Assembly (NCBI GenBank): GCA_001464065.1
Contig: LNDN01000005.1
Location: 1-64,000 of the forward strand
From: Acidobacteria bacterium Ga0077522
GTDB taxonomy: Bacteria > Acidobacteriota > Vicinamibacteria > Vicinamibacterales > Vicinamibacteraceae
Reading direction: 5' to 3'
DNA length: 64,000 bases
Shown: positions 1 to 64,000 of the stretch, piece after piece
Numbering within the stretch: position 1 is the stretch's first letter
Layout: each line of letters begins with the position of its first letter
Notes under the pieces: model-generated
Databases searched by the model: none
The model's input: only the letters and a program-made list of their open reading frames with translations
What the model was told of the DNA's origin: nothing
Translations under genes and position numbers: made by a program

Positions 1-272
1 AACACCCGGCGGTCCCGGGCCATGGCCAGGCCCTGCATCGTGGCGAGGCCGACACGGAGCCCCGTGAAGCCGCCGGGGCCGGCCGCGGCGGCAAACAGGT
101 CGACGTCGGCCAGCGTCAGGCCGTGCGCGGCCAGGAGGCGCACCAGGTCGCCCGGCAGGCGGATCGCGTGCCGGACGGCGCCGTCGCCGACGCGGCAGTC
201 GAGCACCTGGCCGTCGCGCGCGAGCGCCAGACTGCCGGTGCGGGTGGAGGAATCGAGGGCAAGAACGAGCAT
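1..272 (-). CDS. tsaB: tRNA threonylcarbamoyladenosine biosynthesis protein TsaB, N-terminal part (runs off window start)
   Basis: Reverse-strand reading from ATG at 272 gives MLVLALDSSTRTGSLALARDGQVLDCRVGD...AAAAGPGGFTGLRVGLATMQGLAMA, typical of TsaB. Absent from the ORF track because it has no stop in the window. Confidence 0.85.
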   Translation of the reverse strand, partial: MLVLALDSSTRTGSLALARDGQVLDCRVGDGAVRHAIRLPGDLVRLLAAHGLTLADVDLFAAAAGPGGFTGLRVGLATMQGLAMARDRRV

Positions 273-359
273 GCTAGACTGGCCGCGGTCCTCACGGCCC
301 CGCTCATTCTACCGGCCGCGCCTCCGACAGCCGGTGGGCGCCGCGTGCCGCAGCCTCCG

Positions 360-3008
360 GTGTCCGATTCGATCCTGACAGCGCCACCCGCCTCGCTCAC
401 CCCGGCGATGCGTCAGTTCCAGGATGCCAAGCGTCTGCATCCCGACGCCCTCCTGTTCTTCCGGATGGGCGACTTCTACGAGCTGTTCCACGAGGATGCC
501 GTGGTGGCGGCGCGCGCCCTCGAGCTGACGCTGACCTCCCGCTCCAAGGACGCCACCGGCACCGGCATCCCGATGTGCGGCGTGCCCTTCCACGCCGCCG
601 ACGGCTACATCACGCGGCTGATCCGGCAGGGCTTCAGCGTCGCGATCTGCGACCAGGTCGAGGATCCGAAGACCGCCAAGGGCCTCGTCAAGCGCGCCGT
701 GACCCGCGTGGTCACGCCGGGCACCCTGACCGACGCGGCCTATCTGGACGCCCGCGCCCCGGCCCTGCTCGCCGCCGTGCTGCCGCCCGGCAAGGGCAGC
801 ACCACGTGGGGGCTGGCCTGGGTCGAGCTGTCGACGGGCGACTTCGCGGCGACCGAGTTCGAGGGCGACGCCGCCGACGCCCTTCTGCGCGAGGAACTGG
901 GGGTGCTCGCGCCGCGGGAACTGCTGCTCCCCATCGACGCCGACCTCGACGTCCTGCGCGCCGACGGAGCCACGCTGCCGGCCGTGACGCGCCGCGAGGG
1001 CTGGCAGTTCTCCCTCGACGCCGCCCAGCGGGCGCTCACCGAGCAGTTGCAGACCGCCGGGCTGTCCGGCTTCGGGCTCGATGGGCATCCATGTGCCGTC
1101 GGGGCGGCGGGCGCCCTGGTGCAGTACCTGCGCGACACGCAGAAGGGCGACCTGACGCACGTCCGGAGCCTCGCCTACCGCGAGACGCGCGACGGGCTGA
1201 TCATCGACGCCACGACGCTGCGCCACCTCGAAGTGCTCGCGTCGACCGAAGGCGAACGCCAGACCTCGCTGCTGGGCGTGCTGGACGAGACGGTGACGGC
1301 CATGGGCGCGCGGCTGCTCCGCGCCTGGCTCACCAAGCCGCTGGTGGCGCTCGACGCCATTCGCGATCGCCTCGACGCCGTCGAGGATCTCGCCTTCCGC
1401 ACGATGGAGCGCGGCACGCTCCGCGACACCCTCAAGCAGGTGTACGACGTGCAGCGGCTCGTGGCGCGCGCTGCCCTCGGCACAGCGGGCCCCCGCGACC
1501 TCGTGGCCCTCGCCCGCTCGCTCGGCGCCGTGCCCGACCTGCGCCAGACGCTGGCCACCCTGCAGGCCCCGTTGCTGGCGCACCTGAGCGAGGCGCTCGA
1601 CGACCTGCCCGACCTGCGGGCGCGCATCACCAGCACCCTGGCCGACGAACCGCCCATGCTGGCTCGCGATGGCGACGTGATCCGTGACGGCGCCGACCCG
1701 GAAGTCGATCGCCTTCGCGGCCTCAGTCGCCGCGGCAAGAGCGACATCTCCGCGATGGAAGAAGCCGAGCGGCAGCGCACCGGCATCACCTCGCTGAAGA
1801 TCCGCTTCAATCGCGTCTTCGGCTACTACATCGAGATCTCGAAGGCCAACCTGCACGCGGTGCCGGCCGACTACATCCGCAAGCAGACGATTGCCGGTGG
1901 CGAGCGCTTCATCACGCCTGGCCTGAAGACCTACGAGGAACAGGTCCTCCACGCCGACGAGCACCTGACCACGCTGGAACTGGCGCTCTTCGAGGCCCTG
2001 CGCCGCGAGGTGGCCACGCAGGCCACGGCCCTGCAGCGGACGGCCCACGCCCTCGCGACGCTCGACGTGCTGGCCACCTTCGCCGACGATGCGGCGCGGC
2101 GCAATTACAGCAAGCCGCACCTGCACGAGGGCGACGACCTGTCGGTCGTCGAAGGCCGCCATCCGGTCGTCGAGACGATGACGCGCGAGGCGTTCGTCCC
2201 CAACGACCTGTCCCTCGACGGCACGACGCAGCAGCTGCTGGTGATCACCGGCCCGAACATGGGCGGCAAGAGCACGTACCTGCGCCAGACCGCCCTGCTC
2301 TGCCTGATGGCGCAGGCCGGCTCGTTCGTGCCTGCCCGCCAGGCCAAGCTGCCGGTCGTCGACCGCATCTACGCCCGTGTCGGCGCCGCCGACAACATCG
2401 CCCGCGGGCAGTCGACGTTCATGGTGGAGATGCAGGAGACCGCCAGCATCCTCAACACCGCGACGTCGCGGAGCCTGGTGGTGCTCGACGAGATCGGCCG
2501 CGGCACCTCGACCTTCGATGGCCTGAGCATCGCGTGGGCGGTCGCCGAACACCTCGCGACCAACCCGAAGGCGCGCCCGAAGACGCTGTTCGCGACCCAC
2601 TATCACGAGCTGACCGACCTGGCCGATGCCCTGCCGGGTGTGGCCAACGCGCACCTGCTCGTGCGCGAGTGGCAGGACCAGATCGTCTTCCTCCGCAAGG
2701 TCGTGCCGGGGCGATCCGACCGCAGCTACGGCATCCAGGTCGCCCGCCTGGCCGGGCTGCCGACCAGCGTGATCCGCCGTGCCCGCGAGATCCTCACGGG
2801 CCTCGAGCAGGACGAACTCACCCGCGGCGGCCGCCCCACCATCGCCGGCGCCACGGCGTCGACAGGTCCCCAGCAGCAGCTCGGGCTCTTCCAGGCGCCG
2901 CCCGACGAGCGGCTGCGCGATCGCCTCCGCGAGATCGACATCAACGGCCTGACGCCCCTGCAGGCGCTGACCCTGCTGGCCGAGCTGAAGGAGGAGGCTG
3001 GTGACTAG
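360..3008 (+). CDS. mutS: DNA mismatch repair protein MutS
   Basis: MRQFQDAKRLHPDALLFFRMGDFYELFHEDA N-terminus; TGPNMGGKSTYLRQTALL Walker A; VVLDEIGRGTSTFDGLSIAWAVAEHL. Start (GTG 360 or ATG 409) uncertain; the track ORF start at 123 is an over-extension. Confidence 0.96.
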   Translation: MSDSILTAPPASLTPAMRQFQDAKRLHPDALLFFRMGDFYELFHEDAVVAARALELTLTSRSKDATGTGIPMCGVPFHAADGYITRLIRQGFSVAICDQVEDPKTAKGLVKRAVTRVVTPGTLTDAAYLDARAPALLAAVLPPGKGSTTWGLAWVELSTGDFAATEFEGDAADALLREELGVLAPRELLLPIDADLDVLRADGATLPAVTRREGWQFSLDAAQRALTEQLQTAGLSGFGLDGHPCAVGAAGALVQYLRDTQKGDLTHVRSLAYRETRDGLIIDATTLRHLEVLASTEGERQTSLLGVLDETVTAMGARLLRAWLTKPLVALDAIRDRLDAVEDLAFRTMERGTLRDTLKQVYDVQRLVARAALGTAGPRDLVALARSLGAVPDLRQTLATLQAPLLAHLSEALDDLPDLRARITSTLADEPPMLARDGDVIRDGADPEVDRLRGLSRRGKSDISAMEEAERQRTGITSLKIRFNRVFGYYIEISKANLHAVPADYIRKQTIAGGERFITPGLKTYEEQVLHADEHLTTLELALFEALRREVATQATALQRTAHALATLDVLATFADDAARRNYSKPHLHEGDDLSVVEGRHPVVETMTREAFVPNDLSLDGTTQQLLVITGPNMGGKSTYLRQTALLCLMAQAGSFVPARQAKLPVVDRIYARVGAADNIARGQSTFMVEMQETASILNTATSRSLVVLDEIGRGTSTFDGLSIAWAVAEHLATNPKARPKTLFATHYHELTDLADALPGVANAHLLVREWQDQIVFLRKVVPGRSDRSYGIQVARLAGLPTSVIRRAREILTGLEQDELTRGGRPTIAGATASTGPQQQLGLFQAPPDERLRDRLREIDINGLTPLQALTLLAELKEEAGD

Positions 3009-4551
3009 GCGCGGCGTGCTGGTCGCCCTGACCTGCCTGGCGACGCTCCTCGCTGGCGGCTGTCGCGATCGTCAGGCGTGGCACGATCCGGCCGTCGTCG
3101 TCGGGATCGCCGTCGGACCCACCAACCTGGATCCGCGCGTCGGCAGCGACGAAGCGAGCCAGCGCGTCCACCAACTGCTCTACGCGTCGCTCGTGCGGCT
3201 CGACGATCAGCTCCAGGTGGTGCCCGAACTGGCCGAGCGCCTCGAGGCACGCGACGACACGACGTTCGTGGCCCACCTGCGCCGAGGCCTCCGCTTCCAT
3301 GACGGGTCGGAGCTCGATGCCGAGGACGTCGCCTGGACGTTCCGCAGCTTTCTCGACGCGTCGTTCCTCTCGCCGCGCAAGGGCGCCTACGCCCAGCTCG
3401 CTGCGGTGGATATCGAGGACCCGCACACCGTCGTCTTCCGGCTCAAGGAGCGGTTCGCGTCGTTCCCGGTCAATCTCGTGATGGGCATCGTGCCGTCGGG
3501 CACGCCGGCCGGTGCGCCGGCCCGCATCGGTGCCGGACCGTACCGGTTCGTGCGGATGCAGTCGGACGATCGCGTCGAACTGGCCCCGAACGCCGACTAC
3601 TTCGAGGGGCCGCCCCGCAATGCCGGCGTCGTCCTGCGCGTGATTCCCGACGACACGATGCGCGGGCTCGAGCTCCGCACCGGCGCCATCGATCTCGTGA
3701 TCAACGACATCGCGCCCGACATCGTCCGCACGCTCCAGCAGGAAGACCGCATGCAGGTGGTGACCGCCCCGGGGCTCGACTACGCCTACGTCGGCCTCAA
3801 CATGCGCGATCCGCTGCTCGCCGACGTCCGCGTGCGACGTGCCCTCGGCCTCGCGGTCGACAGCGCGGCCATCATCGAGCACCTCCGCCGCGGGCTGGCC
3901 GTGCCGGCGACCGGCATCATCCCGCCGATGTCGTGGGCCCATGCGTCGGACCTGCAGCCGACCCCGCACGACCCGGCGCTGGCCGGTCGCCTGCTCGACG
4001 AGGCGGGCTATCCCGATCCTGACGGGGCGGGGCCGTTGCCACGGCTGCGTCTCACGCTCAAGACGTCGACGGCGGAGTTCGTGCGACTGCAGGCGGCCGT
4101 GATCCAGCAGGACCTGGCCCGCATCGGCGTCGCCGTGGACGTCCGCACGCACGAGTTCGCGACGTTGTATGCCGACGTGCTGAAGGGCCGCTTCCAGATG
4201 TTCACGCTGCAGTGGGTCGGCGTCACCGACCCCGACATGCTGCGGCGCGTCTTCCACTCCACCCAGATGCCGCCGGCAGGATTCAACCGCGGCTTCTTCA
4301 GCGACCCGGCGGTGGACGCGATGATCGACGAGGCGACGACGACCGCCGATCCGGCGGCGCGGCGCGCGCGCTACGTGGACGTGCAGCACCGCCTCTTTGC
4401 GGCCGCGCCGTACGTCAGCCTGTGGACCAAGGTCAACGTCGCCGTCGCGCAGCCCTGGCTCCGTGGCGTCCACCTGACGCCGCAGGCCAGCTTCGCCACC
4501 TTGCGGCACATCACGAAGACCGTCGAGACGGCTGCCGCGGCAGGTCACTGA
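3001..4551 (+). CDS. ABC transporter substrate-binding lipoprotein (SBP family 5, peptide/nickel type)
   Basis: Lipobox LLAGGC; GPTNLDPRVGSDEASQRVHQLLYASLVRLDD; FHDGSELDAEDVAWTFRSFLD. Starts inside the mutS stop region (GTGACTAG). Confidence 0.88.
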   Translation: MTRRGVLVALTCLATLLAGGCRDRQAWHDPAVVVGIAVGPTNLDPRVGSDEASQRVHQLLYASLVRLDDQLQVVPELAERLEARDDTTFVAHLRRGLRFHDGSELDAEDVAWTFRSFLDASFLSPRKGAYAQLAAVDIEDPHTVVFRLKERFASFPVNLVMGIVPSGTPAGAPARIGAGPYRFVRMQSDDRVELAPNADYFEGPPRNAGVVLRVIPDDTMRGLELRTGAIDLVINDIAPDIVRTLQQEDRMQVVTAPGLDYAYVGLNMRDPLLADVRVRRALGLAVDSAAIIEHLRRGLAVPATGIIPPMSWAHASDLQPTPHDPALAGRLLDEAGYPDPDGAGPLPRLRLTLKTSTAEFVRLQAAVIQQDLARIGVAVDVRTHEFATLYADVLKGRFQMFTLQWVGVTDPDMLRRVFHSTQMPPAGFNRGFFSDPAVDAMIDEATTTADPAARRARYVDVQHRLFAAAPYVSLWTKVNVAVAQPWLRGVHLTPQASFATLRHITKTVETAAAAGH

Positions 4552-4649
4552 CCGTCGACCTGAAGGTCGACGGCTACACAGGTCGACGGCTAAAAAGGTC
4601 GACGGCGACAGTCGCCGGCACAGTCGACGGCTCCAGTCGCCGGCCCTAC
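4545..4649 (+). repeat. Short-unit array (AGTCGmCGGC-type units, about 12-16 bp) beginning with a 33-bp palindromic module
   Basis: TCACTGACCGTCGACCTGAAGGTCGACGGCTAC at 4545-4577, then units AGGTCGACGGCTACAC / AGGTCGACGGCTAAAA / AGGTCGACGGCGAC / AGTCGCCGGCAC / AGTCGACGGCTCC / AGTCGCCGGCCCTAC (4564-4649). Confidence 0.9.
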
Positions 4650-5488
4650 GACTTCGGCAGATGCTCCGCGATCAGGGCCACGACCACGTCGGGCGATTCG
4701 GCATGGATCCAGTGCCCGCCATCCCGGTGATGCAGGTGCACGCGGGCTCGCCCTTCGGCAGGCGCTGCGTCGAGGGCGCTCAGGCGTGCGACGGCCTCGG
4801 GTGAGATGACCGACGACTGCGACGCCTTCAGCACGTGGATGTCGTGACCCGGCGCCCCCGGGTCGAGGGCGGTCCACAGCGGTGTCTGGAAGAACTCGTG
4901 CAGCAACTGCTCCATGACGTCGAAGTCGAGCCGCCAGCGAAACGCATCGGTGTCATGCGCGAGATTGGTGGACATCCACTGCGCCACCTCCGTGCTGAAG
5001 CCGCCGGCCTCGATGCCGGCGATGGCCTCCTGGCGGGACCCGAACGTCTGAGGCAACCGCCGCACGATCCCGAGCATGTCCCAGGCGCTGCCCGAGGGCG
5101 CCTTGGCTTCGGGGGTCGAGTCGATGACCCAGGTCTGCAGGGGCCGCGCGGCCTGCCGCAGGGCGTAGGCCAGGGCCACCTTGCCGCCGAAGGAATGGCC
5201 GAGGACGGCGTCCGGCGTGACGCCCTGCGCCGCCCCCCAGGTCTCGATGTCGGCCGCGAGGGCGTCCAGGGTGCCGCACTCGGGCCCGGGGTGGGCATCC
5301 CCGTGGTGCCGCATGTCGGCGAGCCAGCAGCCCCAGTCGGGCCGCTGCTCGACCAGCAGGCGCGCCACCGCCAGCCAGTTGCGTCCACGTCCGTAGATGC
5401 CGTGCAGCATCAGCAGTTGCTTGGTGCCGGGCGCGGTCGCCCCGACGTGCCGGGCCACCATGGGAGAAGTCGGCGTCATCCGCTCCAC
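4646..5488 (-). CDS. Alpha/beta hydrolase
   Basis: LLMLHGIYGRGRNWLAVARLL, nucleophile elbow GHSFGGKVALAYAL, C-terminal GGHWIHAESPDVV. Confidence 0.88.
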   Translation of the reverse strand: MERMTPTSPMVARHVGATAPGTKQLLMLHGIYGRGRNWLAVARLLVEQRPDWGCWLADMRHHGDAHPGPECGTLDALAADIETWGAAQGVTPDAVLGHSFGGKVALAYALRQAARPLQTWVIDSTPEAKAPSGSAWDMLGIVRRLPQTFGSRQEAIAGIEAGGFSTEVAQWMSTNLAHDTDAFRWRLDFDVMEQLLHEFFQTPLWTALDPGAPGHDIHVLKASQSSVISPEAVARLSALDAAPAEGRARVHLHHRDGGHWIHAESPDVVVALIAEHLPKS

Positions 5489-5508
5489 GGTATCCTTCAG
5501 GACGCTCT

Positions 5509-6558
5509 TTGCGCCACCGCCCCGACCCCGTGCCCGCCGACGACCAGCTCTCGCTCTTCGACCTCACCCCGCCCTCACGCGGTCGCGACGACGACAACGT
5601 CGAGCCGGAGGCGGACTGGCCTGCCGACGTGCGCGCCCTCGGCGAGCGCATCCCCTCGTCGGTGCGCTTCGGCACCAGCAGCTGGAGCTTTCCCGGCTGG
5701 GCCGGGATCGTGTATCGCCGTCCGCGCACCCAGACGGAACTCGCACGCGAGGGGCTCCGCGAGTACGCGCGCTATCCGCTCTTCGGCACCGTCGGCATCG
5801 ATCGCAGCTACTACGCGCCGCTGACCAGCGAGGAACTGAAGCGCTATGCCAGCCAGCTGCCGTCGGGCTTCCCGTGCTGCGCCAAGGTGCCGGCGATGTA
5901 TGCCTCGCCCGTCCTGCCCGGGAGTGGCCGTGACTCGGCCGCCATCCCGAACCCGGACTTCCTGTCACCCGAAGGGTTCCTTGCCGACGTCGTGCAGCCG
6001 TTCCTGCTGTACTTCCGCCACCATCTCGGCCCGTTCGTCCTCGAGATTCCCCCGGTGCCCCCGGAGGCCCGCCTCGAACCACAGGCGTTTGCCGATCGGC
6101 TGGCGCGCTTCCTCGAGGCCGTGCCACGCAGCTTCCCGATGTCGGTCGAGTTGCGGGACCGGCGGCTCATCACTCCGGCCTACGCCGCGGCCTTGCGCGA
6201 GCACGGCGCCGCACACGTGCTGAACTACTGGTCGGCGATGCCGCTGCCCGCCGAGCAGGCGACCAAGGTGGACGTGACCCGCGCGCCGTTCGTCGTCGTG
6301 CGCCTGCTGCTGCGGCCGGGCACGAAGTACGAAGCGCGCCGCGATGCCTTCCGGCCCTTCAACCGGATCGTCGAGCCCGATGAACGCCTGCGTCTCGGTG
6401 TGACGAGGCTGATCAGTGACGCGACCGGCCGTCAGCAGCCGGTCTACGTCCTTGTGAACAACAAGGCCGAAGGGTCGGCGCCGCTGACGATTCGCGCGCT
6501 GGCCGAGCACCTCGTTGCCGAACTCGACCATGCACGCTCTTCAGATTCGCCCCCCTGA
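5509..6558 (+). CDS. DUF72 domain-containing protein
   Basis: VRFGTSSWSFPGWAGIVY...GTVGIDRSYYAPL; typical DUF72 start. Initiates at TTG 5509 or GTG 5530. Confidence 0.85.
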   Translation: MRHRPDPVPADDQLSLFDLTPPSRGRDDDNVEPEADWPADVRALGERIPSSVRFGTSSWSFPGWAGIVYRRPRTQTELAREGLREYARYPLFGTVGIDRSYYAPLTSEELKRYASQLPSGFPCCAKVPAMYASPVLPGSGRDSAAIPNPDFLSPEGFLADVVQPFLLYFRHHLGPFVLEIPPVPPEARLEPQAFADRLARFLEAVPRSFPMSVELRDRRLITPAYAAALREHGAAHVLNYWSAMPLPAEQATKVDVTRAPFVVVRLLLRPGTKYEARRDAFRPFNRIVEPDERLRLGVTRLISDATGRQQPVYVLVNNKAEGSAPLTIRALAEHLVAELDHARSSDSPP

Positions 6559-7003
6559 CACGCCACCACGGAGGGTGGCCCGACTGCTCACCTGGCCCGT
6601 CCTGCCCCGCGTGGTGATGATGGCGATGCTGTCGGGCGCCCTCCTCGGCAGCCTCGGCTGTTCGTCCTCGAGCGTGCCCACGGCGCCCCGCGGCGCGGCC
6701 ATCGTCACCGTGCGCGTGATCGACGAGCAGTTCCGCATGCTGCTGACGACCCCGGCGCAGATCGAGGCCGCGCGGGCGGCCCAGGCGGGCGGGCCCGCCT
6801 CGATTCCCAACGGCCGTCTCGTCGCCGGTCCCCAGGTCAACACCGGCTACTCCTGGCACGTCGTCGACGTCGAGTTCGCCGAGGCGACGGTCGAGGTCTG
6901 CGATGGCCTGCCGTCTCACGTGCAGCGCGAAGGGGTGCAGTTCGGGGCCGGGCGCTACTGCCCGTGGAGTGCCCGCATCGTCGGCATCGAGGTCACACCG
7001 TAA
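6530..7003 (+). CDS. Putative lipoprotein with BP74_N-like domain
   Basis: Lipobox LLGSLGC; VTVRVIDEQFRMLLTTPAQIEAA...VEFAEATVEVCDGLPSHVQ...GRYCPWSARIVGIE resembles the BP74 N-terminal domain pattern. Confidence 0.6.
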   Translation: MHALQIRPPDTPPRRVARLLTWPVLPRVVMMAMLSGALLGSLGCSSSSVPTAPRGAAIVTVRVIDEQFRMLLTTPAQIEAARAAQAGGPASIPNGRLVAGPQVNTGYSWHVVDVEFAEATVEVCDGLPSHVQREGVQFGAGRYCPWSARIVGIEVTP

Positions 7004-7988
7004 GCACGAGCTTGCCGATGTGGGCGCTCGACTCCATGACGGCATGGGCCTGCGCCGCCTGCGCCAGCGGCCATGTCGCGAAGACCTGCGGTCGGATGGT
7101 GCCGGCGGAGAGCAGCGGCCACACCTCGCGCTCCAGTGCCGCCGCGAGGCGCGCCTTCTCCTCGATACTGCGTGGCCGCAGCGTCGATCCGGTGAACGTC
7201 AGCCGTCGCCGCATCACCAGTGACGCATCGACCGTCGCCTTGGCGCCCTGCAACACGGCAATCTGCACCAGACGCCCATCTTCGGCCAGCAGCGACAGGT
7301 TGCGGGCGACGTAGTCGCCGCCCACCATGTCGAGGATGACGTCGACGCCTCGTCCGCCGGTGGCCTCGCGAATCACCGTCACGAAATCGTCGTTGCGATA
7401 GTTGACGGCGCGGGTGGCACCCAGGGCCTCGCAGGCGGCGCACTTGTCCGGCGTCCCTGCCGTGGCGAACACGGTCGCCCCTCGATGCGCGGCCACCTGG
7501 ATGGCCGTCGTCCCGATGCCACTCGACCCGCCGTGAACGAGCAACGTCTCGCCGGGGGCGAGGCGTCCGCGCTCGACCACGTTGCTCCACACCGTGAAGA
7601 ACGTCTCGGGGATGGCGGCCGCCTCGACGGGCGAGAGTGCTGCGGGCTGCGGCAGGCACTGCCCCTCCGGCGCGACCGCGTACGCCGCGTAGCCACCGCC
7701 CGCGAGCAAGGCACACACCCGATCGCCGACGCGCCAGCGCACGACGTCCCGACCGCAGGCGACCACGTCGCCTGCGACCTCCAGCCCCGGGAGATCCGAC
7801 GCCCCGGGAGGCGGGGCATACCGGCCCATGCGCTGGAACACGTCGGGGCGGTTGACACCGGCCGCACGGACCGCGATGAGCACCTCGTGCGGGCCGGGCA
7901 CGGGCACGGGGCGGTGCCCCGCGACCAGTACGTCCGGACCGCCGGGTTCGCGGATCTCGACCACGTCCATCAGGGCAGGCAGGGACAT
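6993..7988 (-). CDS. NAD(P)H quinone oxidoreductase / zinc-type alcohol dehydrogenase-like (PIG3-type)
   Basis: AAGVNRPDVFQRMGRYAPPPGASDLPGLEVAGDV; LLVHGGSSGIGTTAIQVAAHRGATVFATAGT. Confidence 0.9.
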   Translation of the reverse strand: MSLPALMDVVEIREPGGPDVLVAGHRPVPVPGPHEVLIAVRAAGVNRPDVFQRMGRYAPPPGASDLPGLEVAGDVVACGRDVVRWRVGDRVCALLAGGGYAAYAVAPEGQCLPQPAALSPVEAAAIPETFFTVWSNVVERGRLAPGETLLVHGGSSGIGTTAIQVAAHRGATVFATAGTPDKCAACEALGATRAVNYRNDDFVTVIREATGGRGVDVILDMVGGDYVARNLSLLAEDGRLVQIAVLQGAKATVDASLVMRRRLTFTGSTLRPRSIEEKARLAAALEREVWPLLSAGTIRPQVFATWPLAQAAQAHAVMESSAHIGKLVLTV

Positions 7989-8024
7989 CCGCCGAGCATA
8001 CGTCAGAGCCCGTATGATGGGCGG

Positions 8025-9392
8025 ATGTCCGGGCGCGGCTCCTTCGTGCGTGATGCCGTCCTGCCGATGGTGAAGCTGGCGGCGCCGGTCATCGCGGCAG
8101 AGCTGGGCTGGATGGGCATGGGCGTGGTCGACACGTTGATGGTCGGGCCGCTCGGGGCGGCGCCGCTCGGCGGCACCGGGATCGGCAGCACCCTCTTCAT
8201 CGCCATCGGCATCTTCGGGATGGGCATCCTGCTCGGCCTCGACACGATGGTCGCGCAGGCCTGGGGCGCCGGCGATCGCGAGGCGTGCGACCGGTGGCTG
8301 ATTGCGGGCCTGTGGCTGGCCCTGCTGGCGACGATCCCGCTCGCCCTGCTGCTCGTCGTCCTCTGGCAGCTGCTGCCGGTCCTCGGGTTCCATCCCGACG
8401 TCCTGCCACACGTCACGGCCTACTTTCCCATCGTGGCCACCAGCCTGCCGCCACTGCTGATCTATGCCGCGCTGCGTCGCTACCTGCAGGCGCTGTCGCA
8501 GGTGGCCGCGATCGCCTTCACCCTGGTGTCGGCCAACCTCGTCAACCTGGTCGTGAACTGGGTGCTGATCTACGGCATCGGGCCGGCCCCGGCACTCGGC
8601 GTGCGCGGGGCGGCGTGGGCGACGGTGATCTCGCGCGTCTACATGGTGGGCGTGCTCGGCTGGGTCGTATGGCGACTGCACCGCGGCGGGCCGGCGGCCC
8701 ATCTCTCGTGGCGGCTGCCCACGGCGCGCGTGCGCCGTCTGCTGACGCTCGGCCTGCCGGCGGCCGCCCACCTGACGTTCGAGGTGGGCGTCTTCAGTGC
8801 CGTGACGGCCATCGCCGGCCAGTTGCCGCCCGACTCGCTCGCGGCGCACCACATCGCGCTCAACATCGCCAGCGTCGTGTTCATGGTGCCGCTCGGCGTG
8901 TCGGCCGCCGCGGCCGTCCTGGTCGGCCAGCACGTCGGCCGTGGCGACGGGCGCGGTGCCCAACGCGCCGGCTGGGCCGCCATCGTCGTCACGCTGGGGT
9001 TCATGGCCACCGCCGCCGTCGCGCTCTTCACGATACCGGCCGCCTTCATCCGGCTGTTCACGGCCGAGACCGCCGTGATCGCGATCGGCTCCCAGTTGCT
9101 CGGGGTCGCGGCGACCTTCCAGTTGTTCGACGGTCTGCAGGTGACGACGACGGGCGCGCTGCGCGGGCTGGGTGAGACGCGTGTGCCGATGTTCATCAGC
9201 CTGGTGGGCTACTGGGTCAGTGGCCTGCCGCTCGGCTGGTGGCTCTGCTTCCGCGCCGGCTACGGCGTCATCGGCCTGTGGCTCGGACTCGCGGCGAGCC
9301 TGTGTCTGGTCGGCACGGCGCTGCTCGTCCTCTGGCACCGCCGCATCGGCCAGGCGACGCGCCACCTGCGGCCCGTCGTGGCATCCTCCTGA
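8025..9392 (+). CDS. MATE family efflux transporter
   Basis: VKLAAPVIAAELGWMGMGVVDTLMVGPLG, about 12 hydrophobic segments, LRGLGETRVPMFISLVGYW. Confidence 0.92.
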   Translation: MSGRGSFVRDAVLPMVKLAAPVIAAELGWMGMGVVDTLMVGPLGAAPLGGTGIGSTLFIAIGIFGMGILLGLDTMVAQAWGAGDREACDRWLIAGLWLALLATIPLALLLVVLWQLLPVLGFHPDVLPHVTAYFPIVATSLPPLLIYAALRRYLQALSQVAAIAFTLVSANLVNLVVNWVLIYGIGPAPALGVRGAAWATVISRVYMVGVLGWVVWRLHRGGPAAHLSWRLPTARVRRLLTLGLPAAAHLTFEVGVFSAVTAIAGQLPPDSLAAHHIALNIASVVFMVPLGVSAAAAVLVGQHVGRGDGRGAQRAGWAAIVVTLGFMATAAVALFTIPAAFIRLFTAETAVIAIGSQLLGVAATFQLFDGLQVTTTGALRGLGETRVPMFISLVGYWVSGLPLGWWLCFRAGYGVIGLWLGLAASLCLVGTALLVLWHRRIGQATRHLRPVVASS

Positions 9393-9393
9393 C

Positions 9394-10410
9394 GTGACCC
9401 TCGACCGACTCGATGCCGCACTCGGGCCCCTCCCCCGCGTGGCCCTCGGCACGTGGCCCACGCCGCTGGTGCCGCTGCCCCGCCTCGGCGAAGCCCTGGG
9501 CATCGACCTCTGGGTGAAGCGGGACGAGTGCAGCGGACTGGCGCTTGGCGGCAACAAGGCCCGGAAGCTGGAGTTCGTGCTGGGCGAGGCCCTGGCGGCC
9601 GGGGCACGAACGATCGTGACCGCTGGGCCATTGACGTCGAACCACACGATGATGACGGCGGCGGCGGCCCGACGACTGGGGCTCGACGTGCACGTCGTCC
9701 TCGGCGGCGACGCCCCCGCCCAGGCGACGGGCAACCTGGCGCTGACGCATCTCTATGGCGCACACGTCCACGTCACGCCCATGAACACGGCCAATCCGTC
9801 GGCGGCCGACCTGGCGACATCACGGGGGCTGTGCGAGCGGATCGTCCGCGAGACCGGCGGGTACTGGATTCCGCCCGGCGCCACCATGCCGTCGTCGGTG
9901 CCGGGCTACGCGGCCTGCGTGCGGGAGATCGTCGAGCAGCAGGCCGGCAGGTTTCCGTTCGACGTCGTCCTGGTGGCGTATGGCACGGGGTCGACGTCGG
10001 CGGGCCTGTACGCGGGCCTGGCGCTGGCCGGCATTCCTGCCACGGTGCAGGCCGTGGCCGTCTCCTCGCGCGCGGCCATGGATCGCTTTGCCGCGTCGCC
10101 ACCGACGACGCTCGTCCAGGCCGCCATCGAGTTGTACGGCTGGCCCCTGGATCTGGCACAGTCGACGACGCGGTGCGTGTGGGAGCGGCCGGTGGACGAA
10201 CCCGGGTACGGCATCGAGACGCCGGCCTCGCAGGCCGCCCTGCGCCGCGTGGCGCGCGACGAGGGCTATCTGCTGGATCCCACGTACACCGCCAAGGCCG
10301 CCGCCGCGCTGATCGCGATGGCCGGCGACGGCAGGATCGCGGCAGGGGCCCGCGTCCTGTTCATGCACACCGGGGGGCTGTCGACCACCGCCGCCGCCCA
10401 GGCTCATTGA
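9394..10410 (+). CDS. PLP-dependent ACC deaminase / D-cysteine desulfhydrase family
   Basis: TPLVPLPRLGEALGIDLWVKRDECSGLALGGNKARKLEF, GPLTSNHTMMTAAAA; GTG start. Confidence 0.9.
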   Translation: MTLDRLDAALGPLPRVALGTWPTPLVPLPRLGEALGIDLWVKRDECSGLALGGNKARKLEFVLGEALAAGARTIVTAGPLTSNHTMMTAAAARRLGLDVHVVLGGDAPAQATGNLALTHLYGAHVHVTPMNTANPSAADLATSRGLCERIVRETGGYWIPPGATMPSSVPGYAACVREIVEQQAGRFPFDVVLVAYGTGSTSAGLYAGLALAGIPATVQAVAVSSRAAMDRFAASPPTTLVQAAIELYGWPLDLAQSTTRCVWERPVDEPGYGIETPASQAALRRVARDEGYLLDPTYTAKAAAALIAMAGDGRIAAGARVLFMHTGGLSTTAAAQAH

Positions 10411-10426
10411 GGTTCGGAGTGTCACG

Positions 10427-11377
10427 ATGACCACCGCCCCACCACTCGGCGCCGGCGTGACGGGCCTGGTCCCGCTCCGGCTCAACGATGCGCACTGCCA
10501 TTTCTTCTCGCCGCGCTTCTTCGACGTGCTCGGCCGCCAGAAGGGCCTGCCCGGCGATGCGCCCGGTGTCGAGGTCACCCGGCTGGTCGGCTGGGAGCAC
10601 CCGGGCACGGCAGAGGCCCTCGCCGATCGCTGGGCGGACGCGCTGTCAGCCGACGGCGTCGGGCGGGCGCTGCTGATCGGCAGCGTCCCCGGTGAGGAAG
10701 AACAGGTTGCGCGCGCCGTGGCGAGACACCCCGACCGCTTCGTCGGGGCCTTCATGCTCGATCCGACGCAGGAGGGCGCGCTGACGCGGGTCGCCTGGGC
10801 GCTGGCGCAGCCGGGCATGCGCGTCGTGTGTCTCTTCCCGGCCATGCATGGCTATGCGCCAAGCGATCCGCGCGTCCTCGGCCTTGCCGAGCAGGTCGCC
10901 GGCAGTCCCGGCACCGCCCTGTTCATCCACTGCGGGGTGCTGAGCGTGGGGATCCGGAAGACGCTCGGACTGCCGAGCGCCTTCGAGGCGCGCTACGGCA
11001 ATCCCCTCGAACTCCAGGGCGTGGCCCTGCGCCATCCGTCCTTGCCGATCATCGTGCCCCACTTCGGCGCCGGCTTCTTCCGTGAGCTGCTGATGGTGGC
11101 CGACACGTGCCCCAACGTCGTGGTCGACACGTCCTCCAGCAACGCCTGGATGAAGTACAGCCCGGGCCTGACGTTGCGGCACGTCTTCGCCCAGGCCCTC
11201 GCCGTGCTGGGACCGGATCGGCTGTTGTTCGGCACCGACTCGTCGTTCTTTCCGCGCGGCTGGCACGCGGCCGTCCGTGACGCCCAGCTCGCGGTGCTCG
11301 AAGCGCTGGGGGTGCCACAGGTCGATCAGCAGGCCATCTGCGCCGGCAATTTCGACCGGCTCTTCCCGCGGCGATAG
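10427..11377 (+). CDS. Amidohydrolase (TIM-barrel, amidohydrolase_2 type)
   Basis: LNDAHCHFFSPRFFD, LLFGTDSSFFPRGW, C-terminal ICAGNFDRLF. Confidence 0.85.
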   Translation: MTTAPPLGAGVTGLVPLRLNDAHCHFFSPRFFDVLGRQKGLPGDAPGVEVTRLVGWEHPGTAEALADRWADALSADGVGRALLIGSVPGEEEQVARAVARHPDRFVGAFMLDPTQEGALTRVAWALAQPGMRVVCLFPAMHGYAPSDPRVLGLAEQVAGSPGTALFIHCGVLSVGIRKTLGLPSAFEARYGNPLELQGVALRHPSLPIIVPHFGAGFFRELLMVADTCPNVVVDTSSSNAWMKYSPGLTLRHVFAQALAVLGPDRLLFGTDSSFFPRGWHAAVRDAQLAVLEALGVPQVDQQAICAGNFDRLFPRR

Positions 11378-11513
11378 GTGTCGCGAGCGCCCGGGCGGGT
11401 CGCGTTTCGGCGCCCTTGTGCGTCGCGCCGGTGGGAATCGTTCTGTTATCGTGTCCGCCATCGCGTACGCTTGGCGAGCGCGACGACCTGTGACCGACAC
11501 ACCCTTCACACCC

Positions 11514-13160
11514 ATGCGGACCGTCTGCAGCGTGCTGCTCGTCGGGCTCGTCAGCTCGGTGCAGGCACAGGACCGTGCTGCGGTGTCGCCGCCTGCCGAG
11601 ACCTACACGCACACCATCGTCCGCGGGGACACCCTGATCGGCCTGTCCGAGTGGTTGTTGATCGACCCCCGGCGGTGGCCGGCCGTCGCCCGCCTGAACC
11701 GCGTCCGCCAACCGCGACGTCTCCGACCCGGCCGGCCCCTGGTGTTTCCCCTGGCCTGGCTGCGCAGCGTGCCGGGCCAGGCCAGAGTGCTCTGGGTCCG
11801 CGGCCGCCCGCAGGTGGACTTGCCGGACGGCAGTCGCCAGGTGGCGCTGCTCGGCGCGACACTGCCACCCGGCAGCGTGGTGGTGACCGGGCAGGACGAG
11901 CGCGTCCGCCTCCTCCTCTCCACCGGCAGCACCGTCACGCTCGGCGCGGATGCCCGGCTCACGCTCGTCGAACTCAGAACGCTCGAGGGCCCGCAGGTCA
12001 AGCGGACCACCCTCGGCGTCCAGCGCGGACGCCTCGAGTCGGTCGTCGCCCCTGCCACCCACCCGGCGCAGAAGCACGAGATTCGCACACCGCTGGTGAC
12101 CAGTGCGGTGCGCGGCACGGACTATCGACTCGAGGTCGGCCCGACCACCGTGGCCACCGAAGTGACCGAGGGCGCGGTGGCGGTGTCGCCTGATGCGGGG
12201 ACGGTGCTGGTCGAACGCGGCTACGGCGCCATCACGCGCGCCGACGGCACCACTGGTCCACCGCGTCCCCTGCTGCCGGCCCCCGACCTGAGCGGGGCCC
12301 CCGTCAGACTCGACCGCCTCCCCGTGCGGCTTCGCTGGCCCGCCGTCCTCGGTGCGACCGGCTATGTGGTCGAGATCTCGCCCGCGGCGGCGCCACCCCC
12401 GCTCGTGCACCAGCGAGTGGTCTCTCCGGAGATGACCTCGGCCGATCTGCCCGATGGCGACTACGTGCTGCGGGCTCGCGCCGTCGACGCCGATGGCCTG
12501 CAGGGCCTGGAGACGACGCGGCCGTTCGAGGTCGATGCGCGACCGGTGCCTCCGCTCGTCGAGGCGCAGGCCGATGGCCCGGTGCGGTACGGCGACACGC
12601 TCGCGCTGCGGTGGACCCGCCCCGAGGGCGTCGAGGCCTTCGACCTGCAGGTGGCGCGCGAGGCCACCTTCGACGCGCCCCTGGTCGAGCGAACGGCGCT
12701 GACCGACAGCGCGCTCACCCTGCCCCTGCCGCCGGGCCAATACCTGTGGCGGCTCGCGTCCCGTCACGCCGGCGAACGCGGCCCCTGGAGCGATCCGGTG
12801 CCGGTGGAACTTCGCCCGATGCCACAGGGCGGCCCGCCCGCCGGCGCGCAGGTGCAGAAGACGCAACTCGTGCTCAGCTGGTCCGCTGGTGTGCCGGGCG
12901 ACCGCTACGCCGTCCAGGTCTCGGCGGACCCGCTGTTTGCCAGCCCCCTCGTGGAGACCGAGGTCGCCGAACCCACCCTGACGCTCGCCCGCCCGGCTCC
13001 TGGTCGGTATCACGTCCGGGTGCGTATCGTGAACGCCGAGGGCATCACCGGTCCGTACGGGCCGGTGCAGGTCCTCGACGTCCCGAAGCTGCCGCGTCGC
13101 AAGTGGTGGTGGTGGCTCCTGATCCCGCTCGGCGCCGGGGCCCTCGTGGCGGCGCGCTGA
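11514..13160 (+). CDS. LysM-FecR domain protein with C-terminal Trp-rich membrane anchor
   Basis: Signal peptide; LysM-like YTHTIVRGDTLIGLSEWLLIDPRRWPAVARLN; FecR-like IRTPLVTSAVRGTDYRLEV...VTEGAVAVS; beta-sandwich-like repeats; terminal KWWWWLLIPLGAGALVAAR. Confidence 0.82.
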   Translation: MRTVCSVLLVGLVSSVQAQDRAAVSPPAETYTHTIVRGDTLIGLSEWLLIDPRRWPAVARLNRVRQPRRLRPGRPLVFPLAWLRSVPGQARVLWVRGRPQVDLPDGSRQVALLGATLPPGSVVVTGQDERVRLLLSTGSTVTLGADARLTLVELRTLEGPQVKRTTLGVQRGRLESVVAPATHPAQKHEIRTPLVTSAVRGTDYRLEVGPTTVATEVTEGAVAVSPDAGTVLVERGYGAITRADGTTGPPRPLLPAPDLSGAPVRLDRLPVRLRWPAVLGATGYVVEISPAAAPPPLVHQRVVSPEMTSADLPDGDYVLRARAVDADGLQGLETTRPFEVDARPVPPLVEAQADGPVRYGDTLALRWTRPEGVEAFDLQVAREATFDAPLVERTALTDSALTLPLPPGQYLWRLASRHAGERGPWSDPVPVELRPMPQGGPPAGAQVQKTQLVLSWSAGVPGDRYAVQVSADPLFASPLVETEVAEPTLTLARPAPGRYHVRVRIVNAEGITGPYGPVQVLDVPKLPRRKWWWWLLIPLGAGALVAAR

Positions 13161-13161
13161 C

Positions 13162-15552
13162 ATGCGCCCCCTCGCGCGCCGACGGTACACCACCGCGGTG
13201 AGCCTCGTCGTGGCGCTCGTCGTCGCGCTGCTGATGGAGGCATGGCACGTCGGCCGACGCGTCGACGCGTGGCTCTGGGACGGCGTGGCGGCGCGCCTGG
13301 CGCCGCCTGTCGACAATGGCGGGACGCTGGTCTTCGGCGTCGACGACGACTCGCTGATGGCCCTCGAGCCGCTGGTCGGCGCCTGGCCGTACCGGCGCGA
13401 CGTCTGGGCGCACGTCCTCGACTACCTCCGCGAGGCTGGCGCGGCCCATGTCACGGTCGACGTGCTCTTTGCGGACCCAAGGGACGGTGACGCGCAGTTG
13501 GCCGACACGCTGGCCCGCTCGCCAGCCGTGACCCTCGCCGCCGTGCCCGTGCCGTTCCGGGTGTCCCCCAGGGGCGCGCCCGCGAGGCCGCCGACCATCG
13601 GACTCGACGTGCAGGGGGAAGGGCCGGTCCGGGAGGCGCTCGACCTCGTGGGCCCGCGTCCCGAACTGCAGGCGGTGGCGCGCCTCGGCGTCGCCGTCAC
13701 GCCGCCCGACGAGGACGGGATCGTCCGTCGCCTCCCGCTCCTCACGCGCATCGGCACCGTGACGCTGCCGGCCTTGCCGATCGCGTCGCTGGCGGGCCCG
13801 ACCCGGACGGCGGCCTGGCAGTCGTCCTGGTGGGGCACCAGCCTCGCGCTGGCGGACCAGTCCGTGCCGGTGGATCGGGACGGGCTCGTGCAACTGCGCT
13901 ACCCCGCCGCCATCCCGGACCTGCCCACGCTCCCCTTTGCCCGTCTCGTGCAGGCCGCGGTGCGTGCGAACGGCGATCAGACGCTGCGCGAGGCGGTGCG
14001 GGGGCGACGGGTGTTCATCGGGGCCACGGCGTTGCTCCTCGAAGAGGCGGTGCCGACACCGATGGGCCGCATCGCGGGCGTCGAGTTCCTGCGCCTGGCC
14101 ACCGTCCTCCTCCGCGATCGCGCGGTGGTCCGGCCGCGCACGTGGCTCCTGGACGTCGGCGTGCTGGGGATGGCGCTGGGCGTACTCCTGGCCTCGCGCC
14201 TGCGCCGCTCGACGCCCACCCGCGCCCTGCTCGTGGCGTGGATGGCCGCGTGGCTGCTCGTGCTCGGGATCGCCGCCGTCCTCCTGCTCACCGCGCATCA
14301 GCGGGTGTGGCTGCATGGGCCGCTGGCGGCCACGGCGGCGGCGGCGGCCACCATCGCCGTCGGCGACCTGGCCCGCGTCCGTCGCGATCGCGCACGCCTC
14401 GCCCAGGAACGCCTCGCGGCGGAACGGGCCTCGGAACTCAAGACCCAGTTCCTCAACCACATCGCCCACGAGCTCCGCACGCCGGTCACGGCCATCCTCG
14501 GTTTCGGTCGGCTCATCATCGAGGGCCGGGACGCGGGCGACCCGCGCGAGTATGCCCGGGTGATCACGCGCAACGGCGCGCACCTGCTGCAGTTGGTCAA
14601 CAACCTGCTCGACGACGCCACCCTCGCCGTGGGGCGCGCGCGCATCGACCCGCAGCCGGTCGACATGCGCCAGGTGGTCAGCGATGCCCTGGCCACCGTC
14701 GAGGGACTGCCCCGCCACGAGGACGTGGCGCTCTCGGGCGACGTGGCCACGGACGTGCCCGCGTACGTCCTGGTCGACGCCCTGCGCGTGCGGCAGATTC
14801 TCCTCAACCTGCTGGCCAACGCGATGAAGTTCACCGAGGTCGGCCGCATCCATCTGGCGGTCGCCTGGCAGGCCGACGGACTGGTCGTCACGGTGCGCGA
14901 TACCGGGACCGGCATGTCGGCCGACGCACTCGACCGCGTCTTCGAGGAGTTCGAGTTCGCCACGGCGAGGGCGGTGCGCGCCGGCGGCACGGGCCTCGGC
15001 CTCAGCGTGTCGCGCCGTCTCGCCCGTCTCATGGGCGGCGATCTCACTGCCGAGTCCGTCGAGGGACGCGGCAGCTGCTTCGCCCTCACGCTCCCAGCCC
15101 GGTCGGCCGACGCGCCCCCCGAGACCACACGCCACGAGGACGACGGCGAGGACGGCGACGCCGACGGACCGCTGGTCCTCGTCTGCGACGACGTCGAAGA
15201 CATCCGCCAGCTGTTCGCGGTCGTGCTGGCCGCGGCCGGCGCCCGCGTCGTCACCGCCAGCAGTGGGCGCGAGGCGGTGGCCCTCGCCGCGGCGATCAGC
15301 CCGGACGTCGTCCTGCTCGATCTGGATCTCGGCGACCAGGATGGCCTGACGACGGCGGACCAGCTGCGGGAGGCGGGCTACACCGGCCCGCTCATCGCCG
15401 TCTCGGGCAGCGGAGAGGATCGATCCGCGGCGCTGCGTGCCCGGGGCTTCGCCGATGCGGCACGCAAGCCCGTGTCGACCGCCTTGCTCGTGGACCTCGT
15501 CGCCCGGCAGGTGCGCCGCTGGCAGCCGCGGCGGCCCGACGCCCGCGACTGA
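13162..15552 (+). CDS. CHASE2-domain hybrid sensor histidine kinase / response regulator
   Basis: CHASE2-like VFGVDDDSLMALEPLVGAWPYRRDVWAHVLDYL, TM segments, HisKA FLNHIAHELRTPVTAILGF, HATPase LLNLLANAMKFTE / GTGLGLSVSRRL, REC LVLVCDDVEDIRQLF...VVLLDLDLGDQDGL...RKP. Confidence 0.93.
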   Translation: MRPLARRRYTTAVSLVVALVVALLMEAWHVGRRVDAWLWDGVAARLAPPVDNGGTLVFGVDDDSLMALEPLVGAWPYRRDVWAHVLDYLREAGAAHVTVDVLFADPRDGDAQLADTLARSPAVTLAAVPVPFRVSPRGAPARPPTIGLDVQGEGPVREALDLVGPRPELQAVARLGVAVTPPDEDGIVRRLPLLTRIGTVTLPALPIASLAGPTRTAAWQSSWWGTSLALADQSVPVDRDGLVQLRYPAAIPDLPTLPFARLVQAAVRANGDQTLREAVRGRRVFIGATALLLEEAVPTPMGRIAGVEFLRLATVLLRDRAVVRPRTWLLDVGVLGMALGVLLASRLRRSTPTRALLVAWMAAWLLVLGIAAVLLLTAHQRVWLHGPLAATAAAAATIAVGDLARVRRDRARLAQERLAAERASELKTQFLNHIAHELRTPVTAILGFGRLIIEGRDAGDPREYARVITRNGAHLLQLVNNLLDDATLAVGRARIDPQPVDMRQVVSDALATVEGLPRHEDVALSGDVATDVPAYVLVDALRVRQILLNLLANAMKFTEVGRIHLAVAWQADGLVVTVRDTGTGMSADALDRVFEEFEFATARAVRAGGTGLGLSVSRRLARLMGGDLTAESVEGRGSCFALTLPARSADAPPETTRHEDDGEDGDADGPLVLVCDDVEDIRQLFAVVLAAAGARVVTASSGREAVALAAAISPDVVLLDLDLGDQDGLTTADQLREAGYTGPLIAVSGSGEDRSAALRARGFADAARKPVSTALLVDLVARQVRRWQPRRPDARD

Positions 15553-15556
15553 CGCG

Positions 15557-16045
15557 TCAGCGCACGTCGACGAGTTCGACTTCGAAGACGAGCGTGGCGT
15601 CCGGCGGAATGACGGGGGCTGAGCCCTCCGCGCCGTAGGCCAGTCGCGCCGGGATCGTCAGCTCGCGCGTGCCGCCCTCCTTCATGCCCTCGATGCCACG
15701 CTCCCAGCCGGGAATGACCTGCCCGCCACCGAGCACGAAATCGAACGGACGCCCAGCCGTCCGCGACGAGTCGAACGGCCGGCCGCGACGCTCGGGCGCG
15801 GCGCTGTCGTACAGCCATCCCGAGTAGTGGACGACCAGGCGTCGCCCCCGGTCCGCCGCATCGCCGGTGCCCCTGACGACGTCGCGGACCTGCACGGTCT
15901 CGAGGGTCGTGCGGGCCCGCGCCGCCTCCTCGGGGGTATAGCGCGCGCCGCCACCACAGCGCACGCCGGCACCAGCAGCCAGCAGCACCAGGATGAGCGC
16001 GTGGACGCGCGTGGACAGCAGACGGTGGCGACGGGTGGGGGTCAT
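15557..16045 (-). CDS. FKBP-type peptidyl-prolyl cis-trans isomerase (secreted/lipoprotein)
   Basis: VVHYSGWLYD...FDSSRTAGRPFDFVLGGGQVIPGWERGIEGMKEGGTRELTIPARLAYG. Confidence 0.93.
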   Translation of the reverse strand: MTPTRRHRLLSTRVHALILVLLAAGAGVRCGGGARYTPEEAARARTTLETVQVRDVVRGTGDAADRGRRLVVHYSGWLYDSAAPERRGRPFDSSRTAGRPFDFVLGGGQVIPGWERGIEGMKEGGTRELTIPARLAYGAEGSAPVIPPDATLVFEVELVDVR

Positions 16046-16091
16046 GGTCACGTGCGTTCCATCGGAGTCGGAAGACGATCGGGCGCCGCGA

Positions 16092-17318
16092 TCACTGCGC
16101 GGGCAGCGCCAGCTCACTGGGTAGATGTGGTTCGCGAAGCAGTCGCATGAAGACGTCCCAGCGCCGGTCCGGCCGGTCGCCCGTGCCGCCGTGCGCCTCG
16201 ACGAACGCCCTCACGAGATCCTCCCCGAGGTTGTAGTTGATCACATAGCTGCGGTAGCGCTCGAAGAAGCGGACGCGCTGGGCGGCCCGCGGCTGATCCA
16301 TGAGGGCGTAGCGCTGGAGCCAGGTCTCGGCCCGCTCGAGGGGCATGGTCCCGTCCAGATACTGCCGCGCGGCTTCGTTCCCCGCGTAGGACAGCCGTGC
16401 CACCAGGTGCTGCACATGCCGATAGCGGTCGGCCTGGGTGGCGTCGAGCCCTGCCAGCGGAAAGAGCACCTCCCGATCGAAGGCACGCCGGTCCTCCTCC
16501 GGAAAGGCCACGGTGATGCCGAAGTTCGCCGTGCCCTCGGCAATCAGGCTCTGCGGCGAGAACAGCGGATACACGGCCCATTCGATCCAGCCGCGCCCCC
16601 GCACGAGGTGCTGCTCGATGAGGACGTTGTAGACATGATGGCCGGGATATCCCTCGTGGCACGCGAGGTCGAGTGCGCGATCGATGACGATCGGCAGGTC
16701 CGTGTTGACCTCGATGCGGCTCCGATAGTCGCCCTGGTACCAGTTGTACCCACTCCAGGGTCTGTTCGTGACGTACGCCAGCGTGAAGGTCTCGCCCTCG
16801 GGCAGGGGCACGCGCGCCAGCGTCCGGGCGCGGCTGGCGTCGATGGCGGCGCGGAACACGCGATCGACGCGCTCCGGCGGCACGACGAACGCCGTGCGAA
16901 AGCGCTCGTAGCGCTCGCCGAGCGGTCCGTCGCCGGGAAGGACGGCCTCGAGCGCGGCGAGGACGGGCTCGAAGTGGGCCGCGTCGTGCGTCGGCGCCAC
17001 CGCGTCGTACAGCGCACGGGACTCCTCGTCGAAGGACACGCGGGCGCCGGCCTGCATCGCGACGCGTGCGGCCAGGGCCCGCACCTGGGCGCGGAGCATG
17101 CGCAGCCGTCGCGCCGTCGGCTCGTCGGTCGGCGGGGCCACGGCCATCAGGCGCTCCTGCAGGTCCGCCGCCGCCTGCGCGATGTCGGGCAGGGTCGCCG
17201 CGGCCGCCTCGACGTCGGTCGTCAGCGACGCCGGGCCGTAGCAGGCATCGACGGCATCCGCATCGTGGACGCCGAGCGCCAGCACCAGCTGCACGTACGC
17301 GTGCGCAAGGGCATCCAT
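16092..17318 (-). CDS. DUF885-family metallopeptidase-like protein
   Basis: LACHEGYPGHHVYN, NRPWSGYNWYQGDYRSRIEVNTDLPI; DUF885-like zinc-binding motif. Confidence 0.75.
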   Translation of the reverse strand: MDALAHAYVQLVLALGVHDADAVDACYGPASLTTDVEAAAATLPDIAQAAADLQERLMAVAPPTDEPTARRLRMLRAQVRALAARVAMQAGARVSFDEESRALYDAVAPTHDAAHFEPVLAALEAVLPGDGPLGERYERFRTAFVVPPERVDRVFRAAIDASRARTLARVPLPEGETFTLAYVTNRPWSGYNWYQGDYRSRIEVNTDLPIVIDRALDLACHEGYPGHHVYNVLIEQHLVRGRGWIEWAVYPLFSPQSLIAEGTANFGITVAFPEEDRRAFDREVLFPLAGLDATQADRYRHVQHLVARLSYAGNEAARQYLDGTMPLERAETWLQRYALMDQPRAAQRVRFFERYRSYVINYNLGEDLVRAFVEAHGGTGDRPDRRWDVFMRLLREPHLPSELALPAQ

Positions 17319-17338
17319 GGGCGAGGTCGGCAATCCGG

Positions 17339-17650
17339 TCACCGCTGGACGAACGTCGTCCCCTCCACGTTGACGATCCGGCCGGTACCATCGAGGACGA
17401 AGATCTCGAGCCGCCGCGCATCGTCCATGTCGAGCGTGAAGATGTCTCCGCGCCCCTCGAGGGCCGCCAGCGCGTCGGGAGGCGCGAGCAGATGCCCCTC
17501 GATCACCCACTCGCCCGGCGTCAGGGTACCCTCCTGCATCTGCCAGTCACGGTAGACATCGATCTCGTACGCCGCGGGCAGGGGGCGGTCCGGCGCCTTC
17601 GGATCGTGCAGCTGGCCCTCGCCGAACAGTCGCTCCACCAATCGCAACAT
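17339..17650 (-). CDS. Hypothetical protein
   Basis: 103-codon ORF with good SD (GAGGGAG, 7 nt before ATG); MLRLVERLFGEGQLHDPKAPDRPLPAAYEIDVYRDWQ. Confidence 0.7.
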   Translation of the reverse strand: MLRLVERLFGEGQLHDPKAPDRPLPAAYEIDVYRDWQMQEGTLTPGEWVIEGHLLAPPDALAALEGRGDIFTLDMDDARRLEIFVLDGTGRIVNVEGTTFVQR

Positions 17651-18062
17651 GCCTGATCTCCCTCGACGTGTCTGGCGCGCGACCCTGCGTTTCGTGGCGC
17701 TCGGCTGGCTGTTGATCGTGGCGCCCGTCGAACTCGCCTCGACGCTCGCGGCGCGGCTGTCTGGCCCGATGCCCGCCATCGGCCTGGCGGGCGCGGCCCT
17801 GGTCCTGCTGCGCGTCCTGACGGTCGCCACCGGGCTGATGCTCGGCCGGCACCTCGCGCAGGGCGACGTCGACGTCCGCCGCCTGGCCCTTGCATGGGCC
17901 TGCGCCGATCTTGGCACGCTGGCCCTCGTGCTGGCCAGCACGCGTCTGCCCTCGAATCGTCCGCCGGGTGACGCGCCCTTCGTGTGGGCCGTGTATGCCC
18001 TCGCCGCCCTCGTCGTCGTCCTGGCCGCGCGACGCCGCCCTGCGGCCCCGCCGAGCGCGTGA
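17649..18062 (+). CDS. Hypothetical membrane protein
   Basis: Four predicted hydrophobic segments (FVALGWLLIVAPVELAS; AIGLAGAALVLLRVLTVATGLML; LALAWACADLGTLALVLAS; FVWAVYALAALVVVLAA). Confidence 0.65.
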   Translation: MPDLPRRVWRATLRFVALGWLLIVAPVELASTLAARLSGPMPAIGLAGAALVLLRVLTVATGLMLGRHLAQGDVDVRRLALAWACADLGTLALVLASTRLPSNRPPGDAPFVWAVYALAALVVVLAARRRPAAPPSA

Positions 18063-18178
18063 GCCCGTCGTCGTGACACGGATGGGCCTTGCCGGTCCTC
18101 GAGGCTCGGAGTAGCATCCCCGCTTTCCACATGTTCCACGTGTGGCCGTTCAAGGGTCTGTCCGAGGAGGCTGTGGTG

Positions 18179-19558
18179 GTGATCGCAACGCGCGTGCGCA
18201 CGGCGGCGATGGGGGTGGCGTGTGTGGTGGGGCTCGGGGCCGTCGCGCAGACGCAACCCGTCGCGCCCATTGCCATCCGGAACGCCCGCATCGTGCCCGT
18301 TTCAGGCGCGCCGATCGACGCCGGGACGATCGTGCTCGCCAACGGCCTGATCAAGGCCGTCGGCGCCAGGGTCGACGTGCCGGCGGAGGCCGTGGTCATC
18401 GACGGATCGGGACTGACCGTCTACCCGGGCCTGATCGATGCCTTGACCGACCTCGGGATGTCCGCGGCGCCACCGTCCACGCCGGGCAGCGGCGCCGGAC
18501 AGGGCCCGCCCCGACCGACGGGTCGCACCATCCGCGGTCCGCAGGACCGCCCGGCAACGACGCCGTGGGTGCAGGCCGCCGACGAGTTCCGCGCTGACGA
18601 CCAGAAGATCGAGACCTGGCGCAACGGCGGCGTGACCACCGTGGTGACCGCCCCGCGCGGCGGCATCTTTCCGGGACAGGCCGCCGTGGTGAACCTGAGC
18701 GGCGATCGGCGTGAGGACGTCGTCGTCCGCCGAGCCGCCGGCGTGCCGCTCGTGCTGACACCGCCGGCCGGTGGCGGCACCTTTCCCGGATCCGCGATGG
18801 GGGTGCTCGCCTACGTGCGGCAGGTCTTCCTCGATACGCGCACGGCCGCCGAGCAGGTGCGCCGCTACGAGCAGGAGCCGCGCGGCAAGGCCCGCCCCGA
18901 TCACGATCGCGCGACGCAGGCGCTGCACGCCGCGATCCAGGCGAAGGTGCCGTTCCTCCTGCCCGCCGCGAGTGAAGTGCAGATCGACCGCGTGCTGGCG
19001 CTCAGCCGCGAGTTCGACGTGCCGACCGTCCTGTACGGCGCGCACGAGGGCTACGCCGCGGCCGGCCGCATCGCCAAGGCCCGCGTGCCCGTCGTTGTCA
19101 GTGCGAAGTGGCCCGAAGCGCCCCGCGACGCCGACCCCGACGCCGACGACCTCCTGGAGGTCCTCGAGTTGCGCGACCGGGCGCCGCGGACGCCAGCCGC
19201 GCTGGCCGAACAGAAGGTGCCCTTCGCCTTCGCGTCCGACGGTCTGCCAGGCCCGGGCGAGTTCCTCGCCAACGTGCGGAAGGCCGTCAAGGCCGGCCTC
19301 GCGCCCGACGCCGCGCTGCGGGCCCTGACCCTCGATGCCGCCCAGATCTACGGGGTGCAGGATCGGCTCGGGAGTCTCGAGGCCGGCAAGATCGCCAACC
19401 TGATCGTCGTGCGCGGCGACCTGCTCGGTGACACGAGCACCGTCGCGCACGTCTTCGTGGATGGACGCCGGTTCGACGTCCCACCCGATTCGGGTGCCGC
19501 ACGCCCCACGGGCCCCGGACGAGGCCCGGGCCGTCCCGGTGAAGGAGACCGTCGATGA
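18179..19558 (+). CDS. Amidohydrolase-superfamily protein, degenerate metal ligands
   Basis: Signal peptide; NARIVPVSGAPIDAGTIVLANGLIKAVG...VYPGLIDALTDLGMS (HxH absent); C-terminal LGSLEAGKIANLIVVRGD. SD GAGGAGG at 18164-18170. Confidence 0.85.
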   Translation: MIATRVRTAAMGVACVVGLGAVAQTQPVAPIAIRNARIVPVSGAPIDAGTIVLANGLIKAVGARVDVPAEAVVIDGSGLTVYPGLIDALTDLGMSAAPPSTPGSGAGQGPPRPTGRTIRGPQDRPATTPWVQAADEFRADDQKIETWRNGGVTTVVTAPRGGIFPGQAAVVNLSGDRREDVVVRRAAGVPLVLTPPAGGGTFPGSAMGVLAYVRQVFLDTRTAAEQVRRYEQEPRGKARPDHDRATQALHAAIQAKVPFLLPAASEVQIDRVLALSREFDVPTVLYGAHEGYAAAGRIAKARVPVVVSAKWPEAPRDADPDADDLLEVLELRDRAPRTPAALAEQKVPFAFASDGLPGPGEFLANVRKAVKAGLAPDAALRALTLDAAQIYGVQDRLGSLEAGKIANLIVVRGDLLGDTSTVAHVFVDGRRFDVPPDSGAARPTGPGRGPGRPGEGDRR

Positions 19559-20958
19559 TCCGTCGTGTCCTGCTGGTCCCCGCGCTGGTCGCCGTCACGG
19601 TCGTTCCCGGAGGCCCCGCCTTCGCGCAGGGCGCCGCGGTCGTCACCGCCATCCGCAACGCCACCATCCTCACCATCACGAAAGGCACGATCGACAAGGG
19701 CACGATCGTCATCCGCAACGGCAAGATCGCCGCCGTCGGCGCCAACGTCGACGTGCCGCGCGGCGCCACCGAGATCGATGCGACGGGCCTGTTCGTGATG
19801 CCGGGCATCATCGACGCGCACAGCCACATCGCCGTCGACGGCGCCGTCAACGAGTCGAGCCTGTCGGTGACGTCGATGGTCGGCGTCGAGGATGTCCTCA
19901 ACCCGAAGGACATCGACATCTATCGCGGGCTGGCCGGCGGCGTGACGTCGGCCAACGTCCTGCACGGGAGCGCCAACGCCATCGGTGGCAAGAACGCCGT
20001 CATCAAGCTCCGCTGGGGCAAGGACGCGCGGGGGCTGCTGTTCGAGGGCGCGCTGCCGGGCATCAAGTTCGCGCTCGGCGAGAACCCGAAGCGGGCCAGC
20101 GCCGCGGGCGGCAACGCCGAACGGCGCTACCCGGCAACGCGCATGGGCGTGATCGACGTCATCCGCGAGGCCTTCGTCGAGGCGCGCGCGTATCAGGCGA
20201 CGTGGCGGGCGCACGAGGCCGCCGTCAAGGCGGGTGACCGCACCGCGATCGCCCCGGCACGCGACCTGCGACTCGAACCGCTCGTCGAGATCCTCGAGGG
20301 CAAGCGACTGGTGCACGCCCATTCGTATCGCGCCGACGAGATCCTCCAGTTGATCCGTCTGGCCGAGGAGTTCAAGTTCCGCATCGCGACGCTGCAGCAC
20401 GTGCTCGAGGGCTACAAGGTGGCCGACGAGATCGCCAGGCACGGCGCCGGCGCCTCGACGTTCTCCGACTGGTGGGCCTACAAGGTCGAGGCCTACGACG
20501 CCGTCCCGCACAACGCGGCCCTGATGACCGACCGCGGCGTGCTGGTGTCGATCAACTCCGACAGCGCCGAGGAGCACCGTCATCTCAACCAGGAGGCGGC
20601 CAAGGCCATGAAGTACGGCGGGCTCACCGAGGACCAGGCGCTCGAGCTGGTGACGATCAACCCGGCCCTGCAACTCGGCGTCGACAAGCGGGTGGGCTCC
20701 ATCGAGGTCGGCAAGGACGCCGATCTGGTGCTGTACTCCGCGCACCCGCTCAGCACCTTCGCCATCCCCCGCCAGGTGCTGATCGACGGCGTGGTCTATT
20801 TCGACAGAGAAATGGACCTGCAGCAGCGGCAGGTGCGCGCGGCGCAGAAGCAGGCGCTCAAGGACAAGGCCAGGAGCACCGGCACGGCCAAGCCCACCGC
20901 CCCGGACACCACACCCAAGGCCGAGACCACCACGCCCGGTCAGGAGGACCTCCGATGA
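19555..20958 (+). CDS. Amidohydrolase family protein (intact HxH)
   Basis: MPGIIDAHSHIAVDG; HAHSYRADEILQLI; RVGSIEVGKDADLVLYSAHPLS. ATGA overlap with the preceding gene. Confidence 0.92.
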   Translation: MIRRVLLVPALVAVTVVPGGPAFAQGAAVVTAIRNATILTITKGTIDKGTIVIRNGKIAAVGANVDVPRGATEIDATGLFVMPGIIDAHSHIAVDGAVNESSLSVTSMVGVEDVLNPKDIDIYRGLAGGVTSANVLHGSANAIGGKNAVIKLRWGKDARGLLFEGALPGIKFALGENPKRASAAGGNAERRYPATRMGVIDVIREAFVEARAYQATWRAHEAAVKAGDRTAIAPARDLRLEPLVEILEGKRLVHAHSYRADEILQLIRLAEEFKFRIATLQHVLEGYKVADEIARHGAGASTFSDWWAYKVEAYDAVPHNAALMTDRGVLVSINSDSAEEHRHLNQEAAKAMKYGGLTEDQALELVTINPALQLGVDKRVGSIEVGKDADLVLYSAHPLSTFAIPRQVLIDGVVYFDREMDLQQRQVRAAQKQALKDKARSTGTAKPTAPDTTPKAETTTPGQEDLR

Positions 20959-22319
20959 GCCCGCGTCATCCCCTCATGCGGTCCGCCGCGGCCATCGGTG
21001 CGTCGATCGGGGCCTGCGTGGCGCTCGTCTCCGGCCGCCTCGAGGCGCAGGCGCCGGCCAGCATCTACGCCATCACGGGCGCGCGGGTCTCGACCGTGTC
21101 CGGCGCCGTGCTGGAGAACGCCACGGTGGTGATCGCCGATGGCAAGATTCTCTCGGTGGGCCCCACCGCGATCGTGCCCTCGGGCGCCGAGGTGATCGAC
21201 GGCGCCGGCCTCGACGTCTCGCCGGGCTTCTTCGACGCGATGAGTCAGCTCGGGCTCACCGAGATCGGGGCGGTCAACGCCACCAACGACATCACCGAGG
21301 CCGGCGCCTTCAACCCGCAGGTCGACGCCGCCACGGCCATCCATCCGTCCACGGATCACATTCCCGTCGCGCGCGCCAACGGCATCACGCATGCCGTGGC
21401 GGTGCCGGGCATGCCCAGCGGCTTCCTCGGCGGCGGCCCGGTCATCGGCGGCCAGGCCTCGGCCATCCATCTCGATGGGTGGACCGTCGAGGAGATGCTG
21501 CTCGGTCGCTCGGTCGGCATGGTCGTGAACTGGCCGTCGGTGCAGGCCCGGTCGTTCGACTTCGCGACGTTCTCGCTGCGCGCGCGGCCCTATCGCGAGG
21601 CGAAGGAGGAGCAGGCGAAGCAGACGCGCGAGATCGCACGCTGGCTGGCCGACGCCCGCGACTACCGGCTGGCCCGCGGCAAGGGCGGCGAGCGCATCGA
21701 GCGCAATCTCAAGCTCGAGGCGCTCGGGCCGTACGTCAGCGGCGAGAAGCCCTTCCTCGTGCGCGCCGACACCGAGCGGGACATCCGGGACGCCGTGGCG
21801 TTCTTCGTCGACGGCCAGAAACAGCGCATGGTGCTCGTCGGCGCCGACGAGGCGTGGAAGGTGGCGAGCTTCCTCGCCGAGAAGAAGGTCCCGGTGATCA
21901 TCGGCCCCACCCAGGCCCTGCCGCGGTCCGACGACGACCCCTACGACGCGACGATGGCCGCGCCGGCGGTGCTGCACGCGGCGGGGGTCACCTTCGCGCT
22001 GTCCACGTACAACTCGTCGGACGTCCGCAACCTGCCGTACGAGATCGGCACCGCCGTCGGGTTCGGCCTGCCGCGCGACGTCGCGCTGCGTGCCATCACG
22101 CTCGCGCCCGCGCAGATCCTCGGGCTCGACGCGCTGGTCGGATCGATCGAACCGGGCAAGGTCGCCAATCTGGTCGTCACGCGCGGCGACCCGCTCGAGA
22201 TTCGGTCCACCGTGACGCATGTGTTCGTCAAGGGGGTCCCGGTGTCCCTGGAGACGCGTCACACCACGTTGTACGAGAAGTACAAGGGGCGACCGCGCCC
22301 TGCAGCGGCGGCCCGCTAG
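20955..22319 (+). CDS. Amidohydrolase-superfamily protein, degenerate metal ligands
   Basis: ITGARVSTVSGAVLENATVVIADGKILSVG...SPGFFDAMSQLGLTEIG (no HxH); VGSIEPGKVANLVVTRGDPLE. ATGA overlap with the preceding gene. Confidence 0.85.
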   Translation: MSPRHPLMRSAAAIGASIGACVALVSGRLEAQAPASIYAITGARVSTVSGAVLENATVVIADGKILSVGPTAIVPSGAEVIDGAGLDVSPGFFDAMSQLGLTEIGAVNATNDITEAGAFNPQVDAATAIHPSTDHIPVARANGITHAVAVPGMPSGFLGGGPVIGGQASAIHLDGWTVEEMLLGRSVGMVVNWPSVQARSFDFATFSLRARPYREAKEEQAKQTREIARWLADARDYRLARGKGGERIERNLKLEALGPYVSGEKPFLVRADTERDIRDAVAFFVDGQKQRMVLVGADEAWKVASFLAEKKVPVIIGPTQALPRSDDDPYDATMAAPAVLHAAGVTFALSTYNSSDVRNLPYEIGTAVGFGLPRDVALRAITLAPAQILGLDALVGSIEPGKVANLVVTRGDPLEIRSTVTHVFVKGVPVSLETRHTTLYEKYKGRPRPAAAAR

Positions 22320-22423
22320 CGGCGCGGCGACCGCCGCTCGGGAGGACCACGGCCGGGGTGGCTGGCGACGGCCCCGGCCGCACGTGTTTCATCGCCGCGG
22401 GTTTGGGCTACGATCCCGTGTCG

Positions 22424-22816
22424 ATGTCCACCGTGCCCACGTTCCCTCCTGCCGACGCGCGTCCCTCCGTGCTCGGCCCGACCGTCGTCATCTCCGGCTC
22501 CGTGAGTGCCGAGGAAGACATCGAGATCCACGGCACGCTGCGCGGCCACCTCGCGGCGCCCGACCACTGCGTCCGGCTCGAAGCCGACGCCCACATCGAG
22601 GCCGATGTGCTGGCGCGCGACGTGACGGTGCTCGGCACCGCGACCGGCAAGTTCACGGCCACCGAGATCATGGACATCCGGAGCACGGCCCGGCTCCAGG
22701 GGCAGATCGCGGCGCCTCGCCTCGTCCTCGAGGAGGGCGCGATCGTCAACGCCAAGGTCGAAACCCGCAGCGTCGACGCCGCCGTGCGCGTCGCCCAGTA
22801 CCGGAAACAGCGATAG
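22424..22816 (+). CDS. Bactofilin / polymer-forming cytoskeletal protein
   Basis: VVISGSVSAEEDIEIHGTLRGHLAAPDHCVRLEADAHIEADVLARDVTVLGTATGKFTATEIMDIRSTARLQGQIAAPRLVLEEGAIVNAKVE: right-handed beta-helix repeats of bactofilin. Confidence 0.9.
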   Translation: MSTVPTFPPADARPSVLGPTVVISGSVSAEEDIEIHGTLRGHLAAPDHCVRLEADAHIEADVLARDVTVLGTATGKFTATEIMDIRSTARLQGQIAAPRLVLEEGAIVNAKVETRSVDAAVRVAQYRKQR

Positions 22817-22832
22817 CCGCTATGATGTCCTG

Positions 22833-24779
22833 ATGACCACGGTCTCGCCGCGCCCCCTCCCAGGCACAAGTGCCACCGACGCCTGGACGACTGTCGATGC
22901 GACCGAGCTGTACGACATCGACCGCTGGGGCAACGGCTACTTCTCGATCGGCGAGAAGGGGCACGTGCTCGTCCACCCGACCAAGGAGCGCGAGCGGTTC
23001 ATCGACCTCAAGGAGTTGATGGACCGTCTCCAGATGCGCGGCATCACGCTGCCCATCCTGGTCCGGTTCCCCGACATCCTGAAGCACCGCCTCGGCGACA
23101 TCCACGGCGCCTTCCAGGCGGCCATCCAGCAGCACCAGTACACCGGCAAGTACACCTGCGTGTACCCGATCAAGGTGAACCAGCAGCGCCAGGTCGTGGA
23201 AGAGGTGCTGCAGTTCGGCCGTCCGTACAACTTCGGTATCGAAGCCGGCAGCAAGCCGGAGCTGATGGCGGTGGCGGCACTGGCCTCCAACGACACCCCG
23301 ATCATCTGCAACGGCTTCAAGGACGCCGAGTTCATCGAGATGGCGATGCTGGCCCAGAAGATCGGGCGCAACATCATCCCCGTCGTCGAGAAGTACACCG
23401 AGCTCGGCCTGATTCTCGAGTATGCCGAGAAGGTCGGCGTGCGCCCGCAGATCGGGTTCCGCGTCAAGCTGGCCGCGCGCGGCAGCGGCCGCTGGCAGAG
23501 TTCGGGGGGCTATCGCTCGAAGTTCGGCCTGACCGTCACCGAGATCATGCGCGGGCTCGAGGAGCTCAAGTCCCGCGGCATGGGCGACTGCTTCAAGCTG
23601 CTGCACTTCCATCTCGGCAGCCAGATCCCCAACATCCGCATCGTGAAGGGCGCGCTGGTCGAAGCGGCGCGCATCTACTGCGAACTGCACAAGGCCGGCG
23701 CCGGTCTCGAGTACATGGACGTCGGAGGCGGGCTGGGTGTCGACTACGACGGCTCACAGACCAACTTCGAGTCGAGCATGAACTACACGCTCCAGGAGTA
23801 CGCCAACGACGTGGTGTACCACCTGCAGCAGGTCTGCGACGAGACCGGCGTGCCGCACCCGACCATCGTGTCGGAGAGCGGACGCGCCATCGCCGCCTAC
23901 CACAGCCTGCTCGTGTTCAACGTCCTCGGCGTGTCCGAGTTCGGCGAGGAGCGCGTGCCGACCGAGGTCAGCGACGACCTCGAGCAGCCGGTGGCCGACC
24001 TGATCGAGACCTTGCGCAACCTCACGGGCCGCAACGCCCTCGAGAGCTACCACGACGCGCAGGCCGCCCTCGACATGGCCATGAACCTGTTCTCGGCGGG
24101 CTATCTCTCGCTCGAGCAGCGGTGCCACGCCGAGAACCTGTACTGGCACATCTGCATCAAGCTGCAGAAGCTGGTGGCCGGGCTCGACCACGTGCCCGAG
24201 GACCTGCAGTCACTCGACGAACTGCTGTCGGACACGTACTTCTGCAACTTCTCGCTGTTCCAGTCGATCCCGGACAGCTGGGCGATCGGCCAGCTGTTCC
24301 CGGTGATGCCCATCCACCGCCTCGAGGAACGGCCGACGCAGCACGCCGTGCTCGGCGACATCACCTGCGACTCGGACGGCAAGATCGATCAGTTCATCGA
24401 CCGGCGTGACGTCAAGAAGACACTGCCGCTGCACACGATCAAGGACGAGCCGTACCTGCTCGGGGTGTTCATGGTGGGCGCCTACCAGGAGATCCTGGGC
24501 GACCTCCACAACCTCTTCGGCGACACGCACGCGGTGCACGTCAGCCTGAACGACAAGATGGAAGTCGTGCTCGACGCCGTGATCAAGGGCGACACGGTCA
24601 AGGAAGTGCTGGACTACGTCGAGTTCGACGTCGAGCACCTGCTCGGCAAGATGCGCATGGACGTCGAGGAAGCCGTCCGCGCCGGTCGCCTCGACTACCT
24701 CGAGTCAGGACGCCTCCTCCGGTTCTACGAGGAAGGCCTGCACGGGTACACGTATCTCGAGGACCCGAACGAGAGATAG
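22833..24779 (+). CDS. speA: Biosynthetic arginine decarboxylase
   Basis: WGNGYFSIGEKGHVLVHP, YTGKYTCVYPIKVNQQRQVVEEVLQFG, FGIEAGSKPELMA, YMDVGGGLGVDYDGS. Confidence 0.96.
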   Translation: MTTVSPRPLPGTSATDAWTTVDATELYDIDRWGNGYFSIGEKGHVLVHPTKERERFIDLKELMDRLQMRGITLPILVRFPDILKHRLGDIHGAFQAAIQQHQYTGKYTCVYPIKVNQQRQVVEEVLQFGRPYNFGIEAGSKPELMAVAALASNDTPIICNGFKDAEFIEMAMLAQKIGRNIIPVVEKYTELGLILEYAEKVGVRPQIGFRVKLAARGSGRWQSSGGYRSKFGLTVTEIMRGLEELKSRGMGDCFKLLHFHLGSQIPNIRIVKGALVEAARIYCELHKAGAGLEYMDVGGGLGVDYDGSQTNFESSMNYTLQEYANDVVYHLQQVCDETGVPHPTIVSESGRAIAAYHSLLVFNVLGVSEFGEERVPTEVSDDLEQPVADLIETLRNLTGRNALESYHDAQAALDMAMNLFSAGYLSLEQRCHAENLYWHICIKLQKLVAGLDHVPEDLQSLDELLSDTYFCNFSLFQSIPDSWAIGQLFPVMPIHRLEERPTQHAVLGDITCDSDGKIDQFIDRRDVKKTLPLHTIKDEPYLLGVFMVGAYQEILGDLHNLFGDTHAVHVSLNDKMEVVLDAVIKGDTVKEVLDYVEFDVEHLLGKMRMDVEEAVRAGRLDYLESGRLLRFYEEGLHGYTYLEDPNER

Positions 24780-24785
24780 AGCGCC

Positions 24786-24992
24786 GTCAAAGGTCAAAAG
24801 GGCAAAAAGGGCCACTGAAGGGCAAAACGACACCACCGAAGCATCAAGGCGGAAGGCCGAAGGAATCAGGGTAGAAAGGGATGACGCACACCCCGCGCAT
24901 GCCTTCTGGCCTCGACCTTTCCTCTTGCGTCCTTCACACTTCGGTTCTGTCGTTTTGCCCTGTTTGCCCGTTTTGCCCTTTTGCACTTTGAC
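24786..24992. repeat. Long imperfect inverted repeat with arms of GGGCAAAA(C)-type units
   Basis: Left arm 24786-24841 GTCAAAGGTCAAAAGGGCAAAAAGGGCCACTGAAGGGCAAAACGACACCACCGAAG; right arm 24939-24992 CTTCGGTTCTGTCGTTTTGCCCTGTTTGCCCGTTTTGCCCTTTTGCACTTTGAC. Confidence 0.9.
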
Positions 24993-25004
24993 GAGTGCCG
25001 CCCG

Positions 25005-27923
25005 TCAGGCGCGCTGCTCGCGGGGGCCTCGCGGCGGGCGCGGGCCCCGCCGCTCACCGCGGTCCCCTCGATCGCCCCGGTCCCCGCGTCCGCCGCGATC
25101 GTCCCGATCGTCGCGCGGGTCGTCGAACTTGCGGCAGGCGGCCGCGAAGCGACGCTCCAGCGCGGCGGCCTCCTCTCCCATCATCGGTCCGAGACGGCCC
25201 CACGCAGCCCGTGCCACCCGCACGGTCTCCTGCGCGGCACGGCGCTTCGTCTGGTCGTCCACGCGACCGCCGATGGTGTTGGACGCCAGCGCCTCCTTCA
25301 GCATCGTGGCGAGCGCGGCGGCGGGTGCGACCTGCATCGAGGCCTGCGGTGCGGCCTGCGGTGAGGACAACTGCTCCACCTGCTGGACCAGTTCCGTCAT
25401 CCGCGCGCGGGTCACGTCCGAGTCGAACGCGGAGTTCCTGAACGTGGCGGGGTAGCGCTCGACGAGCGTCTGCGCCGCCGCCGCGAACCGCTCCTGCATC
25501 GGTCGCACGATCTCGCGTGGCAGGGGCGGTCCGTTGCGCCAGGCCTGCCAGGCCTGATCGGCACTCGCGAGCGCGGCCGGGCCGGCCTCGGCGTCGCCGT
25601 CCGCGGCGGCCAGCGCCTCGAAGTCCAGCAGTGCCTGCTCGCGCGAGACGCGACGGCTGTCGAACTCGGCGGCGTGGCGGTTCTTGTAGCGCTCGAAGAA
25701 GCGGTCGCAGGCGGCGCGGAACTTCTGCCACAACTGCTCGGACTTCTGCCGCTTGACGGGCCCACTCGCCTTCCACTCCGCCTGCAGCGCCTTGATCGTC
25801 TCGACGCCGACGTTCCAGTCGGTGGTCTCGGCGATGGCCTCGGCCTTCGCGATCAGCTCTTCCTTTACCGTCTGATTGGCACTCCAGACGTCCTTGCGCT
25901 GCGACAGGTCGTCCTTGCGACGCGTGAAGAAGCGGTCGCAGGCGGCACGGAAGCGATTGTTCAGGGCCTTGCCCTGCTCGCCGCGCGGGGCATGCCCGAG
26001 GGCATTCCACCGCTGCTGCAGGGCCTTCAAGGCGTCGGCGGTCTTGAGCCAGTCAGTGGACTCGGAGAGCGCTTCGGCCTGCTCGGCCAGCTGCGCCTTC
26101 TCCTGCAGCACGGCGGCGTCCTCGACGGACCGCTGCGCGAAGAAGGCGTCGACGCGCGTCTGCGCCGCATCGGCCGCCGCCTTGAAGCGCTGCCAGAGGG
26201 CGTCGCCCTCGGCGCCCCTCGGCCCGGCGCTGGCCTGCTTCCAGTCCTGCCGCAGATCCTTGAGCCGCTTGGCGACGTCGGGCAGCGCCTCGACCACCGC
26301 CAGCGCCTCGACCTTCTCGCACAGCTCCTGCTGCACGGTGGCATTGGCCCAGCGCTTCCAGTCGTCGGCGCTGCGCAGTTCGCGCACCACGTCCATCAAC
26401 CGGGCCTGGACCTTCTTGAGGCGCTCGACGATCGCCGCCTGGTCGTCGCGCGAGGGCAGCGCGCCGAGCTGCTCGGCGGTGGTCCTGGCGTCGCGCAGCG
26501 CCTGATCGGCATCCTTCAGCGGCAGGTTCTCGCGTGCCGCCACCGCCTCGATGCGATCGCACGCGTCGAGGGCCCGCTTGAGGTTCTCGGCCCGGGCCGC
26601 GCCTTCCTGCTCGCGGATCGCGGCGGTGCGGGCCGCGATCGTGCCCTCGGCCGCCTTCACCCGCGACACCAGGACCGCATCGACCGCTGCGCCGTCCTGC
26701 GCCAGCGACGTCCAGCGCTTGAGGAGCTCGGCCCAGCGCTTGTGGGCGTGCGCCAGGTCGTCGACGCCGGCCAGCTGCTCGGCCTCTTCGGCGATGGTCG
26801 CCAGTTCCGCGTGCCGCTCGGCATCGGCCAGGCGCGCCGCGAGGCGCGCCCGCTGCCGCGCGATGGCCGCGAGAAACCGCTGGTTGATGGCCTCGCTGCC
26901 CGGCTCGTGCTCGGCATCGAGCGCTCCCCAGGCGGCCTGCGCGGCCGTCACGGCGTCTTCGATGTCGTCGCCGGCGTAGTCCTCGAGCGGCTGACAGACC
27001 TCGGCGCGACGCGCGTCCTTGGCGGCGCGGGCCTCGGCCTCGGCCTGCGCGGCCGCCGCGTCAGCACGCAACTGCTCGAGCCGGGCCCGGGCGGCGGCGG
27101 CGGCCGCGTCGAAGCGGGTCTGCAACAGCGACGGTGCCTCGTCGCCCGCCGCCAGCTGCTGCCAGGCGTCGACGGCCGCCTCGAGGGGGGCGGAGATGGC
27201 GTCGGCGCGCGTCTCGTGGGCGAGCCCTTCCACCATGTCGCAGAGGCGGTCGCGACTGAGCTCCCCCGGCTGGGCCGGGGTCTCCATCGTCACCGGCCGC
27301 TGCTCGCGCAACCGCGTGCGGGCGCGGCGCGACACGAGCTTGTTCTTGGCGCGGTTGGCCACCTGCTCGAGGGCGTCGGCCTCGGTGAGCGACTCGAGGG
27401 CCGACAGCGCCACGTCCTTGTGCTCGCTGTTGAGGGCCACCAGCAGCCGCTCGGCCGGATCGGTCATCAGCGCGAGGGCCGCCAGCCGGATGCCCCCTTC
27501 GCTGGCGCGCCCGGCCACGCTGCCAATCAGGCGCGGCGCCGAGAGCCGCCGCAGCGCGGCCAACCCGACGGCTTCCGCATCGGTCGTGCGCGCCACCACC
27601 GCCAGATCCCGCTCGTCGTCGAGGCCGGCCAGCGCCTCGAGCGCCTCGGCCTCGTTGCTGCCGTCGGTGGCGAGATCCATGAGGAGCTTGCGGGCTTCGG
27701 CACGGACGCCTTCGTCCATGTCGCTGCGTGCGACGCTCGCGAGGGTGCCGATGTCTTCCACCCGCGCCACGGCCCGCCGGCGTACACCGGCGTCCGCATC
27801 CTCGCGGGCGAGACTGCACAGCACCTCCTGGGCATCGTCTCCAAGCTCGTTGACCGCCTCGAGCCGGATGGCCGGGTCGGCATGCTTCCACTTGGGCTGC
27901 CGAAAGCGATCGAAGAGGGCCAT
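25005..27923 (-). CDS. DUF349 domain-containing protein with N-terminal HEAT-like region
   Basis: Repeated KAEELIAKAEAIAETTDWN...LKALQAEWKASGPV...LWQKFRAACDRFFERYK modules characteristic of DUF349; N-terminal DPAIRLEAVNELGD...DADAGVRRRAVARV. Confidence 0.9.
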   Translation of the reverse strand: MALFDRFRQPKWKHADPAIRLEAVNELGDDAQEVLCSLAREDADAGVRRRAVARVEDIGTLASVARSDMDEGVRAEARKLLMDLATDGSNEAEALEALAGLDDERDLAVVARTTDAEAVGLAALRRLSAPRLIGSVAGRASEGGIRLAALALMTDPAERLLVALNSEHKDVALSALESLTEADALEQVANRAKNKLVSRRARTRLREQRPVTMETPAQPGELSRDRLCDMVEGLAHETRADAISAPLEAAVDAWQQLAAGDEAPSLLQTRFDAAAAAARARLEQLRADAAAAQAEAEARAAKDARRAEVCQPLEDYAGDDIEDAVTAAQAAWGALDAEHEPGSEAINQRFLAAIARQRARLAARLADAERHAELATIAEEAEQLAGVDDLAHAHKRWAELLKRWTSLAQDGAAVDAVLVSRVKAAEGTIAARTAAIREQEGAARAENLKRALDACDRIEAVAARENLPLKDADQALRDARTTAEQLGALPSRDDQAAIVERLKKVQARLMDVVRELRSADDWKRWANATVQQELCEKVEALAVVEALPDVAKRLKDLRQDWKQASAGPRGAEGDALWQRFKAAADAAQTRVDAFFAQRSVEDAAVLQEKAQLAEQAEALSESTDWLKTADALKALQQRWNALGHAPRGEQGKALNNRFRAACDRFFTRRKDDLSQRKDVWSANQTVKEELIAKAEAIAETTDWNVGVETIKALQAEWKASGPVKRQKSEQLWQKFRAACDRFFERYKNRHAAEFDSRRVSREQALLDFEALAAADGDAEAGPAALASADQAWQAWRNGPPLPREIVRPMQERFAAAAQTLVERYPATFRNSAFDSDVTRARMTELVQQVEQLSSPQAAPQASMQVAPAAALATMLKEALASNTIGGRVDDQTKRRAAQETVRVARAAWGRLGPMMGEEAAALERRFAAACRKFDDPRDDRDDRGGRGDRGDRGDRGERRGPRPPRGPREQRA

Positions 27924-28026
27924 GACAGTACGTTCTCCGGAAGAAACCCAGCGCGGCTGGCAGCCGCGCGACAGAACCGGTAGTCTACCTGCTCATCCCG
28001 ACGTTCTGCCACCACACGCCTCGACC

Positions 28027-29463
28027 ATGCCTCCGCCCTCGCGCCCGTCGCACTTCGATCGCTCGATCATCGAGGGGTCTCTCGGGCGCGCCGTCTGGCG
28101 CATCGCCTGGCCCACGATGCTCCAGAACGCCATCGGCGGGCTGCAGGGCATCATCGACCACGCCATGGTGGGCCACTTCGTCGGCTACACCGCCAATGCG
28201 GCCATCGGCGTCAGCTGGCAGATCTTCCTCGTCGTCATCGTCTTCATCAGCTCGCTGTACGCCGGGATGGGCGTGCTGGTGGCGCGCTTTGCCGGCGCCG
28301 GGGACCGCGAGGCCGTGGACCGGGCCGTCGGGCAGGCGTTCCTGGTGTCGCTGGTCCTGGCCGGCGGCATCATGGCGCCGGTCGGCTACCTGCTCTCACC
28401 CCGCCTGCTCCTGTTCGTCAACGCCACGTCGGAGGTACGCGAGGCGGCCCTGCCCTTCCTGCGCCTCATGTTCGTCGGCGGCATCGGCCTGTTGACGTTC
28501 TTCCTGCTCGGTGGCGCCTTCCGCGCCGCCGGCGACCCGCGCACCCCCCTGCGGCTTGGCATCCTGCTGACGACCCTGAACGTCGTCTTCAACATCGTCC
28601 TGATCCGCGGAGCGGGCCCGATTCCGGCCTTTGGCGCCACCGGGGCCGCGATGGGCACGGTGGCGGCCTCGCTGATCGTGGCGATCCTCGGCCTGGTCGC
28701 TATGCGCTCGCCCACCGCCGCCATCCACCTGCCCAGCCTCACCGCCCTGCGGCCGGACTGGGCGCTCATCCGCCAGTTGTTCAAGTTCGGGTTGCCCACC
28801 GGCTTCCAGGGCGTGGCGATGAACGTCGGTGGCGTCTTCCTGCTGCGCTTCATCGGGGCCCTGCCCCAGAGCGCCCACGCACAGGCCGCGTACGCCATCG
28901 CCTACACCGAGCTGTTCTCGCTGATCACGTTCACGTCCGTCGGCGTCATGGGCGCGACGGCCGCCGTGGTCGGCCAGAACCTCGGGGCGGGCTGTCCCGA
29001 TCGCGCGTGGCAGGCGGTCGGCGTCAGTTCGCGCCTCGCGTTCGGCGTCGCCGTCGGGGTCGGCCTGCTGTTCCTGCTCATCCCCGGGCCCTTGCTGGCC
29101 ATCTTCGGCGTCGACGACCCGATCACGAGCGAGATTGCCCGCAGTCTCCTGCGGCACCTGGCCGTCTCGGGCCTCTTCGTCACGGTGGCCCTCGCCTACA
29201 CCGGCGCGCTGCAGGGGTCCGGCGACACCCGCAGCCCCCTGTACATCTCGATCGTCTCGCAGGTCCTCATCCCGCTGGGTCTGTGCACCCTGTTCCAGCG
29301 CACCGGCACGTTCGAGCCGGTCGACATCTGGCGCGCCATCGTCGCCGGGCACATGACGCGGTGCCTGCTGTCGATCATCCGGTTCCGCCAGGGCAAGTGG
29401 CAACGCATCGTCGTGGATGTCGGGCAACGGGTGCCCGACACGCCGCGACAGGAGGTCACATAG
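28027..29463 (+). CDS. MATE family efflux transporter (second paralog)
   Basis: IIEGSLGRAVWRIAWPTMLQNAIGGLQGIIDHAMVGHFVG; GALQGSGDTRSPLYISIVSQVLIPLG. Confidence 0.93.
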   Translation: MPPPSRPSHFDRSIIEGSLGRAVWRIAWPTMLQNAIGGLQGIIDHAMVGHFVGYTANAAIGVSWQIFLVVIVFISSLYAGMGVLVARFAGAGDREAVDRAVGQAFLVSLVLAGGIMAPVGYLLSPRLLLFVNATSEVREAALPFLRLMFVGGIGLLTFFLLGGAFRAAGDPRTPLRLGILLTTLNVVFNIVLIRGAGPIPAFGATGAAMGTVAASLIVAILGLVAMRSPTAAIHLPSLTALRPDWALIRQLFKFGLPTGFQGVAMNVGGVFLLRFIGALPQSAHAQAAYAIAYTELFSLITFTSVGVMGATAAVVGQNLGAGCPDRAWQAVGVSSRLAFGVAVGVGLLFLLIPGPLLAIFGVDDPITSEIARSLLRHLAVSGLFVTVALAYTGALQGSGDTRSPLYISIVSQVLIPLGLCTLFQRTGTFEPVDIWRAIVAGHMTRCLLSIIRFRQGKWQRIVVDVGQRVPDTPRQEVT

Positions 29464-29465
29464 CA

Positions 29466-30824
29466 ATGGGCGACGCGAACAGGCATGTGGTGGCGATCTT
29501 CGGCGGGGCCTGTGCGGGCTCCACGGCAGCAGACATCCTCGCCGCCCGCGGCATCGACGTGGTGGTCTTCGAACAGAACGCCAGACCCTACGGCAAGATC
29601 GAGGACGGCCTGCCCCGCTGGCATCGCGACCAGCGCCGCATGGAATACAAGCGCATCGACGCGCGCCTCGACCGCCCCGGCGTGCACGTCGTCCCCCGCA
29701 CCCGCCTCGGCACCGACCTGCAGTTCGACGAGGTCATCGGGTGGGGGTTCAGCGCCGTGCTGCTGGCCAACGGGGCATGGCGCGATCGGCCGCTCGACAT
29801 CCCCGGCGCCGATGCCTGGCTCGGGCGCGGCCTGGTCTACCAGAACCCCTTCATCTACTGGTTCAATCACGCCCCGGAGGCCAGTTACAGCGGCCCCCGC
29901 TACACGATTCCGCCCGGCGCGATCTGCATCGGGGGCGGGCTGGCGTCCATCGACGTCATCAAGGTGTTCCAACTCGAACAATACGGGCGGGCGCTGGCCG
30001 CACGTGGCATCGCCGTGACGATGCACGACCTGGAGCACGCCGGTATCGCCGCCACCTGTCTCGCGCACGGCATCGACGACCCGGCGTCGCTCGGTGTCGC
30101 GGACGGTTGGCTCGTCTACCGTCGGCGGGTCGAGGACATGCCGCTGGCCACGCCGCCCCCGAACGCCACGGCCGACCAGGTGCTCAAGATCGAGGCGGTC
30201 CGCCGCAAGATGCTGACCAAGGCCCAGGAGAAGTTCCGGTTCCACGTGCGCCCGATGGCCCTGCCCGTCGCCCTGCTCACCGAAGAGGACCGCGTCACCG
30301 GCGTCCGCTTCGTCGAGACCGAGATGCGTGACGGCAAGGCCGTGCCGCTCGACGATCGGGCGTTCGACCTCCACAGCACGCTCGTGGTCAGTGCCATCGG
30401 CAGCCTGCCCGAGCCGCTGCCGGGTATCGTGATGAAGGGCACGTTCTACGACTATGCGGACTGGGACACGGGCGCCTACGCCCCGGTCCCCGGCGTCTTC
30501 GGGGTCGGCAACGTGGTGACCGGCCGCGGCAACATCAAGGCCTCCGAGCAGCACGCAAAGGGCGTGGCCCACTGGCTGGCCGAGCACTACCTCGGCGTGC
30601 AACCCGAGCAGACGCCACGCAGCATCGACCAGATGACGGCCGGCGCCGAGGCGGGAGCCGCGGTCGCGGCCGCGCAGGTGGCCAGCTACGTGGAGGCGCG
30701 TCCGCCCCTCACGGCGGCGGAGGCCGAGGCCCTGCTGGTCCGGGTCCGCACCCGCCAGTCGCAGGTCGGCTACGGCACGTACGTCGACTGGATGGCGCAG
30801 GTGACGCCGGCGGATGCCGACTAG
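29466..30824 (+). CDS. FAD/NAD(P)-dependent oxidoreductase (glutamate synthase small-subunit / ferredoxin-NADP reductase-like)
   Basis: VVAIFGGACAGSTAADILAARGIDVVVFEQNARPYGKI; GAICIGGGLASIDVIK; GVFGVGNVVTGRGNIKASEQHAKGVA. Confidence 0.82.
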   Translation: MGDANRHVVAIFGGACAGSTAADILAARGIDVVVFEQNARPYGKIEDGLPRWHRDQRRMEYKRIDARLDRPGVHVVPRTRLGTDLQFDEVIGWGFSAVLLANGAWRDRPLDIPGADAWLGRGLVYQNPFIYWFNHAPEASYSGPRYTIPPGAICIGGGLASIDVIKVFQLEQYGRALAARGIAVTMHDLEHAGIAATCLAHGIDDPASLGVADGWLVYRRRVEDMPLATPPPNATADQVLKIEAVRRKMLTKAQEKFRFHVRPMALPVALLTEEDRVTGVRFVETEMRDGKAVPLDDRAFDLHSTLVVSAIGSLPEPLPGIVMKGTFYDYADWDTGAYAPVPGVFGVGNVVTGRGNIKASEQHAKGVAHWLAEHYLGVQPEQTPRSIDQMTAGAEAGAAVAAAQVASYVEARPPLTAAEAEALLVRVRTRQSQVGYGTYVDWMAQVTPADAD

Positions 30825-30911
30825 CCCGGCGCCGCTCCAGCGCTTCGCCCTCTGTTCGCTTTCATGTAGCCTGTAGCCAGACGGCCGACCGACGCCGGCC
30901 GTGCCTGTCGA

Positions 30912-30933
30912 CGAAGGCCGACGGCCGCCTGCC
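30912..30933 (-). repeat. 22-bp dispersed repeat, copy 1 (upstream of parC-like gene)
   Basis: Reverse strand GGCAGGCGGCCGTCGGCCTTCG; one mismatch to 38116-38137 GGCACGCGGCCGTCGGCCTTCG. Confidence 0.75.
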
Positions 30934-30956
30934 GAAGGCCGTCAGTGAAATCGCCA

Positions 30957-33362
<2,406 letters not shown>

Positions 33363-33376
33363 GGGAGGGACATCGG

Positions 33377-35347
33377 ATGTCGGACTGGCGACGCCTCGTG
33401 CTCGTCCTGACGCTGGCCATGATCGCGGTGGGTGGCGGCTGTGCGGCGCAGGACGCGACGCCGGACACCGGCTGGCGGGTCGGCACCTCGAGCCGGTCGG
33501 TACTCCCCACCGTGGATGGCGGCCACGGCTACGCGGCGCCCGAGCGCCTGCCACCCGATGCCGATGCCGACGACCCCGGGGTGTTTGCCGCCCAGTTCGA
33601 CCAGGGACCGATCACCGTCGGCAACGGCAAGGACAATGCGCACTGGGTGCGCGACGACCTGCGCGTCCGGACGCTGGCACTGCAGCGCACCGGCAGCGAT
33701 CAGGTCGTGGTGATCGCCGCGGCCGACGTCTACATGGTGTTCAGGCCCGACGCGGAGGAGCTCCGGCGGATGGTGCGCGAGGTCCTGCCCGCGCCCCTGC
33801 GCGATCGCGTGGAGGTGATGGTCCACGCCACGCACAACCATCACGGGCCGGACACGGCCTTTGCCGTCAACGCCGAGTGGTACCGCTTCTTCCTCGAGCA
33901 GGCACGCGACGCCGTGCGCGAGGCGGTGGAGCGACTCGAGCCCGCCACGCTGCGGGTGGCCGAAGGGACGCACTACTTCGGCGGCAGTGATCTCAGCGGC
34001 CTGCGCGTGTTCGATCCCACGCTCGGCGTGCTGCAGGCCAGGGCCACCGACGGGCGCGTCATCGCCACCGTCGTCAACTGGGCCAATCATCCCGAGAGCA
34101 CCCTCAACTGGTCGCCGCCGCGCGACCGGATCGCCGCGGCCTGCCGCACGCTGGCGTGGGACGAGACGGCCTGCGACGCCCAGGGGCGGTACCTGACCGC
34201 GGACTTCCCGGGGGCCCTCGCCCGCTGGCTCGGACGCCGCCTGGGTGGCGAAGTCATCTACATCAACGGCGCGATCGGCGCGATGGCCTCGCCGCTGGAC
34301 GTGCCGGCGTGGGAGGTGGGCGACCGCGCCCCGGTCGGCAACGGGTACACCGTGCCGCCCAATGCCACGCCTCCGGGCAGTGCCGGGCGCGACTTCCTCG
34401 TCCGCAACTTCCGCAAGGCCATTCTCGTCGGCGAGCAACTCGGTGTGGCCGTCGAGGGGCTGCTGCGCGACACCGTCCCGCTCGAGCCGACGCGGCTCGA
34501 GGTGCGGCACCAGGCCTTCTTCACCCGGATGTCCAACATCGGGTTCCGCAAGCTCGCGGTGGTCGATGCGCAGACCGGGCGTCCGGGACTCGGCTTCAAG
34601 GTCGGCGAGCTGTTCACGTGTCCGTCGACGGGCCCCAAGACGGCCGCCACGTGCCAGGACGATGGCCGCGCGACCGAGGAGGATCCGGTCATGGGCCCCA
34701 TCCGGAAGGGCGATCACACCAGGACCACGGTCAGCCTCCTGCGCGTGGGCGACCTCACGTTCGGCTTCCTGCCGGGTGAGGTCCCGGGCGAGCTGGTGAT
34801 CGGCTTGCCGCGCGGCATCCGACGCACCCCCGAGCGCTGGGCCGACGAGGCACCGGCCGCGCACGCGTCCCCGGACCGCATCGCCACGCCCGGCTACGTC
34901 AAGCGGATGCTCCCGGGCACGTGGCGGTGGGCCGTGGGTCTCGGCAACGACGAACTGGGCTACATCCTGCCGCTCGCCGACTTCCGCGTGCTGTGCGTCG
35001 CGGATCGTCTCGGGGCCCCGGGGACGTGCGCCCGCCTGCACGCCGCAGGCGTCATCGACTATCCGGATGCCGTGTCGGGGGCGCGCTGCAAGGCGCTGAC
35101 CGACGCCCCGACCGGTGTCGAGGCCTTACCCGAGGGGAGCGCCCGGGAGGCCGTGATCGGATCGTGTCGCTATGGCCAGGCTCTGGGCCGCGCCGAGGGG
35201 CACTACGAAGAGACCAACGCGGTGGGCTGGGATGCCGCGGCCGACATGATGACGGCCGTGTCGGCGCTCACGGGGAGCTCGGATCGCACCCAGATCAACG
35301 AGCGCTTCGAGGGCCACCACCACCGGTACCCGCCGCCGACGCCGTAA
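33377..35347 (+). CDS. Neutral/alkaline ceramidase-like lipoprotein
   Basis: Lipobox AVGGGC; VVVIAAADVYMV; EVMVHATHNHHGPDTAF; VNWANHPESTLNW; YINGAIGAM. Confidence 0.82.
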   Translation: MSDWRRLVLVLTLAMIAVGGGCAAQDATPDTGWRVGTSSRSVLPTVDGGHGYAAPERLPPDADADDPGVFAAQFDQGPITVGNGKDNAHWVRDDLRVRTLALQRTGSDQVVVIAAADVYMVFRPDAEELRRMVREVLPAPLRDRVEVMVHATHNHHGPDTAFAVNAEWYRFFLEQARDAVREAVERLEPATLRVAEGTHYFGGSDLSGLRVFDPTLGVLQARATDGRVIATVVNWANHPESTLNWSPPRDRIAAACRTLAWDETACDAQGRYLTADFPGALARWLGRRLGGEVIYINGAIGAMASPLDVPAWEVGDRAPVGNGYTVPPNATPPGSAGRDFLVRNFRKAILVGEQLGVAVEGLLRDTVPLEPTRLEVRHQAFFTRMSNIGFRKLAVVDAQTGRPGLGFKVGELFTCPSTGPKTAATCQDDGRATEEDPVMGPIRKGDHTRTTVSLLRVGDLTFGFLPGEVPGELVIGLPRGIRRTPERWADEAPAAHASPDRIATPGYVKRMLPGTWRWAVGLGNDELGYILPLADFRVLCVADRLGAPGTCARLHAAGVIDYPDAVSGARCKALTDAPTGVEALPEGSAREAVIGSCRYGQALGRAEGHYEETNAVGWDAAADMMTAVSALTGSSDRTQINERFEGHHHRYPPPTP

Positions 35348-35352
35348 CCCGT

Positions 35353-35373
35353 CGGACGCCTCGGCGAGGCGTC
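35353..35373. terminator. Perfect 9-bp stem-loop between convergent genes
   Basis: GGACGCCTC-GGC-GAGGCGTCC, 6 nt after the ceramidase-like stop; no strong T tract. Confidence 0.6.
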
Positions 35374-35380
35374 CCTCCCA

Positions 35381-35689
35381 TCACGCCGTGACGGATCGCG
35401 TCTGGAAGCCGGCGTCTTCGAGGTCGTGCAGGATGGCATCCATCCGGGCGGCCACGTCGGCGGGCAGCTCATCGTGATGCTGCTTGATGAGGCGGCTCAT
35501 GGTGAAGGCGCGGAAGCGGATGGCCTCCATGTGGAACGCCTTGATGGCCCGTTCGAGGTGTTCGCCGAGTTCGATCAGCTGACTGACGACGGGCGAGGGC
35601 GGCACGGTGCGCAGGTAGGCCACGAGCGCGCCGGCGTCCTGCGCGGCCTTGTCGCGGGGGGTGGGAGCAGAGGTCACGGCGGCCATCAT
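35381..35689 (-). CDS. Hypothetical protein
   Basis: 102-aa ORF MMAAVTSAPTPRDKAAQDAGALVAYLRTVPPSPVVSQLIELGEHLERAIKAFHMEAIRFRAFTMSRLIKQHH; helical, convergent to its neighbour. Confidence 0.65.
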   Translation of the reverse strand: MMAAVTSAPTPRDKAAQDAGALVAYLRTVPPSPVVSQLIELGEHLERAIKAFHMEAIRFRAFTMSRLIKQHHDELPADVAARMDAILHDLEDAGFQTRSVTA

Positions 35690-35916
35690 AGCGGGGTGGC
35701 CGCGGGCCGAGAAGCCCCCCGAGCGGCGTGCTGGCGCGGTTTTCGCCGGCGGGTGCGTTCGTCAACTTGCTTGATACGTTAAAGTTAGCGTTTCCACAAA
35801 CCGTGTCATCGCCCTTGCTGAACCGTGTGGGTTCCGGCATACTGCCGCCACTTGCGCTGGACGCATTCCGTGTCCGCGCCCCACGTCTTCCTCTCCACGC
35901 GAGGCACACGAGACTT

Positions 35917-38094
<2,178 letters not shown>

Positions 38095-38115
38095 CGGCGT
38101 CGCCGGTCGGCCGTC

Positions 38116-38137
38116 GGCACGCGGCCGTCGGCCTTCG
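38116..38137 (+). repeat. 22-bp dispersed repeat, copy 2 (downstream of glnA)
   Basis: GGCACGCGGCCGTCGGCCTTCG; see 30912-30933. Confidence 0.75.
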
Positions 38138-38146
38138 AACTTCCGT

Positions 38147-38174
38147 CTTCGGACTTCGGACTTCGGACTTCGGC
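38147..38174 (+). repeat. Heptanucleotide tandem repeat CTTCGGA, 4 units (last degenerate)
   Basis: CTTCGGA CTTCGGA CTTCGGA CTTCGGC. Confidence 0.95.
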
Positions 38175-38178
38175 CCTG

Positions 38179-38220
38179 AAAGGCGGCGGGTGCACCTGCA
38201 CTCGCCGCCTTTTCGTTTTT
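38179..38220 (+). terminator. Rho-independent terminator of glnA
   Basis: AAAGGCGGCGGGTGC-ACCT-GCACTCGCCGCCTTT (15-bp stem with one G-T pair), followed by TCGTTTTT. Confidence 0.93.
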
Positions 38221-38258
38221 CTTCGCCCTTTCCCCGTTTCCCTTTATCCTTGGCTCTG

Positions 38259-38302
38259 GCCGTTTTGCCCTGTTCGCCCTTTTTGCCCGTACGCACTTTC
38301 TG
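38259..38302 (+). repeat. Second copy of the TTTTGCCC-type repeat arm, immediately upstream of parE
   Basis: GCCGTTTTGCCCTGTTCGCCCTTTTTGCCCGTACGCACTTTCTG aligns over 44 nt with 24949-24992 GTCGTTTTGCCCTGTTTGCCCGTTTTGCCCTTTTGCACTTTGAC (9 mismatches). Confidence 0.85.
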
Positions 38303-38303
38303 A

Positions 38304-40208
38304 ATGTCCACGTCCTACACCGCCAAAGACATCACCGTCCTCGAGGGCCTCGAGCCGGTGCGCAAGCGCCCCGGCATGTACATCGGCGGCGTGGGCGCCT
38401 CCGGCCTGCATCACCTCGTCTGGGAGATTCTCGACAACTCCATCGACGAGGCGATGAACGGGCATGCGACCCAGATCGGCGTCACGCTGCATGCCGATGG
38501 CAGTTCGATCACGGTGACCGACGATGGCCGCGGCATCCCCGTGGATGTCCACGCCAAGACGAAGAAGACCGCGCTGGAGCTGATCTTCACGGTGCTGCAC
38601 GCCGGCGGCAAGTTCGAGCAGGGCAACTACAAGACGTCCGGTGGCCTGCACGGCGTCGGCGCCAGCGTCGTCAACGCGCTCTCGCGGGAGCTGGTCGCCA
38701 CGGTCAAGCGTGACGGCTTCCAGTGGGAGCAGCGCTTCCGGCAGGGCGTGCCCCAGGGGCCGCCGACCAAGCTGGGACCCGCCCGCGGCAGCGGCACGAC
38801 GGTCTTCTTCCGGCCCGACACGACGATCTTCCCGAAGATCGAGTTCGACGCCGACACCATCGCCCAGCGGCTCGAGGTGGCCAGCTACCTGCACCGCGGT
38901 CTCCGCATCACGTACGAGAACGAGGTCACCCGGCAGAAGGTGACCTACGCCCATGCCGATGGCCTGGCCGACTACCTGCGCAAGCTGGTCGCCGAGCGCG
39001 GCACCAAGCCCGTGCACGAGAGCGCGTTCGTCGTCTCGCGCGATGGCGCCCTCCGGCTCGACCTCGCGATGCAGTGGACCGAGTCCACCGACGAGCACCT
39101 GCGCAGCTACGTCAACGGCATCCCGACCGGATCGGGCGGCACCCACGAGAACGGCTTCCGCGCCGGTCTCGGCAAGGCGATGCGCAACTTCATCGAGACG
39201 CACAACCTCTCGCCGCGTGGCGTCACGCTGACGGCCGAAGACCTCCGGGAGGGACTCGTCGGCGTGCTGAGCGTGTTCATCGAGGAGCCGCAGTTCCAGG
39301 GGCAGACCAAGGACCGCCTGAACAACCCGGAGGTGCAGTCGGCCGTCGACGGCCTCGTACGCCCCGCCCTCGAGCACTGGCTGAATCAGAACATCTCGAT
39401 CGCCGAAGCCATCGTGGCGCGGGTGATCCTGTCGGCCCGTGCCCGCGAAGCGAGCCGCGCCGCCCAGCAGGAAGTCACCCGCAAGACCGCCACCGCGCAC
39501 CGGCTCACACTGCCGGGCAAGCTGTCGGACTGCACGACGACCAATCGCGGCCTGAGCGAGTTGTTCATCGTCGAGGGCGATTCGGCCGGCGGCTCGGCCA
39601 AGCAGGGACGCGACCGTGTGCGCCAGGCCATCCTGCCCCTGCGCGGCAAGGTCCTCAACACCGAGAGCGTGTCGACGGCCAAGGTCCTCGAGAACAAGGA
39701 ACTGGCCGATCTCGTGACGGCGCTCGGCTGCGGCGTCGGCAAGCAGTTCGACCTGTCGCGCCTGCGGTACGGCAAGGTGGTGCTGCTGGCCGATGCCGAC
39801 TCCGACGGCCACCACATCGCGACGCTCCTGCTGACGTTCATCTACCGGCACATGCCGCAGCTGATCACGAGCGGACGCGTCTTCATCGCCCAGCCGCCAC
39901 TGTTCCGCATCGACATCGGCAAGGAGACGTTCTGGGCCCAGGACGATGCCCAGCGTGATGCGATCGTCAGGAAGGCCACCGGGCGTGCCAAGCCGGACAT
40001 CACGCGGTTCAAGGGCCTCGGCGAGATGATGCCCAAGGTGCTGTGGGAGACCACGCTCAATCCGAAGACGCGCCGCCTGCTGCGCGTGATGATCTCGGAC
40101 CAGTTGGTGACCGACCGCATCATCAACGAGCTGATGGGCAAGGACGCCTCGGCCCGTTTCCGGTTCATCATGGACCGGGCCGAAGAGGCCGAGGAACTGG
40201 ACGTCTAG
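38304..40208 (+). CDS. parE: DNA topoisomerase IV subunit B / gyrase B-like
   Basis: [93 protein letters not shown]. Confidence 0.94.
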
Positions 40209-40256
40209 GCGCGTGGTTGCAGGCGCGCCAGCTCGAGCGTAAGGTTGCGTGAGCCC

Positions 40257-42455
40257 ATGACATGTCGCCCGTTGACCGGCCTGCTGTTGGGGCTGCTCCT
40301 GTGGAGCGGTTCCGCGTCACCGACCGTCGCGCAAGCGCCCGCCTCCCCCCCGGCGCAGCCGCAACCGCCGCCTCAGCCCCCACCGCCGGTCGAGGCTGAG
40401 GCGCAGGCATCGCAGAAATACGAAGAGGAAGTCATCGTCAGCGCCTCGCGGACCGAGCAGGCCCTCGTCAATGCGCCGGCGACCGTCACGCTGATCGACA
40501 GTCGCGCGATCGAGAACTCCCCCGCCACCAACTACGCCGAGTTGCTGCGGGCCGTCCCCGGGCTCAACGTCACGCAGACGTCGGCACGCGACATCAACCT
40601 CACGTCACGATCGGCCACCGGCACGCTGGCGACGTCCCAGCTCGCCCTCGTGGACGGGCGCAGCATCTACCAGGACTTCTTCGGCTTCGTCGCGTGGGAC
40701 TTCCTGCCGATGGATCCCCAGGAGATCAAGCAGATCGAGGTGATTCGTGGTCCGGCCTCGGCGGTGTGGGGGGCCAACGCCCTCACCGGGGTGGTCAACA
40801 TCATCACGAAGACGCCTCGCGAGCAGCAGGGGTCGGCCTTCGCGCTGAGCGCCGGTCTGTTCGGGCGCCAGGCGATGGATGTGGATCGCGGCAACGGGGC
40901 GCTGTTCTCGGTCTCGGCCAGCCACGCGGCCGCGGTGAACGACCGGTGGGCCTACAAGGTCTCCACCGGGTACTACCAGCAGGACGCCATGGCGCGTCCG
41001 ACCGGGCCGATTCCCAACGGCACCGGCACGATCTATCCCGGGTTCGCCAACAGCGGGACCCGGCAACCGAAGTTCGACGCGCGGCTCGATTACGACCATC
41101 CGGACGGGCGGCAGCGCGTGGTGATGCAGGGGGGATTCTCGGGCACCGAGGGCATGATCCACACCGGCATCGGACCGTTCGACATCGACCGCGGCACGTA
41201 CCTGGCGTATGGCAAGGTGAACTATTCACGCGGAGCGACGCGCCTCAACACGTTCGTCAATCGCGTCGATGGCGCCGCCACCAACCTGCTCGCCGTGGGC
41301 GTCGATGGTCGCCCGGTCCCCTTCCTCTTCAAGAACACCACCATGGACGTCGAGGCGGGGCATGTCGCCACCTGGCGGAACCGTCACGTGTTCAGCCTGG
41401 GCGGCAACTTCCGCTACAACGCCTTCGACCTGTCCCTGGCGCCGCGCGAGGACTCGCGCACCGAGGGCGGCATCTATGTGCAGGACGAGATCTTCCTGGC
41501 GCCGATGTGGCGATGGGTGGTCGGCGGCCGCGTCGATGCGTTCTCGGTGCTGGACGGACCCGTCGTGTCGCCGCGGACGACGCTGCTGTTCAAGCCCGCC
41601 CCGGCGCACACGGTGCGGGTGTCGTACAACCGGGCCTACCGGGCGCCCTCGCTGGTCAACAACTTCCTCGACACGGCGATCGTCAACCAGCTGGATCTCG
41701 GCGCCCTCAATCCGGCGCTCGCGGGCCGTGTCTACAACTTCCCCGTCGCGGCCGTCGGCAACGAGACCCTCGAGGAGGAGTCGCTCGATGCGTACGAGAT
41801 CGGCTACTCGGGCGTGATCGCCAACCGCGCGACGGTGAGCGCGGCCGTCTACGTCAACGACAGCCGGAACGCGATCTTCTTCACGCAGAACGGCTCGTAC
41901 CGCGCCGCCACCCCGCCGCCGGGATGGCCGCTGCCGCCGGCGGCCCTCGAACTGATCCTGCTCTCGGGTCGCTTCGGTCCCGGCAACGGCCTGCCCGCGT
42001 CGTTCACGTACCTCAACTTCGGCAAGGTGCGTCAGAAGGGGGTCGAGCTCGGCGTCGATACCGACGTCACCCGCACGCTGACGGCTTTCGCGAACTACTC
42101 GTTCCAGCCGACGCCCGAGCCGTCCGGCTTCGACATCTCGGAGTTGAACATCCCGTCCCGCCACCGCGTCAACCTGGGCGCGAACTACACCGGTGCGCGG
42201 ATGATCGGTAACCTCTCGATGAGCTATGCCAGCGACGCCTACTGGCAGGACGTGCTCGACTCCCGCTACCACGGGACCACCGAGGCCTACACCCTGGTCA
42301 ACGGCACGGTCGGCTATCGGCTCAGCGATACCTTCACGGCATCGCTGAAGGTGCTCAATCTCTTCAACCAGGAGATCCAGCAGCACATCTTCGGCGACGT
42401 GATGCGGCGTCAGGTGGTCCTGGAAGTCCGGATGCGCGTCGGCGCGAGGCCGTAG
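40257..42455 (+). CDS. TonB-dependent outer membrane receptor
   Basis: Signal peptide, Pro-rich segment, EEEVIVSASRTEQALVNAPATVTLIDSRAIENSP plug; IKQIEVIRGPASAVWGANALTGVVNIITKTP. Confidence 0.93.
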   Translation: MTCRPLTGLLLGLLLWSGSASPTVAQAPASPPAQPQPPPQPPPPVEAEAQASQKYEEEVIVSASRTEQALVNAPATVTLIDSRAIENSPATNYAELLRAVPGLNVTQTSARDINLTSRSATGTLATSQLALVDGRSIYQDFFGFVAWDFLPMDPQEIKQIEVIRGPASAVWGANALTGVVNIITKTPREQQGSAFALSAGLFGRQAMDVDRGNGALFSVSASHAAAVNDRWAYKVSTGYYQQDAMARPTGPIPNGTGTIYPGFANSGTRQPKFDARLDYDHPDGRQRVVMQGGFSGTEGMIHTGIGPFDIDRGTYLAYGKVNYSRGATRLNTFVNRVDGAATNLLAVGVDGRPVPFLFKNTTMDVEAGHVATWRNRHVFSLGGNFRYNAFDLSLAPREDSRTEGGIYVQDEIFLAPMWRWVVGGRVDAFSVLDGPVVSPRTTLLFKPAPAHTVRVSYNRAYRAPSLVNNFLDTAIVNQLDLGALNPALAGRVYNFPVAAVGNETLEEESLDAYEIGYSGVIANRATVSAAVYVNDSRNAIFFTQNGSYRAATPPPGWPLPPAALELILLSGRFGPGNGLPASFTYLNFGKVRQKGVELGVDTDVTRTLTAFANYSFQPTPEPSGFDISELNIPSRHRVNLGANYTGARMIGNLSMSYASDAYWQDVLDSRYHGTTEAYTLVNGTVGYRLSDTFTASLKVLNLFNQEIQQHIFGDVMRRQVVLEVRMRVGARP

Positions 42456-42598
42456 CCGTGGGCGCCCGCAGGCGGATGCGGCCGGTCAGCCGTTCGGCGC
42501 GGGATCGGTGGTCAGCGGTGTGGCGACGCCGGACAAGTCCTGGCTCTTCGCGGAGGGCGCGACCGGCGTGGCACTGGCGACCCGCTTGCCGGATCCCC

Positions 42599-42619
42599 CG
42601 GGATGATGCCGTCATCCCG
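42599..42619. promoter_or_regulatory. Perfect 8-bp inverted repeat next to TATACT
   Basis: CGGGATGA-TGCCG-TCATCCCG, 3 nt upstream of TATACT (42623-42628) and ahead of GTG 42641. Could be operator or terminator. Confidence 0.55.
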
Positions 42620-42640
42620 TTCTATACTTTTCGGCCGTAC

Positions 42641-43747
42641 GTGACCGAATCGCCCCTGCCCGCTCCTGCCCCCCACGAGTTGCCTCGCACGCCGCCGGCC
42701 GAATGGTCGACGCGAGGCGCATGGCGTCTCGTGGCCATCCTGGCGGTCGCGCTGGCGGTCCCGCTGATCTGGCACCCCGTCATGGCCCGGTTGTCGAGCC
42801 GGGCGGTAGAACCCAGCTACCTGCCGGCCCTCGAAGCGTCGCGTGAGCGCATCGCGTTCCGCCCCGACCCCATCAAGGACCTGCAGCGGCTGCGGCCCTC
42901 CTATGTCTTCATCGGCGACTCGATGCTCGGCACCCGCATCGATGCCGGCTATCTCGCCGGCCTGCTGGGGCAGGACGTGGCGATGCTGGCGCGGGCCGGC
43001 ACCGGCTCGGCCTACTGGTACCTCAGCTTCAAGAACTATCTGGTCGCCAGCGGCGAGCGGCCGAAAGTGACGTTCTTCTTCTTCCGCGACCTCAACATGA
43101 CCGACCCGCTGTTCCGGCTCACCGGGCCGTTCCGCTGGTCGCTGGACGAGGTCGCCCAGCCCGAGGAACCGGCGCTCAACGACGTCATCGCCTCGCGCCG
43201 CCAGGGCGCGTGGTTCCGGGTGCACGGAGCCGTCAATCGCGCCTACAACGTCGATCGCGCCAACGCCTGGATGGAACGGCAGTTGTACGACTGGCCGACG
43301 CGCCTGTGGACCGACGACGAGCCGGCGCGCCGCGCCTGGCTCGAGACGATGACGTTCGAGACGATGGGGCTCGAGCGCCTGCGACCGATGACCGACGCCG
43401 ACGTGCAGGCCACGGTGGACGCCGAGGCGGACTTCGCCCGCACCATGCCGCAGTCGGTGCTGCCGCTGATCATCGACCTGGCCAAGCAGCACGGCATGAA
43501 GGTCTGCTTCGTGCGCGTCCAGCGACGCCCCGTCGGCAACACGCCGCCGGCGCAGTCACCGCGCATGCAGGAATACATGCGGGACTTCAAGGCGTACGTC
43601 GAAGCCGAGGGCATGTTCCTGCACGACGACACGGGCGATCCGATGCAGACCCTGGCGATGTACGAGGACGGCGATCACATCGGGCGCGCGCACCGGCAGC
43701 GCTACACGCGGCAGTTCCGCGCCACCCTGCACCCGCTGTTCCGATGA
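42641..43747 (+). CDS. Membrane-anchored SGNH/GDSL-like (AlgJ/AlgX-type) protein
   Basis: N-terminal TM; SYVFIGDSMLGTRID (GDS motif); C-terminal YEDGDHIGRAHRQRY (DxxH-like). Confidence 0.72.
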   Translation: MTESPLPAPAPHELPRTPPAEWSTRGAWRLVAILAVALAVPLIWHPVMARLSSRAVEPSYLPALEASRERIAFRPDPIKDLQRLRPSYVFIGDSMLGTRIDAGYLAGLLGQDVAMLARAGTGSAYWYLSFKNYLVASGERPKVTFFFFRDLNMTDPLFRLTGPFRWSLDEVAQPEEPALNDVIASRRQGAWFRVHGAVNRAYNVDRANAWMERQLYDWPTRLWTDDEPARRAWLETMTFETMGLERLRPMTDADVQATVDAEADFARTMPQSVLPLIIDLAKQHGMKVCFVRVQRRPVGNTPPAQSPRMQEYMRDFKAYVEAEGMFLHDDTGDPMQTLAMYEDGDHIGRAHRQRYTRQFRATLHPLFR

Positions 43748-45210
43748 CCTTCCACTCGCTCGATTTCCTCGTCTTCTTCGTCGTCGTGACGACCGTCTAC
43801 TGGCGGCTGTCGCACGGCGCCCAGAACTGGTTCCTGCTGGTGGCGAGCTACCTGTTCTACGGCTGGGTGACGCCGTGGTTCTGCCTGCTGCTCGGCGGCA
43901 CGACCCTCGTGGACTGGTGGGTGGCGCAGAAGATGGACCCGGCCGCGCCCGCGTCCGGCACGCGGTGGAGCCGACGCACCTGGCTGGTCGTGAGCCTCGT
44001 GTCCAACCTCACGGTGCTCGGCTTCTTCAAGTACTTCAACTTCTTCATCGACAGCGTGCAGGCGGCGATGGCGTCGGCCGGGCTCGAAGCCTCGCTGCCG
44101 GTGCTGCGCATCGTGCTGCCGGTCGGGATCTCGTTCTACACGTTCCAGAGTCTGAGCTACACGATCGACGTCTACCGGGGACGCCTGCGCGCGAGCGGGT
44201 CGCTGCGCGACTTCGCGCTGTTCGTCGCCTTCTTCCCGCAGTTGGTGGCCGGGCCGATCGAGCGCGCGGAGGCCCTGTTGCCGCGCGTGCAGCACCCGCG
44301 CGTGTTCAACCTCGTGGTCGCCCGCGACGCCCTGGTGCTGATGGCCTGGGGCTTCTTCAAGAAGCTGGTCATCGCCGACAACGTCGGCATCATCGCCAAT
44401 CGGGTGTTCGCGATGAAGGACCCCGGCTTCGAGATGCTGTGGGCCGGCGTCTTCGCCTTCGGGCTGCAGATCTTCGCCGACTTCTCGGCCTACACCGACA
44501 TCGCCCGCGGGTGCGCCCGGTGGCTCGGGTTCGACCTGATGAAGAACTTCGAACACCCGTACCTGGCGCTCTCGCCGTCCGACTTCTGGCGGCGCTGGCA
44601 CATCTCGCTGTCGTCGTGGTTTCGCGATTACCTCTACATCCCGCTGGGCGGGTCGCGCCGGGGTCTGCCGCGCACCCTGGTCAACATCCTGATCACGTTC
44701 GTGATCTCGGGCCTGTGGCACGGCGCGGCCTGGAACTTCGCCCTGTGGGGCGCCTACCACGGCCTGCTGCTCGTGGGGGAACGCACGTGGGGCGCGCTGC
44801 GCGGGGTCGGACGCCATCCGGGGCGGCAGCGCGTGCCCGCCTGGCGCGTCGTGCCGCAGTGGGCCCTGATGTACGTGCTGGTGCACATCGGCTGGCTGCT
44901 GTTCCGCGAGGCCGACGCGGCCATGCTCTGGCGCGACCTCACCCTGGTCCCGGGCACCGCGCCGCTGGCTGAGCGGCAGGCTGGCCTCTATCTGTTCCTC
45001 GTGGCCTTCACGCTGTCACTGCCGCTGTGGGCGCACAGTCTGTGGACGGTCTGGCAGGGCCGGTCCTACTCGGATCGTCCGGTGGTCCGCGAGGCCGAGG
45101 TGCCGACGCGGACGATCGTCTGGCAGGCGCTGGCCGTGGGCGTGATGTTCGCCACCATCCTCGTGCTGCGCAGCCGGACGTCCCTCGACTTCATCTATTT
45201 CGCCTTCTAG
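43744..45210 (+). CDS. MBOAT family O-acyltransferase (AlgI-like)
   Basis: MTFHSLDFLVFFVVVTTVYW; ISFYTFQSLSYTIDVYRG; YTDIARGCARWLGFDLMKNFEHPYLALSPSDFWRRWHISLSSWFRDYLYIPLGGSRRG; LWHGAAWNFALWGAYHG. Confidence 0.95.
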   Translation: MTFHSLDFLVFFVVVTTVYWRLSHGAQNWFLLVASYLFYGWVTPWFCLLLGGTTLVDWWVAQKMDPAAPASGTRWSRRTWLVVSLVSNLTVLGFFKYFNFFIDSVQAAMASAGLEASLPVLRIVLPVGISFYTFQSLSYTIDVYRGRLRASGSLRDFALFVAFFPQLVAGPIERAEALLPRVQHPRVFNLVVARDALVLMAWGFFKKLVIADNVGIIANRVFAMKDPGFEMLWAGVFAFGLQIFADFSAYTDIARGCARWLGFDLMKNFEHPYLALSPSDFWRRWHISLSSWFRDYLYIPLGGSRRGLPRTLVNILITFVISGLWHGAAWNFALWGAYHGLLLVGERTWGALRGVGRHPGRQRVPAWRVVPQWALMYVLVHIGWLLFREADAAMLWRDLTLVPGTAPLAERQAGLYLFLVAFTLSLPLWAHSLWTVWQGRSYSDRPVVREAEVPTRTIVWQALAVGVMFATILVLRSRTSLDFIYFAF

Positions 45211-45229
45211 GCGGTCCCGGCGGTCGCCT

Positions 45230-45490
45230 GTGCACGGCACGTTCCGTCCTCTCGTCCTCGACGCCCTCGCCGGACACGGCCTGCGCCCGACGCCCGACAC
45301 GCCGGTGGACCTCCTGCGCGCGCAGGTCAACGACCTCTACCGGTACGAGATCCGCCAGCTGCGAAGCCGCCTGATCGCCGGCGACATCGCCAAAGCCTCC
45401 TACGCCGGCGCCGTGCGCACCCTGCGGCTGCGCTACCTGTTGCTGTCACTGCCGAAGGACCAGTGGCGTTCTCCTGCGCCGCCCTGCTGA
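45230..45490 (+). CDS. Hypothetical small protein
   Basis: 86 aa, GTG start; MHGTFRPLVLDALAGHGLRPTPDTPVDLLRAQVNDLYRYEIRQLRSRLIAGDIAK; short basic/helical. Confidence 0.6.
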   Translation: MHGTFRPLVLDALAGHGLRPTPDTPVDLLRAQVNDLYRYEIRQLRSRLIAGDIAKASYAGAVRTLRLRYLLLSLPKDQWRSPAPPC

Positions 45491-45515
45491 TGCTGCGATA
45501 GAATCTGAATTCCGT

Positions 45516-48311
45516 ATGGGTGGATGGAACGAGTTTCAGGGTCTCAATGCCGGGTACGTGCTCGAACTCTATGACCGGTACCGGCAGGATCCCGCCGCCG
45601 TGGACGCGCAGACGCGCGCCTACTTCGAGCAGTGGACGCCGCCCGACGATCCGTCGGCGCCGGTGTCCGGTGCCGGTGCCGGCGTCGATCTCCGCGCCGT
45701 CGTCGGTGCGGCGACGCTCGCCGAGTCGATTCGCCGGTACGGGCATCTCGGCGCGCAGATCGACCCGCTGGGCTCGCGCCCGACGGGCGATCCGTCGCTC
45801 GCCCCCGAGGGGCACGGCATCACGGACGAGCAACTGCGCGGCCTGCCGGCCAGCGTGGTGAGCGGGCCGCTCGCGGAGGGGCAACCCAACGCCGCCGCGG
45901 CCATCACGGCGCTGCGGCAGGCGTACTGCACGCGCACCGGCTACGACTTCGCCCAGGTGTTCGTCCCCGAGGAGCGCGAGTGGCTCCGCCTGGCCGTCGA
46001 AAGTGCCCGCTTCCGGCCCCCCATCGCCCCCATCGACGCCGACGCCCTGCTCGACCGCATCACCGAGGTCGAGACCTTCGAGCGGTTTCTCCATCGCACC
46101 TTTCCGGGCAAGACGCGGTTCTCGGTCGAGGGCCTGGACATGCTGGTGCCCATCCTCGACACGGTCATCAATGGCGCCAACGAATCCGGCCTGCGCCATG
46201 TGCTGATCGGCATGGCGCATCGCGGGCGGCTCAACGTGCTGGCGCACGTGCTCGGCAAGCCGTACGCGCAGATCCTCGCGGAGTTCAAGGACCCCGTGAT
46301 GGCGCGCACGGGCTACCGCATCGACCTCGGCTGGACCGGCGACGTCAAGTACCACGCCGGCGCCCTGCGGCAGTTCGATGCCGATACGCAGGTCTCGATG
46401 GCCCCGAATCCGAGCCACCTCGAGTTCGTCAATCCGGTGATCGAAGGCATGGCGCGCGCGGCGGGCACGGAGGCGGGCCGGCCCGGCGGGCCCGTGTTCG
46501 ACGCCGACCGCACGCTCCCGGTCCTGATCCACGGCGACGCGGCGTTCCCCGGGCAGGGGATCGTCGCCGAGACGCTCAACCTGTCGCGCCTCGATGGCTA
46601 CACGACGGGCGGCACGATTCACATCATCGCCAACAACCAGCTCGGGTTCACGGCCGTGCCGGCCGAGTCCTACTCCACCTCGTACGCCAGTGGGCTGGCG
46701 CGCGGCTTCAAGATCCCGATCGTCCACGTCAACGCGGATGACCCGATCGCGTGCATCGAGGCGGCGCGCATGGCCTGGGCCTATCGGGCCCGGTTTCAGC
46801 GCGATTTCCTCATCGATCTGGTCGGCTACCGCCGCTACGGGCACAACGAGGGCGACGAACCGGCGTTCACGCAGCCGCTGATGTACCAGAAGATCGCGAA
46901 CCATCCAACGGTGCGCGAGCAGTGGGCGGCCCACGTCGAACAGACGACCGGGCGCACCGGCATCGCGCAGCCGCTCGTCGACCAGCGGATGAAGGCGCTC
47001 GAGCAGGTCTACGAGCAGCTCAAGCCCGAAGAGGCGATCGTCAATCCGATCCCGGAGCCGCCGCCGGCCGGGGCGGCCCGGCAGGTGCGCACGTCGGTGC
47101 CCCTGGCCGATCTGCAGGCGATGAACGAGGCGCTGCTGACGCGGCCGGAGGGCTTCACCGGCCATCGCAAGCTGGATCGCGGCCGCGAGCGGCGCAAGAG
47201 CGTCTTCGAGCAGCCCGACGAGCGGTCGATCGACTGGGCGACCGCCGAGGAACTCGCCTACGCCAGCATCCTGGCCGACGGCATTCCGATCCGCCTGACC
47301 GGCGAGGACGTGCAGCGCGGGACCTTCAGTCACCGCCATGCGGCCTTCCGCGACGTGGAGACGGGCGCCATCGACATCCCGCTGCAGCGTCTGCCGCAGG
47401 CGAGGGCGAGCTTCGAGATCCACAACAGCCCGCTGAGCGAGAACGCCACCATCGGGTTCGAGTACGGCTACAACGTGCAGGCCCCGGACCGGATGGTCAT
47501 CTGGGAAGGCCAGTACGGCGACTTCATCAACGGGGCGCAGGTCGTGCTCGACCAGTTCGTCACGTCGGCGCGCGCCAAGTGGGGCCAGACGCCCTCGCTC
47601 GTGCTGCTGCTGCCGCACGGCTACGAGGGGCAGGGCCCCGAGCACTCCAGTGCGCGTCCCGAACGCTTCCTCGGGGCCGCGGCCGACATCAACCTGCGCA
47701 TGGCCAACTGCACGACGGCCGCGCAGTACTTCCACCTCCTGCGCCGACAGGCGCTGCTGCTGACCACCGATCCGCTGCCGCTGATCGTGCTGACGCCGAA
47801 AAGCCTGCTGCGGCACCCGCTGGTCGCGTCGACGCCCGCCGAACTGGCCGAGGGCGCCTGGCGCCCGGTGATCGATGACGACGAAGCCAGGACCCGGGCG
47901 CGCGACGTGCGACGCGTGGTGTTCTGCAGCGGCAAGGTCTACGTCGACCTCGTGTCGGCCGAGCAGCGGCAATCGGATCGCCAGACGGCGATCTGCCGCA
48001 TCGAGCAGCTCTACCCCTTCCCGGCCGACGAGGTCGAGGCCGTGATTGCGGGGTACCCCAACGCCGACGACATCGTGTGGCTGCAGGAGGAGCCCCTGAA
48101 CATGGGGGCGTGGGACTTCTTCCGGCCCTGCTTCGAGGAACTGCTCGATGGGCGTCTGCCGGTGCGGTATCTCGGTCGTCCGCGGAGCGCGAGCCCGTCC
48201 GAGGGGTCCCTCGGCTGGCACATGATCAACCAGAAGATGCTGGTGGCCGAGGCGTACGCCCCCACCGCTCCCGCGCCGCGCGCTGCGCGCCGGGTCAAGG
48301 CAAAGGCATAG
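45516..48311 (+). CDS. sucA: 2-oxoglutarate dehydrogenase E1 component
   Basis: [80 protein letters not shown]-like [11 protein letters not shown]. Confidence 0.96.
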
Positions 48312-48318
48312 AGCACAC

Positions 48319-49605
48319 ATGGCCGCACAGGTGGTGGTCCCCCAGCTCGGCGAATCGGTGGTCGAAGCGCGTGTCGCGCGCTGGCTCAAGAAGGAAGGCG
48401 ACGCGATTGCCGTCGGTGATCCGCTCGTCGAACTCGAAACCGAGAAGATCGATCTGGAAGTGAACGCCGATCAGGCCGGCGTGCTGGGCAAGATCCTGCG
48501 TCAGGAGGGCGAAGACGTGAAGGTCGGCGAGCCCCTGGCCTCGATCGAGGCCGGCAGCGGCGCACCGGCCGAGGCCGCGGCCCCGACGGGCGCGGCGCCA
48601 CCGCCGGACGCCCCCGCGTCAGCCACGCCCGCGCCGCCGGAGGCGATCACGCCGGCCGTCGCCGCGGCGCCCGCCGGCACGGCCGCCGATGCGCCCCGCA
48701 GTACGCCGGCGGCGCGCAAGGCTGCCGAAGTGCATCAGGTGGACATGGCGCAGGTCCAGGGCAGCGGTGACGCCGGTCGGGTGATGCGCCGCGACGTCCA
48801 GGCCGCCGCCGGCCAGACGGCTGCCCCGGCAGCGGCCCCGCCCGCGGCGCCGGCCCCGAAGGCCGCCCCCACGCCCGCGGCCCGCCCCGCGGTCGCGCCA
48901 GGCAGTCGGACGGAAGAGCGCGTGCGGATGTCCAAGCGGCGTCTGACGATTGCCCGCAACCTCGTCGAGGCTCAGCGCACGGCCGCCATGCTGACCACCT
49001 TCAACGAGGTGGACATGACCGAGCTGATGGGCCTGCGCGAGCGACGCAAGGAGCAGTTCGCCAAGCGCCACGGCGTCGGCATCGGCATCGCCTCGTTCTT
49101 CGTCAAGGCCGCCGTCGCCGCCCTGAAGTCCTTCCCCCGTCTCAACGCCGAGATCCAGGGCGAAGAGATGGTGCTGAAGCACTACTACGACGTCGGCATC
49201 GCCGTCGGCGCCGATCAGGGGCTCGTCGTTCCGGTCATCCGGTCGGCCGAGCAGCTGTCGTTTGCCGGCATCGAGCTGGCGATCCGCGATTTCGCCGCGC
49301 GCGCGAAGAACAACACCCTGACGCTCGAGGACCTCAAGGGCGGGTCCTTCACGATCACCAACGGCGGCGTCTTCGGATCGCTCCTGAGCACGCCGATCCT
49401 GAATCCGCCGCAGGTCGGCATCCTCGGCTTGCACAAGATCGAGGACCGTCCGGTGGCCATCAAGGGGCAGGTGGTGATCCGGCCGATGATGTATCTCGCG
49501 CTGTCCTACGACCACCGCATCGTGGATGGCCTCGAAGCCGTGCAGTTCCTGGTCAAGGTCAAGGAGTTCATCGAGGATCCGGGCCACCTGCTGCTCGAAT
49601 CCTGA
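48319..49605 (+). CDS. sucB: Dihydrolipoamide succinyltransferase (E2)
   Basis: Lipoyl domain [43 protein letters not shown]; Ala/Pro linkers; [33 protein letters not shown]. Confidence 0.96.
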
Positions 49606-49649
49606 TCCGTGTTCGGCCGAGACAACCAACCCTCGAGGGAGGGCGTCGA

Positions 49650-50117
49650 ATGAACATGCCGCCGACCCGACCGTTCATCGCCACGGTCCTGCTGCTGGGG
49701 ATCGCACTCGGTTCCTCCCCCGTGCTGGCCCAGCAGCCGGCGGCGCGTCAGCGCGCCGAGCTCGACCGGATCCGGCAGCGGCTGGCGGCGCCGGAGTCGA
49801 TCTTCGTCGGGCCCGTGCGCGCCGACTACACGGTGCGCGTCGAGGACTCGAGCGACGACCTCGACTACCACTTCGGCTATCTGTACGACCAGACGACGGT
49901 GACGCCGGGCTATGTCCGGCCGTGGTATCCGATCTACCACTACCAGATGCAGTCGCTCATGATCCCGACCGAGCATCGGGCCCAGCTCTACCCCGCTGGC
50001 GTGCCCGTCAACGGCGCCACGCTCGACAGCATCAAGAACGCCTTCCGCAAGCGCAAGGAGCGCGAGGCCAAGAAGCAGGTCGAGGCCGAGGTGCAGGCGA
50101 TCAGGAAGACCCCGTAA
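49650..50117 (+). CDS. Hypothetical secreted protein
   Basis: Signal peptide MNMPPTRPFIATVLLLGIALGSSPVLAQ; SD GGGAGGG; Tyr-rich middle, Lys/Glu-rich tail. Confidence 0.75.
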   Translation: MNMPPTRPFIATVLLLGIALGSSPVLAQQPAARQRAELDRIRQRLAAPESIFVGPVRADYTVRVEDSSDDLDYHFGYLYDQTTVTPGYVRPWYPIYHYQMQSLMIPTEHRAQLYPAGVPVNGATLDSIKNAFRKRKEREAKKQVEAEVQAIRKTP

Positions 50118-51000
50118 CCGGAAACAGGAACTCCAGCAGGGGCCCGACGCGCTCGGCCCATGCCGTCTCGGAATGGGGCGCGTCGTGGACTTCGAGGTAG
50201 TGCAGGTCGGCCCCGGGTTCCCAGCCCTTCTCCTGCAGCACTCCCCGCAACGCACGGGCATTCCTGACCGTGTCGCGCCCTTCGCCCGTCCCCACATCGA
50301 GCCAGATCCGCCAGGGCAACCGGGCCGGCAGGCCTTCGACGCGCGTCAGCACGGCGCGGCGGTCCCACCAGATCGACGGCGAGAGCACGGCCAGCGCCCC
50401 GAACACCCCCGGATGCTCGAGCCCGATGTGCAAGGTCACGAGGCCGCCGAGCGACGAGCCACCGACCGCCGTACTCGCCGCCTCGGGCTGCGTGCGGAAG
50501 GTGCGATCGATGTACGGCTTGAGTTCGTCGACGAGGAAGCGCGCGTAGTGGTTCGCGTGCCCGCCCGCGTGCCGGTGCGCGTCCCTGGTCGGCGCGAACT
50601 CGTCGGCCCGCAAGGCCCCGGCGTGGTTGATCGCCACGATGACGAGCGGCATCACCCGTCCGGCGTGCACCAGGCGTTCGGCCGTCTCGTCGACGCCCCA
50701 CTCCGCGCCGGCAAACGACGTACTGGTGTCGAAGACGTTCTGGCCGTCGTGCAGGTACAACACCGGAAACCGCCGCGTCTGATCGTGGTCGTATCCGGGC
50801 GGCAGGTAGACGAGCACGTCGCGGCTGTTGCCGAGCGCGTCGGAGTGGAAGCCCTCCAGCAGCCGGATGTCGCCGGTGAGGCTCCGCCCATCACGCGGCG
50901 CATGGACGCACTGGATGGGGCCAGGAGGCACGGCTAGGCGCGCCACCGGAACGGATCGAGCCGGAGGATCATCGCGTCCAGTGTAACCGCGCACGCGCAT
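50101..51000 (-). CDS. Esterase, alpha/beta hydrolase (esterase D / enterochelin esterase-like)
   Basis: DVLVYLPPGYDHDQTRRFPVLYLHDGQNVFD; TAVGGSSLGGLVTLHIGLEHPGVFGALAVLSPSIWW. Confidence 0.9.
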   Translation of the reverse strand: MRVRGYTGRDDPPARSVPVARLAVPPGPIQCVHAPRDGRSLTGDIRLLEGFHSDALGNSRDVLVYLPPGYDHDQTRRFPVLYLHDGQNVFDTSTSFAGAEWGVDETAERLVHAGRVMPLVIVAINHAGALRADEFAPTRDAHRHAGGHANHYARFLVDELKPYIDRTFRTQPEAASTAVGGSSLGGLVTLHIGLEHPGVFGALAVLSPSIWWDRRAVLTRVEGLPARLPWRIWLDVGTGEGRDTVRNARALRGVLQEKGWEPGADLHYLEVHDAPHSETAWAERVGPLLEFLFPVTGSS

Positions 51001-51029
51001 CGGCGTGCGCTTCAGGTAGCCTGTAGGAC

Positions 51030-51506
51030 ATGCCACTCCTCGACCCGGGCACCAAGGCCCCCACGTTCGCCCTGCCGGACCAGCACGGCACGATCCACAC
51101 GCTCGCGCAGTACGCAGGCCGTCCCGTCGTGCTCTTCTTCTACCCGAAGGACGACACGTCGGGTTGCACGACGGAAGCCTGCGGGTTCCAGGCGGCGCTG
51201 CCGGACTTCTCGCAGGTCGATGCGGCGGTGTTCGGGATCAGCATCCTCGACACGAAGAGCAAGGCGAAGTTCGCCACCAAGCATGGCCTCACCTTCCCGC
51301 TGCTGGCCGACGCCGATCACGCCGTGTGCGAGCAGTACGGCGTGTGGCAGGAGAAGAGCATGTACGGCCGCAAGTACATGGGCATCGCCCGTGTCAGCTA
51401 CCTGATCGCCGCCGATGGCACCGTGGCGCGCCGCTGGGACAGCGTCAAGGTCGACGCGCACGCGGCGGAGGTCCTCGCGGCCGTCACTGCGCTGAGGGGC
51501 AAGTGA
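51030..51506 (+). CDS. bcp: Thioredoxin-dependent peroxiredoxin BCP
   Basis: GTKAPTFALPDQHGTIHTLAQYAGRPVVLFFYPKDDTSGCTTEACGFQ; KYMGIARVSYLIAADGTV. Confidence 0.93.
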   Translation: MPLLDPGTKAPTFALPDQHGTIHTLAQYAGRPVVLFFYPKDDTSGCTTEACGFQAALPDFSQVDAAVFGISILDTKSKAKFATKHGLTFPLLADADHAVCEQYGVWQEKSMYGRKYMGIARVSYLIAADGTVARRWDSVKVDAHAAEVLAAVTALRGK

Positions 51507-52723
51507 TCCGTCGCGCACACGTCATCGGCCTGGCCTGCTGCCTCGCCCTTGCGCTGCCCGTGGGCGTCGGCGCGCAGGGCCGCGAGCCGCTCAACCTCGA
51601 ACTGGGCGACCCCGCCCGCAAGGCCCGCACGCTGGCGCTGGGCGTCGATCAGATCCACGACACCCACAAGGGCGTCGACCTCTCGACCGACGAGGTCGCG
51701 GCAGCGCTGGCAGACGCCGCGATCGTGCTGGTCGGCGAGGCCCACACCTCCGTCGAATCGCATCGCGTCCAGGCGCAGGTGATTGCCGCCCTGCAGCGAG
51801 CCGGCCGCAAGGTCACGATCGGCCTCGAGATGTTTCCGTACGATGCGCCGACGGCGCCGTTCGACCGCTGGCTGCGCGGCAGCCTCGATGAAGCGGCGCT
51901 GCTCCGCGAGTCGGGCTGGTACGACTACTGGGGCTACCCGTGGGGCTACTACCGGGACATCTTCCTGCTCGCCAAGCAGTACCGCCTGCCCATCCGCGGG
52001 GTGAATGCGCCCCGCGCGGTGGTCGCCATGGTGGGGCGCCGCGGCCTCGCCGGCATCGGGGGCATGGAGCGGGGGCAGCTCGCGCCCACCATCGACACCA
52101 CCAACGAGGAACACAAGCGGTTGTTCGTCGCCTACGTCGGCGGCGACTCGGCCGGGCACGGGGCCGGGATGCCGCCAGAGGTCCTGCAGCGAATGGTGGA
52201 GGCCCAGAGCACGTGGGACGCGACCATGGCCTACCACGCCGTCGAGTTGTCGAAGGAATCGCCCGATCCCAGGGCCGTGGTGGTGGTGCTGGTGGGGAGC
52301 GGGCACGTTGCCTACAACCTCGGCATCGCGCGTCAGGCCCGGGCATACACGGACAAGCGCGTGGCGACGGTGATGCCGATTGCCACCCAGCCCGGCACAC
52401 CGGAGCCGGTCCGCGCCTCCGTCGGCGACATCGTCTGGGGCGTGCCGACCGAAACCTATCCGCGCTTCCCGACGCTCGGCCTGTCCTTCCGCAGCAGCGG
52501 CGAGCAGCCGACGACCGTGCTCATGGTCTCGCCGGGATCGCCCGCCGAGGCGATGGGGTTCAAGGCCGGCGACATCGTGCTGACACTCGACGGCCAGCCG
52601 ATCAGGAAGGACGTCGAGGTGCGCGCCCTGCTCGACCGCAAGCAGTGGGGCGACGCGCTGACCGGGACGGTCACGCGCGGCGCCGAGACCCTGACGCTCA
52701 CCGGCCGCCTGCGACGGCGGTAG
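51503..52723 (+). CDS. ChaN-family (heme-binding uptake, Tiki-like) lipid/secretory protein with C-terminal PDZ domain
   Basis: VLVGEAHTSVESHRVQAQVIAALQRAGRKVTIGLEMFPYDA; VVLVGSGHVAYNLGIARQA; PDZ VLMVSPGSPAEAMGFKAGDIVLTLDGQPI. GTGA overlap with bcp. Confidence 0.85.
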   Translation: MIRRAHVIGLACCLALALPVGVGAQGREPLNLELGDPARKARTLALGVDQIHDTHKGVDLSTDEVAAALADAAIVLVGEAHTSVESHRVQAQVIAALQRAGRKVTIGLEMFPYDAPTAPFDRWLRGSLDEAALLRESGWYDYWGYPWGYYRDIFLLAKQYRLPIRGVNAPRAVVAMVGRRGLAGIGGMERGQLAPTIDTTNEEHKRLFVAYVGGDSAGHGAGMPPEVLQRMVEAQSTWDATMAYHAVELSKESPDPRAVVVVLVGSGHVAYNLGIARQARAYTDKRVATVMPIATQPGTPEPVRASVGDIVWGVPTETYPRFPTLGLSFRSSGEQPTTVLMVSPGSPAEAMGFKAGDIVLTLDGQPIRKDVEVRALLDRKQWGDALTGTVTRGAETLTLTGRLRRR

Positions 52724-54653
52724 GCACGGGCGTCTCGACCATCAACGTGATGGACGATGCCAGGTCGGCCGCGCGATAGACGCGCTGCGTGGCGACCCTG
52801 AAGTCGGCGGGCGTGGCGGTCGGAATCTCCATGAACACCTGGGGATTCCGATCGACGAGCGGGAACCACGAACTCTGCACCTGCACCATCACGCGGTGGC
52901 CGCGGCGAAACGCGTGGTACACGTCGGGCAGGTCATAGGTGATCGCCTCGGGCCGACCAGGGACCATCGGCTCCGGTGTCTCGAAGCTGCGCCGGAACTT
53001 GGCGCGGAATGGCTCCCCGCGCACCAGTTGCTGGTATCCGCCCATCTTCACGGCATCGGCGCGCGCCGGCGCGCCGGGTGGCGCCGCCGGCGTCGGGTAA
53101 TCGTCCGGATACACATCGATCACCTTGACGACGAAGTCGGCGTCGGTGCCGGTGGTCGACACGTGCAGGCGGACCTGAATCGGGCCGGCCACCACGAGGT
53201 CCTGCTCGAGCGGCGGGGTCTGGTAGACCAGCACGTCGGGCCGACGGCTCGCGAAGCGCTGGTCCTCGGTCATGTAGTCCGACGTGAAGCCGCCGGCCAC
53301 GTAGCCGACGTAGGGCACGGGGCGCCTCGGGTCGCTCACGTACTCGTCGTACGACGTCGCCTCCCGTGGGCGCGCCTCGGTGAGGCGGCCGTTGGCGGCC
53401 AGGTGCAGGGTCTTCGCCGTGAGTCCCTTCGGCGGCCAGGCATCGAGCCGGCGGAACTCGTTGAGGCCCGTGAGGAACATCCACGCTTCGGGCACCGGCT
53501 CCTTGCCGTCCTTCAGGTGCGCCATGAAGAAGGGGAACTCGATCTTCTCGCGATAGAACTCCCCCGTGCGGATGGCGAAGTCGAGGTTGCCCAGGTGCTG
53601 GCCGGCGCCACGCGCCCAGCCTCCGTGCGACCACGGGCCCATCACGATCGTGTTGGCGATGCCGGGGTTCTTCCGCTCGACCGCGCGGTAGATGTGGAAG
53701 GGGCCGATGGGGTCCTCGGCGTCGAACCAGCCGCCGACGTTGAGCACCGCGCACCTCACGTTGTCCATGAAGCGCCAGAGCGAGCGCTGCTTCCAGTAGG
53801 CGTCGTATGTCGTGTGGTCGACGATCTCCTGCCAGTAATCGGCCTTCCCCCCGAACAGGTCGGCGTTCATGCGCGCGAGCGGCACCGGCGTACGCAGGAA
53901 GAAGTCGTACATGTCCGGCGTGCCCGGGTCGAAGACGATCGCGGGGCGCGGCGGCGCCGGCGTGTCGCCCCGGGGAGCGAAGCGCGAGTAGAACCCGAAA
54001 TTCGCCCCCAGCATGAACGCGCCGTTGTGGTACACGTCGTCGCCCATGTAGTAGTCCGCCGTCGGCGCCTGTGGCGAGGCGGCCTTCAGCGCCGGGTGCG
54101 AGTCGATGATGCTCGCGGCGACGTGGAAGCCCGGCTGCGAGATGCCGATCATGCCGACGCGCCCGTTGTGGTTGGGCACGTTGGCCAACAGCCAGGCGAT
54201 CGTGTCGTGGGTGTCGGTCCGCTCGTCGACGTCCTTCGGCCCGGTGCCGGCATTGAAGGGGCGCACCTGCTGGAACTGCCCTTCTGACATGTAGCGTCCG
54301 CGCGCATCCTGCCGCACGAAGATGAACCCTTCCTTCTGGAGCGGTTCCGATCCGAGCGCGGCGGGATAGCGGTCGACGCCGTAGGGGGCCACGCTGTAGG
54401 GCGTCCGCGTCAGCAGGAAGGGGTAGGTCCGCGACGCGTCCTTCGGCACGTACACGGCCGTGAACAACCGCACGCCGTCGCGCATCGGCACGAGGTACTC
54501 GTACTTGGTGTACGTCGCGCGCACGAGGTCGGCCCCCGTGGGCGCCGACTGCGCGTGGCCGACGTGCCCGGCCCCCTGCGGCCCGAGCACCAGCGCGGCG
54601 GTCAGCAGGCCCGCCGATGCGGCGCGCCCGATGGTCACGATCCCTCTCGGCAC
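52698..54653 (-). CDS. CocE/NonD family hydrolase (X-Pro dipeptidyl-peptidase S15 / acylase-type)
   Basis: VPMRDGVRLFTAVYVPKDASRTYPFLLTRTPY; GRVGMIGISQPGFHVAASIIDSHPALKAASPQAP; start GTG 54653 with AAGGAG SD. Confidence 0.92.
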   Translation of the reverse strand: MPRGIVTIGRAASAGLLTAALVLGPQGAGHVGHAQSAPTGADLVRATYTKYEYLVPMRDGVRLFTAVYVPKDASRTYPFLLTRTPYSVAPYGVDRYPAALGSEPLQKEGFIFVRQDARGRYMSEGQFQQVRPFNAGTGPKDVDERTDTHDTIAWLLANVPNHNGRVGMIGISQPGFHVAASIIDSHPALKAASPQAPTADYYMGDDVYHNGAFMLGANFGFYSRFAPRGDTPAPPRPAIVFDPGTPDMYDFFLRTPVPLARMNADLFGGKADYWQEIVDHTTYDAYWKQRSLWRFMDNVRCAVLNVGGWFDAEDPIGPFHIYRAVERKNPGIANTIVMGPWSHGGWARGAGQHLGNLDFAIRTGEFYREKIEFPFFMAHLKDGKEPVPEAWMFLTGLNEFRRLDAWPPKGLTAKTLHLAANGRLTEARPREATSYDEYVSDPRRPVPYVGYVAGGFTSDYMTEDQRFASRRPDVLVYQTPPLEQDLVVAGPIQVRLHVSTTGTDADFVVKVIDVYPDDYPTPAAPPGAPARADAVKMGGYQQLVRGEPFRAKFRRSFETPEPMVPGRPEAITYDLPDVYHAFRRGHRVMVQVQSSWFPLVDRNPQVFMEIPTATPADFRVATQRVYRAADLASSITLMVETPVPTAVAGGR

Positions 54654-54712
54654 GGTGGTCTCCTTGCGCCCTGCATCCCCTGGCCTGCCCCTGCCCGTCG
54701 CACGAGACGTGG

Positions 54713-55603
54713 CTACGCGCGGACCAGCCTCACGGTGGCGGTCACCGGGAAGTGGTCCGACGGGTAGCGCTGGTTGCGGTCGGTGCGGACGATCGCGGCG
54801 TCGAGGACGTCCCACTCCGCCGTCGCGAAGATGTGGTCGATCTTCTCGCCGATGACCTGTCCGAACCTGAAGCCGGTGAAGGTGCCGACCGGCGCCGCCT
54901 CCGGGTGCTTGACGCGAAACGTGTCGCGGAACACGCCGCCGTCGAGCATCGACGCGACGGCAGGGTTCTTCTCGCCGGCGTTGAAGTCGCCGGTCACGAT
55001 GACCGGCGCCTGGGGATCACGCGCGGCAATCCGCGCGCGCAGCAACCTCGCCGACTGCTCGCGCGACGGCTGCGACTGATGATCGAGGTGCACGTTGTAG
55101 ACGGACAGCGGCTGCCCGTCCGGCGAGACGAACTGCGCCCACGTGCAGATGCGGGTGATGCTGTTGCCCCAGCTCTTCGAGGCGACGCGGTCTGGCGTGT
55201 CCGAGAACCAGAAGGTGTCGCTGCGGCTCACCGACAGCGCGGCCGTCCGGTAGAGGAGGCAGGAGTACTCGCCCGCCCGGATGCCGTTGTCGCGCCCGAC
55301 GCCGACCATCGCGTATCCCGGCAGGGCCTGCAGGATGAAGGCCAGCTGCGGATACAGCGCCTCCTGGACGCCGAGGACGTCGGGCGCCTCCGCGCGCAGC
55401 ACGTCCACCAGGAAGTCCTTGCGCCGGTCCCAGTGGTTGTCGCCGTCGTTGGCGGTGCCATAGCGGATGTTGAAGGTCATCACCTTCAGCGCCAGCCCCG
55501 AGGCCGGCGCTGCCGCCTGGGCCGCCTGCGCCACCACCGATGGCGCAGCCGCGCACGCGCCGATCGTGGCCGCGCAGGCCTGGACGAATGCCCGTCTCTT
55601 CAT
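54713..55603 (-). CDS. Endonuclease/exonuclease/phosphatase family protein (secreted)
   Basis: LKVMTFNIRYGTANDGDNHWDRRKDFLVDVLRAEAPDVLGVQEAL; VIVTGDFNAGEKNPAV; YPSDHFPVTATV; RR-containing signal peptide MKRRAFVQACAATIG. Confidence 0.93.
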   Translation of the reverse strand: MKRRAFVQACAATIGACAAAPSVVAQAAQAAAPASGLALKVMTFNIRYGTANDGDNHWDRRKDFLVDVLRAEAPDVLGVQEALYPQLAFILQALPGYAMVGVGRDNGIRAGEYSCLLYRTAALSVSRSDTFWFSDTPDRVASKSWGNSITRICTWAQFVSPDGQPLSVYNVHLDHQSQPSREQSARLLRARIAARDPQAPVIVTGDFNAGEKNPAVASMLDGGVFRDTFRVKHPEAAPVGTFTGFRFGQVIGEKIDHIFATAEWDVLDAAIVRTDRNQRYPSDHFPVTATVRLVRA

Positions 55604-56682
55604 GCGATCCACTCCCGTCCGGCCCAATGCGCCCGGAGGAACTCGACGACGTTGCGCCACCGGAAGCGCTCCAGGTCATCGTCGGTGAACCCGCGCGCCC
55701 CGAGCACGTCGCACAGGCGATGCAGGTCGGCGATGGTGTCGATCTCGACCGGCGTCTGCTCCGTGCCGAACGCGCCGTCGAGGTCCGAGCCGATGCACAC
55801 GTGGGCCGTGGAGCCCGCGAGGTCGCAGATATGGACGACGTGGTCGGCGAGCCGCTCGAAGGTGCACGACATCGACTGCGGCGTCGACGTGCCGCGCACC
55901 CAGCCGGGCACGATCATCCACGCATCGCACGACGCCCCGATGACGGCGCCGCGCTTGACGATCGCCCGAATCTGATCGTCGGGCAGCTGTCGCTGATCGG
56001 GGACCAGCGTTCTCACGTTGTGATGGCTGGCCCACACGGCGCCGCCGAACAGGTCGAGGGCCTGCCAGAGGCTGTCGTCGCTCAGGTGGGTGACGTCGAG
56101 GATGACGCCCAGCCGTTCCATGGCGGCGAGCAGCGCTGGCCCCTGCGGCTCGAGCGGTCCGGTGGTGTGCGTGCCGGGGGCGTACCGTCCGGGTCCGTAG
56201 TGTGCCGGCCCGACGGCGCGCAGGCCGTCGCGCACGGCCTGCTCCAGGTACTCGATGGTGACCAGCGAATCGGCGCCCTCGAGACTGCGGATGTAGCCGA
56301 TGGGCGCGCGCGGTGGCGGGTCCTGCCACAGGGCGAGATGCGCGTCGAGCGAGGCGAGGTCGGTGACCGCGACCATCTCGCCCGCCTTCTCCATCTCGCG
56401 GTACCAGGCCAGCTGTCCCTGCGTCTGGGCCCAGGCCTGCTCGGCCGAGTGCCACCCGGGCAGCGGGTTGTCTGGCGCGACAGAGCGGGCGATCTGCGTG
56501 GCGACGACCAGGCCGATGCGCGCACGGCGCATCTCCGGAAAGGACACCGTGCCACGGCCGCGGTCGGGCCGATCGGTGAGCCCCGCTTCACGGGCCCGGA
56601 TGGCCGCGACCGGCTCGCGCAGGTCGCGGTTCCACTCGAGCGCGTTCATGGACAGGTCCAGATGCGCGTCGACGACCAGCAT
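55600..56682 (-). CDS. Membrane dipeptidase (renal dipeptidase, peptidase M19)
   Basis: LVVDAHLDLSMNALEWNRD; GVILDVTHLSDDSLWQALDLFGGAVWASHHNVRTLVPDQRQL; HVCIGSDLDGAFG. Confidence 0.92.
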   Translation of the reverse strand: MLVVDAHLDLSMNALEWNRDLREPVAAIRAREAGLTDRPDRGRGTVSFPEMRRARIGLVVATQIARSVAPDNPLPGWHSAEQAWAQTQGQLAWYREMEKAGEMVAVTDLASLDAHLALWQDPPPRAPIGYIRSLEGADSLVTIEYLEQAVRDGLRAVGPAHYGPGRYAPGTHTTGPLEPQGPALLAAMERLGVILDVTHLSDDSLWQALDLFGGAVWASHHNVRTLVPDQRQLPDDQIRAIVKRGAVIGASCDAWMIVPGWVRGTSTPQSMSCTFERLADHVVHICDLAGSTAHVCIGSDLDGAFGTEQTPVEIDTIADLHRLCDVLGARGFTDDDLERFRWRNVVEFLRAHWAGREWIA

Positions 56683-57153
56683 CTAGACGTCCTTCAGCCG
56701 GAACAGCGCCTCGATCTCCACCGGGATGTTGCCCGGCAGCGAGCCCATGCCCACCGCGCTGCGCACGCCCACGCCGAGGTCTTCGCCCCAGATGGCCGAG
56801 AACATCTCGCTGCACCCGTTGATGACGAAGGGATGCCGATCGAACTCCGGCGTCGCCCACACCATGCCGAGGACCTTGACGACGCGATGGATGCGGTCGA
56901 GCGACCCGACCGTGGCCCTGATCGTGGCGAGCATCGACAACCCGACCTGGCGCGCCGCCAGCTTGGCCTCGTCGGCCGTCAGGTCCTGCCCCACCTTGCC
57001 GACGATCATCGAGCCATCGGTCTTCATCGTGCCGTGACCGGACACGTACAGATAGGGGCCCTCGATCAGGGCGGGCTTGTAGACCCCCATCGGCTTGGGC
57101 GCGGGCGGGAGGTCGAGGCCGAGAGCAGCGAAGCGTTCTTCTGGTGTGGACAT
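56683..57153 (-). CDS. RidA family protein (YjgF/YER057c/UK114)
   Basis: MSTPEERFAALGLDLPPAPKPMGVYKPALIEGPYLYVSGHGTMKTDGSMIVGKVGQDLTADEAKLAARQVGLSMLATI. Confidence 0.88.
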   Translation of the reverse strand: MSTPEERFAALGLDLPPAPKPMGVYKPALIEGPYLYVSGHGTMKTDGSMIVGKVGQDLTADEAKLAARQVGLSMLATIRATVGSLDRIHRVVKVLGMVWATPEFDRHPFVINGCSEMFSAIWGEDLGVGVRSAVGMGSLPGNIPVEIEALFRLKDV

Positions 57154-57160
57154 GTCGGAG

Positions 57161-57195
57161 GAATCGGGAGTCGGGAAGCGGGCGTCGGGAAGCGA
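57161..57195 (+). repeat. Degenerate heptanucleotide array GAnTCGG, 5 units
   Basis: GAATCGG GAGTCGG GAAGCGG GCGTCGG GAAGCGA. Confidence 0.88.
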
Positions 57196-57203
57196 CGATG
57201 GTC

Positions 57204-57236
57204 GTAGCCGTCGACCTTCAGGTCGACGGTCAGTGA
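57204..57236 (-). repeat. 33-bp palindromic repeat, copy 2
   Basis: Reverse strand TCACTGACCGTCGACCTGAAGGTCGACGGCTAC, identical to 4545-4577; core CCGTCGACCT-GA-AGGTCGACGG. Confidence 0.95.
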
Positions 57237-57243
57237 TGTTCGC

Positions 57244-58554
57244 CTATATCCATACATCGAGCAGCAGCACGCCCGCGAGGCCGACGATGGCGACAATCGA
57301 CTCCATCGCGGTCCACGTCTGCAACGTCTCGGCCACGGACAGGTTGAAATACTCCTTGAACAGCCAGAAGGCGCCGTCGTTGATGTGCGACAGCATCAGG
57401 CTGCCGGCGCCAATCGACAACACCATCAGGTTCGGATCCGCCGCGCCGCTCGCGACCAGAGGCGCCACGAAGCCCGCCGTGGTGAGCCCGGCGACGGTGG
57501 CCGACCCGACGCAGACGCGGACGAGGGCCGCCATCGCCCACGCCAGCACCAGGGGCGGCGCGTGCAGGCGCGACAGCGCCGCCGCGATGGCGGTGCTCGA
57601 CCCGGCGTCCGTGAGCACCTGCTTGAATGCGCCGGCGCCGCCGACGACGAGCATCACGAGGGCCACGTCGGAGGCGGCCCGTTCGCACCAGCCCGTGATG
57701 GTCTCCATCGAGGCGCCGCTGCGCAACCCCAGCAGGCCGATGGCCACCACCACCGCCACGAGCATGGCCATGGACGGGTCACCGATCGCACGCACGACCT
57801 GACCGATCACCCCGTCGGAGACGCGTGAGGCCAGCACCGACCCGACGCCGAGCATCACCACCGGCAGCAGCGCGGTCGTGAGACTGGCCGACAGCGACGG
57901 CAGTGTCGCCTCGTCACGCAGGGCCGGCACGAACGTCGACAGGGGGGGGCGATCGATGCGCGGCATGAACCGCGTGTAGACCGGGCCAGCGAGGATGATG
58001 GCCGGGATGGCGATGACGATGCCGTACAGCAGCGTCTGCCCCATGTTGGCGTTGAACTGCTGCACCAGCGCGGCGGGGGCCGGATGGGGCGGCAGGTACC
58101 CGTGCGTCACCGAGAGCGCGGCCAGCATCGGCAGCCCCACCCAGACCGGCGGCACCTTGTACTGCGCGGCGACGCTGAAGATCAGCGGAATGACCAGCAC
58201 GAACCCGACCGAATAGAACAGCGGCAGGCCGACGATGAAGCCGGTGACCATGAGCGCCCACTGCACGCGGCTCGGTCCGCTGAGGCGCATCAGGCTCATC
58301 GCGATGCGCTGGGCCGCGCCGCTCTCCGCGACGATCTTGCCGAGCATGGCGCCGAGGCCGATCACCAGCAGCAGGGAGCCGAGCGTGTCGCCGAGGCCCT
58401 TCTGGATGGCCGCCGACACCTGCAGCGGCGTCAGCCCCGAGGCCAGACCGACGCCGATGCAGACCAGGAGAAAGGCCAGGAACGGCGTCAGGCGGGCGCC
58501 GGCGATCAGCAGGACGAGGGCGACGATGCCGGCCAGGGCGATGGCGAGGAGCAT
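57244..58554 (-). CDS. GntP family permease (gluconate/D-serine type)
   Basis: LTPFLAFLLVCIGVGLASGLTP; GLGDTLGSLLLVIGLGAMLGKIVAESGAAQRIA; LSIGAGSLMLSHINDGAFWLFKEYFNLSV. Confidence 0.94.
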   Translation of the reverse strand: MLLAIALAGIVALVLLIAGARLTPFLAFLLVCIGVGLASGLTPLQVSAAIQKGLGDTLGSLLLVIGLGAMLGKIVAESGAAQRIAMSLMRLSGPSRVQWALMVTGFIVGLPLFYSVGFVLVIPLIFSVAAQYKVPPVWVGLPMLAALSVTHGYLPPHPAPAALVQQFNANMGQTLLYGIVIAIPAIILAGPVYTRFMPRIDRPPLSTFVPALRDEATLPSLSASLTTALLPVVMLGVGSVLASRVSDGVIGQVVRAIGDPSMAMLVAVVVAIGLLGLRSGASMETITGWCERAASDVALVMLVVGGAGAFKQVLTDAGSSTAIAAALSRLHAPPLVLAWAMAALVRVCVGSATVAGLTTAGFVAPLVASGAADPNLMVLSIGAGSLMLSHINDGAFWLFKEYFNLSVAETLQTWTAMESIVAIVGLAGVLLLDVWI

Positions 58555-58589
58555 GAGGCGGGGCCCATCCTATCGCATCGGCCCCGCAA

Positions 58590-58710
58590 TGCCGCGATGC
58601 CGCGATGCCGGGAATGCCGCAGATGCAGAACGGGCCTGCCCTTCTCAACCGTCAACCGTGTGCGCTTCTGCCTTGTGCCTGGCGGCATTCGGCATCGCGA
58701 CATCGCGGCA
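58590..58710. repeat. Inverted repeat with arms of CGCGATGC-type 8/9-bp units
   Basis: Left 58590-58620 TGCCGCGATGCCGCGATGCCGGGAATGCCGC; right 58682-58710 GCGGCATTCGGCATCGCGACATCGCGGCA; reverse complement matches with one mismatch and a 2-nt gap. Confidence 0.92.
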
Positions 58711-58717
58711 CTACCAG

Positions 58718-60223
<1,506 letters not shown>

Positions 60224-60266
60224 GCGTTTGGCTCCTTGGCTTCGCGGCACCGCGCCGCGTCGTACG

Positions 60267-60289
60267 GCATCGCGAACCAGGCGCGATGC
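60267..60289. other. Perfect 8-bp stem-loop in the ArsR-MT/ahcY intergenic gap
   Basis: GCATCGCG-AACCAGG-CGCGATGC. Confidence 0.6.
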
Positions 60290-60322
60290 GATTCTCGTGA
60301 GGGCAATGGCGGCGAGTGCGCC

Positions 60323-61294
60323 CTACCTGCCCGTGACTGACAATGAAGACGCACCCGCGGTGGCTCGGGCGACGAACAAGGCCGGGCCACGCACACCCGG
60401 CACCGGGGACATCGGCACCACCCGCGCCCCGCTGAAGCCAGCCCCGGTCAGGAGCCGGCTGACGTCGACCTCGGAGAACCCGAGCCAGACGTGTCCCATC
60501 TGGCCACGATACTCCTCGCGGTCGTGTGGCTGCATGTCGATGACGAGCAACCGCCCGTCCGCCCTGAGGACCCGGCGCGCCTCCTTGAGCACGGCCGTCG
60601 GATCGCCCAGGTGATGCAGCACGAGGACCAGCAGCGCGAGGTCCGCGGTGCCACTCGCCACCGGCACTGCTTCCAGCGTGCCTTCCCGGACCTCGACGTT
60701 GGGCAGGGCCCCGAGGCGGGCCCGCGCGGCCGTGAGCATCTCGGCCGACGCGTCGACGGCCACGACGTGCCGGACGAACGGCGCCAGCGCGGCCGACGTC
60801 CGTCCCGTGCCGCAGCCGAGGTCCGCCACGGTCCACGTCGGTTCGCACGCCGCCAGCAGGCCATCGAGATGGAAGCTGCTGCCGTAGAGCTCGTCGCGCA
60901 GCGCATCCCACTCCCCGGCCGCGCGGGAGAAGAAGGCGGCCGATTCCGAACGGCGGTCGGCCAGCACCCGAGTCAGGCGCATCCGGTCCTGCGCCACGGC
61001 CGGCATCGTGATCAGCTGGGCCTTGACCACGCGCCACAGGTCGGCCGAGTGCTCGTCGAGCGCGTCGGTGACGAGCGAGTAGAGTCGGCTCGTCCCTTCG
61101 CGTCGCACCTGGGCCCAGCCGCCATCCATCAGCGTCTTGAGGTGCCGACTGATCGTCGACTGCGGCAGTTGCAGGATGTCGCACAGCTCGCCCACCGCCA
61201 AGGTCTGCCCCTCGAGCACGAGCAGCAGGCGGGCCCGCAGGGGGTCCCCGAGAACGTTGAGGTGCGCCAGGACTGGCGAAGCGAGTTGATTCAT
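60323..61294 (-). CDS. ArsR-family transcriptional regulator fused to SAM-dependent methyltransferase
   Basis: N-terminal wHTH LNVLGDPLRARLLLVLEGQTLAVGELCDILQLPQSTISRHLKTLMDGGWAQVRREGTSRLYSL; C-terminal VADLGCGTGRTSAALAPFVRHVVAVDASAEML methyltransferase motif I. Confidence 0.93.
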   Translation of the reverse strand: MNQLASPVLAHLNVLGDPLRARLLLVLEGQTLAVGELCDILQLPQSTISRHLKTLMDGGWAQVRREGTSRLYSLVTDALDEHSADLWRVVKAQLITMPAVAQDRMRLTRVLADRRSESAAFFSRAAGEWDALRDELYGSSFHLDGLLAACEPTWTVADLGCGTGRTSAALAPFVRHVVAVDASAEMLTAARARLGALPNVEVREGTLEAVPVASGTADLALLVLVLHHLGDPTAVLKEARRVLRADGRLLVIDMQPHDREEYRGQMGHVWLGFSEVDVSRLLTGAGFSGARVVPMSPVPGVRGPALFVARATAGASSLSVTGR

Positions 61295-61300
61295 CCCTCT

Positions 61301-61347
61301 ATCCGGATTGAAGTCTACACAGATGAACTCCTTCCGTCAAGCCGGAT
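61301..61347 (-). promoter_or_regulatory. Candidate sigma-70 promoter with flanking CCGGAT operators for the ArsR-methyltransferase gene
   Basis: Reverse strand TTGACG (61340-61335) - 17 bp - TAGACT (61317-61312); inverted elements ATCCGGATTGA (61301-61311) and TCAAGCCGGAT (61337-61347). Confidence 0.75.
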
Positions 61348-61357
61348 GAACACACGA

Positions 61358-61388
61358 ACGGCCGGAGGGCACCGCGCCCCCCGGCCGT
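61358..61388 (-). terminator. Stem-loop after metH
   Basis: ACGGCCGGAGGGCACCGCGCCCCCCGGCCGT: 8-bp stem plus 3 pairs; weak T tail on the reverse strand. Confidence 0.5.
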
Positions 61389-61456
61389 CGAGACGGCGTC
61401 GAGCGCGCGCCGCGTCAGCGGCGGCGCCGGAACCGGCACACTGCGGTCACGCGCCT

Positions 61457-64000
<2,544 letters not shown>

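Follow-up and report, generated by a model that had tools for sequence, protein, structure and literature searches.

We identified in the window, by which we mean the whole 64,000-nucleotide stretch of DNA analysed here, an ArsR-methyltransferase fusion, hereafter regulator A, that is probably a SahR-type autorepressor of the A-ahcY operon, released from its operator when SAH fills its methyltransferase-fold domain. We put the probability of this reading at roughly 70%. The architecture of the protein, a palindromic site at the start of its gene and the adjacency to ahcY are all conserved, and the site is all but confined to this one operon, while a paralogous regulator with an operator of its own stands before metH. 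The features are collected in Table 1.

Table 1. Features of the A-ahcY region, numbered as in the window
Feature	Position	Strand	Basis
ahcY, adenosylhomocysteinase, second gene of the A-ahcY unit	58718..60223	-	TIGR00936 over cut-off; adjacency conserved
Inverted repeat of hairpin type, GCATCGCG-N7-CGCGATGC, in the A-ahcY gap	60267..60289	-	Read from sequence
Regulator A, ArsR-type winged HTH and class I methyltransferase-fold fusion, 323 aa	60323..61294	-	Pfam, AlphaFold2, orthologs
Methyltransferase-fold domain of A, presumed SAM/SAH-binding, residues ~153-293	60416..60838	-	Pfam, alignment, model
ArsR winged helix-turn-helix domain of A, residues ~15-72	61079..61252	-	HTH_5; model secondary structure
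Predicted operator O1, ATCCGGATAGAGGGAT, consensus ATCCG-N6-CGGAT, 16 bp	61293..61308	-	Conservation in the order and in other phyla
-10, TAGACT	61312..61317	-	Sequence scan; TAnnnT-like at the same place in most orthologs
Operator-like O2, ATCCGGCTTGACGGAA, over the -35	61332..61347	-	One mismatch to consensus; 3/5 genus members
-35, TTGACG	61335..61340	-	Sequence scan; most orthologs have TTGAC here
metH, B12-dependent methionine synthase, 5' part outside the window	61457..64000	-	TIGR02082 over cut-off

The initial annotation had described an ArsR-methyltransferase fusion starting at the ATG at 61294, and Pfam and the sequence bore out both the fusion and every coordinate given for it. HTH_5 was matched at residues 17-58 (E = 5.6e-11) and Methyltransf_11 at residues 158-250 (E = 2.4e-23), and the latter domain has an intact DxGxGxG motif (D158-G164) together with D181, with D158, G160, G162, G164 and D181 kept across the clade A alignments. 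Fold comparison of an AlphaFold2 model of regulator A (pLDDT 89) returned a SAM/SAH-binding methyltransferase fold. The closest PDB structures, by sequence and by fold, were methyltransferases or ArsR proteins, each separately, and none among the PDB matches listed had the two-domain ArsR-methyltransferase layout. Orthologs of A were present in 28 of 40 related genomes, leaving 12 genomes without it. Just two cysteines are near-invariant in clade A: C38, which belongs to the HTH, and C161, which falls within motif I. Cys38 (codon 61181-61183), which occupies the ELC position in the HTH, is missing from paralog B and from rhizobial SahR; its conservation was partly selected by our peptide search pattern, yet it is invariant in an independent 20-member alignment, and a thiol role for it is possible.

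As the initial annotation had proposed, TTGACG-17-TAGACT precedes the gene; it proved to be the sole sigma-70-like site in 60200-61500, where shuffles give 0.0. The palindrome ATCCGGAT that had been noted downstream of it does lie at 61301-61308, 3 bp after the -10, but it makes up only the left-hand portion of a longer site of 16 bp, ATCCG-N6-CGGAT (O1), which begins at that same distance past the -10, overlaps the region where transcription starts and shares two bases, A and T, with the start codon. In the window O1 has one mismatch to the consensus, located in the right arm that runs into the ATG, and in some genus members it has two. The initial annotation had staked its reading on the recurrence of the CCGGAT elements upstream of orthologs, and phylogenetic footprinting found them there: O1, with at most one mismatch, was present in 26 of 27 order orthologs, compared with a mean of 0.26 and a maximum of 3 in dinucleotide shuffles. 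Across these 27 orthologs, the site lies about 3 bp after the -10 and ends at or near the start codon. The element TCAAGCCGGAT over the -35 (61337-61347) also agrees with the reverse complement of 61301-61311 in 10 of its 11 letters, just as had been claimed; the inverted pair, however, is not what is conserved, since O2 is kept in three of the five genus members and not outside the genus, and the spacer between O2 and O1 has diverged. O1, as a predicted operator, is the solid, conserved feature, whereas O2 is plausibly a lineage-specific second copy of it and possibly a chance element. In a separate scan of contig positions 57000-73000, no Rfam match to a SAM/SAH riboswitch reached the gathering score, and riboswitch control of the region was rejected on this ground.

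The distribution of the exact motif, ATCCGGATNNACGGAT, revealed a narrow specificity. In the 40 related genomes it had a single match in each of 19, all 19 directly before A, and it had none in the 12 genomes that lack A. A search of 199 phylum genomes gave 22 matches, 14 of them before A-ahcY (6 new ones besides 8 known from the order) and 8 elsewhere, the latter being about the number expected by chance (~6 by base counting, from 199 x ~4 Mb x 2 strands / 4^14). The initial annotation had looked to such a scan for sites upstream of metH, metK, metF and ahcY; the ahcY operon does carry the A site, but the metK and metF loci inspected had neither the A nor the B operator, and metH has the different operator of paralog B. 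A wider regulon of A was rejected because the inspected metK and metF loci are siteless and exact sites in the order occur only at A-ahcY.

The placement of metH upstream and ahcY downstream of A, already given by the initial annotation, held up against TIGR02082 and TIGR00936, all three genes being on the minus strand. Within the window's order, Vicinamibacterales according to record titles, ahcY follows A in every genome whose contig reaches that far. We also searched named genomes with the peptide patterns MGHVWLGF and E[LI]Cx[VI]LQLPQ, which yielded 253 relatives, and kept the best 80, loci thus picked by peptide and not by DNA, 13 of which repeat genomes from the 40-genome set. Among these best 80 of 253, ahcY was directly downstream in 80/80, and the operator was perfect in 67 (within 90 bp before the expected start) and had one mismatch in 12, while in the last locus (L187) a perfect operator sits a little further upstream. 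Their record titles name Acidobacteriota, Myxococcota, including two cultured Pyxidicoccus species, Gemmatimonadota, Chloroflexota, Latescibacterota and Planctomycetota. Certain of these titles seem to be wrong: the 'Cyanobacteria' locus L185 is the same gene as that of genome G030 of the window's order, and the 'Acidimicrobiia' locus L207 groups with this order in the tree. In several other genomes the gap between A and ahcY holds hairpin-like repeats different from the one in Table 1, and such repeats perhaps set the regulator-to-enzyme ratio. Downstream of ahcY, on the same strand (52698-58554), we noted by eye ORFs resembling a GntP-type permease, a RidA-like protein, a membrane dipeptidase, an endonuclease/phosphatase and a CocE-type peptidase.

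A second ArsR-methyltransferase, paralog B, directly precedes metH just outside the window (G000:C5:65143-66123, equal to L031:8144-9124) and is 35% identical to A in this genome. Within L031:8135-9124, its operator is followed immediately by its GTG start, while at the other end its stop and the start codon of metH overlap. The two paralogs share their architecture and have an autoregulatory-type site over the promoter, but B stands before metH with a 24-bp palindromic operator (consensus ATCnATnnATnTAGATTnATnGAT) covering the -10, whereas A stands before ahcY with its 16-bp site. Genome-wide matches to the ATCnATnnATnTAGATTnATnGAT site were found almost only before B-metH. Each pair, B-metH and A-ahcY, stays intact also in genomes where the two are widely separated on the chromosome, and the same split, A-ahcY plus a B-like protein before metH, occurs in Pyxidicoccus (Myxococcota). 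In one genome without A (G010; L079, G010:C52:3700-7500), B is divergent from ahcY with a B site in the shared gap, an arrangement which suggests that B can take over there and may control both metH and ahcY.

Taken as a mechanism, these arrangements would work as follows. A dimer of A would bind ATCCG-N6-CGGAT through its ArsR winged helix and repress A-ahcY; because the site begins about 3 bp past the -10 and reaches as far as the start codon, A on O1 would block open-complex formation or promoter escape, and such coverage of the start region is typical of a repressor. The methyltransferase-fold domain would be the sensor, with catalysis dispensable: accumulating SAH would bind there, SAH-bound A would leave the operator, A-ahcY would be transcribed, and AhcY would remove SAH and so close the loop. 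B may act likewise on metH through its different operator, by which control of the SAM cycle would be split between two local regulators. The autoregulated SAM-cycle switch comparable to SahR that the initial annotation had envisaged gains support from O1 conservation and ahcY linkage, both read from sequence.

The two paralogs may also be sensors whose ligands are not the same: A-ahcY might answer to SAH, say, and B-metH to SAM or some other intermediate. This idea is tentative, but if it is true, a single duplicated protein acting through two separate operators lets the cell monitor the methylation index from both sides, and the split between an ahcY-dedicated and a metH-dedicated regulator raises the testable question of whether proteins of the same architecture have different ligands. 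As for A itself, the strongest rival on its effector keeps the same operator and operon but replaces SAH by another cycle metabolite, with SAM as a co-repressor, or with the SAM/SAH ratio, adenosine or homocysteine being read. Many relatives with this fold bind SAM in addition to SAH, the SahR-like SamR was left undecided between SAM and SAH (PMC4239095), and two paralogs with the separate targets ahcY and metH would fit two signals. We nevertheless consider this rather unlikely, for the sole gene predicted to be served by A encodes the SAH-removing enzyme, the inspected metK and metF loci, which would be expected targets of a SAM signal, carry no site, and in the characterised relative, SahR of Desulfovibrio, the response is to SAH, according to work cited in PMC4239095 and PMC8877191.

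On function, the strongest rival to a pure SAH sensor is a working methyltransferase, since ArsRM of Brevundimonas sp. M20, a related fusion whose gene belongs to a met operon, is reported to methylate As(III) and in EMSA to bind the promoter of its own gene (PMC10190100); for the same reason the methyltransferase domain of A may be more than a sensor. A would then be a bifunctional enzyme-regulator which methylates arsenite or another acceptor and whose regulation is tied to turnover, and its intact SAM-binding motifs agree with this. However, no ars genes were recognised beside A, whose neighbours are ahcY and metH, and the conserved coupling to ahcY would be left unexplained. ArsM enzymes have typical Cys sets and arsenic-sensing ArsR proteins a CxC; because only C38 and C161 are near-invariant in A, both are missing from it, and we regard the bifunctional reading as improbable. 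The weakest reading, that the CCGGAT elements arose by chance or simply repeat promoter sequence, with no regulatory meaning, would suit the ~180 one-mismatch occurrences of ATCCG-N6-CGGAT in this 5.4-Mb genome, a pattern too loose for scanning a genome, as well as O2, which partly coincides with the -35 and is confined to the genus, but it is excluded for O1 by conservation and exclusive genomic position and is overall hardly credible.

To return to the proposed SAH-released autorepressor, the literature searched offered no comparable regulator of the SAM cycle from outside the Proteobacteria; an operator, a target and a regulator are now predicted for Acidobacteriota, Myxococcota, cultured Pyxidicoccus included, Gemmatimonadota and others. 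As a naturally insulated sensor with one predicted site and one operon, A could serve as a SAH biosensor.

Among the closest known systems is SahR of Proteobacteria (Novichkov et al. 2014, as cited in PMC4239095 and PMC8877191), a SAH-responsive ArsR regulator with a core regulon of sahR, ahcY, metH, metF and metK (PMC4239095), whose deletion in Ensifer raises the expression of sahR itself (PMC8877191). A resembles it in joining an ArsR HTH to a methyltransferase-fold domain, in its linkage to SAM-cycle genes and in the palindromic site just before its own start codon. The initial annotation had held that the enzyme fusion sets A apart, but the SahR proteins of S. meliloti and R. leguminosarum (L146, L151), encoded beside metF, have the same HTH_5 plus Methyltransf_11 architecture, and the S. 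meliloti gene, at 1023 bp, has the length printed for Ensifer sahR in PMC8877191. Alignment columns D-G-G-G, H257 and LGF are common to A, B, the rhizobial and the Leptospira proteins. On plasmid p1 of Leptospira interrogans (L150, 3947-8852), an ArsR-methyltransferase fusion with a GATATCAAGATATCTTGATATC palindrome just before its start is followed by ahcY and metH. The motif, too, had been described as unlike that of SahR. This stands in relation to the rhizobial palindrome, which is ATAAAGATATCTTTAT-like and also lies just before the start codon but differs from ATCCG-N6-CGGAT; it does not stand in relation to the ATC-10nt-GAT consensus common to gamma-proteobacterial SahR and SamR (PMC4239095), which the A operator fits as ATC-CGGATnnACG-GAT. 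In a maximum-likelihood tree whose SahR proteins were alphaproteobacterial, moreover, A, B and these SahR proteins formed three separate, strongly supported groups, and A is 32% identical to S. meliloti SahR. Since A thus forms a clade apart from alphaproteobacterial SahR, SAH sensing is ascribed to it by analogy with relatives at ~32-36% identity. The predicted regulon of A is likewise limited to its own gene and ahcY, unlike the SahR core. Because of predicted regulon and clade, we do not file A as a plain SahR member.

SamR of Xanthomonadales, a SahR-like ArsR protein, adjoins metH genes and has a 24-bp palindrome with ATC-10nt-GAT. It is paralog B, standing before metH with an operator of 24 bp, that resembles SamR, whereas A would serve ahcY, and a large methionine regulon of the SamR type (metB, metE, metF, metK) was not seen, the inspected metK and metF loci being devoid of an operator. 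ArsRM of Brevundimonas is, like A, an ArsR-methyltransferase fusion of ~320 aa, there encoded by the first gene of a met operon; it differs in its operator, CTTTATATAAAG, in an operon of metF/metH type instead of ahcY and in the claimed arsenite methylation, and neither the HTH helix nor the methyltransferase domain of A has a cysteine set for As(III). In summary, our comparisons at the sequence level suggest that A works like SahR, from which it would differ in clade, in operator, in its one-operon regulon and in a SAM-cycle control that is split over two regulators.
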